Assembly: GCA_035936835.1 (NCBI GenBank)
Contig: DASYVT010000068.1
Coordinates: 1-46,047, forward strand
Reading direction: 5' to 3'
Length of the DNA: 46,047 nucleotides
Source: Candidatus Methylomirabilota bacterium
GTDB lineage: Bacteria; Methylomirabilota; Methylomirabilia; Rokubacteriales; CSP1-6
In this document: in pieces, positions 1 to 46,047 of the stretch
Layout of the letters: the number at the start of each line of letters is the position of its first letter
How positions within the stretch are numbered: the first letter of the stretch is position 1
Notes under the pieces: model-generated
Database searches by the model: none
Told to the model about the DNA's origin: nothing
What the model saw: only the letters and a program-made list of their open reading frames with translations
Position numbers and translations under genes: made by a program

Positions 1-540
1 AAGGCAGTCCAGCTGCGGGAGAAGGATTTGGCCGCACGGGATCTACTCTCGGTGGCGAGCGGGCTGCGAGAGTCGACCCGGCGTCACGGGGCCCGGCTCT
101 TCGTCAATGATCGGGCCGATGTCGCGCTCGCCGTGGGCGCCGACGGCGTCCAGCGCGCGGGCACCTCGCTCCCCGTGTCCGCGCTCCGCGCTATCTGCCC
201 CCCCATCGGCCCCCCCGGCTTTCTCATCGGCGCGTCCGTCCACTCGGTGGCCGAGGCGCGGGCGGCAGAGCCCGAAGGCGCCGACTTTCTCCTCTTCGGG
301 CCCGTGTACGACACGCCCTCCAAGCGTGAGTACGGGCCGCCGCAGGGGCTGTCAGCCCTCGAACGCGTTGCCTCCGGCGTGCGCCTGCCTGTCTTCGCCG
401 TGGGCGGAGTGACACCCGCGCGCGTTGCCGAGGTGGTCCGGGCCGGCGCCTCGGGCGTCGCCGTCATCGCGGCCATCCTCGGGACCGCGCGCCCCGCCGA
501 TGCCGTCAAGGCGTTCCTCGACGCGCTGGGACGAGCCTGA
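1..540 (+). CDS. thiE: Thiamine-phosphate synthase, 5'-truncated by the window
   Basis: Joins the pyrimidine (HMP-PP) and thiazole phosphate halves of thiamine in the cytoplasm. The reading frame is open to base 1 and starts with the conserved strand AVQLREKDL, so the true start lies upstream; the TTG at 28 is not the start. Family motifs include the phosphate-binding GPVYDTPSK and AVGGVTPARV near the end of the TIM barrel. About 180 residues are present, so only the first 25-35 are missing. The stop overlaps the start of thiO by one base (TGATG), indicating translational coupling within a thiamine-biosynthesis operon. Confidence 0.93.
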   Translation, partial: KAVQLREKDLAARDLLSVASGLRESTRRHGARLFVNDRADVALAVGADGVQRAGTSLPVSALRAICPPIGPPGFLIGASVHSVAEARAAEPEGADFLLFGPVYDTPSKREYGPPQGLSALERVASGVRLPVFAVGGVTPARVAEVVRAGASGVAVIAAILGTARPADAVKAFLDALGRA

Positions 541-1694
541 TGCCGCCATCCGTTATCGTCGTCGGCGGCGGGATCATCGGCTGCGCGACGGCCTACGATC
601 TCGCCAAGGCCGGCTGTCGGGTGACGCTCTTCGAGCGCGCCACGCCGGGCGCCGAGGCCTCGAGCGCCGCTGCCGGCCTGCTCGCTCCCGTCGGCGAGAC
701 CAAACGCTCCGGCCCTTTCCAGAAGCTCGCGCTGGACAGCTGGGCGCGCTACCCCGACATCGCGCGCGAGCTGCGCGACGTCACGGGCGTGGACGTCGAG
801 CACATGACGACGGGCACGCTCTACCCCATCTTCGGCCGCGAGGGGCTGGTGGAGGCGCACGAGCAGACGCGCTTCCCGCTCGCCAAGGAGATGGGGATGC
901 GGGTCGTCGAGGGCACGGAGCTCCGCGACATGGAGCCGTGGCTCTCGCCGGAGATTCCCGCGGCGCTCTTTGTGCGCGGCGACCACTGGGTGAACAACCA
1001 GCGCCTCGTCACGGCGTATGCCACAGCGGCGGCCGGCCGGGGAGTCGAGATCCGCACCGGCGTCGAAGTGACCCAGCTCACCGCCGAGGGCAGCCGCGTG
1101 ACCGGCGTGGTCGCGGCAGGGGAGCGTGTCGAGGCCGAGCGCGTCCTTCTGGCGGCCGGCGCCTGGTCGGGCCCTCTCGCCGCGTCTCTCGGCCTTCATC
1201 TGCCTATCGTGCCCGTGCGCGGCCAGATGATGGCGGTCAGCAACGTTCCGCCGCTCCTCCGTCACGCCGTTCACGGCCACCAGGGGTATCTCACGCCGCG
1301 GCCTTCCGGCGAGCTGCTGATCGGCGCCACGGTGGAGCACGTCGGCTTCGAGCGCGCCATGACGCCCGAGGGCCTGGCGCATCTGGTCAATGGCGCCATC
1401 GCGGTGCTGCCGGAGCTGCGGCGCCGGCCCGTCACGCGCACCTGGTGCGGCTTCAGGCCCGGCACACCCGACGACATGCCGGTGTTGGGCCCCTGGCCGG
1501 GCGTCGAGGGCCTCTTCATCGCGAGCGGGCACTACCGAAATGGCATCCTGCTGGCGCCGGCCACCGCCGCGCTCATGACGCAGGCGATCCTGGGCGGCGG
1601 CATCTCAGACTTGATCAAGCCCTTCCTTCCAGACCGACTACTCGACGGGCCAGACCGACTACTCGACAGGAGCCCTCATGCCCACACGCGATGA
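540..1694 (+). CDS. thiO: Glycine oxidase ThiO (FAD-dependent)
   Basis: Oxidises glycine to the imine used for thiazole synthesis; a DadA/glycine-oxidase family flavoprotein of 384 residues. The N-terminal Rossmann motif GGGIIG is at residues 9-14, followed by the typical ASSAAAGLLAP segment; the C-terminal part has the FAD-contacting SGHYRNGILLAP. The start overlaps the thiE stop. Odd feature: the last ~20 codons carry an in-frame tandem duplication (PDRLLDG/PDRLLDR) beyond the usual end of the family, which also supplies the AGGAG ribosome binding site of the next gene. Context with thiE makes ThiO more likely than a generic D-amino-acid oxidase. Confidence 0.9.
   Translation: MPPSVIVVGGGIIGCATAYDLAKAGCRVTLFERATPGAEASSAAAGLLAPVGETKRSGPFQKLALDSWARYPDIARELRDVTGVDVEHMTTGTLYPIFGREGLVEAHEQTRFPLAKEMGMRVVEGTELRDMEPWLSPEIPAALFVRGDHWVNNQRLVTAYATAAAGRGVEIRTGVEVTQLTAEGSRVTGVVAAGERVEAERVLLAAGAWSGPLAASLGLHLPIVPVRGQMMAVSNVPPLLRHAVHGHQGYLTPRPSGELLIGATVEHVGFERAMTPEGLAHLVNGAIAVLPELRRRPVTRTWCGFRPGTPDDMPVLGPWPGVEGLFIASGHYRNGILLAPATAALMTQAILGGGISDLIKPFLPDRLLDGPDRLLDRSPHAHTR
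1629..1667 (+). repeat. 18-bp direct repeat, period 21, at the end of thiO
   Basis: Two identical 18-base copies (1629-1646 and 1650-1667) are separated by three bases, so the duplication keeps frame and adds seven codons to thiO. It lies immediately before the ribosome binding site of the next gene. Several other gene ends in this window show the same kind of duplication. Confidence 0.9.
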
Positions 1695-3012
1695 CGTCAA
1701 GCGCGCCGTCTGCGAGACCATCGACCGCCAGAGCGAGAAGATCGTCAAGGTCGGCGAGACGATCAGGAAGAGCCCGGAGCTGGGCTTCAAGGAGTTCAAG
1801 ACCGCGCGGCTGGTCGAGGAGACCATGCGCGAGATCGGGCTCGAGCCCAAGGGTGGGCTCGCCCTCACCGGCGTGCGTGCCGTGGCGCGCGGCAAGACGG
1901 ACTGGCCGACCTTTGCCCTGCTGGGCGAGCTGGACGGGCTCGTCGTGGCAGGACACCCGGTCGCCGATCCACAGACGGGCGCGGCCCATGCGTGCGGTCA
2001 CAACGCGCAAATCGCCGGGCTGCTGGGAGCCGCGATGGGGCTCATCGGGGCGAAGGCCTTCGAGCATCTGGCGGGACGCGTGGTCTTCTTCGCCGTGCCC
2101 GCCGAGGAGTATGGCGACGTCGCGTGGCGCGTCGAGCAAGCGAGGGCGGGGAAGCTCGAGTTCCTGGGAGGCAAGCCGGAGCTGCTGCGGCTCGGCCACT
2201 TCGACGACGTGGACATGGCCATGATGATCCACACAACGCCGGTGAAGGAGGTCAAGAAGGCCGGCATCGCCGCCTCGAACAACGGCTGCATCGTCAAGAC
2301 CGTGCGCTATATCGGCCGCGCCTCTCACGCCGGCGGTGCGCCCCACCTCGGGATCAACGCGCTCTACGCCGCGCAGATCGGCCTCGCGGCCATCAACGCG
2401 ATCCGCGAGACCTTCAGAGACGAGGACTCGATCCGCGTCCATCCGATCATCATCCACGGCGGCAGCCAGGTGAACGTGATTCCGGCCGACGTGCGCATCG
2501 AGACGTACGTGCGCGGCAAGACCGTCGAGGCGATCCTGGACGCCAACGTGCGCGTGGACCGCGCGCTCAAGGCGGGCGCGCTCGCGCTGGGCGCCCAGGT
2601 CGAGATCGAGACCTTGCCCGGATATCTCCCGCTCTTCAACCACGCCGGGATGGCGCAACACTTCAAGACCAATGCGGCGGCGCTCCTGGGCGCCGATCAG
2701 GTGACCGAGACGGGGCACCGCAGTGGCTCCACCGACATGGGCGACATCTCGCACGTGATACCGACGCTGCATCCATACATGGGTGGCGCCTCCGGCAGCG
2801 GTCACGGCGCCGACTTCGCGATCGCGGATCCGAAGCTCGCCTACATCGAGCCAGCGAAGCAGCTCGCCCTCATGGCCGTGGACATGCTGTGGGACGACGC
2901 CAAGGCGGCCAAGGAGATCATCCGCGAGTTCAAGCCGCGCATGACCAAGGAGGCCTACCTGACCTTCCAGCGCGGCATCGCCAAGACCGAGCTCTTCGAC
3001 GGCGCGAAGTAG
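1678..3012 (+). CDS. M20D amidohydrolase, AbgB-like
   Basis: Zinc-dependent amide hydrolase of the M20D family, closest in architecture to p-aminobenzoyl-glutamate hydrolase subunit B; 444 residues. Visible metal-site motifs are LLGELDGL (81-88), AHACGH (103-108) and the acidic pair AEE (142-144). RASHAGGAPH near residue 217 opens the dimerisation domain, and the C-terminal metal histidine is in the GSGHGADF segment near 370. AGGAG lies upstream at a good distance. It follows thiO by a gap inside thiO's end, so it may be co-transcribed. Exact substrate unknown; other N-acyl amino acid or folate-breakdown substrates are possible. Confidence 0.8.
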   Translation: MPTRDDVKRAVCETIDRQSEKIVKVGETIRKSPELGFKEFKTARLVEETMREIGLEPKGGLALTGVRAVARGKTDWPTFALLGELDGLVVAGHPVADPQTGAAHACGHNAQIAGLLGAAMGLIGAKAFEHLAGRVVFFAVPAEEYGDVAWRVEQARAGKLEFLGGKPELLRLGHFDDVDMAMMIHTTPVKEVKKAGIAASNNGCIVKTVRYIGRASHAGGAPHLGINALYAAQIGLAAINAIRETFRDEDSIRVHPIIIHGGSQVNVIPADVRIETYVRGKTVEAILDANVRVDRALKAGALALGAQVEIETLPGYLPLFNHAGMAQHFKTNAAALLGADQVTETGHRSGSTDMGDISHVIPTLHPYMGGASGSGHGADFAIADPKLAYIEPAKQLALMAVDMLWDDAKAAKEIIREFKPRMTKEAYLTFQRGIAKTELFDGAK

Positions 3013-3271
3013 GGAATGGACCGGATCTTCGCCGAATGACACGCGGCCCCGTGGGCAACCATGCTGTCCCTGACCCCCTGACTGCGCGGTTCCGCATAAC
3101 ACGGTCCTCGCCTACTCACCGGCGTGGTCTCGGTGTCGGTATGTGGAGGCCATTTCCGTCGGAAAACCCACATGCCCTGTGGCTCTTATACCTCAGCACG
3201 CGCTGGGTGACCGCCTCTCCATGGTTCTGTCCAACTAGCGTTCGGCTGTAATGACTCTTGAGGGGGCGAGC
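3013..3271. other. Intergenic segment of lower GC, probable foreign DNA
   Basis: No gene is convincing here. Base composition drops compared with both sides, and codon bias in the short frames does not resemble the neighbours. With the orphan gene that follows, it looks like inserted DNA. No terminator with a T-run and no clear promoter are visible. Confidence 0.4.
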
Positions 3272-3643
3272 ATGATCTGGACGGCTTGGAATAACGGAAT
3301 CCACCGGAGGTCAGGCGCTGGCTACGGCTTCAAGGTACCTGCGGAGGACCGCGACCGTTACTTCAGGCGGGATTGGCACACCGTAACGGTGGAGGTGCAG
3401 GAGGGTAGGGGTGTCTTGGCGGTTGAGGTGAACGTCGCCAAGGACTCGTTTTGGGGTGCCGAGTGCCGCGAGCTGATCGACGAGAAGATTGGCCGGTGGC
3501 TGCGCGGCTCCGGATATGCCCCGTGGCCCCGCGGAGCTCCGCCGCGGTTCGAGGTCGAGGCCGCCGGAGATCGACGATTCATCGTGAAGCGGCGAGTCAC
3601 GCCGAACAAGCCGCTTCAGGGGACCGGCGCCGTCCGCCGCTGA
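3272..3643 (+). CDS. Hypothetical protein with an NKPLQ-type repeat tail
   Basis: About 123 residues, family not recognised. The chosen ATG has a purine-rich GAGGGGG seven bases upstream; an alternative in-frame ATG at 3251 would add seven residues but has no ribosome binding site. The protein is rich in Trp, Arg and acidic residues with a strand-like pattern and no signal peptide or membrane segment. Its last residues (NKPLQGTGAVRR) are translated from an imperfect palindrome. Similar NKPLQRT tails are, from general knowledge, common on unrelated hypothetical proteins where a small mobile repeat supplies the stop codon. Its last 47 bases overlap the convergent MoaD-like gene. Probably a transferred gene. 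Confidence 0.5.
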   Translation: MIWTAWNNGIHRRSGAGYGFKVPAEDRDRYFRRDWHTVTVEVQEGRGVLAVEVNVAKDSFWGAECRELIDEKIGRWLRGSGYAPWPRGAPPRFEVEAAGDRRFIVKRRVTPNKPLQGTGAVRR

Positions 3644-3890
3644 GCGACTGGAGGATGTGGACCTCCTGGCTTGGGCGCACCGGCTGGTCGAGGTCCGGGG
3701 CCGCTTCGGTGCCGACGTAGATGCGCATGTGAGGGCGGACGCGGTCCTGCTCGTCCACGATGCGGCGGCGGATGCCGGGAAAACGGCGGTCCAGATCGGC
3801 CAGCATCTCGGCGACGGTGGCGCCTGTGCCCTCGACCTCGCCGCGCCCGCCCGTGTAGGAGTAAAGGGGCGAGGCGATAAAGACGCGCAT
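3597..3890 (-). CDS. MoaD/ThiS-family ubiquitin-like carrier with C-terminal extension
   Basis: Small beta-grasp protein (97 residues) of the MoaD/ThiS sulfur-carrier type. The fold is recognisable from the hydrophobic spacing and the segment EVHILQSLSGG (residues 76-86). In functional carriers the double glycine is the very C-terminus and becomes the thiocarboxylate; here eleven residues (RRRSPEAACSA) follow it. The extension is encoded by the palindrome at the junction with the odd-composition insert. The gene starts one base inside the stop of the BNR-repeat gene (TGATG), so the two are coupled. Either the tail is clipped, or the protein is no longer a sulfur carrier. Confidence 0.75.
   Translation of the reverse strand: MRVFIASPLYSYTGGRGEVEGTGATVAEMLADLDRRFPGIRRRIVDEQDRVRPHMRIYVGTEAAPDLDQPVRPSQEVHILQSLSGGRRRSPEAACSA
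3613..3645. repeat. Imperfect palindrome supplying two gene ends
   Basis: GCTTCAG at 3613 pairs with CTGAGC at 3640-3645, with further GC-rich complementarity between them. It encodes the tail of the orphan gene on the plus strand and an extension of the MoaD-like protein on the minus strand. It resembles a small REP- or attC-like mobile repeat, but no second copy is present in the window to confirm this. Confidence 0.4.
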
Positions 3891-5032
3891 CAGCCGAGCG
3901 AGGCGGCCTGGACGGTGTAGATCTCGGGCAGGTGGCGGGCCAAGCAGCGCCAGCGCTTCCCTTCGTCCGTGCTCATCCAGATCTCGCCGCTCGTAGTCCC
4001 GAAGTAGAGCCCGAGCGGCTCGCCACCGTCGTCGTCGAAGGCCTGGCGCTTGATGGTGAGCCAGGCGTCGCGCATCGGCAGGCCGGCGTCCTGGCGCTCC
4101 CAGCTCTTGCCCGCGTTCCGCGAGCGGTAGACGGCGGGCTTGCCTCCGGGGCTCGTCCGCGGCCACACCGTCGTCCCGTCCATCGGGATGACCCAGAGCG
4201 TGTCGGGATCGCGGGGATGCAGCACGAGCGGGAATCCGATATCGCCCACCGTCTTCGGCATGTTCATACCGATGCGCGTCCAGACGTCGCCGGGCCGGTC
4301 GAGGCGGTAGATGCCGCAGTGGTTCTGCTGGTAGAGCCGGTCCGGCTTGAGCGGGTGAAGGGCCATGATGTGCGGGTCGTGGCCGATCTCGGGGTCTTTG
4401 TCTGGTAGGAAGGTGGCGGCGACCCCGCTGTTGAGCGCGCGCCACGACGCCCCGCCGTCGAGGCTCTCGAAGGAGCCGCCCCCGGAGAGGCCGACATAGA
4501 GATGGGCCGGGTCGCGCGGGTCCACCAGGATCGAGTGCGTCACCGCGCCGTCCGGCGTGTCCTGTCCGATCGTGCCGATGCGCGCCACCAGATCGCGGTT
4601 GAAGCCCTCGATGCCGCTCCACGTGACGCCGCCGTCCTGGGAGCGGAAGAGCCCGTGCGGTGACGTCCCGGCCCACCAAAGTCCCGGCTGGGAGGGAAGC
4701 CCGGGCGAGAGCCAGAAGGTGTGATCCACGGCCCGCCCGCGTTGACCCTCTGGAGCCTTGGCGAAGGCCGGCGGCAGCGATGCTTCCGTCCACGTGCGGC
4801 CGCGGTCGGTCGAGCGCATGATCACCGGACCAAGATGGCCCGTGCGGGTGGCCATCAGCATCGTGTGGTTGTCGCGGGGATCCAGCACCAGGTGGTGGAC
4901 GATGCAGCCGAGGAGGTGCGGCCCATTCAGCCGCCACGTCCGGCGCGACGGATCGCCGTGGAAGAGGAAGGCGCCCTTGCGGGTGCCGATCATCAGCAGT
5001 GTGCGGCGCTTGGAACGCTTGAGCCCAGCCAT
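3890..5032 (-). CDS. BNR/sialidase-like beta-propeller protein
   Basis: A 380-residue protein made of repeated Asp-box/BNR-like motifs (for example STDRGRTW, SQDGGVTW, SLDGGASW, SRNAGKSW, STDEGKRW), spaced about 50-70 residues apart, as in sialidase/VPS10-like propellers. No signal peptide is seen, so it is probably cytoplasmic. Catalytic sialidase residues are not evident, so a binding or unknown role is safer than exo-alpha-sialidase. The start at 5032 has AGAAGG upstream. A longer open frame upstream is only the antisense of the BtuF-like gene. It is coupled to the MoaD-like gene and divergent from the BtuF-like gene, with 27 bases between the two starts. Confidence 0.8.
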   Translation of the reverse strand: MAGLKRSKRRTLLMIGTRKGAFLFHGDPSRRTWRLNGPHLLGCIVHHLVLDPRDNHTMLMATRTGHLGPVIMRSTDRGRTWTEASLPPAFAKAPEGQRGRAVDHTFWLSPGLPSQPGLWWAGTSPHGLFRSQDGGVTWSGIEGFNRDLVARIGTIGQDTPDGAVTHSILVDPRDPAHLYVGLSGGGSFESLDGGASWRALNSGVAATFLPDKDPEIGHDPHIMALHPLKPDRLYQQNHCGIYRLDRPGDVWTRIGMNMPKTVGDIGFPLVLHPRDPDTLWVIPMDGTTVWPRTSPGGKPAVYRSRNAGKSWERQDAGLPMRDAWLTIKRQAFDDDGGEPLGLYFGTTSGEIWMSTDEGKRWRCLARHLPEIYTVQAASLG

Positions 5033-5042
5033 AGGCCTTCTT

Positions 5043-5051
5043 TGATATCTT
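5043..5051 (+). promoter_or_regulatory. Extended -10 promoter (TGnTATCTT), probable leaderless start
   Basis: TGaTATCTT ends eight bases before the ATG of the BtuF-like gene, and no Shine-Dalgarno sequence lies between. Transcription would begin at or next to the ATG. The site sits in the 27-base divergent gap, overlapping the ribosome binding site of the opposite gene. Confidence 0.45.
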
Positions 5052-5059
5052 AAGTTGCC

Positions 5060-5866
5060 ATGTACGGCAAGGGGTCGGCCGGCTTCCCTCAGCGCATCGT
5101 GTGTCTCTCCTCCGAGCACGTGGAGATCTGCTACGCGCTTGGTGCAGGGGAGCGCGTCGTCGGCGTGCCCGGCACGGCGCACAGGCCTCCCGAGGCGCGG
5201 GAGAAGCCGAAGATCGGCGGCTTCACGAGCTTCCGCGCCGACAAGATCCTGGAGCTCGAGCCCGACGTCGTGCTGGCCTTCTCGGACCTCCAGGCGGACA
5301 TCAGCGCCGAGTTGATCCGCGCCGGGCTGCCCGTCTTCTGCTCCAACCCGCGCTCGATGGACGAGATCCTCGCCACCATCATCATGGTGGGCGGGCTGCT
5401 GGGGCTCGAGAAGCCCGCGCGCGATCTCGTCCAGGACATGCAGGACGAGATCCGGCAGGTGCGGGAGTTCTCCGCCGTCTGGCCCGACAGGCCCCGCGTC
5501 TACTTCGAGGAGTGGCACGACCCGCTGATCGCGGGGATCCGGTGGGTCTCGGAGGTCATCGAGATCGCCGGCGGGCGCGACATCTTCTCCGAGCTGCGGG
5601 ACAAGGCCTCGGCCAAGGACCGGGTGGTGGATCCCGGCGAGGTCGCCCGCCGGAACCCCCAGATCATCCTCGCCTCATGGTGCGGCAAGCCGGTGGACCT
5701 GGAGGCGATCCGGAAACGCCCCGGGTGGGAGGCGGTGAGCGCCGTCAAGGAAGGCCGTATCCATGAGGTGGACGGGGCTGATATCCTATCTCCAGGGCCA
5801 TCGGTGCTGGCGGGGCTCAGGCTTATCCACGAGATCATCCAGCATGGGCTGGGGGGAGTAGCGTAG
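5060..5866 (+). CDS. BtuF/FepB-like substrate-binding protein without signal peptide
   Basis: A 268-residue protein of the helical-backbone metal/cobalamin-binding fold (TroA/BtuF superfamily). It has VCLSSEHVEICYALGAG at the N-terminus, GGFTSFRADKILELEPD near residues 54-70 and a C-terminal RPGWEAVSAVKEGRIHEV, all standard for cobalamin ABC binding proteins. Family members are normally exported, but no signal peptide or lipobox is present, so this protein should stay in the cytoplasm. No permease or ATPase gene is adjacent. It is annotated elsewhere as cobalamin-binding protein by similarity; the ligand is not proven here. Confidence 0.8.
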   Translation: MYGKGSAGFPQRIVCLSSEHVEICYALGAGERVVGVPGTAHRPPEAREKPKIGGFTSFRADKILELEPDVVLAFSDLQADISAELIRAGLPVFCSNPRSMDEILATIIMVGGLLGLEKPARDLVQDMQDEIRQVREFSAVWPDRPRVYFEEWHDPLIAGIRWVSEVIEIAGGRDIFSELRDKASAKDRVVDPGEVARRNPQIILASWCGKPVDLEAIRKRPGWEAVSAVKEGRIHEVDGADILSPGPSVLAGLRLIHEIIQHGLGGVA

Positions 5867-6023
5867 CTCCTCAACTGTAGCCTTCGCTCCCACGGCCTAA
5901 GTAGCTGGAACTGTAGCTCCGGTTCACATCCTGATAGTGAATTTGGTGACGTGGCAATGGTGTCATTAAACATGGAAGGCCCCTTGGAGGCCGATGCTAG
6001 GATGAGAACCCTTCGCGTACCCC
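5867..6023. other. Intergenic region upstream of tldD
   Basis: 157 bases with lower GC than the surroundings. It contains two copies of AACTGTAGC (about 5874 and 5908) and an extended -10 element near the tldD end. No gene or T-tailed terminator is seen. Confidence 0.4.
5995..6003 (+). promoter_or_regulatory. Extended -10 promoter (TGcTAGGAT) of the tldD operon
   Basis: The motif ends 20 bases before the tldD ATG, giving a short leader of about 14 bases. It matches the TGnTAnnnT pattern seen before several other operon-leading genes in this window. No good -35 is visible, as expected for an extended -10 promoter. Confidence 0.4.
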
Positions 6024-7499
<1,476 letters not shown>

Positions 7500-7500
7500 A

Positions 7501-8835
7501 ATGCTCGATCTCCTCGGCGATGTCCTGAAGCGGGCGCGGGAGCGAGGAGCGACGGCGGCCGACGCGTTCCTGGTGGAAGACAGGGCGTTCTCGGCCCAGG
7601 TCAGGCTCGGGCGGGTGGACACGGTCAAGCACGCCCGGGAGCAGCACCTCTCGCTTCGCGTCTTTTCCGGCAAATCCGCCGCCGCCGCCTCGACGTCGGA
7701 CTTCTCACGGACTTCCGTCGAGCGCCTGGTGGACGAAGCGGTGTCGCTCTCGCGGATCACGGCTCCCGACGAGCTGAGCGGGTTGCCCGAGGCGAGCGGG
7801 CTCGCGCGGGAGATTCCGGCCCTCGACCTCGACGACCCCACGGGCCACGATCTCTCGCCTGAGGAGAAGATCGATCTCGCCCGGCGCTGCGAGGCCGCGG
7901 CGCTCGGGGCCGATCCGCGCATCACGAACTCCGAGGGCGGTGATTTCGCTGATCGCCGCGCCCGCTACGCCTACGCCGCGAGCCACGGCTTCGCAGCCGA
8001 GTACGGGACGTCGTCCTTCAGCCTCTCGGCCTCGCCCGTCGCCTCGGAGAACGGGCACATGCAGCGCGACGGCTGGTATCACGTCACGCGCAAGCGCGCC
8101 CGCCTCGACTCGCCCGAGGAGATCGGCAAGACGGCAGCCCGCCGCGCGCTGCGGCGCTTGGGCGCCCGGCAGGTCAAGACCGCCCGGGTGCCCGTCGTTT
8201 TCGATCCGGAGATGGCGGCGAGCCTCGTGCGGCATGTCGCCGGCGCCGTCGCGGGCCCGTCGCTCTACCGCGGCGCCTCCTTCCTCCTCGACAAGCTTGG
8301 CCAGCAGATCGCCGCGCCCGGCGTCACGATCATCGACGACGGGACCATTTCCGGAGGCCTCGGCTCGCGGCCCTTCGACGGCGAGGGGCTCCCGGTGCTG
8401 CGCACGGTCGTCGTCGACAAGGGAGTGCTGACTTCGTACCTCCTCGACACGTACAGCGGCCGCAAGCTTGGCATGGCCTCGACGCATCACGCCGCGCGGG
8501 ACGGCAGCGGCGTCACCGTCGGCACGACGAACCTCTACCTCGCGAAGGGCGCGGCCGACCCGAAGGACCTCATCGGGAGCGTCAAGCAGGGTCTCTACGT
8601 CACGGAGCTGATCGGCTTCGGCGTCAACGGCGTCACCGGGGACTACTCGCGCGGCGCCGTCGGCATGTGGATCGACAACGGCGAGCTGGCGTACCCGGTC
8701 GAGGAGATCACGATCGCGGGCAACCTGCTCGACATGCTCCGCGCCATCGAAGGCGTGGGCAACGACCTCGTCTTCCGCGACCGCACAGCTGCGCCCACCG
8801 TGCTGGTCGGGCGCATGACGGTGGCGGGAGCATAG
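7501..8835 (+). CDS. pmbA: TldE/PmbA protease subunit
   Basis: Partner of TldD; 444 residues from the ATG at 7501. The frame is open further upstream, but that part overlaps tldD and is not conserved. Family features include FSGKSAAAASTSDFS near 58-72, HHAARDGSGVTVG and IGFGVNGVTGDYSRGAVG in the C-terminal domain, and absence of the HExxxH zinc site, which is carried by TldD. The start lies two bases after the tldD stop and the stop directly abuts the next ATG, so translation is tightly coupled. Confidence 0.9.
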   Translation: MLDLLGDVLKRARERGATAADAFLVEDRAFSAQVRLGRVDTVKHAREQHLSLRVFSGKSAAAASTSDFSRTSVERLVDEAVSLSRITAPDELSGLPEASGLAREIPALDLDDPTGHDLSPEEKIDLARRCEAAALGADPRITNSEGGDFADRRARYAYAASHGFAAEYGTSSFSLSASPVASENGHMQRDGWYHVTRKRARLDSPEEIGKTAARRALRRLGARQVKTARVPVVFDPEMAASLVRHVAGAVAGPSLYRGASFLLDKLGQQIAAPGVTIIDDGTISGGLGSRPFDGEGLPVLRTVVVDKGVLTSYLLDTYSGRKLGMASTHHAARDGSGVTVGTTNLYLAKGAADPKDLIGSVKQGLYVTELIGFGVNGVTGDYSRGAVGMWIDNGELAYPVEEITIAGNLLDMLRAIEGVGNDLVFRDRTAAPTVLVGRMTVAGA

Positions 8836-9621
8836 ATGATCATCGACAGCCACTGCCACCTGCACGACCCTGCGTTCGAAGACCTTCGCGGCGCGCTCGC
8901 CCGCGCGGCGGAGCACGGCGTCTGGGGCGCCGTCGCGGTCGGCTGCGACAAGCAGACGAACGCGCGCACCATCGAGGCCGCGATCGGGAACGCCAAGACC
9001 GTCTGGCCCGCGATGGGCTTCCACCCGGACTGGGTCCAGTTGGGCGACCAGGACCTCGAGCAGGTCGAGGCGCAGGTGGTGGCGGACCACTCGCGCCTGG
9101 TCGCGCTCGGCGAGGTCGGGCTGCCGTGGTACTGCCTCGAGGGCGCGACGGACGCCGCGGGGTTCATGACGCGCGGCCGTCAGCGGCTCAACCGGCTCCT
9201 CGCGCTTGCCGAGCGTTACGACCTGCCGGTCATCGTGCACGCTCCTCACGGCGCCGCAGTGGGCGCGCTCGCGGCGCTCAAGGCCCGGGGCATCGAGCGC
9301 GCCGTCTTCCACTGGCACAAGGCGCCGGCCGACGTGACCCGCGACATCGTGGATGCCGGGTATTTCGTGTCTGTGACGCCCGAGGTGGTCTATCGCGAGC
9401 GGGACCGTGCGCTGGTCGAGGCCGTGCCCCTCGAATCGCTCCTCGTCGAAAGCGACGGGCCGTGGCCCTACGAGGGCGAGTTCGCGGGGGTGCCGTCCGG
9501 GCCCTGGCTCGTCTCGCGGGTGGCCGAAGAGGTCGCCAAGATCAAAGGCCTGCCGGTCGACGAGGTCACGTACCAGATTTCGGCCAACACTTGTCAACTC
9601 TTCGACCTCGTATGCTCCTGA
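8836..9621 (+). CDS. TatD-family metal-dependent hydrolase
   Basis: A 261-residue TIM-barrel hydrolase of the TatD family (DNase or general phosphoesterase). The metal motif HCH is at 6-8 within DSHCHLHD. The barrel continues with MGFHPDW (~59), GEVGLPWY (~95), VIVHAPHG (~134), VFHWHKAP (~155) and VESDGPWP (~201), all expected metal or active-site positions. It begins immediately after pmbA and overlaps the next gene by ten bases. The substrate cannot be told from sequence. Confidence 0.85.
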   Translation: MIIDSHCHLHDPAFEDLRGALARAAEHGVWGAVAVGCDKQTNARTIEAAIGNAKTVWPAMGFHPDWVQLGDQDLEQVEAQVVADHSRLVALGEVGLPWYCLEGATDAAGFMTRGRQRLNRLLALAERYDLPVIVHAPHGAAVGALAALKARGIERAVFHWHKAPADVTRDIVDAGYFVSVTPEVVYRERDRALVEAVPLESLLVESDGPWPYEGEFAGVPSGPWLVSRVAEEVAKIKGLPVDEVTYQISANTCQLFDLVCS

Positions 9622-10337
9622 CCGTCGAGCGCTTCAGCTTGAAAGTCGGCGGCGTCGACGTGGTCGGTGTGCTGCACCTGCCGCCGTCCGGCCCGGCTCC
9701 CTGCGTCGTCGCCTGTCACGGCATGGGCGCCTCCAAGGACAGCGACAAGTACCTGCTGCTGGGCCGCGACTTCCCTGAGGCGGGCCTGGCGCTCGCGCGC
9801 TTCGATTTCCGCGGCAGTGGCGACTCGGGCGGTCTCTACCGTGACGCGACCATCGCTTCGCGAATCGCCGACCTCGAGGCCGTGCTCGAGCATCTGGCGC
9901 GGGAACCGGCCCTCGACGGGCGCTTCGGGCTGCTGGGCTCGAGCCTGGGCGGCTTCGTCTCTCTCTGGGTCGCCTCGCGCCACCGCCGCGTCATGCCCGT
10001 CGTGACCTGGAATGCTCCCGCGAACCTCGCCTCACTGGCGGCATCTCCGTGCGCCGACGTCACGTCGCCGGGGGCGGCGCTGGTCGCCGAGGTTCGCGCG
10101 GGTCGCCACGTGGACGCGCCGGCCGGGCCGAGTCATGTCCTGGTGGTGCAGGGTCAGGCCGACGACGTGGTACCTCCCGGCCACGCGGAGATCCTCTTCG
10201 AGCGCGCGAGAGAGCCGCGGGAGCTGTGCCTCCTGCCTGGCGCGGACCACCGCTTCTCCGATCCGCTCCACCGGCTCGACGCCGTCAAGCGCAGCCGCGA
10301 CTGGTTCACGCGCCACCTTCATGGGGAGCCCGCATGA
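9612..10337 (+). CDS. Alpha/beta hydrolase (serine esterase/peptidase-like)
   Basis: A 241-residue alpha/beta hydrolase. The oxyanion segment CHGMGASKDSDKY is near 35, FRGSGDSGG near 70 and the nucleophile elbow GSSLGG near 113. The acid is in QGQADDVVPP (~180) and the histidine in GADHRFSD (~213), so the catalytic triad is complete. The start overlaps tatD by ten bases and the stop overlaps the next ATG by four (ATGA). It resembles dipeptidyl-peptidase/osmotically inducible hydrolases; the substrate is unknown. Confidence 0.85.
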   Translation: MLLTVERFSLKVGGVDVVGVLHLPPSGPAPCVVACHGMGASKDSDKYLLLGRDFPEAGLALARFDFRGSGDSGGLYRDATIASRIADLEAVLEHLAREPALDGRFGLLGSSLGGFVSLWVASRHRRVMPVVTWNAPANLASLAASPCADVTSPGAALVAEVRAGRHVDAPAGPSHVLVVQGQADDVVPPGHAEILFERAREPRELCLLPGADHRFSDPLHRLDAVKRSRDWFTRHLHGEPA

Positions 10338-11482
10338 TCGACCCGGCGCGAATGAAGGACGAGTTCCTCGCGTTAGCTGGGATCTCCAGCCTGTCGCGCC
10401 GCGAGGGCGCTATCGCGCGCCGGCTCGAGAGCATTCTCAAGGGCATGGGCGCCTCGGTCGAGGTGGACGACGCGGGCGAGAAGATCGGCGGCGAGACGGG
10501 CAATCTCCTGGCGCGCTTCACCGGCACCAAAGCTGGGGCGCCGCCCTTTCTCCTCTCGGCCCACATGGACACCGTGGGGCCGGCGGAGAAGATCCACCTC
10601 GTGGTCGAGGGTGACATCGTGCGCACCGACCACACCACGGTGTTGGGAGGCGACGACAAGGCCGGCATCGTCGCGATCTTCGAGGCCATTCGGGTTTTGC
10701 GCGAGCGCAACATCCCGCACGGCGACATCGAGGTGGTGCTGAGCATCTGCGAGGAGACGGGACTGCTGGGCGCCAAGCATTTCGACACGGGCCGGATCCG
10801 CGCGAAGCGCGGGCTGGTGCTCGACGTGGACGGCGTGTGCGAGCTGATCACGCGGGCCCCGGCGGCCAATCGACTCTCGTTCACGGTGACGGGGCTCGAG
10901 GCGCACGCAGGCGTCTGCCCCGAGCGCGGCATGTCGGCCATCCAGATCGCGAGCGAGGCCATCGCCGGCATGAAGCTCGGGCGCGTGGACGAGGAGACGA
11001 CGGCCAACCTGGGCGTGATTCAGGGCGGGCTCTCGACCAACATCGTCCCGACGCGGGTCGTCATCCACGGCGAGGCGCGGAGTCTCGACGGCGCAAAGCT
11101 CGAAGCCCAGACGCAGCACATGCGGGGACGCTTCGAGGAGGCCGTCGCGCGCCACTCGGTCCGCCTTGAGCAGAACGAACACCAGGCGCGCGTGGAGATC
11201 AAGGTGGAGCGACAGTACGAGCGGCTCGACATTGCGGATAGCGCGGCAGTGGTGATGCTGGTCGCGGGCGCGGCGCGCGGCCTTGGGCGAGCCTTCAAGA
11301 CGCGCGCGACGGGAGGCGCCTCTGATGCCAACGTCTACGCGACGCGCGGCATCGAGGTCGCCAACCTCGGCTGCGGCATGCGGGACATCCACACCGTGAA
11401 CGAGTGGGTTGACCTCAAGGACCTCCACACCACCGCCTCCATCGTGCTGGAGACGGTGCGCCTGAACGCCGTCTCGCCATAG
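10334..11482 (+). CDS. M20 family metallopeptidase, PepT-like
   Basis: A 382-residue di-zinc peptidase of the M20 family resembling tripeptidase T. Metal-site motifs are SAHMDTVGP (H77, D79), LGGDDKAG (D107/D108) and ICEETGLLG (catalytic E140, E141). LEAHAGVCPERG in the lid domain and the C-terminal IHTVNEWVD carry the remaining histidines. It starts inside the stop of the upstream hydrolase (ATGA). Together with TldD/TldE and TatD it makes a peptide-degradation cluster. Confidence 0.86.
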   Translation: MIDPARMKDEFLALAGISSLSRREGAIARRLESILKGMGASVEVDDAGEKIGGETGNLLARFTGTKAGAPPFLLSAHMDTVGPAEKIHLVVEGDIVRTDHTTVLGGDDKAGIVAIFEAIRVLRERNIPHGDIEVVLSICEETGLLGAKHFDTGRIRAKRGLVLDVDGVCELITRAPAANRLSFTVTGLEAHAGVCPERGMSAIQIASEAIAGMKLGRVDEETTANLGVIQGGLSTNIVPTRVVIHGEARSLDGAKLEAQTQHMRGRFEEAVARHSVRLEQNEHQARVEIKVERQYERLDIADSAAVVMLVAGAARGLGRAFKTRATGGASDANVYATRGIEVANLGCGMRDIHTVNEWVDLKDLHTTASIVLETVRLNAVSP

Positions 11483-11544
11483 AACAGATCGGCGACCTCC
11501 TCCTCGAGCACGCGACGCCCGCCGGGCCGCCGCGCCCGTGTCCC

Positions 11545-12261
11545 TTGCTCCTCGTCCACGGCATGCACGGGGGCAGCTGGTATCTGCGCTCGTGGCTCTA
11601 CGCGGCCGCGCACGCGGGCTGGGACGCTTGGGCTCTCAACCTCCGCGGCCATCACGGCAGCCGGCCGGTTCCGAATCTCGGCCGGGTTTCCGTACTCGAC
11701 TACGTCGAAGACGTCCACGACTGCTTGCGGACGCTGCGCGAGGCCGTCGTCATCGGCCACTCCATGGGCGGCCTCGTGACGCAGAAGGCCGCGGAGGGAG
11801 GGAGGGTGCGCGCCGCGGTGTTCGCGACGAGCGCCGCGCCCAAGGGCATCCGCATCGTGACGTGGCCACTCTTGTCGCGCATGCCGCGCTACGCCGTGCC
11901 CATCCTCACGAGCCGGCCCTTCACGATCGGCCCGGATGACGCCGCCGCGCTCCTCGGCAACCGCATGACGCCGGAGCAACAGGCGTGGGCGTACCCGCAG
12001 CTGGTGCCCGAGTCGGGCCGCGCCGCGCGCGAGATGGCGCTGGGCGGCGTCGCGGTGGACCCGGCCGGCATCCGCTGCCCGACGCTTGTGCTGGGCGCGG
12101 AGCATGACCGCATCACGCCGGCGTCCGTCGAGCGGAAGATCGCCGCGCGCTACGGGTCGGAGTACATCGAGGCGGCCGGACACGCCCACATGCTGATGCT
12201 GGAGGAAGGCTGGGAGCGGCCGTTCGGCGAGGTCCTGTCATGGCTCGCCCGCGTCGCCTGA
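11545..12261 (+). CDS. Alpha/beta hydrolase with uncertain start
   Basis: Alpha/beta hydrolase with VHGMHGGSW near the N-terminus, nucleophile elbow GHSMGG, acid in GAEHDRITP and histidine in AAGHAHMLM. The only canonical start is the TTG at 11545, which would begin in the middle of the first core strand. The frame is open upstream to 11482 and encodes plausible N-terminal sequence (EQIGDLLLEHATPAG) directly after the previous stop, but without ATG, GTG or TTG. The true start may be a rare codon (ATA at 11479 or ATC at 11488), or one has been lost. The stop overlaps the next gene by 22 bases. Confidence 0.75.
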
Positions 12262-13049
12262 GACGGCGTCATCCAGCCTCCGGCCCCGTCGCGCTCTCGG
12301 GTCGGGTCGCCCTCGTCACCGGCGCGGCGCGCGGCATCGGGCGCGCCATCGCGCTCGCGCTGGCGCGTGAGGGCGCCGACATCGCCTGCGCCGATCTCCT
12401 ACCGGCGGAGGACACGGCCCGTGCCGTCCGCGCCCTGGGCCGCCGGGCGATCGCGCTCCGGGTGGACATCGGCCGGGCGGCCCACGCGCGGCGCATGGTC
12501 GCCGACACGGCGCGCCGCCTTGGCGGCCTCGACATCCTCGTCAACAATGCCGGCATCGCCCACCGCGATTCCCTCGAGGGCACGAGCGAGAAGACCTGGG
12601 ACCGCGTGGTGGACGTGGTCCTGAAGGGGACCTTCCTCTGCTGCCAGGCCGCCGCGCCCGTGATGCGCCGCCGGGGCGGCGGCAAGATCGTCAACATCTC
12701 GTCGCTCTCCGGTCTCATCGGCGGCGTCCTGTCGAAGCGCCCGCGGGCGGGCTCGAGGCGCGGCGGCAGAACCGGTCCGGCCTATGCCGCCGCCAAGGGC
12801 GGGGTGATCGCGCTGACCAAATGGCTCGCCAAGGACCTCGGCGCCGACGGGATCTACGTGAACGCGGTCGCCCCCGCCGGAGTGGAATCGGCGATGACCA
12901 AGGGCTTCAGATACAAAGTCGCCCACTTTCCCGTCGCCCGCATGGGACAGCCGCAGGACGTCGGCGAAGCCGTCGTCTACCTCGCCTCAGACGCCTCCAA
13001 CTACGTCACCGGCCAGGCGCTGATCCTCGACGGCGGCGGCCTGACCTAG
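12240..13049 (+). CDS. SDR family oxidoreductase
   Basis: A 269-residue short-chain dehydrogenase/reductase of the FabG type. The NAD(P) motif TGAARGIG is at 27-34, NNAG near 100 and the catalytic YAAAK is present. Between the catalytic Ser segment (NISSLSG) and the Tyr lies a longer, Arg/Gly-rich loop ([12 protein letters not shown]) than the usual ~12 residues. The start at 12240 overlaps the upstream hydrolase by 22 bases. It is the last gene of the co-directional run and converges with the membrane-protein gene seven bases away. Confidence 0.85.
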
Positions 13050-13056
13050 CAGCCTG

Positions 13057-13734
13057 CTACGTGCGGGCGTGGCTGAGCTGGATGATCGACGCCGCGTGGC
13101 CGAGCCACGCCAGCGGCACGAGGAAGCCGGGGAGCAGGATGTAGGGCCAGTAGGCGATGAAGGTCACCGGCGGGTCGGTAACGAAGACGCGGAGGGGGGA
13201 CGGCGTGGAGAGCTGGGCGTGGACCACGACGTTCAGCAGGATCAGGATCCCCGCCACGTTCCACCAGAGCGCCACCCGCGGCGACCATGTCCTGCGCACG
13301 AAGCAGAGATAGCCGACCGGGATCGCCGTCAGCCCCACCAGGATGTCCACGTTGCGCCCCTCGAAGGTCATGATCGCAGGTGCCCGGTGCTGGATGTAGA
13401 GGAGCCAGAGGATCAGCTCCATCACGACGCGGAAGGACTGCGCGTAGATCGGCCACTGGGGCGGCGTGCGGGCCAGGAGCTCGCGCGCTCCCGCCGAATG
13501 GAGGAAGAGGAGGCCCGCCACGAGCGGCAGGATCAGCGCCGGGAGTATGCGGGGCGGCAGGCTGCGGAAGTTGGTGAAGTAGCCCCCGAGGCTCAAGTAG
13601 CCGAGCAGCGCGACCCACGCCGTGATGACGAGCATGGCGCGGCCGGGGTGCCGCGCGGGAGTCAGCCACCAGGAGAGCGCGCCGAAGAGCAGGGCGACCT
13701 GCGCCAGAAAGAGAAGGTCGGTGAAGCGCTCCAC
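13057..13734 (-). CDS. Polytopic membrane protein next to a TcuA-like flavoprotein
   Basis: A 225-residue protein with about six hydrophobic segments, many Trp and Pro, and no recognised motif. A GTG start at 13734 lies two bases after the flavoprotein stop; the ribosome binding site AGAGG touches the start, so the exact start is uncertain. In the tricarballylate system TcuA pairs with the Fe-S/membrane protein TcuB, but this protein has no cysteine clusters and is not TcuB-like. It may serve as a transporter or quinone-side partner for the flavoprotein, which is inference from position only. Confidence 0.7.
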   Translation of the reverse strand: MERFTDLLFLAQVALLFGALSWWLTPARHPGRAMLVITAWVALLGYLSLGGYFTNFRSLPPRILPALILPLVAGLLFLHSAGARELLARTPPQWPIYAQSFRVVMELILWLLYIQHRAPAIMTFEGRNVDILVGLTAIPVGYLCFVRRTWSPRVALWWNVAGILILLNVVVHAQLSTPSPLRVFVTDPPVTFIAYWPYILLPGFLVPLAWLGHAASIIQLSHART

Positions 13735-13736
13735 CT

Positions 13737-15224
13737 CTAGCGGGCCTTCGCGCCCATGTCGGCGGCCGCGGACTCGCCCGCCGTCTTGCCGAAGACCGAG
13801 CCCGCCATGAGCCCGGCCCCGCCCGGGTAGTTGTGGTAGAAGAGCCCGCCGACGAGCTCGCCCGCGGCGTAGAGCCCGCGGATCGGCCGGTCCTCGATGT
13901 CCTGCACCTGCCCGCGGAGATCCACGCGCAGCCCCCCGAAGGTGAAGGTGATCCCGCACGTGACGCTGAAGCCGACGTACGGGGGCGTGTCGAGCTTCTG
14001 CGCCCAGTTGCTCTTGGGCGGGGTGATGCCGCGCGTTCCCTTGCCGTCGAGGATGGCGGGATTGAACGGCTTGTCTTCCACCGCGGCGTTGAACTCCGTC
14101 ACCGTGCGGACGAGCACCTGCGGGTCGATCTCGAGCTTCCGGGCCAGCTCTTCGATCGTTGGGGCCTCGGCCTTGGTCATTTCTCGGATGCGGTATTCTT
14201 CGCGCAGGATGGGCACGGTCTTCTGGTCGAAGATCTGGAAGGCCGTCTGCTGTGGCTCCCTGATGACCGCCTGGCCGTACTTGACGTAGGTGAAGTTTCG
14301 GAAGTCCGCCCCTTCGTCCACGAAGCGCTGGCCAAGCGTGTTGACCATGATCCCCAGCGGGTAGGAGTGCTTCTGGAACAGGTCGCCGACCTTGCGGTCG
14401 CCGAAGGCCGGCGCGTTGAGGTCCCACTGGACGGCGTGGCAGGAGGACCAATGCCCATAGGCCTGGGCGCCGATGTCGAGCGCCATCCTGATGCCTTCGC
14501 CCGTGTTGTGACGCGTGCCGCGCACGCGGGCCAGGTCCCAGTTGGGACCGAGGTAGCGCGTCCGCCATTCGGGGTTGGCCTCGAAGCCGCCGCAACCGAG
14601 GATGACGGCGCGCGCGGGGATCTCGGCGATGCCCTTAGGCGAGCGGACGACCACGCCGGTGACGGCGCCCACCGAGTCGGTGAGGAGGCTCCGCACCCCG
14701 TGCTCGTAGCGCACGTCGATGCCGACCTTGGCGGCCCGCTCGAGGAGCATTTCCACGAGGCCGGCTCCGCCGCCGACTGCCTCCACGTTGAGCCCACCCC
14801 AGAAGTGGTGCTTGCCCTCGACCTGGTAGGACTGCCGCGCGAACATGAGGATCCAGCGTATGCCCTGGCTGCGCATCCAGACGATGGTCGGGCGCGAGCG
14901 CTGGACCAGGAACTCCGCCATGTCGATGTCCGAGCGCCCCTCGGTCACCCGCATGAGGTCGTCGTAGAACTGGTTCTCGGCGTAAGGCGGCACGACGATG
15001 GCGCGCGCCTCTTCCTCCGAGATTTCCGGCAGGACGTCCCGCCGCAGGTCCTCGAGGCCCTGGTGGGCGAAGCGGAAGCCGCCGGCGGTGAAGAAGGAGT
15101 TGCCGCCGCGCTGGGACTCGGGCGCCTTCTCGAGCACGAGCACCGAAGCGCCGGCTTCGCGCGCCGCGAGCGCCGCGCAGAGCGCGGCATTGCCGGTCCC
15201 GGCGACCACGAGATCATGGGTCAT
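13737..15224 (-). CDS. FAD-dependent dehydrogenase, TcuA/fumarate-reductase-like
   Basis: A 495-residue flavoprotein of the fumarate reductase/succinate dehydrogenase family, closest in pattern to tricarballylate dehydrogenase TcuA. It has the N-terminal FAD motif GTGNAAL (9-15), GGNSFFTAGGFR near 40-51, and the C-terminal GLYAAGELVGGLFYHNYPGG segment binding FAD. No signal peptide, so cytoplasmic. A strong AAGGAG lies before the ATG. It is downstream of uppP by 13 bases and is followed by a membrane protein. Which dicarboxylate or tricarboxylate it oxidises cannot be read from sequence. Confidence 0.82.
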   Translation of the reverse strand: MTHDLVVAGTGNAALCAALAAREAGASVLVLEKAPESQRGGNSFFTAGGFRFAHQGLEDLRRDVLPEISEEEARAIVVPPYAENQFYDDLMRVTEGRSDIDMAEFLVQRSRPTIVWMRSQGIRWILMFARQSYQVEGKHHFWGGLNVEAVGGGAGLVEMLLERAAKVGIDVRYEHGVRSLLTDSVGAVTGVVVRSPKGIAEIPARAVILGCGGFEANPEWRTRYLGPNWDLARVRGTRHNTGEGIRMALDIGAQAYGHWSSCHAVQWDLNAPAFGDRKVGDLFQKHSYPLGIMVNTLGQRFVDEGADFRNFTYVKYGQAVIREPQQTAFQIFDQKTVPILREEYRIREMTKAEAPTIEELARKLEIDPQVLVRTVTEFNAAVEDKPFNPAILDGKGTRGITPPKSNWAQKLDTPPYVGFSVTCGITFTFGGLRVDLRGQVQDIEDRPIRGLYAAGELVGGLFYHNYPGGAGLMAGSVFGKTAGESAAADMGAKAR

Positions 15225-15237
15225 GTCTCTGGCTCCT

Positions 15238-16026
15238 TCAGACGGGTCGTGTAAACATCGCGAGGCCGAGGGCGATGCGGTACCAACCGAAGACCGCGAA
15301 GCTGTGGGTCTGGATCCACCGTACGAGCCAGCGCACGACGAGGAAGGCGGTGACGGCCGACACGAGGGTGCCAAGCGCCAAGAGGGCCCAGTCGGTGGCC
15401 GCCGCGCCTGGGTGTCTCAGCGCCTGGTAGGTCTCGAGTGCGCCGGCGGCCAGGAGTGTGGGCACGCCGACCAGGAAGGAGAACTCTGTCGCGGCCGGGC
15501 GACTCAGGCCTAACGCGAGCGCAATCAGGATGGTGGCTGCGGAGCGGGACGTGCCGGGGAAGATGGCTGCTAAGAGCTGGGCGAGCCCCACCGCCACTGC
15601 CATCAGCCACGTGATGTGCGAGCCCAGCCGCCGGCCGCGCAGCGCCCGCTCGATAAGTAGAATCACGACACCGCCGACGAGGGTTGCCCAGGCGATCGGA
15701 GCCGTCTCCTTGGGGAGCCTGAAGCCCAACTTCTTGACGACGAGGCCACCGGCGCCCGTGATGACGAAGGCCAGGACGAGCTTGAGCAGGTAGTCTCGAT
15801 TGATGGGGTCGTCCAGCAGGAGCAGGAGGTGGCGGACGCGGGTAGAGAAGACGAACAGCACCGCGACGGCTGCGCCGGACTGGATCGTGATGTTGAAGAG
15901 ATCGGACTGCTGGGGCAGCCAGTGGGCGTTCTCCACCAGCAGCAGGTGACCCGTCGACGAGATGGGGAGAAACTCGGTGATGCCCTCGATGACGCCCAGG
16001 ATGATGACTGCGAACCAATCGGGCAC
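15238..16026 (-). CDS. uppP: Undecaprenyl-diphosphatase (bacitracin resistance)
   Basis: Integral membrane phosphatase that recycles undecaprenyl pyrophosphate for peptidoglycan and glycan synthesis; 262 residues, the family's usual length. The catalytic glutamate-rich motif EGITEFLPISSTGH is at ~14-27 and the second motif FPGTSRSAATI near residue 158. About seven to eight membrane segments are visible. The start is GTG, six bases after the upstream reductase stop, so both are in one transcript. Confidence 0.95.
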   Translation of the reverse strand: MPDWFAVIILGVIEGITEFLPISSTGHLLLVENAHWLPQQSDLFNITIQSGAAVAVLFVFSTRVRHLLLLLDDPINRDYLLKLVLAFVITGAGGLVVKKLGFRLPKETAPIAWATLVGGVVILLIERALRGRRLGSHITWLMAVAVGLAQLLAAIFPGTSRSAATILIALALGLSRPAATEFSFLVGVPTLLAAGALETYQALRHPGAAATDWALLALGTLVSAVTAFLVVRWLVRWIQTHSFAVFGWYRIALGLAMFTRPV

Positions 16027-16032
16027 GGGGCG

Positions 16033-16851
16033 TCAGCCGACGATCTCTTCGCCGCCGTCCACGCCGATCACGTTGCCGGTCATCCAGTACGTGTCGGAGT
16101 GGGAGAAGATGACGATGGCGCGGGCGACGTCTTCCACCGTGGTGAGGCGCCCGCTCGGGTTCCGGCGTCCCGCATGTTCCTTGATCGCGTCGCTCCCCGG
16201 GATCTTCCGCAGCGCGGGCGTGTCCGTGACGCCCGCGCGGATCGAGTTGGCCGTGATGCCACGCGGGGCAAGCTCGGCCGCCAGCTGCCTGATGTTGGAT
16301 TCGAGCGCGGCCTTCGCCGCCGACACCGGCCCGTAGAAGGGGAGGACCCGCGCGCCGCCCGCCGAGGTCATGGCGTAGATCCTGCCGCCCCGGCCCATGA
16401 GGCCGCGGCCCACCAGCTCCTGGGCCCAGTAGATCAGGCTGTGGGCCATGACGTCGAGGGTCATGTCCATCTGCGCCTTGGTGACGGCATCCTTCATGGG
16501 GTCCGCGACAAAGAGCTTGAGCGTGCCGAAAGCCAGCGAGTGGAGCATCACGCGGACCTGCCCGAGCTCGTCGCGCTCGTGCAGGATGCGCTCCATCTCG
16601 CCCGCGACCTCGGCGCGCTTCTCTTCGTCGGCCGCGTTGACGTTGTAGAAGTGCGCTTCGCGGCCGAGGGTCTTGATGTCGGCCGCGAGGCGCTCGGCGT
16701 TGGGCAGGGTCGACTTGCGATCGAGGTGCACGCCGAAGATGTTGAGGCCGGCCCGGGCCAGGGCCAGGCTCGTCGCCGCGCCGAAGCCCGAGGAGGCGCC
16801 CAGCACGAGCGCCCAGCCGCTCAGCCTGATCGGTTCCGCGGTTGCCGTCAT
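16033..16851 (-). CDS. Enoyl-ACP reductase-like SDR (FabI/FabL type)
   Basis: A 272-residue SDR with the spaced catalytic pair Y173-x6-K180 (YGPVSAAK), the hallmark of FabI/FabL enoyl-ACP reductases rather than the Y-x3-K of ordinary SDRs. The nucleotide motif GASSGFG is at 18-24. The ATG at 16851 is chosen because AAGGAG lies eight bases upstream; an ATG 36 bases earlier would place the ribosome binding site inside the gene. It leads the minus-strand operon with uppP, TcuA-like protein and membrane protein. It may complete fatty-acid elongation, or reduce another enoyl thioester. Confidence 0.82.
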   Translation of the reverse strand: MTATAEPIRLSGWALVLGASSGFGAATSLALARAGLNIFGVHLDRKSTLPNAERLAADIKTLGREAHFYNVNAADEEKRAEVAGEMERILHERDELGQVRVMLHSLAFGTLKLFVADPMKDAVTKAQMDMTLDVMAHSLIYWAQELVGRGLMGRGGRIYAMTSAGGARVLPFYGPVSAAKAALESNIRQLAAELAPRGITANSIRAGVTDTPALRKIPGSDAIKEHAGRRNPSGRLTTVEDVARAIVIFSHSDTYWMTGNVIGVDGGEEIVG

Positions 16852-16885
16852 CGTGCGGTCTCCTTGTGGGTCGAGGTGCGCGAGC

Positions 16886-16894
16886 ATTCTACCA
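16886..16894 (-). promoter_or_regulatory. Extended -10 promoter (TGgTAGAAT)
   Basis: On the minus strand TGgTAGAAT lies about 35 bases upstream of the FabI-like ATG, leaving room for a short leader with its Shine-Dalgarno site. It matches the motif used by other transcription units of this window. Confidence 0.5.
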
Positions 16895-16921
16895 TCTCGG
16901 GTAAAGGCGACGGAGGTCCCG

Positions 16922-16930
16922 TGCTACCAT
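16922..16930 (+). promoter_or_regulatory. Extended -10 promoter (TGcTACCAT), probable leaderless start
   Basis: The motif ends nine bases before the ATG of the CinA-like gene, with no Shine-Dalgarno sequence between. Transcription would start at or just before the ATG. Confidence 0.5.
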
Positions 16931-16939
16931 GGGCGGGCG

Positions 16940-17671
16940 ATGGGTCGGACGGCCGGCATCATCCTCATCGGCAACGAGCTTCTTTCGGGCAAGGTGGCGG
17001 ACGCCAACGCCGTGTACCTCTGCCGCGAGCTCCGCGCGCTCGGCGTCGACGTCCGGCGCATCGTCGTGATCCCTGACGAAGTCGAGCGGATCGCGGCCGA
17101 GGTCAGTGAGTTCAGCCGCGGCTTCGACGTGGTCTTCACCTCGGGCGGGGTGGGGCCGACCCACGACGACGTCACCATCGAAGGCGTGGCGCGCGCCTTC
17201 GGGGTGCCCGTGGTCCGCGACCCTGGCATGGTGGCAGCGCTCGAGGGCTTCTACGGAGGCCACCTCAACCCCGCGCGGGTGAGAATGGCGGAGATCCCCG
17301 AGGGCGCCGATCCCATGACGGCGGACGGCCTCGTCTTTCCGGCTGTGGTCATGAAGAACGTGTACGTGCTCCCCGGCGTGCCCGAGCTCTTCAGGAAAAA
17401 GTTCGATGGGCTCAAGGAGCGCTTCCGCGACGTGCCCTTCCACCTGGCGAGCGTCTTCGTCAGCGTGGGCGAGGGCTCGCTGGCCGAGCACCTGAACGGT
17501 CTCCTCGAGCGTCACCCCGAGCTCCTGCTGGGGTCCTATCCGGAGTTCTCCAACCCCGAGTACAGAGTCAAGGTCACGCTCGAGTCCAAGGACCGCGCGT
17601 ACATGGAGCGGGCGCTGGACGACCTCCTCGGACGCCTGCCGCCATCCACGGTCGTCAAGGTCCAAAAGTAG
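16940..17671 (+). CDS. CinA N-terminal-like / molybdopterin-binding domain protein
   Basis: A 243-residue protein of the MoCF_biosynth (MoaB/Mog) fold as found in the N-terminal part of CinA. Conserved segments are IGNELLSGKVADAN (10-23), TSGGVGPTHDD (67-77) and LPGVPELF near 150. The C-terminal nicotinamide-mononucleotide deamidase domain of full CinA is absent, so a pyrophosphatase-like or pterin-binding role is more likely. It stands alone as a transcription unit divergent from the FabI-like gene. Confidence 0.85.
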   Translation: MGRTAGIILIGNELLSGKVADANAVYLCRELRALGVDVRRIVVIPDEVERIAAEVSEFSRGFDVVFTSGGVGPTHDDVTIEGVARAFGVPVVRDPGMVAALEGFYGGHLNPARVRMAEIPEGADPMTADGLVFPAVVMKNVYVLPGVPELFRKKFDGLKERFRDVPFHLASVFVSVGEGSLAEHLNGLLERHPELLLGSYPEFSNPEYRVKVTLESKDRAYMERALDDLLGRLPPSTVVKVQK

Positions 17672-17716
17672 GGGCGGAGCAGGCAGACATCGAATGCCGG
17701 GCGGTCGCGGCGCCGG

Positions 17717-17725
17717 TGCTATTCT
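17717..17725 (+). promoter_or_regulatory. Extended -10 promoter (TGcTATTCT), probable leaderless start
   Basis: The motif ends six bases before the ATG at 17732. The spacing is too short for a leader, and no Shine-Dalgarno is seen. Confidence 0.5.
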
Positions 17726-17731
17726 GTCGTC

Positions 17732-18202
17732 ATGGGCAAGGATTCGGTCGGGTTCGAGACCGCATACCGGATCGCGGCGATCATTTGCGGCGCCATGGCG
17801 GCGAGCACCGTGCTCTACGCCCTGGTCGTGGCGGTGATCAGCGTTTCCCGGGCTCCGTTCGCGGGCTTTGCCCCCTCCGCCCAGCCCTCGATCCTCCGGA
17901 CTGCGCTGTGGACGATGGCGCTGGTCGAGGCGGGGCTGATCGGGCTCGTGCGACGGGCTCTCCTGGCCCGGTCGCGGTCCGAGGGCGCCGCGGCGCAGGC
18001 GCGCCGGCTCATCACCACCGCCGTGGTCACCGCCGCGTTGGCCGAGGTGCCGGCGATTCTCGGCCTCGTGCTCTTCATGCTGTCGGGACTCCGCGGAGAT
18101 TTCTACGCGCTCCTGGCGCTCTCGCTGGCGCTGCAGGCCGTCTACTTTCCGAGGCTCGATGGCTGGCGCGAGTTGGCCGCGGAGCCCGCGTCCGGGTCGT
18201 GA
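17732..18202 (+). CDS. Small four-helix membrane protein, unknown function
   Basis: A 156-residue hydrophobic protein with four predicted membrane segments (about 12-38, 55-75, 92-115 and 118-137), in two hairpins with a charged cytoplasmic loop (RRALLARSRSEG). The second hairpin EVPAILGLVLF has a membrane-embedded acidic residue, weakly reminiscent of ATP-synthase subunit c-like proteins, but I do not recognise a family. It lies just upstream of the methyltransferase and may be co-transcribed with the glycan genes. Confidence 0.75.
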   Translation: MGKDSVGFETAYRIAAIICGAMAASTVLYALVVAVISVSRAPFAGFAPSAQPSILRTALWTMALVEAGLIGLVRRALLARSRSEGAAAQARRLITTAVVTAALAEVPAILGLVLFMLSGLRGDFYALLALSLALQAVYFPRLDGWRELAAEPASGS

Positions 18203-18212
18203 GGCCCGCGCG

Positions 18213-18905
18213 ATGACCGCATGGCCCTATCAGCTCAAGTCGGACCCGTATTCGAGCCATGCCGTCATCCTCCGCCGGCTGGGTCAGGGGCGGGGACGCC
18301 GGGCGCTCGACGTCGGGGCCGCCGACGGTTTTCTCTCCGAGCTCCTCACGCGTCAGGGCTGGCAAGTCAGCGCCCTCGAGCGCGACCCAGCCCAGGCTGC
18401 GAAGGCGCGCGGGAGATGCCACGAGGTGATCGTGGCCGACCTCGACCAGGCGGCGCCGCGGCTCCAGGGCACCTTCGACGCGATCGTCTACGGGGACGTG
18501 CTGGAGCATCTGAACGATCCGCTGCCCGTCCTGGTGGCGCTGAACCGGGCGCTTGCGGCCGACGGGCGGGTGATCGTGTCGGTGCCCAACGTGGCGCACC
18601 TCTGGGTCAGGCTGTCGCTCCTGCTCGGGCGCTGGGACTACGCGGACCGCGGCATCCTCGACCGCACGCACCTGCGCTTCTTCACCCGGCGGAGCTTCGG
18701 AGCGTTTCTCCGCGACGCCGGGCTCAGCGTGGAGGAGATGCTCGCCACGCCCGTGCCCCTGCCGCTCGTCGTCCCGCCTCGGCTCCACGGCCCGGTCCTC
18801 GACGCCGTGCACGCGCTCTCCGCCGGCGCCGCGCGGGCCTGGAAAGGCGGGCTCGCCTACCAGCTCGTCGCCGTGTGCCGGCGGGCCTCGCCGGAAGCGC
18901 GATGA
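18213..18905 (+). CDS. Class I SAM-dependent methyltransferase
   Basis: A 230-residue methyltransferase. The SAM-binding motif LDVGAADGFLS is at 32-42, the acidic residue ending strand 2 in LERD, and motif II is in YGDVLEHLNDP near 95, typical of the UbiG/Methyltransf_11-23 type. The start ATG at 18213 follows the previous stop by ten bases; an earlier in-frame start would overlap the preceding gene. Its stop overlaps the glycosyltransferase start (ATGA). Context suggests methylation of a surface glycan or lipid-linked sugar. Confidence 0.85.
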   Translation: MTAWPYQLKSDPYSSHAVILRRLGQGRGRRALDVGAADGFLSELLTRQGWQVSALERDPAQAAKARGRCHEVIVADLDQAAPRLQGTFDAIVYGDVLEHLNDPLPVLVALNRALAADGRVIVSVPNVAHLWVRLSLLLGRWDYADRGILDRTHLRFFTRRSFGAFLRDAGLSVEEMLATPVPLPLVVPPRLHGPVLDAVHALSAGAARAWKGGLAYQLVAVCRRASPEAR

Positions 18906-19699
18906 CGATGCAGCCGAAGGTCGTGGTGGTCATGCCCGCGTACAACGCGGGGCGCACGCTCAAGCTGACCTACGAGGAGCTGCCCAAGGAGTCGGTCAAT
19001 CTGGTCATCCTGGTGGACGACGGCTCCAAGGACCAGACGCTCGAGATCGCGCGCGAGCTCGGGCTCGAGATCTTCGTCCACGACAGGAACTACGGCTACG
19101 GCGCCAACCAGAAGACCTGCTACACGGAGGCGCTCAAGGCCGGGGCGGACATCGTCGTCATGGTCCACCCCGACTACCAGTACGACCCGACGCTCGTGCC
19201 CAAGATGATCGAGCCCATCGTGAAGGGCGACGCCGACCTCGTGCTGGGCTCGCGGCTCAAGGGCGGGGGCTCGGCCATCGCGCAGGGGATGCCCTGGTGG
19301 AAGTACATCTCGAACCGCTTCCTCACGGAAGTCGAGAACGTCTCTTTCGGACTGGCGCTGTCCGAGTACCACACGGGCTACCGGGCCTTCAGCCGCGAGG
19401 TGCTCGAGGCCGTGAACTTCCGGATGAACTCGGACGGGTTTGTCTTCGACCAGGAGATCATCGCCCAGTGCGTGGCGGCGCGCTTCCGCATCGCGGAGAT
19501 CGTCGTGCCCGTGCGCTACTTCCCGGAAGCCTCGTCGGCCGGCTTCCTCGCCTCCTGCGGCTACGGGCTCAAGATCCTCTGGGTCGTGACGCGCTACCTG
19601 CTGGACCGCTTCGGGCTCAAGCGCTCACGGCGGCTGCAGACCTTGCGCGGGCGGTACAGCCGGCTCGGTCCGGGGGCCGGGACGTCGCCTCGAAGTTGA
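18902..19699 (+). CDS. Family 2 glycosyltransferase (DPM1-like)
   Basis: A 265-residue GT-A glycosyltransferase resembling dolichyl/polyprenyl-phosphate sugar transferases. MPAYNAGRTL at 11-20 and VDDGS at 38-42 form the nucleotide site, HPDYQYDP near 92 carries the metal-binding acidic residues, and GSRLKGGG and HTGYRAFS follow. No C-terminal membrane segments are present. It overlaps both neighbours (ATGA with the methyltransferase, TTGA with the DUF2079 gene). It probably makes a lipid-linked sugar that the next membrane protein uses. Confidence 0.88.
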   Translation: MTMQPKVVVVMPAYNAGRTLKLTYEELPKESVNLVILVDDGSKDQTLEIARELGLEIFVHDRNYGYGANQKTCYTEALKAGADIVVMVHPDYQYDPTLVPKMIEPIVKGDADLVLGSRLKGGGSAIAQGMPWWKYISNRFLTEVENVSFGLALSEYHTGYRAFSREVLEAVNFRMNSDGFVFDQEIIAQCVAARFRIAEIVVPVRYFPEASSAGFLASCGYGLKILWVVTRYLLDRFGLKRSRRLQTLRGRYSRLGPGAGTSPRS

Positions 19700-21249
19700 G
19701 ACTGCTCCGTATTCTCGACGCGGCCGCCGTCCTCTGCGGCCTGGCCGTCCTCTCCTCGTTCGTCTACTGGTGGTGGCGCCCCGAGGAGCTCTTCCTCGTG
19801 TTGCTGGGCGTGCTTGCCGTCAGATTCGTCGTTGGGCCGGTTCCGGTGCTGTCCCTTCGGCCCCGCCGGGTGGTCGCCGCCGGCATCGTCCTCTACGCGG
19901 CCCTCTTCTCCTTCATTACCGTCAGCCGGCACCTGACGCTCCAGACTCATGCGCTCGACCTCGGCTACTACGTCCAGCTGACCTGGAACCTTGCGCTCGG
20001 CGCCGGCCCCTACGTCAGCCTGCCCGAGATGCACGCGTGGGGCGATCACTTTTCGCCGATCCTGTACCTCCTGGTGCCGCTCTTCCGCGTGGCGCCCGGG
20101 GCGGTCGCGCTCCTGGTGTTCCAGTCGGCGGCGCTGGCGTTAGGGGCGCTCGCCGTGTTCGGGATCGCGGCACGTCGGCTGGGTGACGAGCGACCGGCGG
20201 CGGTGTTTGCCATTCTCTATCTCTTGAACCCGTCGCTTCAAAGCATCAACGTGCGCGACTTCCACACCGCCGCCCTCGCGATCCCGCTGCTCTTGGCGGC
20301 CATCTACTTCGCCGAGACCGAGCGGCCGTGGCTGTTCGCGGCCTCCGTGCTGCTCACGCTGGCGACCCGCGAGGATGCGGCGATTCCCGTGGTGGGCCTG
20401 GGGATCTGGCTCGCGCTGTCGAAGCGCCGCCGGCTCTGGGGCGCCGCCACCGCCGCCTGCGCCTTCGCGCTCCTGCTGGTGGACACGCGGTGGCTCATGC
20501 CCTACTTCCGCGGGGCGCCGTACCCTCATCTCGGACGCTACAGCCATCTCGGCTCCACCGTGCCCGAGATCGTGACGGCGCTGCTGCTGCATCCCTTCCG
20601 CGCGCTGGCGGGGCTCGTGACCGGAAAGCGGCTCGTCTATCTCGGGGCGCTCTTTGCTCCGCTGGCCTTTCTGCCTCTGCTGGCGCCAGGGCTGCTCCTC
20701 GGGCTGGCTCCTTCGCTCTTCGAGAACCTCCTGGGACAGGACGCGATCCTTTTCGACCACCGCACCCAGTACCAGTCCTTCGTGCTGCCGTTTCTCTCCG
20801 CGGCGGCCATAGCCGGCTACGACCGCGTGGCGTTGAGACGGCCGGGGCCGTGGCCGAAGGGGGTGCTGGTCGTCGCCCTGATGGCGAGCCTCGTGCTGTC
20901 GTCGAGGACCGTGAACAACTTGTCGGTTGACCGCTTCTGGCCGAAGCCCGAGCACCGTCACGCGTGGGAAGTGATCGCGCAGGTGCCGGCAAGCGCCGCG
21001 GTGTCGGCCCAGGACCGCTATGTCGCCCACCTGTCGCTGAGGCCTCTCGTCTTCGTATTCCCGGAGCGGCTGGACAAGGCCGATCATCTCCTCCTCAACG
21101 CGTCGAGCTATCCCTGGCGGAGCAATCCCGGCGTGACGATGAAGCGGGACGGGGACACGGTGGCCATCACGAACGGCGCGGGAGGACCCACGTACCGCTA
21201 CAGCGTGGCCGTCGAGAAGGGCCCGCACCTGCTCCTTCGGCGTCTGTAG
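19696..21249 (+). CDS. DUF2079 membrane protein (glycosyltransferase-C-like)
   Basis: A 517-residue polytopic membrane protein with roughly ten to eleven membrane segments and the DUF2079 core (LDLGYYVQLTWN, WGDHFSPILYLL, DFHTAALAIPL, TREDAAIPVVGLG). Such proteins look like GT-C sugar transferases acting at the outer face of the membrane. The TTG at 19696 overlaps the upstream stop (TTGA) and is the only start that gives the full first membrane helix; no strong ribosome binding site, so translation is probably coupled. It ends the methyltransferase-GT2-DUF2079 operon. Confidence 0.85.
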   Translation: MRLLRILDAAAVLCGLAVLSSFVYWWWRPEELFLVLLGVLAVRFVVGPVPVLSLRPRRVVAAGIVLYAALFSFITVSRHLTLQTHALDLGYYVQLTWNLALGAGPYVSLPEMHAWGDHFSPILYLLVPLFRVAPGAVALLVFQSAALALGALAVFGIAARRLGDERPAAVFAILYLLNPSLQSINVRDFHTAALAIPLLLAAIYFAETERPWLFAASVLLTLATREDAAIPVVGLGIWLALSKRRRLWGAATAACAFALLLVDTRWLMPYFRGAPYPHLGRYSHLGSTVPEIVTALLLHPFRALAGLVTGKRLVYLGALFAPLAFLPLLAPGLLLGLAPSLFENLLGQDAILFDHRTQYQSFVLPFLSAAAIAGYDRVALRRPGPWPKGVLVVALMASLVLSSRTVNNLSVDRFWPKPEHRHAWEVIAQVPASAAVSAQDRYVAHLSLRPLVFVFPERLDKADHLLLNASSYPWRSNPGVTMKRDGDTVAITNGAGGPTYRYSVAVEKGPHLLLRRL

Positions 21250-21259
21250 GCGCCTTTAG

Positions 21260-21299
21260 CCCTCTCCCTGTCGTCCCTCTCCCTATCATCCCTCTCCCT
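21260..21299. repeat. Three 15-bp tandem units between convergent genes
   Basis: The decamer CCCTCTCCCT occurs at 21260-21269, 21275-21284 and 21290-21299, spaced 15 bases apart. The last unit runs into the end of the minus-strand gene and encodes its PEGEG tail. Confidence 0.85.
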
Positions 21300-21711
21300 C
21301 GGGCTCACTCATGAGGATGTGGGAGGCGTGGTGGAGCACCATGCGCCAACGGGTGCCCCGCCGCTCGTAGACGTTGGTCGCCAGCACGGCGGTGACCGAG
21401 ATGTTGCCCTGCGACTGGGAGAGGATGTTCTCGGTGGCCGTCACCCAGGCGAGGCCGCCCTCGACCTGGATCTGGACGTCGGAGAGTGTGAAGCGCAGCT
21501 CGCGGCTGTCCTTGAAGATGGCGGCCCAGGATTGGCGCACGGTGTCCCAGCCGCTGAGCAGGCCCCAGCCCGGATGGACGCAGCGGACGTAGTCGGCGTG
21601 CAGCCACACCGCATCCATCGCGTCGAGATCCCGGCTTTCGATGGCGCGGTAGAAGCGCGCGTTCGTTTCCTCGATCTCGGTCGCTTCTTCTTCAGGCGTC
21701 AGCTCGGGCAT
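21286..21711 (-). CDS. NTF2-like / SnoaL-type protein
   Basis: A 141-residue NTF2-fold protein (DUF4440/SnoaL-like). The pattern NARFYRAIESRDLDAMDAVW at the start and the W..VL hydrophobic strand pattern ending GTRWRMVLHHAS are typical. Such proteins act as small-ligand enzymes or binding domains; no catalytic residues can be assigned. The start overlaps the upstream Rieske gene by 13 bases, so the two are coupled and probably act together. Confidence 0.82.
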   Translation of the reverse strand: MPELTPEEEATEIEETNARFYRAIESRDLDAMDAVWLHADYVRCVHPGWGLLSGWDTVRQSWAAIFKDSRELRFTLSDVQIQVEGGLAWVTATENILSQSQGNISVTAVLATNVYERRGTRWRMVLHHASHILMSEPEGEG

Positions 21712-22058
21712 CGCACCACCAGCGAGGACCCGTTCGCCTCCACGGGCAGGCGCTCGAGCTTCGCGCCGGGGCAGGGGCCCTCGACGCAGAGGCCGGTATG
21801 GCGCTCGAAGATGGCGCCGTGTGTCGAGCAGATGAGGTGGCGACCGTCCTCGGTGAGGAACTCGTTGGGCCAGAGGTCGAGCGGCGTGCCGGCGTGGGGA
21901 CAGCGGTTGACGTAGGCGTGGTAGACGCCGCCCGTATTAATGATGAAGGCCTCGACGGGCTTGCCGCACCGGAACAGGCGGAACTTCGCCGTCTGCCCGG
22001 GGGCGAGAGTGTCGGCGGCGCAGCTCCAGGCGCTGGGCTCCTCGGCGGCGGACTCCAC
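21699..22058 (-). CDS. Rieske [2Fe-2S] ferredoxin-like protein
   Basis: A 119-residue soluble Rieske protein. The cluster ligands are C53 and H55 in CPHAGTPLDL, and C77 and H80 in CSTHGAIF, a full C-x-H...C-x2-H set. No signal or membrane anchor is present, so it is of the ferredoxin or dioxygenase-component kind rather than bc1. The GTG start is preceded by TGgTAGAAC, close to the extended -10 pattern used elsewhere here. No oxygenase gene is adjacent in the window. Confidence 0.88.
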   Translation of the reverse strand: MESAAEEPSAWSCAADTLAPGQTAKFRLFRCGKPVEAFIINTGGVYHAYVNRCPHAGTPLDLWPNEFLTEDGRHLICSTHGAIFERHTGLCVEGPCPGAKLERLPVEANGSSLVVRCPS

Positions 22059-22100
22059 GGGTCGGTTCTACCAGAACAGTCGCGGCTCTTCAACGCGCGG

Positions 22101-22244
22101 CCCCGTTCCGGTACTGGGCCAAGTTGCGAGCCAGACGAGGCCCGAGGGAGCCAGTGACGCGAAACGTACGTGGGTGTACGTTGAGCGTCGCTGGCGACCG
22201 AGAACGAAGTATGGGGAAGCAAATTGGCCCAGTACCCCCGTTCC
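22101..22244. mobile_element. MITE-like palindromic element with 9-bp flanking direct repeat
   Basis: A 125-base palindrome (22111-22235) has terminal inverted repeats of about 17 bases (GTACTGGGCCAAGTTGC against its near-perfect complement) and an inner stem around TGTACGTTGAGCGTC. The nonamer CCCCGTTCC flanks it on both sides (22101-22109 and 22236-22244), as a target-site duplication would. The inner core is shared with the element at 25408-25534. It contains no gene and sits between the divergent Rieske and ABC genes. Confidence 0.65.
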
Positions 22245-22259
22245 CGGTCGCCGCCGGCA

Positions 22260-22268
22260 TGGTACGAT
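22260..22268 (+). promoter_or_regulatory. Extended -10 promoter (TGgTACGAT), probable leaderless start
   Basis: The motif ends nine bases before the ATG of the ABC ATPase gene, and lies just outside the palindromic element. No Shine-Dalgarno site is present. Confidence 0.5.
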
Positions 22269-22277
22269 TATCGGCCT

Positions 22278-23213
22278 ATGCTCGCCGTAGACGCAAAAGA
22301 TCTTACCAAGACGTTCCGGAGCGGCTGGTTCGGGCGCCGGCGCAAGGAGGCGCTCCGCGGCGCGAGCCTCCAGGTGCCGAGCGGGGCGATCTTTGGCCTG
22401 CTCGGGCCGAACGGCGCGGGCAAGACGACGCTGCTCTCGATCCTGGCGACCCTGCTCCTGCCGGACTCGGGTTCCGCGACCATACTCGGCCATGACGTGG
22501 TCCGGGAGGCGGGCGCCATACGCCGGCGGCTGAACATGGCGAGCGGCAACGCCTCCTTCGTATGGAGCCTGCGTCCGCCCGAGGTCCTGAGCTTCTACGG
22601 CGGCCTCTACGGTCTCTCGGGCCGCCGGCTGCGAATGAAGGTCGACCAGCTCATCGAGCAGTGCGAGCTCGGACCGTATGCCAAGACCGAGTACAACGCG
22701 CTCTCGACCGGGCTCAAACAGCGGCTGGCGATGGCCAAGGCGCTGCTCAACGATCCGGAGGTGCTGTTCCTCGACGAGCCGACGCTAGGTCTCGACCCTG
22801 ACGTCTCGATCCGCTTGCGCGCCCAGATCGCCGCGCTCCGGCGCGAGCGGGGCACGACGATCATCCTGACGACCCACTACATGCGGGAGGCCGAAGAGCT
22901 CTGCGACGAGATCGCATTCATCAAGGCGGGGCGCATCCTGGCGCAGGGTACGGCGGACGAGCTCAAGCGCCAGATCCGCATCGGCGACGTCATCTCGCTG
23001 CGGCTCGATCCCGCGGCGCCGCGCGGGTTGAGCAACCTGCCGGGCATTCTGCAAGTGCATCCGCGTGGCGAGCACATCGACTGCACGGTGGACGCCGTGG
23101 ACAAGCGGCTGCCCGAGATCCTCCGCTGGCTCCACGAGCAGGGGGTGCTGGTCCGCGACTGCCAGGTGCACGAGCCCGAGCTCGAGGAGGTCTTCGTTGA
23201 GCTCGCCCGCTGA
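22278..23213 (+). CDS. ABC-2 type exporter, ATP-binding protein
   Basis: A 311-residue ABC ATPase of the DrrA/CcmA-like (ABC-2) group. Walker A GPNGAGKTT is at 43-51, the signature is LSTGL (142-146, a variant of LSGGQ) and Walker B VLFLDE at 162-167 is followed by the D-loop; the switch histidine is in TTHYMREAEEL. A C-terminal DUF4162-like domain follows. The start at 22278 is chosen over an upstream in-frame codon that lies within the palindromic element. The permease gene follows with a 17-base overlap. Substrate unknown. Confidence 0.9.
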   Translation: MLAVDAKDLTKTFRSGWFGRRRKEALRGASLQVPSGAIFGLLGPNGAGKTTLLSILATLLLPDSGSATILGHDVVREAGAIRRRLNMASGNASFVWSLRPPEVLSFYGGLYGLSGRRLRMKVDQLIEQCELGPYAKTEYNALSTGLKQRLAMAKALLNDPEVLFLDEPTLGLDPDVSIRLRAQIAALRRERGTTIILTTHYMREAEELCDEIAFIKAGRILAQGTADELKRQIRIGDVISLRLDPAAPRGLSNLPGILQVHPRGEHIDCTVDAVDKRLPEILRWLHEQGVLVRDCQVHEPELEEVFVELAR

Positions 23214-24033
23214 CGTGGTGGTGAGGGAGCGCGTGCCGGAGACCTGGTTCGTCGAGGTGGTGCGGACCTGGGCCTTCGCCCACCGCAACGTCATCATGGC
23301 CAGGCGGAACGTCTTCTTCGTCTTCGAGCTGACGTTCTGGCCTGGCGTGGCCATGCTCTCACACGGTCTCCTGACGCGCTTCCTGGCGCTCGACGCGAAG
23401 ATGACGGCCTTCATTCTCGTCGGCACGGTGGCGCTCTCGACCGTGCAGGTCTGCCAGCTCGACGTCGCCTACGCGGTCCTCTTCGACATCTGGTCCAAGT
23501 CCATGAAGCACCAGTTCCTCGCGCCCATCGGCATCCGCCACATGGCGGTGGGGTCGTGGCTGGTGGGCGTGGCTCGCGGCGTGACGGTCTTCGCGCTGAT
23601 GGCCGTGATCGGCTCCTGGGCCTTCGGCTTCGACTTCGTGGGCGCCGGGCCGGGCTCGCTCGCGCTCTTCCTCTTGGGCTGCTGTCTCTGCTCGCTGATC
23701 ATCGGACTCTTCGTCTGTAGCCTGGTCCTGCTCTTCGGGACGCGCGCCGAGACCTCGGCCTGGGCGGCGGTGAACTTCACGGTCATGTTCTCGGGCATCT
23801 ACTACCCGGTCTCCGTGCTGCCCGTCTGGGCGCAGGCTGTCGCCGCGGGCATACCGCTGACCTATTTCCTCGACGCCTTCCGCCAGGGCTACGGCTTCGA
23901 GGCGCAGTTCACCCATGCCTGGCTCAAGGGCTTTCTGCTGACCGGCTTCTACGTCGTGCTCGCGCACTGGGCGCTGGCCTCGGCCATCACCCGCGCGCGG
24001 CGCACCGGGCTTCTCCTCAAACTCTCGGAGTGA
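23197..24033 (+). CDS. ABC-2 type exporter, permease
   Basis: A 278-residue membrane protein with six membrane segments and the ABC-2 conserved region near the end (NFTVMFSGIYYPVSVLP). The TTG at 23197 is preferred because a strong GAGGAGG sits six bases upstream; a GTG at 23215 is an alternative that would avoid overlap with the ATPase gene. It partners the preceding ATPase to form a complete exporter. Confidence 0.85.
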   Translation: MSSPADVVVRERVPETWFVEVVRTWAFAHRNVIMARRNVFFVFELTFWPGVAMLSHGLLTRFLALDAKMTAFILVGTVALSTVQVCQLDVAYAVLFDIWSKSMKHQFLAPIGIRHMAVGSWLVGVARGVTVFALMAVIGSWAFGFDFVGAGPGSLALFLLGCCLCSLIIGLFVCSLVLLFGTRAETSAWAAVNFTVMFSGIYYPVSVLPVWAQAVAAGIPLTYFLDAFRQGYGFEAQFTHAWLKGFLLTGFYVVLAHWALASAITRARRTGLLLKLSE

Positions 24034-24037
24034 CGCC

Positions 24038-24709
24038 ATGACCGAACCCGCGCAGGCCATACGACTGGAGTTCCCGCGCCCCGATTCCGAGATCGTGAAG
24101 GGCTTCCAGGGGCTCGCGACCACGGCGATCTCGGACATCATCGATCTCGGGTGCGTGATGCGCTACGCCATCCACCCGCTCTGGCCCGACATGCCGCGCA
24201 TCGCGGGGCCGGCCTTCACGGTACGGACGGCGCACCATGACAACCTCATGCTCCACGCGGCCATCTACCGAGCGGAGCCGGGCGACGTGATCGTGGTGGA
24301 GGCGGGGGACGATTCGCTGGCGGTCGCCGGCGGGAACGTCTGCGCCATTGCGCAGAAGCGCGGCGTCGCCGGCTTCATCGTGGACGGCGTCATCCGCGAC
24401 ATCGGGGAAAGTCGCGCCAACGGCTTCCCGCTCTTCGCCCGTGGGCGCTCGCCCATTCCGGCCGCGAAGGAGGGGCCCGGCGAGATCAACCACCCGATTC
24501 GCTGCGGCGGGGTTGTGGTCCATCCGGGCGACATCGTCGTCGCCGACGATGAAGGCATCGTCGTGGTGCCGCTCGCCAGGGCGCCGGAGGTGCTGAAGAA
24601 AGCGCAGGCCAAGGGCGAGGCCGACTCCAAGCTGAGCCTCGACGCCTGGGAGAAGAACCATCGCGCCAAGGTGGACGCCACGCTCAAGGCCAAGGGGTAT
24701 CTCGGCTAG
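24038..24709 (+). CDS. RraA-like / HMG aldolase family protein
   Basis: A 223-residue protein of the RraA/4-hydroxy-4-methyl-2-oxoglutarate aldolase family. It carries the N-terminal TTAISDIID, the loop GGNVCAIAQKRGVAGFIVDGVIRD (residues ~88-111 with the Arg-Asp metal/substrate pair) and DDEGIVVVP. These features fit the aldolase branch, with pyruvate-enolate chemistry, better than the RNase E inhibitor. A C-terminal tail of ~30 charged residues follows. It begins four bases after the permease stop. Confidence 0.8.
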   Translation: MTEPAQAIRLEFPRPDSEIVKGFQGLATTAISDIIDLGCVMRYAIHPLWPDMPRIAGPAFTVRTAHHDNLMLHAAIYRAEPGDVIVVEAGDDSLAVAGGNVCAIAQKRGVAGFIVDGVIRDIGESRANGFPLFARGRSPIPAAKEGPGEINHPIRCGGVVVHPGDIVVADDEGIVVVPLARAPEVLKKAQAKGEADSKLSLDAWEKNHRAKVDATLKAKGYLG

Positions 24710-25408
24710 ATGGACTCGAGCCTGGGCGCGATCGCGCTGGGCTTCGTCTTCGGGCTTCAGCACGCCACCGACGCCGACCACGTCGTGGCGGTGGCGAGCA
24801 TCGTGAGCCGGACGGGCCGCTTCGCCTCGGGCGCGCTCGTCGGCGCCTTCTGGGGGCTCGGCCACACGGTCACCATCGCCGCGGCCGGGATGGCCATCGT
24901 GCTCTTCAACGTGACAGTGACCCCGAGGGCCGGGCTGTCGATGGAGCTCGCTGTGGCCTTCATGTTGATGGCGCTGGGCGTGGCCCGGATCGTGAGGCTG
25001 ATGCGTGACCGGGATGAGAGGCCGGGGCAGTCGGCGGACGGGCACGGGCACGGCGCGCCGGGGTTCTGGTTGGTGCTCCGGACCTTGGGGCCGGCGCAGG
25101 CAGCCCGCTCGACTCTCACGGGCCTCGTCCACGGCCTGGCGGGGAGCGCCGCTGTCGCGCTGCTGGTGCTCTCGACGGTGCGGAGCCCCTATGCGGCCGT
25201 GGTGTACCTGCTCGTGTTTGGGCTGGGGACCATCGCCGGCATGACCGCGATCACCGCGCTCCTCTCGGTGCCGTTCACGGCGCGCCTGCCCATCCTGTTT
25301 CGCTTCCGCCGCGCGCTCGCCTTGGGGACGGGCCTGCTCTCGCTCGGATTCGGGCTCTACCTCGCCGTCCACATCGGCTTCGTGGACGGGCTCCTGCTCG
25401 GCCGCTAG
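24710..25408 (+). CDS. NicO/HoxN-like nickel-cobalt (or other) transporter
   Basis: A 232-residue membrane protein with about six helices. The metal-selectivity motif HATDADH (residues 19-25) is in helix 1, LGHTVT near 47 gives the second conserved segment, and a His-rich loop (DGHGHG) lies in the middle. These are marks of the UreH/NicO nickel-cobalt transporters. It starts on the base after the RraA-like stop. No urease, hydrogenase or cobalamin operon is nearby, so the metal is not certain. Confidence 0.8.
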   Translation: MDSSLGAIALGFVFGLQHATDADHVVAVASIVSRTGRFASGALVGAFWGLGHTVTIAAAGMAIVLFNVTVTPRAGLSMELAVAFMLMALGVARIVRLMRDRDERPGQSADGHGHGAPGFWLVLRTLGPAQAARSTLTGLVHGLAGSAAVALLVLSTVRSPYAAVVYLLVFGLGTIAGMTAITALLSVPFTARLPILFRFRRALALGTGLLSLGFGLYLAVHIGFVDGLLLGR

Positions 25409-25534
25409 CAGGCCGGCGAGAAGTGTCCAGATGCGAGGCGGCGCCCGAAGGGCCGCACGCGAGGCGTACTCCTGTACGTTGAGCGTGCGGCCGAGGGCGC
25501 CAACGAAGCAGATGGGCCCTTATCGGCGGCCTGC
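25408..25534. repeat. 127-bp long palindromic repeat between convergent genes
   Basis: The whole interval folds on itself: outer arms GCAGGCCG.../...CGGCCTGC, a middle section (GGCGCCC) and an inner stem around GTACGTTGAGCGTGCGGC with a short loop. It begins on the last base of the NicO-like gene and ends 12 bases before the end of the convergent tldE-like gene. It shares the inner core (TGTACGTTGAGCGT and ACGAAG) with the element at 22111-22235. It may serve as a two-way transcription terminator, though there is no T-run. Confidence 0.75.
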
Positions 25535-25546
25535 GGGCGGCGGCCG

Positions 25547-27106
25547 TCAGCCCAGTGCCTCCATGAAGCCGGCGATGGCGTCCACGTGGACGCCGGTGAC
25601 ACCGATCTCCGGCGTGTAGACTACCTCGTCGGCCCCCCAGACGACGGTGCCTCTCACATCCTTGGTGACGCCCGCGACGCTCGCGAGCAGCCGCGTGATG
25701 TTGTCGTTGATGCGCACGGTGTTGGCCTTGAGCGGCGCTGCGAGCCGGCCGTCGCGGATGATGAAGGAGTCGCCCACCACGGTGCACGTGAAGTCTCCCG
25801 CGCGGAGCCCGTTGATTGGGTACGTGTACCAGATGCGGCCGACGTAGAGGCCGTGGCGCACGCTGCGAATCAGTTCTTCGATCGAGACCGGCTCGGCGCC
25901 TTCGACGACGATGTTGGAGGCGGCGGTCTCGGCCTGGGCGGCGAAGGCGCGCCCGCCGCTTCCGGAAAATCGGAACCCGTTGCGGGCCACGAGCGCCGGC
26001 GCGGCGGCGGCTGCCCCCACGCCGAGCTTCTCCTTGATCGCGGGGTCGTGGAGCAGGCGCTGGGCCGCGTACCAGCTGGTGAGCGCGCCCGTGAGGACGC
26101 CGTCCTTGATCAGCTCGGTGCGTCCCGTCGGGAGCCCCTCGCAGGTGATGCCCTTGGAGCCCAGGAGCCCTGGGGCCGCGCCGTGGTCGTAGACGCTCAG
26201 GCGCGGGGAGGCGACCGGCTTGCCGAGCTTGCCCAGGAACGGCGTGCTCGACGAGTAGAACGCGCCCGCGTGGCACGAGGGCACGACGAGGTTGTTCATG
26301 AGATCGGCTACCGGTTGCCGGCCGAAGACGACCGTGTACTCGCCAGAAGCCACCCGCTCCCCGCCTATAGCGTCGATGGCCCGGTGCGCCGCGTCTGCTC
26401 CGGACTCTTCAGTAAGATGCTCCAGGCGCGTCGCGGTGGACCACCCGGAGCCCTTGGCGTCCTGCGCTTCGACCATGCCCGTGACGAAGCTGGTGAGCAG
26501 CGTCGAGACATCGGTCTGCGGCTCGGGCATCGACGTCGAGGCGATGGCGATGGACTCCTGGACGATCGTGACGTCGCCGCCCAGGATGAGCCCGAGAGCC
26601 CGCAGCCCCGCCTCACTGCCGGCAAGCTCGGCGAGCTTCGATGAGGCGAGAAAGGCGCTCAGTCCGCCCTGCAGCACCTTCCATCCGGCGCCGACCAGCT
26701 GCGCGTCGCTGATGTCCAGCAGGGCGGGGTCGTGGTAGTCCATGAGCTCGCGCCGCGCCGCGCCCGGTTTCGGGAAAGAGCGGAACTCGGGGTCGCGCAC
26801 CGCCCCCTGGCGCGCCTTGGCGAGGGCGCGCTCGACCCCGGTCTGCGAGAGATCGCTGGGCTCCGACCCGAAGCCGAGCAGGGTTCCCTCGGGGGACTCG
26901 AGGGCGACCTGGATCCCGATGCCATAGCTCTCCCGGCTCTTGGGCTCCTCGACGCCGTTGCAGGGGATATGGGAGGTGTAGTTGAGGCGCGTCAGGAGCG
27001 TGCGGTTGTCGGCGGCGAAGACCTCGGCTTCCCTCACGCCGGCCTGCGCCTGCACGAAGGCGAGGGCGTCCTGTACCGCGCGGGCGAGTAGGGTGGAATC
27101 GGGCAC
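25547..27106 (-). CDS. TldE/PmbA-family protein, second copy
   Basis: A 519-residue protein of the TldD/PmbA family. It lacks HExxxH, like TldE/PmbA, and has the C-terminal family segments VRHGLYVGRIWYTYPINGLRAGDFTCTVVGD (about 420-450, split by a membrane-like turn) and RINDNITRLLASVAGVT. The start is GTG at 27106, overlapping the TAG stop of the rhodanese gene by one base (TAGTG). It is the last gene of the moeA operon and forms a pair with the TldD-like protein at 27522-29093, separated by a selenocysteine-type rhodanese. Confidence 0.85.
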   Translation of the reverse strand: MPDSTLLARAVQDALAFVQAQAGVREAEVFAADNRTLLTRLNYTSHIPCNGVEEPKSRESYGIGIQVALESPEGTLLGFGSEPSDLSQTGVERALAKARQGAVRDPEFRSFPKPGAARRELMDYHDPALLDISDAQLVGAGWKVLQGGLSAFLASSKLAELAGSEAGLRALGLILGGDVTIVQESIAIASTSMPEPQTDVSTLLTSFVTGMVEAQDAKGSGWSTATRLEHLTEESGADAAHRAIDAIGGERVASGEYTVVFGRQPVADLMNNLVVPSCHAGAFYSSSTPFLGKLGKPVASPRLSVYDHGAAPGLLGSKGITCEGLPTGRTELIKDGVLTGALTSWYAAQRLLHDPAIKEKLGVGAAAAAPALVARNGFRFSGSGGRAFAAQAETAASNIVVEGAEPVSIEELIRSVRHGLYVGRIWYTYPINGLRAGDFTCTVVGDSFIIRDGRLAAPLKANTVRINDNITRLLASVAGVTKDVRGTVVWGADEVVYTPEIGVTGVHVDAIAGFMEALG

Positions 27107-27522
27107 TACTGCTGCCGGACCGCCGTCACGGCCGTCGGGTACCTCTTCTTGTGCCAGCCCGGGAGGCCCTCGTCGAGGATCAGCATGTTCCGGTAGCCGG
27201 CTGTGTACAGGATCTCGTTGGCCCCCCGGGCCAGCGCGTGTGGGCAGGCTCAGTAGAGAGCGATGAACTCCGTGCGCGAGATCTCGGCGAGGCGCGCGGG
27301 CATCGTGTCGAGTGGGATGTTGATCGCGCCCTTGATGTGGAGGTCGTCGTACTGGGCCTTTTCGCGGACGTCGATGAACGTGATGCGCTCACGCCTATCG
27401 ACGAGCGCCTTGGCCTCGTCCACCGAGATGAACTTCTCGGGGACTTCCGGGTTCCCGGCCGGCGCCGGCGCGGCCCACGCCATGGCGGATGCGACAAGGA
27501 GAATGGTAACGAGACGCCTCAT
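27106..27522 (-). CDS. Secreted rhodanese with in-frame TGA at the active site (candidate selenoprotein)
   Basis: A single-domain rhodanese of 138 residues if TGA at 27250-27252 is read as selenocysteine 91. The N-terminus is a Sec signal peptide (MRRLVTILLVASAMAWA), so the protein acts outside the cytoplasm. Motifs: VDEAKALV (35-41), FIDVRE (49-54), HIKGAINIP (62-70), then IALY-U-ACPH, where related rhodaneses have Cys. After the TGA the fold is completed by AGYRNMLILDEGLPGW. The extended frame ends in TAG overlapping the next start (TAGTG), while its own start overlaps the TldD-like stop (TGATG) with AGGAGG upstream, so the full frame is what the operon architecture requires. Stopping at TGA would remove the active site. 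Confidence 0.85.
27214..27252 (-). promoter_or_regulatory. Candidate bacterial SECIS after the rhodanese TGA
   Basis: Directly after TGA, TGGCCC-GGG-GGGCCA forms a six-pair stem with a GGG loop (27219-27233), extended below by two to three further pairs with mismatches. The loop begins 22 bases after TGA, within the 16-37 base window reported for bacterial SECIS elements, and starts with G as they require. Folding energy was not calculated. Confidence 0.6.
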
Positions 27523-29093
27523 CAGGCCTGCCCTCCTGTGATGACGGCGCGGCTCCGCATGGTCGGGCCGCCGTTGCCGAGCCTCTTGGTTTGCATGGGC
27601 TGTCCTTTGCCGCAATTGGGGATGGGGTAGAGGCGGAAGTCGCGTCCGACGGCGTCCACCTTCATGAGGTAGTCGCGGCTGTCGGCCATGATGCCGCCGT
27701 CCCGGTACAGCCGGCCGAGACGGCCGTGTTCGATCTCGTAGACCTTGCGCGCCGAGATGCGGAAGTTCTCCCGGCTCTCGGCGATCGACGGCGTCTTGTG
27801 GCCGACAAGGTAGAAGCCGTGGTCGACCTCGCTGATGATGTCCGCCGGGTCGCGGTCGCCGCCGCCGAAGACGGTCGTCGACATGCGGATCAGCGGAATC
27901 AATGGTGCCTCCGTCGCCTTCCAGTGCCCGTTGGGCTCGTCGCCGAAGATGGCGGCCGTCTGGCGGCTGTTCATGAAGCCCCGGAAGATGCCCTCGTCGA
28001 TGTGGGTCACACGCTTGGCCGGCGTCCCCTCGTCGTCGTACTTGTAGTGGCCGTAGCCCGGCAGGGCGGGGTCCGAGTACGCGGTGACGAGCGGCGAGGC
28101 GACTCGCTTGCCGACCTGGGTGTCGTCGAGCCCGCGCAGCAGCCACGAGCGGCCGGCATAGGCGGTTTCCATCTTGAGGCTCCGGTCCAGCTCGACGGGA
28201 TGGCCGATGATCTCGTGGGACACGAGGGTGTTGTAGTGGGGGTCGGTGACCACGGTCACCTCGGCGTCGAGCGAGGGCAGGGCCGGCGCCCGGCAGAGCT
28301 CGACCGCCTCGAGCGCGATGGCGAGGGCGAAGTCGGAGAATGGCGGGAATGACATCAGCGGGTCGTCCACGCCGGTCAATAGGATTTCCCAGCCGCGCTG
28401 GTGGCCGAGGACGTCGTAGATCGCCTGGCTGTTGCCGTCTCCGTTGGCGATGACGTAGCACATGCCCTGCGTCAGCGCGATCGCCTGATCGATGAGCGCG
28501 CCCTCGGAGGAGGCGAAGAGCTCGCGCGCGAGCTGCGTCATGGCGGAGATGTAGTTGTAGCCGAGGGCCACATGCGTCGCCTTGACCTGGCGCGAGATCT
28601 CCCGGGTGAACCGGACCATCTCGCCCAGGTCGACGGTCCTTGGATCTGTCTGGTATACGGCCGGCACCACGTCCTGGCACACGCGAACCGGGTGCAGGCG
28701 CGTATCGGTGAGGGACTCGCCGAGCGCGCCGAACTTTTCGCGCGCCTGTGTCTTCCAATCGGCATTGGCCATGGCCCGGCGGTAGGCGGCGTCGAGCCCC
28801 TCGTCGAGGATTCGCTCGAGGCGCGGGATGTCGGCCTCGCCGAGTCCGCGCCCGAAGTAGCCCGGCGCGGCCATGCCGTCGCCCGCCAGCACACGGACAC
28901 CGAAGCCCAGGGTCGCGTCCTCGCCGGCGGCCTTGGCATCGCCGTTTTCCGCGGACGCGTATTTGCCCTGGATCGCTTCGAGACGGATGTCGGCGTAGCG
29001 GAGGTGTGCGCGCGACCGGGCGCGAGAGGTGACCATGTCGCGCACCATGGGCGCCACCTGCTGGATGAGATCGATGCTGATCGAGGCGGTCAT
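27522..29093 (-). CDS. TldD-family metalloprotease, second copy
   Basis: A 523-residue TldD homologue with the zinc motif HEIIGH at 293-298. The C-terminal domain shows DRDPADIISEVDHGFYLVGHK and SAESRENFRISARKVYEIEHG-like segments, normal for the family. It differs clearly from tldD at 6024 and is not a recent duplicate. It follows moeA by 14 bases and its stop overlaps the start of the rhodanese. The pair with the tldE-like gene suggests a second, specialised peptidase complex. Confidence 0.88.
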   Translation of the reverse strand: MTASISIDLIQQVAPMVRDMVTSRARSRAHLRYADIRLEAIQGKYASAENGDAKAAGEDATLGFGVRVLAGDGMAAPGYFGRGLGEADIPRLERILDEGLDAAYRRAMANADWKTQAREKFGALGESLTDTRLHPVRVCQDVVPAVYQTDPRTVDLGEMVRFTREISRQVKATHVALGYNYISAMTQLARELFASSEGALIDQAIALTQGMCYVIANGDGNSQAIYDVLGHQRGWEILLTGVDDPLMSFPPFSDFALAIALEAVELCRAPALPSLDAEVTVVTDPHYNTLVSHEIIGHPVELDRSLKMETAYAGRSWLLRGLDDTQVGKRVASPLVTAYSDPALPGYGHYKYDDEGTPAKRVTHIDEGIFRGFMNSRQTAAIFGDEPNGHWKATEAPLIPLIRMSTTVFGGGDRDPADIISEVDHGFYLVGHKTPSIAESRENFRISARKVYEIEHGRLGRLYRDGGIMADSRDYLMKVDAVGRDFRLYPIPNCGKGQPMQTKRLGNGGPTMRSRAVITGGQA

Positions 29094-29107
29094 GGGCGGG
29101 ATCGGGT

Positions 29108-30310
29108 TCAGAGGGGCTGGAAGGGCTCGACCCAGACCGGCTCGCCCGCGGAGACGTCGCCCCGCTCCTCCTCGATGACGACGAAGCAGTTGGCGGCGGT
29201 CATCGAGCTCAGGATACCCGAGCCTTGGGGGCCCGTGGTGCGCACCTCCCAGCGGTCGTGGGCATACGTCAGGATGCCGCGCTTGAACTCGCGCCGGCCG
29301 GTCTTCTTCGACATGGGCTCGACCGCCGTGGCGCGGAACGGCTGCACAAAGAGCTCGCGTCGCCCGGCGAGCTTCCACAGCGCGGGGCGGACGAAGAGGT
29401 GGAAGGTGAGCATGGAGGCGACTGGATTGCCCGGCAGGCCGAAGAAGTGCGCGCTTCCGATGCTGCCGACGGCGAGCGGCCGCCCCGGCTGCATGGCGAC
29501 CTGCCAGAAGTCGATCCCCCCCGCCTGCTGGAGCACGGCCTTGACGAGATCGTAGTCGCCGACGGAGACACCCCCCGAGGTCAGGACCACGTCGGCGTGC
29601 TCGGCCGCACGGAGCAGGCGGGCGTGGAGCTCGTCGAACTGGTCGGGCACGATGCCGTCGTCCACCGCGGTCGCGCCCGCGCCCTCGACGAGGCCGCGAA
29701 GCGAGAACCGGTTCGAGTCGTAGATCTGCCCCGGCTTGCGGACGCTCCCCGGCTCGGCGACCTCGTCTCCCGTGGAGAGGATGGCCACGCGCGGCTTCCT
29801 GCGCACGAGGAGCTGGGCCAGGCCGAGGGACGCGGCAATGCCGATCTCCTGCGGGCGGAGCACGCCGCCTGCCGGCAGCACCACCGTGCCCGCCTGCACG
29901 TCCTCGCCGCGACGGCGGGTGTTCGCGCCGGCCGCGAGAGGGCCGACGATCGCGCTGCCGCCGCGACGCTCGACGACTTCCTGCGGATAGACGGTGTCCG
30001 CGCCGGCGGGCATGGGCGCTCCCGTCATGATGCGGAGGGCCTGGCCCGTGCGGAGCGTGCCGGCGAAAACCGATCCCGCGGCGAGCTCAGCCACGACCTC
30101 GAGCCCGCGTGTGCCCGTGCCGGGGATATCGGTCGACGCGACGGCATAACCGTCGACGGCCGAGTTGTCGGTGGGCGGCACGTCCATCTCGGCGCGGATA
30201 TCGTCGGCCAGGACGCGGCCGAGCGCCGCGGCCAGGGGCAGGAGCTCCGGCGGGGCCGCAGCGGGGATGCGATCCAGGATGTGAGCCTGGGCGTCCCGCA
30301 CCGAGATCAT
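29108..30310 (-). CDS. moeA: Molybdopterin molybdenumtransferase MoeA
   Basis: Inserts molybdate into adenylated molybdopterin; 400 residues, the family's usual size. Clear motifs are DNSAVDGYAV (~48-57), TGAPMPAGADTV (~96), ILSTGDEV (~185) and TSGGVSVGDYD (~248), with the C-terminal PGNPVASML and domain IV. The ATG at 30310 is preceded by a perfect TATAAT at six bases, and no Shine-Dalgarno site, so a leaderless mRNA is likely. It leads the operon with TldD-like, rhodanese and TldE-like genes, an unusual grouping. Confidence 0.93.
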   Translation of the reverse strand: MISVRDAQAHILDRIPAAAPPELLPLAAALGRVLADDIRAEMDVPPTDNSAVDGYAVASTDIPGTGTRGLEVVAELAAGSVFAGTLRTGQALRIMTGAPMPAGADTVYPQEVVERRGGSAIVGPLAAGANTRRRGEDVQAGTVVLPAGGVLRPQEIGIAASLGLAQLLVRRKPRVAILSTGDEVAEPGSVRKPGQIYDSNRFSLRGLVEGAGATAVDDGIVPDQFDELHARLLRAAEHADVVLTSGGVSVGDYDLVKAVLQQAGGIDFWQVAMQPGRPLAVGSIGSAHFFGLPGNPVASMLTFHLFVRPALWKLAGRRELFVQPFRATAVEPMSKKTGRREFKRGILTYAHDRWEVRTTGPQGSGILSSMTAANCFVVIEEERGDVSAGEPVWVEPFQPL

Positions 30311-30316
30311 GGCGAC

Positions 30317-30322
30317 ATTATA
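30317..30322 (-). promoter_or_regulatory. Perfect -10 hexamer (TATAAT) six bases before moeA
   Basis: On the minus strand TATAAT ends six bases from the moeA ATG. Transcription would start at the ATG, giving a leaderless message for the moeA operon. Confidence 0.55.
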
Positions 30323-30376
30323 ACGTGGGCGGAGCGACCTTGGCGTGGGGGCAACAACTGGGGCTCCCGCCACTTG

Positions 30377-30385
30377 TGCTAGGAT
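30377..30385 (+). promoter_or_regulatory. Extended -10 promoter (TGcTAGGAT), probable leaderless start
   Basis: The motif ends nine bases before the ATG of the RDD gene, in the 84-base divergent gap with moeA. No Shine-Dalgarno site is present. Confidence 0.5.
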
Positions 30386-30394
30386 ACCGCCGCC

Positions 30395-30967
30395 ATGGCG
30401 GTGACGTGTGGGCGCTGCGGCTGGCAGGGCGACGAGGCGCGTTACTGCGCGCGATGCGGCGCCGACTTGGGCGCGCCCTCCGCCGCTCCGCCAGCGTCGT
30501 TTTCGCGGCCGCCTCGGAGAGCGCCCGCGCCGGGTTTCGCGCCCGTCACCGCCGCGACCCGGCCCGCCGGCTTCTGGATCCGCTTCGTCGCGGTCATGAT
30601 CGACGGCGTCGTCCTTCTCGTCGCCCAGGGCATTCTCTTCGGCGCGGGCTGGATGATGTTGGGCGGTGGCATGAACGCCGGGATGCTTGTCAGGGGCACG
30701 ACAAGCCTCTTCAGCTCGATCATCGGCGCGGGGTACAGCATCGTCTTCCACTGGACGTGGGGCCAGACGCTCGGCAAGATGGCGCTCCAGATCCGGGTGG
30801 TCAGCATGAACGGCGGACCGCTGTCTTTCGGCCAGTCTGTCGGCCGTTATTTCGCGACCTTCCTGTCTGCCCTCATCCTCGGGATCGGCTTCATCATGGC
30901 CGGCGTCCGCGCCGACAAGCGGGCGCTGCACGATCTGCTGGCCGGCACCCGGGTCGAACACATCTAG
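30395..30967 (+). CDS. RDD-family membrane protein with N-terminal zinc ribbon
   Basis: A 190-residue protein. A zinc ribbon is formed by C5, C8, C18 and C21, followed by a Pro/Ala-rich linker, then an RDD domain with three membrane segments (about 60-85, 105-125 and 150-170). RDD proteins are poorly understood, some being ion exchangers. The conserved Arg and Asp residues are in FWIRFVAVMIDG (RxxxxxD). It leads a plus-strand run. Confidence 0.85.
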   Translation: MAVTCGRCGWQGDEARYCARCGADLGAPSAAPPASFSRPPRRAPAPGFAPVTAATRPAGFWIRFVAVMIDGVVLLVAQGILFGAGWMMLGGGMNAGMLVRGTTSLFSSIIGAGYSIVFHWTWGQTLGKMALQIRVVSMNGGPLSFGQSVGRYFATFLSALILGIGFIMAGVRADKRALHDLLAGTRVEHI

Positions 30968-30986
30968 CCGTTCTCGCTCCAGGATC

Positions 30987-31652
30987 GTGCCCATGCCGCT
31001 GCCGCTGCCGCTCAGGAATTGCTTGGCCGGGTTGATCCTGGATGCGCTCCATGACAGTGGCGCGCGCCGCGGGCTGGAGGCCGTCGCGGCGGTTTGCGCC
31101 GACCCGGGAGCGCTCGAGGGACCGGGCGTGCTGCCCGAGCCGTTCCCGCGGGAGATTTTCGAGCGCCGGGACGGCGGCTGGCGGCTCAAGAGCGGTTTCA
31201 AAGGCCACGAGAGCGAGTTCGCGGAGCGCGCCGAGCGCGCCCGGCGGCTGCTGCACCTGCGGCCCTTCGACGCCGAGGACCCGCCGCTGGGAGTCGCGCT
31301 GGTCGCCGCGGCGCTGCTCTTCCACGCGCATCTCTACTTCGAGGTCCACGAGCTCCTCGAGCCCTACTGGCTGCGCGCCGAGGGCGGTGACCGCGAGGCG
31401 CTTCAGGGCCTGATACAGGTGGCCGTGGGCTTCCAACACTTGGCCAACGGCAATGTCAGCGGTGCGCGCGCCCTGCTGCACGATGGCTGCGGGCGCGTCC
31501 TCGAGCGGACGCTTGCCGGCGTGCCGCTGGATCCGTTCGGGCGGGCGCTCCAGCGCACCCTCGACCGCGTGCTGTCCCTCGGCGAAGACGCGCCGCGTGG
31601 TTTCGACTGGAACGACGTGCCCCGCTTTCCCGTCAGGACCTCCAGTGGCTGA
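30987..31652 (+). CDS. DUF309 family protein
   Basis: A 221-residue cytoplasmic protein whose central part carries the DUF309 signature (HLYFEVHELLEPYW near residues 112-125, then ALQGLIQVAVGFQHLANGN). DUF309 proteins are helical and of unknown function, sometimes fused to or near DNA-metabolism genes. The start may be GTG at 30987 or ATG at 30993, six bases later. It ends in a tandem duplication whose unit includes the stop codon. Confidence 0.82.
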   Translation: MPMPLPLPLRNCLAGLILDALHDSGARRGLEAVAAVCADPGALEGPGVLPEPFPREIFERRDGGWRLKSGFKGHESEFAERAERARRLLHLRPFDAEDPPLGVALVAAALLFHAHLYFEVHELLEPYWLRAEGGDREALQGLIQVAVGFQHLANGNVSGARALLHDGCGRVLERTLAGVPLDPFGRALQRTLDRVLSLGEDAPRGFDWNDVPRFPVRTSSG

Positions 31653-31697
31653 GACGCGGGCAGTGGCTGAGACGCGGGCGGTGGCTGAGGAGCGGGC
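31644..31697 (+). repeat. 18-bp unit repeated three times over the DUF309 stop
   Basis: Two identical 18-base units (31644-31661, 31662-31679) and a third with a few changes (31680-31697). The first unit contains the TGA stop of the upstream gene, so the duplication copies a gene end. Confidence 0.92.
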
Positions 31698-31730
31698 CGG
31701 CAGGCGTCGCCCAGGGTCACGGAGGTAGCC

Positions 31731-32276
31731 ATGGGGAGGCTCTACTTGGTCGCCGACGGTGGGGAGATCGCGAGGCGGCGGCCGCTCGTGGCGGCGGGGC
31801 GCCTGGTCGAGGCCTGGCCCGATCTGCACACGAAGGGCGAGTTCTGGATGGGAGAGGGCGCAAAGACGCTCCTGGACGCGACGGGCGAGCGGCTGCAGGC
31901 GAAGCTCGAGCTCGATCCCGCGTCCGTACCCGTGTATTACGGCCCGCGGCTCTGTGATGTCGAGTCGCTGCCCGCGGAGGAATCGCTGCAGACACGCGCG
32001 CTGTCCGCACGCGGCATCGCGGTGGCGTGGGTCACGATGGACCGCTTCGGGGAGCGGGCGCAGTACGAGCCCAAGTCGCCGGTGGACCCCGTGTTCTACC
32101 TGAGACGGCCCGGCGGCAAGGCCGCCCACGTCTGGCGTCTCTTCCAGTCGAGGGCGGAGGCGCTGGTCTACATGGCCGAGTACTTCGGCAATGATCCTGA
32201 GGGTCGGCAGTGGGCCGAGGGGCTCGCCGCGGCCACCTGGGAAGAGATGATCGAGCGCTATGCGACCCATCACTAG
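31731..32276 (+). CDS. Hypothetical protein, conserved-looking
   Basis: A 181-residue soluble protein with GGAGGT upstream of the ATG. No family recognised. It is a mixed alpha/beta protein with many aromatic residues, HVWRLFQSRAEALVYMAEYFG in the C-terminal half and no signal or membrane segment. Codon usage matches the neighbours, so it is a real gene. It lies between the DUF309 and SDR genes in the same direction. Confidence 0.7.
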   Translation: MGRLYLVADGGEIARRRPLVAAGRLVEAWPDLHTKGEFWMGEGAKTLLDATGERLQAKLELDPASVPVYYGPRLCDVESLPAEESLQTRALSARGIAVAWVTMDRFGERAQYEPKSPVDPVFYLRRPGGKAAHVWRLFQSRAEALVYMAEYFGNDPEGRQWAEGLAAATWEEMIERYATHH

Positions 32277-32303
32277 CAAGACAGCGGAGGCGATCGAATA
32301 GCC

Positions 32304-33098
32304 ATGGAACTCGGCCTCAAGGGCAAGACCGTTCTCGTCACCGGAGGCAGCAAGGGCATAGGCCGCGCGACGGCGCGCGCGATGGCGGCTGAGGGCGCCC
32401 GCGTCATGATCTGCTCGCGGAGCGCGCCCGCTCTCGAGGAGGCCGCCGGCGCCATCCGGCGCGAGACCGGGCAGGCCGTCGAAATCGTCGCCGCCGATCT
32501 GAGCCGGCTCGAAGGCGTCGAGAGCGCCGCCGCGGCGGCCATCCAGCGTCTCGGACGGCTCGACGTCCTCGTCAACAATGCGGGCGCGATCAAGGGCGGT
32601 GATTTCCTCGCCATTCCTGACGCCGAATGGATCACGGGATGGAGTCTCAAGCTCCTGGGCTATATCCGCATGGCGCGGACGGTCCTTCCGCAGATGCGGA
32701 CGCAGGGCGGGGGACGCATCGTCAACGTGGTCGGCATGGCGGCGCGCAACCCCGCGACGACCTACATGATGGGCGGCGCCGCCAACGCCGCGCTCATCAA
32801 CTTCACCAAGGCCCTTGCCGATCTCGGCGCGCCGTCCAACATCCTCGTGACGGCGGTTTCGCCGGGCCCCGTCAAAACGGATCGCTGGGACAGCCTCCAG
32901 CGCCAGCAGGCCGCCGCCGCCGGCAAGGACCTCGAGACCTTCGTGAAGGAGCAGAACCGGAACTTCCCGCTCGGGCGCATCGCGCTGCCCGAAGAGGTCG
33001 CGGACCTGGTGTGCTTCCTGGCCTCGGACCGCGCGTCCTTCCTCACGGGCATCGCCATCACGGTCGACGGCGGGATGAGCCGGGGGGTCTACCTCTAG
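32304..33098 (+). CDS. SDR-fold protein lacking the usual catalytic residues
   Basis: A 264-residue SDR. The nucleotide motif TGGSKGIG (residues 13-20) and NNAG (~86) are intact, so it should bind NAD(P). The catalytic region reads VVGMAARNPATTYMMGGAANAAL: the Ser is replaced by Gly and the Lys of Y-x3-K by Gly. This arrangement occurs in some divergent SDR groups with altered chemistry. It follows the unknown gene by 27 bases, with a GGAGG ribosome binding site. Confidence 0.82.
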   Translation: MELGLKGKTVLVTGGSKGIGRATARAMAAEGARVMICSRSAPALEEAAGAIRRETGQAVEIVAADLSRLEGVESAAAAAIQRLGRLDVLVNNAGAIKGGDFLAIPDAEWITGWSLKLLGYIRMARTVLPQMRTQGGGRIVNVVGMAARNPATTYMMGGAANAALINFTKALADLGAPSNILVTAVSPGPVKTDRWDSLQRQQAAAAGKDLETFVKEQNRNFPLGRIALPEEVADLVCFLASDRASFLTGIAITVDGGMSRGVYL

Positions 33099-33161
33099 GC
33101 CGAAGGCGTCCAATCCAGCCGGATTTGCGCGATCCAACCGGGAAAGGCCTCGTGAAACTAA

Positions 33162-33195
33162 GAACATTCACCTGTTCAACTATGCGAACTTGTTC
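33162..33195. repeat. Two GAAC...GTTC inverted half-site pairs upstream of the RRM gene
   Basis: GAAC-N8-GTTC (33162-33177) and GAAC-N2-GTTC (33186-33195) lie side by side just upstream of the -35 box. They could be operator sites. The spacing does not match the standard LexA boxes (GAAC-N4-GTTC or GTTC-N7-GTTC), so the regulator is not assigned. Confidence 0.35.
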
Positions 33196-33224
33196 TTGAC
33201 ACCCGGTAGGCGCGTCAGTAGGGT
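33196..33224 (+). promoter_or_regulatory. Sigma70-type promoter of the RRM gene
   Basis: TTGACA at 33196-33201 and TAGGGT at 33219-33224, spaced 17 bases. This is the best -35/-10 promoter in the window. It gives an approximately 125-base leader before the RRM ATG. Confidence 0.7.
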
Positions 33225-33230
33225 ATGCCC

Positions 33231-33355
33231 ACGTAAAATGGGCTTGGGTCGTCGGCCCATGGTTGCGGACGCGTTTTACGGGGAGCGATCCCCATGCGCC
33301 GCCGGTGAGCCGGGGAGAGTGCCCCTTCGGTCCTGATCGCGGCAGGAGGCCAGCG
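33231..33355 (+). promoter_or_regulatory. Structured 5' leader of the RRM protein gene
   Basis: The leader can form several hairpins. GTAAAA...TTTTAC closes an inner ATGGGC/GCCCAT stem (33233-33279). GGGGA-GCGA-TCCCC at 33280-33293 has a GNRA-type loop, and a CCGGGG...CCCC stem lies at 33310-33330. GGAGG follows before the ATG. This looks like a regulatory leader, perhaps for autoregulation or temperature response. Confidence 0.5.
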
Positions 33356-33700
33356 ATGCCCGCAAAGCTGTTTGTCGGGAACCTCTCCTTCCAGGCCACG
33401 GAAGAGGACCTCCGGGAGCTCTTCCAGCAGGCCGGCACGGTCGAATCGGTGCGCATCGTCACCGATCAGTTCACGGGGCGTCCGCGAGGCTTCGGGTTCG
33501 TCGAGATGGCGACCAAGGAGGAAGCCGCCAAGGCGGTCGAGATGCTCAACGGCCGGCTCTTCCGCGATCGCAACCTCGTCGTGGACGAGGCGCGGCCCCA
33601 GCCCCAGCGTGGGGCTGGTGGCGGCGGCCCGCGCGGCGGCGGCGGTGGCGGGCCGCGCGGCGCTGGGCCGGGAGGCGGCGGGGGAAACTGGCGCCGGTAA
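33356..33700 (+). CDS. RNA-binding protein with one RRM domain
   Basis: A 114-residue glycine-rich RNA-binding protein of the cyanobacterial/proteobacterial Rbp type. RNP2 LFVGNL is at 5-10 and RNP1 RGFGFVEM at 44-51. The tail from ~85 is Gly/Arg-rich (RGGGGGGPRG). GCAGGAGG lies upstream of the ATG. The gene has its own promoter, a structured leader and a rho-independent terminator. Such proteins are often cold-induced. Confidence 0.92.
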   Translation: MPAKLFVGNLSFQATEEDLRELFQQAGTVESVRIVTDQFTGRPRGFGFVEMATKEEAAKAVEMLNGRLFRDRNLVVDEARPQPQRGAGGGGPRGGGGGGPRGAGPGGGGGNWRR

Positions 33701-33708
33701 CGAAGACC

Positions 33709-33740
33709 AGGCCCCGGGGCGAGAGTCCTGGGGCCTTTTT
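33709..33740 (+). terminator. Rho-independent terminator of the RRM gene
   Basis: AGGCCCCGGG pairs with CCTGGGGCCT (one mismatch in ten), followed at once by five Ts. It is nine bases after the stop. Confidence 0.85.
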
Positions 33741-33773
33741 CAAGGGATCTTATGCTAATCATATGGTGATGTC

Positions 33774-34754
33774 GTGAACAAGCCCGGAGTACCCGCGCCG
33801 GGGTTCATCAAGCGGATCGGCCCCGTCATCGACGAGCGGCGCGCCGTGGAATTCCGGCCGCTTGAGAGCTCGGAGCTCGTAAACCGTTTGAGCAATCCGC
33901 GGCTGCCCTTTGGTTGGACAGTCAACCCTTTCCGCGGCTGCGAGTTCGGCTGTCGATACTGCTATGCCAGGCCGACGCACGGCTATCTGGGTCACACCGA
34001 CCCTGCCGAGTTCGAGACGCGGATCTACGTGAAGCAGGCCGACGAGGCGAAGCTCCGCTCGCGCTTGAAGCGCGCGCGGGAGAGCGGCGAGGAAGTAGCC
34101 ATAGGAGCGGCAACGGACCCCTACCAGCCGGCCGAATCGCGCTTCGGGGTCACGCGGCGGGTGCTCGAAAGCGTCGAGCGGGTGCCCGGCCTGCGGGTCG
34201 GCATCACCACGAAGTCTCCGGCCATCACGCGCGACATGGACCTGCTCCGGCGGATCGCGGCGGCGGGAGAGCTCGTGGTCAATATCTCGCTCACCTCGCT
34301 CGACGCGGCCCTCCTCCGTCGCATCGAACCCCGCGCCCCGCGTCCCGATCTCCGTCTCGGGGCCATGGCGGCGCTGACGGCGGCAGGCGTCCCGGCCCGA
34401 CTCTTTGCCATGCCGGTGCTGCCGTTCCTGACCGACCGCGCGGTCGCGCTGCGGGCGCTCTTCGCCGCGGCGCGCACCGCCGGAGCGCGAGAGGCCATTT
34501 GGAACGTCCTCTTCCTCCGCGGCGAGACCCACGGGTTCTTCCTCGACTTCATCGCTCGCGAGTTTCCCCGGCTCCTGCCGCGGTACCGCGCGCTGTACGC
34601 GGGCGGGGCCACGGCGGAGGCCAGCTACCGTGAGCGCGTGGAGGGGATGGCGGCGCGCGTGGCCCTCGAGGCGGGCTTCCCGGGACGGAGCCGGGCGGAC
34701 CGGATCGCCGCCGAGCGACCCGCCCGGCCGCGTCAGCTGCTACTCGAGTGGTAG
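33774..34754 (+). CDS. Radical SAM protein, SplB/Rv2578c-like
   Basis: A 326-residue radical SAM enzyme. The cluster ligands are C56, C60 and C63 (CEFGCRYC), in the typical setting WTVNPFRGC and YARPTHGYL of the spore-photoproduct-lyase-like Rv2578c family. GAATDPYQPAE (~116) and ITTKSP (~143) are further family motifs. The start is GTG. The last 15 bases overlap the convergent DNA polymerase gene. The reaction is unknown; a role in DNA damage is possible but inferred from the family alone. Confidence 0.85.
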   Translation: MNKPGVPAPGFIKRIGPVIDERRAVEFRPLESSELVNRLSNPRLPFGWTVNPFRGCEFGCRYCYARPTHGYLGHTDPAEFETRIYVKQADEAKLRSRLKRARESGEEVAIGAATDPYQPAESRFGVTRRVLESVERVPGLRVGITTKSPAITRDMDLLRRIAAAGELVVNISLTSLDAALLRRIEPRAPRPDLRLGAMAALTAAGVPARLFAMPVLPFLTDRAVALRALFAAARTAGAREAIWNVLFLRGETHGFFLDFIAREFPRLLPRYRALYAGGATAEASYRERVEGMAARVALEAGFPGRSRADRIAAERPARPRQLLLEW

Positions 34755-37004
34755 CTGGGCCGGGCCCTCGGGTAGGCCCTCGCCCGCGGGGGCGAGGCCA
34801 TCCTGCTCGATGAGCGGGCGGAATTTCTCGTAGAGATCGTCGAGCTTGGCGAGGTAGTAGGCGGTGTTCTCGTCCGGAGCCGCGGGATTCCATTCGGCGG
34901 CGAGCTTGGCCGCCTCGTTGACTTTCACGCGCTTTCCCTCGCCGGCGACGTAATAGGAAACCTGGTCGCCCGCCTGGTACGGCCGCTCCGAGCGAAGCGC
35001 CAGCTCGTAGGCGGCCGAGACGTTGCGCTTTCTGTCGCGGAGCTTGTCCTGGTAGCCGGCGGGTGACTCCTGGAGCGTCTCCGTTTTCATGAACTGCTTG
35101 ACCGGCACGCGGTGGGCCTCAAAGTCCTCCTGCCAGCGCTTGACGAGGGCGGGGATCTCATCGCGTCGCCCCGTCAGCAGCAGCCGGAACATCTCCTCCA
35201 GCCACAGGCGTTGGAAGAGCTCGATGCCGCGTGAGCGCAGCCCCGAGCCCTTGACCAGGAGCTTGCCGCGGTGGTCGAGCAGGACGTAGTTCTTCATCTT
35301 GTAGGAGAGCATGGCCTCGTAGCGGCCCCCGAGCTCGAGCTGGATGCCGGGCGGCAGCACGCGCTCGAGCTCGGCGATGAGGGTCTCCTCGTCCCTCCCG
35401 GCAGGCGGGACGAAGTAGAGGCCGTCGGTGTCCACCTCTATGACCGACGCGCCCAATTCGCCGAGACGCTCCACGAGCGACATGACCAGCGCGCGCCCTT
35501 CCCCGGTGACGCGGTTGGCGGCGTCGTAGTCGTTCCAGTGCCCCTGCGAGAAGGCGAGATAGCCGTAGAAGGAGTTGATCAGGATCTTGAAGGTCTGCTG
35601 GAGGGCGCCGAGGAGCGTTCGGTCGGCCTCGGCCGGCGCCTCGCGCGCGAGCCGCTTGGCCGCCAGCCGGAACTCGCGGAGATCGCCGAGCAGCTTCGGG
35701 AAGACGCCCAGAGTGTCGCGGGCGGGCGCGATCTTCCGCGTCAGCATGAGCGACGGGTAGAGCGAAGTGACGTCGGCGTGGAGCACCGGCCGGGCCACGC
35801 CCGTGAGAAGCACCGTCGTGTAGCCTCCGGCCACGGCCTTGCCCGCCGCCGGCGCGGGCACGGCGCGACGCTGGTGCAGGTACTCGCGCATCAGGAGCCC
35901 GTCGATCTTGGTCGCGTTGCCTCGGAGCACCACTGATTCGTAGGACAGCGGCAGCGCCTGGGCCTGGACGAAGTACGGCGGCGAGAGCAGCCCCGAGAGC
36001 GCCAGCGTCTCGACCACGTCGTCGCGCGCGTAGGCCATGAGCCGTTCGGGTTCTTCCCGGAAGATGCGGGGGATGTCTTCGGGCGGCAGGTACGTGCGCT
36101 CCGGCGCCGCGATGCCGAAGTGGCGCGCGACGTCCTTGAGGCCGTAGGACTCGAGGTCGCGGGCGGCGATGTCATAGAGCTGGACGAGGATCCACGTGTC
36201 CACGATGTGACGGCCGGCGACCGCGTAGCGACGGTAGGCGATGGTGCGCTCGGCCACCTGCATGCGAGAAGGCCGGCCGGTCAGCGCCGAGCCGTCGCGC
36301 CCCCAGGCGAGCGGCACCTTGTGCCGCCGGGCGCGCGCCTCGATGTACTCGAGGTCGAAGCGGAAGATGTTGTGGCCCTCGAGCACGTCGGGGTCGCGCT
36401 CCCGGATCAGGCGTCCGCACTCCGCCAGCAGCTCGGCCTCGCTCATCAGGGCGCCGGAGAGCACCGTGGTGAAGCCCGCCGAATCGGCGATCGCGATGGC
36501 AATGATGCGGTCGGACTCGCGGGCGGCGTTGGGGAACTCGAAGCCGGGCGCCGTCGTGACTTCGATGTCCACGGCCATGCGGTGCACGTCCTCGAAGGCC
36601 ATCCCGAGGAAGGACGTCCGGCCCGTGCGGAGCAGGAACTGGTGGACGGGGTCCGAGAGGAATAGATAGGGCGCGTCCGGGACTCCCGCGGTGCGACCGG
36701 AGACGCGCTGGGCGTGGTCGCGCGCCTTGAGGCAGTGGCTCCAGGCGGGGAACTCGGCCAGCCAGCGGTACGCCGCATCGCCGTCGAGGGGCACGATGGT
36801 CGCATCCCCTTTGAAGCCCGTCAGCAAGTTTGGGTCCGCGAGGAGCAGGAAGGGCCGGAAGGGCTCCTCGGTGACGCGCGCGACACCGTCGCGCGACCAG
36901 ATCCGCACGGCCTCCTCGCCGGCCTCGAAGGCGACCTGCCCGGAGGTGCCTGCGCGACCGAAGAGCAGGCGGTTGTCGTAGAAGGGCAGGGGCAGGCGCG
37001 TCAA
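34740..37004 (-). CDS. B-family DNA polymerase (Pol II-like)
   Basis: A 754-residue family B polymerase with 3'-5' exonuclease. Exo I has D146 and E148 (DIE), Exo II N212...D217 (HNIFRFDLEY) and Exo III Y325...D329 (YARDD). Polymerase motif A is DVTSLYPSLM (411-420), motif B KILINSFYGYLA (473-484) and motif C VDTDG (D525, D527), so it should be active. The start is TTG and lies within a 16-base repeat shared with the end of the upstream TPR gene. Probable role is repair or translesion synthesis. It sits at the end of the DsbA-like/TPR operon. Confidence 0.92.
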   Translation of the reverse strand: MTRLPLPFYDNRLLFGRAGTSGQVAFEAGEEAVRIWSRDGVARVTEEPFRPFLLLADPNLLTGFKGDATIVPLDGDAAYRWLAEFPAWSHCLKARDHAQRVSGRTAGVPDAPYLFLSDPVHQFLLRTGRTSFLGMAFEDVHRMAVDIEVTTAPGFEFPNAARESDRIIAIAIADSAGFTTVLSGALMSEAELLAECGRLIRERDPDVLEGHNIFRFDLEYIEARARRHKVPLAWGRDGSALTGRPSRMQVAERTIAYRRYAVAGRHIVDTWILVQLYDIAARDLESYGLKDVARHFGIAAPERTYLPPEDIPRIFREEPERLMAYARDDVVETLALSGLLSPPYFVQAQALPLSYESVVLRGNATKIDGLLMREYLHQRRAVPAPAAGKAVAGGYTTVLLTGVARPVLHADVTSLYPSLMLTRKIAPARDTLGVFPKLLGDLREFRLAAKRLAREAPAEADRTLLGALQQTFKILINSFYGYLAFSQGHWNDYDAANRVTGEGRALVMSLVERLGELGASVIEVDTDGLYFVPPAGRDEETLIAELERVLPPGIQLELGGRYEAMLSYKMKNYVLLDHRGKLLVKGSGLRSRGIELFQRLWLEEMFRLLLTGRRDEIPALVKRWQEDFEAHRVPVKQFMKTETLQESPAGYQDKLRDRKRNVSAAYELALRSERPYQAGDQVSYYVAGEGKRVKVNEAAKLAAEWNPAAPDENTAYYLAKLDDLYEKFRPLIEQDGLAPAGEGLPEGPAQLPLE

Positions 37005-37034
37005 TTCAGGAGACCCCCGTCAATTCAGGAGACC
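37000..37034 (-). repeat. 16-bp direct repeat, period 19, at the TPR/polB junction
   Basis: Copies at 37000-37015 and 37019-37034. One holds the TPR stop and the other the polymerase start. In a single-copy state the TPR stop TGA and the polymerase TTG would overlap (TTGA), so the duplication has separated two formerly overlapping genes. Confidence 0.9.
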
Positions 37035-37505
37035 AATGAGGCGATGGAGCTCCCTGCGCGCCGCCGTGTAGCGCGGCTCGATGGCGATGGCGCCCTGGAG
37101 CTCGCGAATGGCTTCATGGACCTTGTGCCGGCGCACATAGATGCGCGCGAGGTTGAAGTAGGGAAAGTGCCGGGGCTCGTAGCGCGGCGCGACCTTGGCG
37201 CGCTCGAGCCACGGCATCGCTTCGTCTTCACGGCCGAGCTCGATCAAGTACGCGCCGATGTCGTTGTACGGGTTGCCGAACGTCGGGTCCACGGCGATGG
37301 CGGTCCGGCACTCCGCGATGGCGTCCTCGTGCCGGCCTTGGTGGGAAAGCGCCCAGCCGAGGAAGGTGTGGGCTTCGGCGGTCGGCTGTATCGCGATCGA
37401 ACGGTGGTAGCACTCGATCGCCGCGTCGATCCGGCCGGCCATCTGCTCCTCGTAGCCGCGCTCGAAGTGCTCGCGCGCCTCCCCCGCCCACTCGCGCTCG
37501 GCCAT
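37020..37505 (-). CDS. Tetratricopeptide-repeat protein
   Basis: A 161-residue protein of about four TPR units, each with the A-W-G-Y/F-A-P pattern (for example AIECYHRSIAIQPTAEAHTFLGWA, split by unit, and DAIAECRTAIAVDP). No signal or membrane segment is present. It lies ten bases downstream of the selenocysteine-type DsbA gene and upstream of polB. A protein-protein scaffold role is expected; the partner is unknown. Confidence 0.85.
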   Translation of the reverse strand: MAEREWAGEAREHFERGYEEQMAGRIDAAIECYHRSIAIQPTAEAHTFLGWALSHQGRHEDAIAECRTAIAVDPTFGNPYNDIGAYLIELGREDEAMPWLERAKVAPRYEPRHFPYFNLARIYVRRHKVHEAIRELQGAIAIEPRYTAARRELHRLIGLLN

Positions 37506-37515
37506 GTCGCGCCCG

Positions 37516-38118
37516 CTAGGCGTCTTCGATCGCCTTGCGGTAGGTGGGCAGGTCCACGAGGCCGGTCAGCCGCCTGCCGCCCTCCACGATGATGGTCGGG
37601 ATCGCGCGCACCCGGTCACGGGTCACCGCTTCCTCGTAGTCACGCGTCACGGCGTCGCGTGCCGCGCCGCTCTCCAAGTCACGGAGAAAGCGCGTCATGT
37701 CCGCGCCGGCTTCCTTGACGACACCCACCAGCTCGTCCGGCTTGGCGATATTGATGCTCCGGCCGAAGAAGGCCGCGTAGAGGAGCAGGTGGAGACGGTC
37801 GAACGCCTGAGCACCCTGGAGCTCCACGCACTTGGCCGCCTCCAGCGCCGGCAGGGACCAGTTCGGGTAGTCATCGCGGGGCCACGGCGTGTACGTGATG
37901 CCGTCGCTCGCCGCCATGGCGCCGCAGCGGCGCCACCCCTCTTCCCGGTACGTGCCCTTGAACACGACCGACGGGTCGGGCTCCGGGCGAAGCGGAAAGG
38001 CCTTCCACTGGATGACGAGGTCGTCACCCATCTCATCTTTAAGTCTCCGGAGGCGCACGGCCGCCGGGTAGCACCACGGTCAGAGGTAATCAGCGTATTC
38101 CACGATGTGCACAGGCAT
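37516..38118 (-). CDS. DsbA/FrnE-like oxidoreductase with in-frame TGA in the active site (candidate selenoprotein, UPWC)
   Basis: A thioredoxin-fold protein of the DsbA/FrnE family, 200 residues if the TGA at 38080-38082 is read as selenocysteine 13. From the ATG at 38118 (GGGAGG upstream) the sequence runs MPVHIVEYADYL-U-PWCY, where homologues have DYLCPWCY; the resolving C16 is kept. The cis-proline loop RAIPT (P174) needed for thiol chemistry is present, and the whole fold follows. No signal peptide, as in FrnE. Reading TGA as stop would leave a 12-residue peptide; starting at the GTG at 38058 would remove the active site. It leads the operon with the TPR and polymerase genes. Confidence 0.87.
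38047..38082 (-). promoter_or_regulatory. Candidate bacterial SECIS after the DsbA-like TGA
   Basis: After TGA, GGCG-GCCGTG-CGCC gives a four-pair stem with a six-base loop starting with G, 18 bases after TGA. Alternatively CCGGCGG pairs with CCTCCGG (one mismatch). Weaker than the hairpin in the rhodanese gene, but within the known distance window. Confidence 0.4.
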
Positions 38119-38132
38119 GGTCGCCTCCCGGA

Positions 38133-38159
38133 GTGATTGTACCGGGTGTGATTGTACCG
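38133..38159 (-). promoter_or_regulatory. Duplicated -10-like element upstream of the DsbA-like gene
   Basis: A 12-base unit occurs twice, 15 bases apart (38133-38144, 38148-38159). On the minus strand each copy contains TACAAT, a good -10 hexamer. The nearer one would start transcription about 10-12 bases before the ATG, leaving only the Shine-Dalgarno in the leader. Confidence 0.5.
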
Positions 38160-38198
38160 CAAGGGGCGGTCACGAGGCGGACCGCGTGACGGTTGCGA

Positions 38199-38204
38199 TA
38201 TACT
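38199..38204 (+). promoter_or_regulatory. -10 hexamer (TATACT), probable leaderless start
   Basis: TATACT ends seven bases before the ATG at 38212. There is no Shine-Dalgarno and no clear -35. Confidence 0.45.
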
Positions 38205-38211
38205 CCCGCGC

Positions 38212-39069
38212 ATGACGCGAGGATCCCTCGTCGGAGTCCTTTTGTGCGCCGCCGTCGCCGGCGGCTGCGCCGGGTCCATCTCCTTCGAGAACGCGACCCC
38301 GAAGACGCCGGAGCGCGTCGAGGGGCGTCTCGTCAAGCCGGGCGGGTCCGGGCCTTTTCCCGCGCTCGTCCTTCTTCACGGCTGCCACGGCGTCTCCCCG
38401 CAGGTCTACGCCTGGGCGCGCTGGCTTGCCGACCGGGGCTACGTCGCCTTCGTTGTAGACAGCTTTGGGCCGCGCAAGGAGCCGGCGGACTGCAAGGACG
38501 ACCCGAGCCCCGGCGCCATGCCCAACACCGCGCGCTTCGACGATGCGATCGGCGCCTTGCGGTATCTGCAGTCCCGGCCGTTCGTTGTTCCGGATCGGGT
38601 CGCGTCGTTCGGCTGGTCACAGGGGGGACAGTACGCCATGTCGGTCATCAACGGGCCGACCCTCGAGCGCGCCCGCGCGCGGGGGGTCCCGCTGCCGCCG
38701 GTGGGATTTGCCGCCGGCATCGCCATGTACCCGGGCGGATGCCGCGACTACGCCAAGGAGCTGGTCGTGAGACCCCTGCTCCTTCTAATCGGCGGCTCAG
38801 ACGACTGGACGCCGCCCCAATACTGCCGCGAGATGGCGGCGAACGTGAGGGCGCGCGGCGCCGACGTGACGCTCGTCGAGTACAAGGGCGCCTACCACTA
38901 CTTCGACGTGGTCGGCCAGCGGAAGGAGGTGCTCAAGGACATCGAGCAGCCGTTCACGCGGGGCAGCTACGGCGTGACCGTCGCGTACGATCCCGAGGCG
39001 GCGGCCGACGCCCAGCGGCAGGTCGAGGCCTTCCTGGCGCGGGTCCTCAAGGGCGCGCGGCCGCGCTGA
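38212..39069 (+). CDS. Exported dienelactone hydrolase family protein
   Basis: A 285-residue alpha/beta hydrolase with an N-terminal lipoprotein-like signal (LVGVLLCAAVAGGC; the lipobox is imperfect). LLHGCHGVSP (~54), nucleophile elbow GWSQGG (~138, Ser instead of the Cys of classic dienelactone hydrolase), acid in GGSDDWTPP (~201) and histidine in YKGAYHYFD (~230) form a complete triad. An in-frame upstream extension lacks support. It is followed by a hairpin before the HtrA-like gene. Confidence 0.83.
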   Translation: MTRGSLVGVLLCAAVAGGCAGSISFENATPKTPERVEGRLVKPGGSGPFPALVLLHGCHGVSPQVYAWARWLADRGYVAFVVDSFGPRKEPADCKDDPSPGAMPNTARFDDAIGALRYLQSRPFVVPDRVASFGWSQGGQYAMSVINGPTLERARARGVPLPPVGFAAGIAMYPGGCRDYAKELVVRPLLLLIGGSDDWTPPQYCREMAANVRARGADVTLVEYKGAYHYFDVVGQRKEVLKDIEQPFTRGSYGVTVAYDPEAAADAQRQVEAFLARVLKGARPR

Positions 39070-39105
39070 CGCCGCGTCTGCCGTTGCTCTCTCACGGCGC
39101 GGCGT
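39069..39105 (+). terminator. GC-rich hairpin after the dienelactone hydrolase gene
   Basis: ACGCCGCG...CCGT pairs with ACGGCGCGGCGT around a nine-base loop with a four-base bulge. There is no T-run, so it may be a weak terminator or an mRNA-end structure. Confidence 0.35.
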
Positions 39106-39113
39106 GCTAGCGT
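39105..39113 (+). promoter_or_regulatory. Extended -10 promoter (TGcTAGCGT)
   Basis: The motif ends 13 bases before the ATG of the HtrA-like gene and matches TGnTAnnnT. It abuts the preceding hairpin. Confidence 0.4.
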
Positions 39114-39126
39114 GGGCGACTGATTC

Positions 39127-40035
39127 ATGGACGCGTCGGTCGAGCTCGTCAAGCGGCTCCTGGCCTCGGTGGTGCACATCCACGCCGAGGTGCCTGCGGC
39201 CCATCCCTCCGCGCGGATACTCGGCGACGAGCGCATGGGTACCGGCATCATCGTGGACCCCTCGGGGCTCATCCTGACCGTCAACTACGTGGTCATGGGC
39301 GGCGAGACCATCCAGGTGAGCTTCGGCAAGGGGCGCTCCCAGCGGGCGGAGATCGTGGCCCAGGACTTCGAGCTCGGGCTTGCCTTGTTAAAGGTCAAGC
39401 GGACGAACCTGCCGGCGGTGCCTGTCGCGTCCTCGGATGACCTGGACCGCGGTGAGCCCGTCTTCGCGCTCGGTGCCACGGGTCCCAGGGAGCGGCGTGT
39501 GTCGGGCGGGCTCTTGACCTACCTCGGCGAGTTCGAGGCGTACTGGGAATATCTCCTCGATCGGAGCCTGGTGTCGAGCGCGGCGAATCCCGGCTTTGGC
39601 GGCGGCCCGCTGTTCACGATCACAGGGCGGATGGTCGGCGTGGTCTCGCTCAACCTGGGCGAGATCATGCGCGTGTCGCTGGCCATCCCCGGCGAGTGCT
39701 ACCTGGCGAATCGCGAGGAGTACCTGCGCCACGGGCGCGCGGTCAGCCGACCGCAGCGGGCGTGGCTGGGCGTCTTCGCCCATCCGCTCGACGAGGGCGT
39801 GGTGGTGGCGGGGCTGGTGCCCAATGGGCCCGGCGCGCGCTCGGGCATTCGCGAGGGCGACGTCATCCTCTCGCTCGACGCCCACCAGGTGCCGACGCGG
39901 AAGGACCTGTACCTGTCCCTCTGGCGGCGAGGGCCGGGAGAGCGGATCGCGCTCGAGGTGATGCGCGATAACGAGCTCAAGCGGCTCGACGTGACCGGCG
40001 GCGACCGTGCGGACTTCTACAAGCAGATCTCCTGA
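39127..40035 (+). CDS. HtrA-like pseudoprotease with PDZ domain
   Basis: A 302-residue protein with a trypsin-like S1C (HtrA/DegP) domain and a C-terminal PDZ domain (about 205-290: PNGPGARSGIREGDVILSLD). All three catalytic positions are changed. The His of ILTxxHVV is Tyr54 (ILTVNYVV), the Asp of DLALLKV is Gly84 (LGLALLKV), and the Ser of GNSGGPL is Gly158 (GFGGGPL). The fold motifs around each are intact, so this is a maintained non-enzymatic protein rather than a decayed gene. No signal peptide or membrane anchor is visible, unlike most HtrA. A role as a chaperone or PDZ scaffold is possible. Confidence 0.87.
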   Translation: MDASVELVKRLLASVVHIHAEVPAAHPSARILGDERMGTGIIVDPSGLILTVNYVVMGGETIQVSFGKGRSQRAEIVAQDFELGLALLKVKRTNLPAVPVASSDDLDRGEPVFALGATGPRERRVSGGLLTYLGEFEAYWEYLLDRSLVSSAANPGFGGGPLFTITGRMVGVVSLNLGEIMRVSLAIPGECYLANREEYLRHGRAVSRPQRAWLGVFAHPLDEGVVVAGLVPNGPGARSGIREGDVILSLDAHQVPTRKDLYLSLWRRGPGERIALEVMRDNELKRLDVTGGDRADFYKQIS

Positions 40036-40047
40036 CCGGAGGGAACA

Positions 40048-40842
40048 GTGGACCTGGGATTGAAAGGCAAGGTGGCGCTCGTGGTGGCGGCGAGCAAGGG
40101 TATGGGCAAGGCCTCGGCCATGGGTTTCGGGGCTGAAGGCGCGCGCGTGGCCATGTGCGCGCGCGGCGAGGCCGACCTCAAGGCGGCAGCCGAGGACGTG
40201 CGCAAGCAGACGGGCGCGGAGGTGATCGCGGTCCCGGCGGACGCCAGCCGGCCAGAGGACATCGAGCGCGTCGTGGCCAAGGCGCGGGAGACGTGGGGCG
40301 GGGTGGACGTGCTGGTGGCCAACGTGGGCGGGCCGCCGCCCGGGCCGTTCGACCAGCTGAGTGACGAGCAGTGGAAGGCCGCATTCGAGCAGGTGCACCT
40401 CTCGACGGTCCGCTTCATCCGGCTGGTCCTACCCGACATGAAGAAAAAGAAGTGGGGGCGAATCCTCGCCATCCAGTCGAGTTCGGTCAAGCAGCCGGTC
40501 GATGGCCTGATCCTCTCGAACGGCATTCGGCCCGGGATTGCGGGGATGTTCAAGACGCTCGCCAACGAGCTCGCGAAGGACGGCATCACGGTCAACATGG
40601 TCCTGCCGGGGCGCATACGGACGGACCGCTTCATCGGGCATCAGAAAGACCTGGCCGCGCGCGCCGGGAAAAGCCTGGAGGAGTGGCTCGCCACGCGCTC
40701 GACGCCGGACATCCCGATGGGGCGGATCGGCACTCCCGAGGAGTTCGCCAACATGGTCGTGTTCCTCGGCTCCGAGCGAGCCTCGTACGTCACGGGATGC
40801 GTCGTGCAGGTGGACGGCGGGTTGATCAAGAGCGTGGTGTAG
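40048..40842 (+). CDS. SDR-fold protein with altered active site
   Basis: A 264-residue SDR (GTG start) with the nucleotide-binding segment AASKGMG (~14) and ANVGGPPPG in place of NNAG. The usual S...Y-x3-K is absent: the region reads SSSVKQPVDGLILSNGIRPG, so Tyr and Lys are replaced (LSN..R). This belongs to a divergent SDR group seen in many environmental bacteria, where the chemistry is not established. The C-terminal TGCVVQVDGG is normal. It starts 12 bases after the pseudoprotease gene. Confidence 0.82.
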   Translation: MDLGLKGKVALVVAASKGMGKASAMGFGAEGARVAMCARGEADLKAAAEDVRKQTGAEVIAVPADASRPEDIERVVAKARETWGGVDVLVANVGGPPPGPFDQLSDEQWKAAFEQVHLSTVRFIRLVLPDMKKKKWGRILAIQSSSVKQPVDGLILSNGIRPGIAGMFKTLANELAKDGITVNMVLPGRIRTDRFIGHQKDLAARAGKSLEEWLATRSTPDIPMGRIGTPEEFANMVVFLGSERASYVTGCVVQVDGGLIKSVV

Positions 40843-40850
40843 TCGATGTC

Positions 40851-41654
40851 ATGAGGACGCTGCGCACCGCCATCGCGAGCTTCCGTGCGCACCGGGGATT
40901 CTTCCACGCCGCGGGGCTCGCGTTCAGCTTCCTGACGTGTCTCGTGCCCATCCTCTTCTTCATCGTCTCGCTGGCGGGCTTCGTCCTCAGCCGCAAGGCC
41001 GCGTCGGAGATGGTGCTCAAGCAGCTGTCCGAGCTGATCCCGGTCTACAGGGACGAGCTGCACACGTCCCTTACGGAGATCATCCGGCGGCGAAGCCTCT
41101 CGGGTCTCTTGGGCACGGCCGTCCTCCTGCTCTTCGCGAGCCAGCTCTTCGCATCGCTGCGGCTCGTGCTCAACGACATCTTCGGCTTCAGCCGGGGGCC
41201 GGGGCTCCTGCGCGAGATCGGGAAGGACCTGGTGCTCCTCTTCATGATGGGCGTGCTGTTCCTGGGAAGCATCGTCGTCTTCGATCTCTTCGGATGGATC
41301 CGGCTCCTGCTGATCGCGCCGGCGCAGATGCCGTCCGAATGGATCCGCTCGCTCTTCATGGCGCTCGCGCTGGGCTTCAGCACCATGCTGTTCTTCATCA
41401 TGTACCGCTACTTCCCTCACCAGAGGGTATCGGCGGGCGCGGCGCTGGCGGGGGCGCTGCTGGCCGCGGTCCTGTGGGAGGCGGCGAAGCAAGGGTTCCG
41501 CTGGTACATCCTGCGAGTAGGCATCTACGACCGAATCTATGGCCCGCTGGGAGCGCTCGTGGGTCTGGGCATGTTTGCCTACTACTCAGGCATCGTGTTC
41601 ATTCTGGGCGCCGAGTTCACTGAGGCGCTTAGATCGCGGAAGGACCGCGGGTAG
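40851..41654 (+). CDS. YihY/BrkB family membrane protein
   Basis: A 267-residue inner-membrane protein of the YihY/virulence factor BrkB family, with six membrane segments. Characteristic features are the N-terminal AAGLAFSFLTCLVPILFF, the central ASQLFASLRLVLNDIF and the C-terminal YGPLGALVGLGMFAYYSG with GAEFTEAL. Often misnamed RNase BN. Function unknown. It begins eight bases after the SDR stop. Confidence 0.88.
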   Translation: MRTLRTAIASFRAHRGFFHAAGLAFSFLTCLVPILFFIVSLAGFVLSRKAASEMVLKQLSELIPVYRDELHTSLTEIIRRRSLSGLLGTAVLLLFASQLFASLRLVLNDIFGFSRGPGLLREIGKDLVLLFMMGVLFLGSIVVFDLFGWIRLLLIAPAQMPSEWIRSLFMALALGFSTMLFFIMYRYFPHQRVSAGAALAGALLAAVLWEAAKQGFRWYILRVGIYDRIYGPLGALVGLGMFAYYSGIVFILGAEFTEALRSRKDRG

Positions 41655-41711
41655 GAGGCCGCGGCCGAAGGTTTTTTGCGTTGCGGTTGGCGTGCCGGGG
41701 CCGTGGGCCTG

Positions 41712-41720
41712 TGGTAGGTT
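41712..41720 (+). promoter_or_regulatory. Extended -10 promoter (TGgTAGGTT), probable leaderless start
   Basis: The motif ends nine bases before the ATG at 41730. No Shine-Dalgarno site is present. Confidence 0.45.
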
Positions 41721-41729
41721 GTGGCGGCC

Positions 41730-42929
41730 ATGACTGACCCGCCCGTCCAAGCGCTCGAGGGCGTGCGCGTCCTCGAGCTGGCTCACCTGATCGCCGGCCC
41801 GACCTGCGGCATGTACCTCGCGGACATGGGCGCTGACGTCATCAAGGTCGAGTCGCGCGAGTCACCTGATGCCTCCAGGACAGTGTACGGGATCGCGCGG
41901 GCGGGTGAAGGCATCCTGCATCTCACGGTGAACCGCAACAAGCGCGCCCTCTGTCTCGACCTGGGGACGCCCCTGGGGCGCGAGGCCTTCTACCGGGTAG
42001 TCAAGACGGCGGACGTCGTCCTCGAGGGCTACCGCAACGGGGTGGCGGAGAAGCTCGGCATCGACTACGCCACGCTCCGGCCGATGAACCCGCGGCTCAT
42101 CTATTGCTCCGTGTCTGCCTTCGGGCCCGAGGGGCCGTGGCGCAGCAAGCCGGGTCTCGACGCGCTGGCCCAGGCGGTCGGCGGGCTCATGGCGGTGACG
42201 GGCGAGGCGGACGGCGGCCCGGCGCTCGTCGGGGCTCCGGTGGTGGACACGATCGGAGGCCTGCTGGCGGTGCAGGGCATCCTCACGGCGTTGATCGCCC
42301 GGGGGCGAACGGGCGAGGGACAGCGGGTGGACGTCTCGCTGCTCGACGGGGTCCTGCTCTCGCACTTAGCAAGGCTGTCGGTCTTCCACGAAACGGGGGT
42401 GGCGATTCCCCGCTACGGCAGCGGACATCCGAACCTCGTACCGTACCAGGCCTTCCGCGCGCGCGACGGGTGGATCTTCCTGGCGGTCTGGAAGGACGCC
42501 ACGTGGCGGCCCTTCTGCGATGTGGCCGGCCGGCCCGCGCTCGCCGACGACCCGCGCTTCGCGACACGCGCGGACCGGCTCGCGAACCGCAAGGAGCTGA
42601 CGGCGCTGCTCGAGATCGCCATCGCCGAGCGAACGATCGAGGAGTGGATGGCGGCGCTCGAGCCTATCGACGTGCTCTGCGCGCCGATCAACGACTACGC
42701 TCAGCTGGTGCGGCACCCGGCGGTGCGGGCGACCCGAATGATCGTCGAGCAGGAGCACCCGCGGGCCGGGCGCTTCACGACCATGGCCCCGGCGGTCAAG
42801 CTCGAGAAGACCCCGGGCACGATACGGACGGGGGCGCCGGCCCTGGGCGAACACTCGCGCGAGATCCTAGGAGAAGCGGGCCTGGCGCCGGCCGAGCTGG
42901 ACGCGCTGGCCGCCCAGGGCATCATCTGA
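41730..42929 (+). CDS. CaiB/BaiF (family III) CoA transferase
   Basis: A 399-residue family III CoA transferase. LAHLIAGPTCGMYLADMGADVIKVE (split by motif: the GADVIKVE signature is ~32-39), the NRNKRALCLDL segment and the later GRTGEGQRVDVSLLDG are standard, and the aspartate forming the CoA-thioester intermediate is in the PGLDALAQA region (~145). An in-frame GTG nine bases upstream is an alternative start, but it lies directly after the putative -10. The acid substrate is unknown. Followed by an SDR, it could activate an acid for beta-oxidation-like degradation. Confidence 0.9.
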   Translation: MTDPPVQALEGVRVLELAHLIAGPTCGMYLADMGADVIKVESRESPDASRTVYGIARAGEGILHLTVNRNKRALCLDLGTPLGREAFYRVVKTADVVLEGYRNGVAEKLGIDYATLRPMNPRLIYCSVSAFGPEGPWRSKPGLDALAQAVGGLMAVTGEADGGPALVGAPVVDTIGGLLAVQGILTALIARGRTGEGQRVDVSLLDGVLLSHLARLSVFHETGVAIPRYGSGHPNLVPYQAFRARDGWIFLAVWKDATWRPFCDVAGRPALADDPRFATRADRLANRKELTALLEIAIAERTIEEWMAALEPIDVLCAPINDYAQLVRHPAVRATRMIVEQEHPRAGRFTTMAPAVKLEKTPGTIRTGAPALGEHSREILGEAGLAPAELDALAAQGII

Positions 42930-42989
42930 CACGTTCCCCCAAGGCATCATTGACACGTTCCCCCAAGACATTATCTAAGACGTTCCCAA
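42918..42989 (+). repeat. Three 23-25 bp tandem units over the CoA-transferase stop
   Basis: Units at 42918-42942, 42943-42966 and 42967-42989, with growing divergence. The first includes the last codons and TGA stop of the upstream gene. They fill the whole gap up to the GGAGGAG of the next gene. Confidence 0.88.
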
Positions 42990-43005
42990 GGAGGAGAGAG
43001 CTCAG

Positions 43006-43929
43006 ATGGCGATGACTCCGATGCTCAGGGACAAGGTCGCGGTGGTGACGGGTGCGGCCCGCGGGATCGGGCGTGAGATCGCGATCCTCATGGCCCAGTA
43101 CGGCGCCAAGGTGGTCGTGAACGACTACGGCGGGAGCGCCGACGGCAAAGGCGGCGAGCAAGGTCCGGCCGACGAGGTGGTCAAGGAGATCAAGGCCAAG
43201 GGCGGCCAGGCCGCGGCCAACTACGACTCGGTGTCGACCATGGCGGGCGGCCAGGCCATCATCCAGACCGCGCTCGACCGGTTCGGGGGCATCGACATCG
43301 TCGTCAACAATGCCGGCATCCTCCGGGACCGCATGATCTTCAACATGACGGAGGAGGAGTGGGACGGCGTCATCAACACGCACCTCAAGGGCGCGTTCGC
43401 CGTGACGCGGGCCGCCGTCCCGCACATGAAGGAGAAGAAGTGGGGGCGCTTGGTCAACATGACCTCCACCTCGGGGCTCGTGGGCAACGTCGGGCAGGCC
43501 AACTACGCCGCAGCCAAGCTCGGCATCGTGGGGCTGACCAAGGTGACGGCCCTCGACATGGCCCGCTACAACGTCACGGCCAACTGCATCTCGCCCTTCG
43601 CGTGGACGCGGATGATCGGGACCATCCCGACGGAGACCGAGGCGCAGAAAGCGCGTGTCGAGAAGATCAAGAAGATGGGGCCGGAGCACATCGCCCCGGT
43701 GGCGGTCTTCCTCGCGAGCGATGCCGCCAAGGAGATCTCGGGGCAGGTCTTCGGCGTGCGCGGCAAGGAGATCATGCTGTTCAACCATATGCGGCCGATC
43801 CGGAACATGCACCACGACCAGGGCTGGACGCCCGAGCGGCTGGCGGAGATGTTCCCGGGCACGCTCAAGCACCATCTGGTTCCGCTGGAGACCTCCGGAC
43901 AGTACTTCAACTACGATCCGCTCGTGTGA
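43006..43929 (+). CDS. SDR oxidoreductase, hydroxyacyl-CoA dehydrogenase-like
   Basis: A 307-residue SDR similar to the dehydrogenase part of MFE-2 and to ligand-activated hydroxyacyl-CoA dehydrogenases. TGAARGIG (15-22), NDYGG (after the second strand, typical of MFE-2), NNAG (~100) and YAAAK (~166) are all intact. The C-terminal extension with FGVRGKEIMLFN is seen in this subgroup. AAGGAGG is upstream. It probably works with the CoA transferase on an acyl-CoA. Its last 23 bases overlap the convergent integrase gene. Confidence 0.88.
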   Translation: MAMTPMLRDKVAVVTGAARGIGREIAILMAQYGAKVVVNDYGGSADGKGGEQGPADEVVKEIKAKGGQAAANYDSVSTMAGGQAIIQTALDRFGGIDIVVNNAGILRDRMIFNMTEEEWDGVINTHLKGAFAVTRAAVPHMKEKKWGRLVNMTSTSGLVGNVGQANYAAAKLGIVGLTKVTALDMARYNVTANCISPFAWTRMIGTIPTETEAQKARVEKIKKMGPEHIAPVAVFLASDAAKEISGQVFGVRGKEIMLFNHMRPIRNMHHDQGWTPERLAEMFPGTLKHHLVPLETSGQYFNYDPLV

Positions 43930-45088
43930 TATGGCCCGCGTTTCCAGCGACTTGCGCGGCATCTCGTTCGTGTTTGTCCGTGTTTTGTCCGTGTTCCCTG
44001 AGCGCGACGACGGCGCCCGGGGCCCGCCGATAGGCCTCCAGGCGGTCGAGCCCGCGCTGCGCGAGCTGGAGGTCGCCGATCTGGTAGCGGTGGAACACGG
44101 CCATCGTCTTGTGGCCGGTGATGTCCATCGCCGTCTTGTAGTCGTTGCCCGCGGCGATGAGATCCCGCGCCGCGGTCCGCCGGAGGTCGTGGAAGAGCTT
44201 GCCGGCCAGCCCCGCCGCTCTCGTCGCCTTCGTCCACGCCGCCCACAGCGTGTGTCGGCTGATCGGTCGGCCCGCGCGATGGAAGACCCAGGGGATGAGG
44301 CGATCGTTCTGTGCGCGCGTCCGCCATCGGCGCTCGATGAGCGCGCCGAGGTTGTTGAGCGCGCCGTCCTGGCGCCGGAGCGGGAGCAGGCGCCCCTCGC
44401 CGTTCTTGGAGTCGCCGAGGCGCAACGTTCCCCGCGCCCGGTCGACCGCGGGCCACGCCAGCGACAGGCTCTCGCTCCGCCGCCATCCCGTGAGGTAGGC
44501 GAAAGTCACCACATCCCCGTGGTCCGCGTCCAGATGCCGCAGGAGCCGCTCGATCTCGACTCGCTCGAGGAAGCCTTGGCGGGCATTCTGGACCTCGATC
44601 GCTGGGAACGGCGGCACGCTTGTCAGGCGCCCCTGGCGGCGAGCGAGGTTCAAGGCGGCTCGGAGATAGCTGAGGCGGAGCTGCACCGTCCCCCGTGCCC
44701 GCCCCGTGCTGAGCTGCTCAGCCGCCCACGCCTCGAGGCGTGCGGCGGTGACCGCGAGCACGCGGTCGGAGCCGAAGGCCCGGCGGAGATGGTTCACCAC
44801 GCTCTGAATGTCGCCCGCCGCCTTGCTGCCCTTGAGACGGCAGTGCGCGAGGTAGGCGTCGAGGATCTCGTCCACGGTCGCCTTCGCCGCCGTCGGTTCA
44901 ATGAACGTGCCGCGCTGGACCTCGGCGAGCCGCTGTCTGAGCGCCCGCTCGGCGTCGCGTGGTAGGACCTGCCGCGGCGGCTTCCCGACGAGCTTGGCGA
45001 CCGATTCTCTGACTTCCTGCCCGTGGACGTAGTAGGCGATCGCCCAGGTGCCGTTCGCCCGCTGGTACGCGCGGCCGAAGCCCCTCAT
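43907..45088 (-). CDS. Tyrosine recombinase / phage-type integrase
   Basis: A 393-residue site-specific recombinase. An N-terminal arm-binding/core-binding domain (FGRAYQRANGTWAIAYYV) is followed by the catalytic domain with Arg in LTGWRRSES, the box-II HDLRR and the GHKTMAVFHRY ending in the nucleophile Tyr. All catalytic residues are present. The start ATG overlaps the stop of the upstream regulator by four bases (ATGA). The gene runs 23 bases into the 3' end of the SDR gene, so the element's attachment site probably lies here. Composition is like the chromosome. Confidence 0.92.
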   Translation of the reverse strand: MRGFGRAYQRANGTWAIAYYVHGQEVRESVAKLVGKPPRQVLPRDAERALRQRLAEVQRGTFIEPTAAKATVDEILDAYLAHCRLKGSKAAGDIQSVVNHLRRAFGSDRVLAVTAARLEAWAAEQLSTGRARGTVQLRLSYLRAALNLARRQGRLTSVPPFPAIEVQNARQGFLERVEIERLLRHLDADHGDVVTFAYLTGWRRSESLSLAWPAVDRARGTLRLGDSKNGEGRLLPLRRQDGALNNLGALIERRWRTRAQNDRLIPWVFHRAGRPISRHTLWAAWTKATRAAGLAGKLFHDLRRTAARDLIAAGNDYKTAMDITGHKTMAVFHRYQIGDLQLAQRGLDRLEAYRRAPGAVVALREHGQNTDKHERDAAQVAGNAGHITRADRS

Positions 45089-45294
45089 CCTCCGCCCCGC
45101 CGCACGTACACGACTTGGCGCCGGAGCCTGAGCGCCTCGAGGATCTTCGGCCCCGGTTCTCTCCGCCCCGCCAGCACGTCCGAGAGATACGCCGGCGTTA
45201 CGCCCAGCGTCTCGGCGAGGGCCTGCTGTGAGCCCGCCCTCTTCGCCCGTTGCCGTAGCAGCTCCACGAGATCCACCTTGCTCAACGGCTTCAT
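45085..45294 (-). CDS. Cro/CI-type HTH regulator of the integrative element
   Basis: A 69-residue helix-turn-helix protein (QQALAETLGVTPAYLSDVLAGRREPG, split at the turn GVTP), of the XRE/Cro family. GAAGGAGG lies upstream of the ATG at 45294. It is coupled to the integrase by ATGA, so it probably controls integration. A perfect inverted repeat (ATACGC...GCGTAT) in its promoter is a likely own operator. Confidence 0.85.
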   Translation of the reverse strand: MKPLSKVDLVELLRQRAKRAGSQQALAETLGVTPAYLSDVLAGRREPGPKILEALRLRRQVVYVRRGGG

Positions 45295-45321
45295 TCATGG
45301 CCTCCTCCTTCGGTAGTGTAG

Positions 45322-45357
45322 ATACGCATGAAAGCGTATTAGTGGAAGCCATGTCAA
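45322..45357 (-). promoter_or_regulatory. Promoter with palindromic operator before the regulator gene
   Basis: On the minus strand a perfect TTGACA is at 45352-45357, with a weak TTTCAT -10 at 45328-45333 (spacer 18). The palindrome ATACGC-N6-GCGTAT (45322-45339) covers the -10, so a bound repressor would block it. Confidence 0.55.
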
Positions 45358-45707
45358 GCCCGTTGCGCCGCCCGCTGACGGTAGGCCTCGATCGCCGCCG
45401 CGCTGAAGCGGAGGTTGCGGGTGCCGGTCTCGACGACGAGGCCCCGATAGCGCTTCCTCGCCTGTCGATAGAGCGTTGCTGGCGCGATGCCAAGGCGCCG
45501 AGCGGCCTCCTCGACCTCGAGCGGCTCGTCTTGCGCCGTCGGCGAGGCCTGCTCCGCCGGCATCGCGGCCATCGCGGTCTGGACCGCCGCCTGGGCGCGG
45601 AGCAGCCGGAACCCGAGGTCGGTGAGCACGACGCGTGGGAGCGTGCGCGCCATCTCCGGCTGATCGGCCAGATCGTCGAGCGTCGGGACCCGCACGGGCT
45701 CACTCAT
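45354..45707 (-). CDS. Small DNA-binding protein (excisionase/MerR-like HTH)
   Basis: About 117 residues from the ATG at 45707; an in-frame ATG at 45731 would overlap the previous gene. The C-terminal half, EVEEAARRLGIAPATLYRQARKRY, is a winged-helix/excisionase-type HTH (helix-turn-helix around residues 70-90), followed by RNLRFSAAAIEAY, typical of the domain. The N-terminal half is less clear. It lies downstream of the partial gene and ends just inside the -35 box of the regulator promoter. Confidence 0.75.
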   Translation of the reverse strand: MSEPVRVPTLDDLADQPEMARTLPRVVLTDLGFRLLRAQAAVQTAMAAMPAEQASPTAQDEPLEVEEAARRLGIAPATLYRQARKRYRGLVVETGTRNLRFSAAAIEAYRQRAAQRA

Positions 45708-45714
45708 GTCTCGC

Positions 45715-46047
45715 TCACGGTTCAAGATCATTGGCCGGATCGTCGGGGTCGGTGGTGGGGCTAGACATCACCAGACGAAGGATTTCCCCTTCGTGCTGGC
45801 GCGCCGCCACCAAGAGAGCTTCGGGAAACGTGCCATCGGCCTCGATCAGCAGCTTGCCCCCAGAGGCGGTCACCCGGACGCCGGCCTTCGTCAGTAGGCT
45901 CAAGATGGACTCGGCATCGGAGCGGCGATGGCCACCCGCGGGGCCGGTGCCGTGGACATCATCTCCAGCCCGGCTAGGGCCCGGAAAAGGTCCCCCAACG
46001 TCCCCAAGGTCCCCCTGTTTCGGCTCGGAGCGGGGCGTATCTGGGGT
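45715..46047 (-). CDS. Partial gene: linker plus TubC-N-like domain, truncated by window
   Basis: The frame is open from the window's edge to the stop at 45715. The last ~55 residues (SLLTKAGVRVTASGGKLLIEA and PEALLVAARQHEGEILRLV, with a glycine hinge) resemble a TubC N-terminal docking-like domain. Upstream residues are Gly/Pro/Asp-rich (GDLGDVGGPFPGPS) and look like the linker found after primase or RepA-like domains in integrative elements. A TTG at 45903 could start a short 62-residue protein instead. The partial longer gene is preferred because the whole frame is open. Confidence 0.5.
   Translation of the reverse strand, partial: TPDTPRSEPKQGDLGDVGGPFPGPSRAGDDVHGTGPAGGHRRSDAESILSLLTKAGVRVTASGGKLLIEADGTFPEALLVAARQHEGEILRLVMSSPTTDPDDPANDLEP

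Follow-up and report, generated by a model that had tools for sequence, protein, structure and literature searches.

The question raised by this locus is whether a TGA codon standing in frame within a predicted redox-enzyme gene ends that gene or is read as an amino acid. The gene lies in the window, by which we mean the whole stretch of 46,047 nucleotides analysed here, taken from a genome of the bacterial phylum Methylomirabilota, which we take to include the Rokubacteria; among named genomes, those closest to it are Candidatus Rokubacteria/Rokuibacteriota MAGs. The reading which we hold to be very probable as a whole is that the gene encodes a selenoprotein, a cytosolic disulfide enzyme of the DsbA/FrnE type in which insertion of selenocysteine (Sec) is directed by a hairpin. 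The comparisons presented below support the view that the apparent stop in this gene of a soil/groundwater bacterium encodes Sec as the catalytic residue.

Gene and reading frame

37516..38118, minus strand: putative Sec-containing DsbA/FrnE-like gene of 200 codons, with UPWC (Sec13, Cys16) and the cis-Pro loop RAIPT (Pro174)
38080..38082, minus strand: TGA at codon 13, predicted to encode Sec; kept in all 41 of the loci whose active site is intact, and aligned with Cys in members of the sister subfamily
38116..38129, minus strand: ATG start, preceded at 5-nt spacing by the ribosome binding site GGGAGG, seen in the sequence

The preliminary description of this DNA had proposed an ATG with a good Shine-Dalgarno sequence which opens a frame running through the TGA, and this was confirmed: the region upstream of the ATG at 38118 (minus strand) reads GGGAGGCGACC, with GGGAGG at 5-nt spacing. 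Residues 1-12 are MPVHIVEYADYL, followed by the TGA (38082-38080), by PWCY and by the rest of the frame up to a stop at 37518-37516 (minus strand). The TGA occupies the nucleophilic Cys of CPWC, giving UPWC, and Cys16 is the second active-site Cys, so this part of the earlier proposal also agrees with the sequence and its translation. The other cysteines of the product are at 65 and 97 only, with none after residue 97. When the TGA was translated as Sec, the Pfam family DSBA (PF01323) matched residues 5-197 of the 200-residue product (E=7e-22; 78.6 bits against a cut-off of 25.6), with UxxC at the CxxC position. The match thus spans the TGA, and the full DsbA/FrnE fold with its cis-Pro loop, as described earlier, is upheld as a prediction. 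The conventional ORF call begins at GTG 38058 and, as had been foreseen, yields a product of 180 aa with the active site missing; standard gene calls drop the active site in this manner, so that annotation throughout the whole phylum would show the enzyme as an inactive fragment.

A 15-bp tandem repeat with TACAAT hexamers, CGGTACAATCACWCC, is present at window 38130-38159, just 5′ of the ribosome binding site. A scan for a sigma-70 promoter or terminator consensus upstream of the DsbA-like gene found none.

Conservation of the TGA and of the upstream codons

The TGA was found at the same column in all 41 loci having an intact active site, which belong to several families of the phylum; three pairs among them encode identical proteins, each pair perhaps a single genome retrieved twice, and 38 distinct sequences remain once these are merged. 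Exactly one TGA was present in every copy of at least 44% identity covering the active site in the phylum search, and no Cys form of the window gene's own subfamily was found in the phylum. Recurrence of an in-frame TGA at one column in every intact locus goes beyond chance. Across the loci, the flanks SDYL-U-PWCYPAAVR are nearly invariant. The GTG at 38058 from which the ORF caller starts is GTC or GTT in 24/41 and is therefore not a conserved start.

Loss of purifying selection upstream of the TGA had been named beforehand as grounds for rejecting a selenoprotein, and it was not observed. Codons 2-12, which precede the TGA, were compared among six close relatives: 6 columns vary only synonymously, 2 show nonsynonymous change and 3 are invariant. 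The Asp at -3 is invariant in 41/41 loci with both of its codons in use. Change among close relatives is mostly synonymous, which supports purifying selection on these codons. Selection was judged from the close relatives because pN/pS over all pairs is saturated (raw values 0.54 upstream, 0.43 for +1..+20 and 0.56 later).

One syntenic copy (L066, 4950-5260) is without the C-terminal half and without the Sec codon and SECIS, together with about 20 surrounding residues, and the family B DNA polymerase gene (PolB) stands directly after the broken copy; real decay and an assembly fault are both possible. The idea that this break followed loss of the Sec machinery was considered and dropped. The genome G025, taken as that of L066, yielded no selA, selB or tRNA-Sec, and it keeps SelD with an in-frame TGA, so that an assembly gap may be involved.

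Selenocysteine machinery

A genome devoid of Sec machinery would likewise have spoken against a selenoprotein in the preliminary description, and here the machinery is complete. The window's genome (4.1 Mb, 99.9% complete) contains tRNA-Sec (71.3 bits), SelA (583.7 bits) and SelB (373.9 bits), both linked to tRNA-Sec, and SelD (347.6 bits), whose own frame holds one TGA; all four exceed their curated cut-offs. SelB is present in 84/95 genomes of the phylum and SelA in 83/95, and since they occur in nearly every genome, co-occurrence across genomes is uninformative. The TGA gene is present in four genomes (G002, G003, G035 and G092) in which selA, selB and tRNA-Sec were not detected; all four keep a Sec-type SelD, which makes a missing linked contig the likely reason. 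The same joint lack with a Sec-type SelD retained is seen in G025, and one missing linked contig probably accounts for each of the five. A second SelD, without TGA, lies beside the Sec-type SelD in one of these relatives (G002:C54:11480-12397). TGA serves as an ordinary stop too, and terminates the neighbouring TPR, dienelactone-hydrolase-like (DLH) and HtrA ORFs of the window.

SECIS hairpin downstream of the TGA

38047..38067, minus strand: bacterial SECIS upper hairpin CCGG-C-GGC[CGUG]C-GCC-U-CCGG, with its apical loop 20 nt downstream of the TGA

A search for a SECIS element downstream of the TGA had been suggested earlier, and it returned a bacterial hairpin with synonymous covariation at positions 24 and 27. 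The published bSECIS model has a loop of 3-9 nt, an upper stem of at least 4 bp, a G in the first two loop positions, a spacing of 16-37 nt and an MFE of at most -7.5 (PMC13188914). The window element agrees with this model: its 5-nt loop is CGUGC, its stem has 3+4 bp interrupted by a 1x1 mismatch, the spacing is 20 nt and the energy -12.6 kcal/mol; the 21-nt core in other species ranges from -7.1 to -13.3.

G25-U26 are conserved in the loop and are flanked by positions 24 and 27, the third positions of codon +7 (Ala) and codon +8 (Val) respectively; changes at both are synonymous. The two bases are C-G in 17, G-C in 17, G-U in 7 and mismatched in 0 of the 41 loci. Their mutual information (0.98 bits vs 0.38 for the next pair) is the strongest among all 561 pairs of third bases tested in the gene. 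On the tree, each base requires seven switches; when strongly supported branches only are counted, there are four independent switches of 24/27, all in step, a number too small to be significant by itself (sign test p 0.125). We infer that 24 pairs with 27, so that GU alone makes up the loop. In the E. coli-type element G23/U24 are in the loop and G23 contacts SelB (PMC8659212), and G25-U26 of the window loop resemble this pair. Synonymous covariation in the SECIS loop is natural evidence for a paired N-GU-N' loop.

Four-fold sites of codons +1..+12 are less variable than those elsewhere (mean entropy 0.72 vs 1.31, p=0.003). Measured against synonymous shuffles, the core hairpin, at a mean of -11.0 kcal/mol, has the greater stability (mean z -1.7), while the whole 54-nt region does not (mean z -0.18). 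The lower stem is incompletely paired in some species (at 17-35, 10/41 have C-A), and pairs shift register in some, e.g. L035 and L045. RNAalifold on the 29-sequence alignment gave a weak consensus only (-4.18), because coding constraint and the shifted pairings hide the stem; it was the covariation of third bases that revealed the signal. An Rfam search of the locus returned nothing relevant.

Alternative readings of the TGA

The TGA could also mark a pseudogene or a sequencing error, a Cys codon having become a stop and the 3′ part either decaying or being translated alone from GTG 38058. An ordinary ORF caller gives exactly that truncated ORF, and the syntenic copy in L066 is truly broken; however, the codon is fixed in the intact loci of different species, the residues upstream of it are conserved, and the GTG sits in the SECIS loop, where more than half of the loci offer no start codon at all. 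This explanation is in our judgement highly improbable. Reading of the TGA as another amino acid, through a change of code or Trp suppression, would leave the frame open just as well, as would any code in which TGA is a residue. Against it stand the TPR, DLH and HtrA genes of the window, which end in TGA, the Cys found at this position in sister genes, and the presence of Sec machinery and a SECIS, so that we give it hardly any credence. The core interpretation, a selenoprotein with Sec at the first active-site Cys, is accordingly the one which machinery, conservation and SECIS bear out as a prediction.

Related DsbA-like subfamilies in the phylum

A sister subfamily has UPWC (TGA) in L068/L069 and CPWC in their close relatives L067/L070; on the sequences, this is the Sec/Cys exchange expected of real selenoproteins. 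Retention of Sec in every intact copy of the window gene's subfamily, set beside Sec/Cys switching in the sister, provides a natural comparison for studying why Sec is retained. In at least five further, more distant DsbA-like groups of the phylum, the first Cys of the active site is likewise replaced by an in-frame TGA, among them L071/L072 (UPYC), L073/L075/L076/L077 (UPWC[FL]VAEVRL), L074 and L079-L082 (UPWCYLSTVRIEKL) and L078 at 5241-5858 (UCWC); the phylum holds several parallel seleno-DsbA lines. A plasmid search recovered only DsbA family genes at 27-29% identity.

Genomic neighbourhood

37020..37505, minus strand: TPR-repeat protein, second in the apparent operon, ordinary TGA stop
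34740..37004, minus strand: family B DNA polymerase that includes an exonuclease domain, third in the apparent operon
38152..39069, plus strand: DLH-like gene with lipoprotein-like N-terminus, divergent, conserved neighbour
39127..40035, plus strand: HtrA/DegP-like protease gene, conserved neighbour

The true start of the DLH-like gene is probably an ATG near 38212. The DsbA-like gene and the TPR gene are on the same strand with a gap of 10 nt, and this spacing together with the conserved order points to co-transcription with TPR and PolB. PolB is downstream on the same strand in 32/38 loci within flanks of up to 1.5 kb, counting L036, where it overlaps the DsbA-like gene by 25 nt; the TPR gene is directly downstream in 13/38, and the divergent upstream neighbours DLH and HtrA occur in 25/38 and 21/38. 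Five more distant loci (L035, L037, L045, L046 and L048) keep the selenoprotein and have no PolB nearby within flanks of up to 1.5 kb, so the linkage is real but narrower than the selenoprotein. The operon with TPR and PolB, which had been called unexpected, therefore stands as a linkage conserved in Rokubacteria, but it is a lineage-specific neighbourhood absent in distant relatives. It is improbable that in Rokubacteria the Sec-only DsbA/FrnE subfamily is functionally linked to PolB and TPR as a selenium-dependent redox step for DNA replication or repair. A parallel to the DsbA-like/PolB linkage is provided by Deinococcus, in which DsbA/DsbB genes lie in an apparent operon with uvrA (PMC8945050).

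The TPR/PolB junction contains a 19-bp tandem duplication, GGTCTCCTGAATTGACGSG, at window 36997-37034, which carries the TPR stop and the PolB start.

Predicted fold and mode of action

The AlphaFold model of the product has a pLDDT of 94.7. Deinococcus radiodurans FrnE was at rank 1 in Foldseek and again first in a second structure search, with Z 23.5 and rmsd 2.1 over 195 residues, and the product is predicted to be a thioredoxin-fold enzyme of DsbA/FrnE type. The fold starts at residue 3 and there is no signal peptide, from which we infer a cytosolic location. YjbH, an adaptor for Spx, as well as SCO1869 and a putative disulfide isomerase of Nitrosomonas (2in3), have the same fold as the window model (Z about 22); to our knowledge none of these three is a selenoprotein.

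A selenoprotein with a glutathione-linked role, like that of kappa GST, HCCA isomerase or DsbM, in place of FrnE-like disulfide exchange appears rather unlikely, although it deserves attention: structures of kappa GST, HCCA isomerase and DsbM follow at a short distance (Z 19-20), and by sequence the top PDB match is a possible HCCA isomerase (E 5e-4). Nevertheless, the FrnE/DsbA motif is UPWC/CPWC with a second Cys, we know of no such two-residue redox pair in kappa GST or HCCA isomerase, and FrnE tops both structure searches.

For the FrnE-like enzyme, the following course may be proposed. SelB with Sec-tRNA-Sec would read the UGA at 38082-38080 as selenocysteine, directed by the downstream hairpin. 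By analogy with CPWC enzymes, the Sec13 selenolate of UPWC would attack a substrate disulfide, or alternatively Sec13 would form a selenenyl-sulfide with an oxidised thiol; Cys16 would then resolve the Sec13 intermediate, and thioredoxin, or a different thiol donor of low potential, may re-reduce the Sec13-Cys16 bond, as FrnE suggests. Under oxidative or metal stress, the enzyme would most likely serve to reduce or isomerise disulfides, and in Rokubacteria its gene would be co-transcribed with those of TPR and PolB.

Comparison with known systems

The family can not be regarded as new as a selenoprotein, since DsbA-like COG2761 proteins with UxxC were reported in 2005: the Sargasso Sea study of Zhang, Fomenko and Gladyshev described nine DsbA-like COG2761 UXXC selenoproteins with SECIS elements (PMC1088965). 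Like the window gene, these have Sec for the first Cys of CxxC and a bacterial SECIS downstream (PMC1088965, PMC13188914). A 2026 catalogue contains 'DsbA-like protein form 1', PF01323 (PMC13188914), and the table of a 2016 survey gives 'DsbA-like protein 41, 45', which we read as 41 organisms and 45 genes (PMC5029168). According to a citation in PMC13188914, a Methylomirabilota MAG was recently predicted with 63 selenoproteins. From the 2005 and 2016 reports and this MAG, both the kind and the selenoprotein richness of the phylum were already known. The published DsbA-like kind (AACY01178397 / NIP15863.1) comes from marine fragments with one accession listed, and it is likened here by description. 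In the published accounts of DsbA-like selenoproteins that were consulted we found no description of Rokubacteria, of a Sec-only subfamily or of a PolB neighbourhood, and no NCBIfam model covers the subfamily of the window gene. What appears new here, no earlier description having been found, is a version conserved across the phylum and usually adjoining a DNA polymerase gene. The only NCBIfam model matching the window protein is NF041057 (Rcas_1661 family thioredoxin-like (seleno)lipoprotein), at 43.1 bits against a cut-off of 190 and in the C-terminal part only, which places the protein outside that family; its members are lipoproteins, whereas the window protein has no signal peptide.

Among enzymes with Cys, the closest comparison is D. 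radiodurans FrnE (DR_0659; 5cnw, 5xwh), which likewise has a cytosolic DsbA-type fold with CPWC at the same place but uses Cys, not Sec, and shares about 20% identity with the window product. It is a cytosolic disulfide reductase/isomerase whose disruption sensitises the cell to cadmium and diamide, and its C-terminal CXXXXC helps to regenerate the active site (PMC8945050). The features of the FrnE subfamily (cd03024) found in the window product are the DsbA fold and CP(W/F)C with Sec as the first Cys, while CXXXXC is absent. FrnE of D. maricopensis and S. roseofulvus is also without CXXXXC (PMC8945050), so this motif does not define the whole FrnE subfamily.
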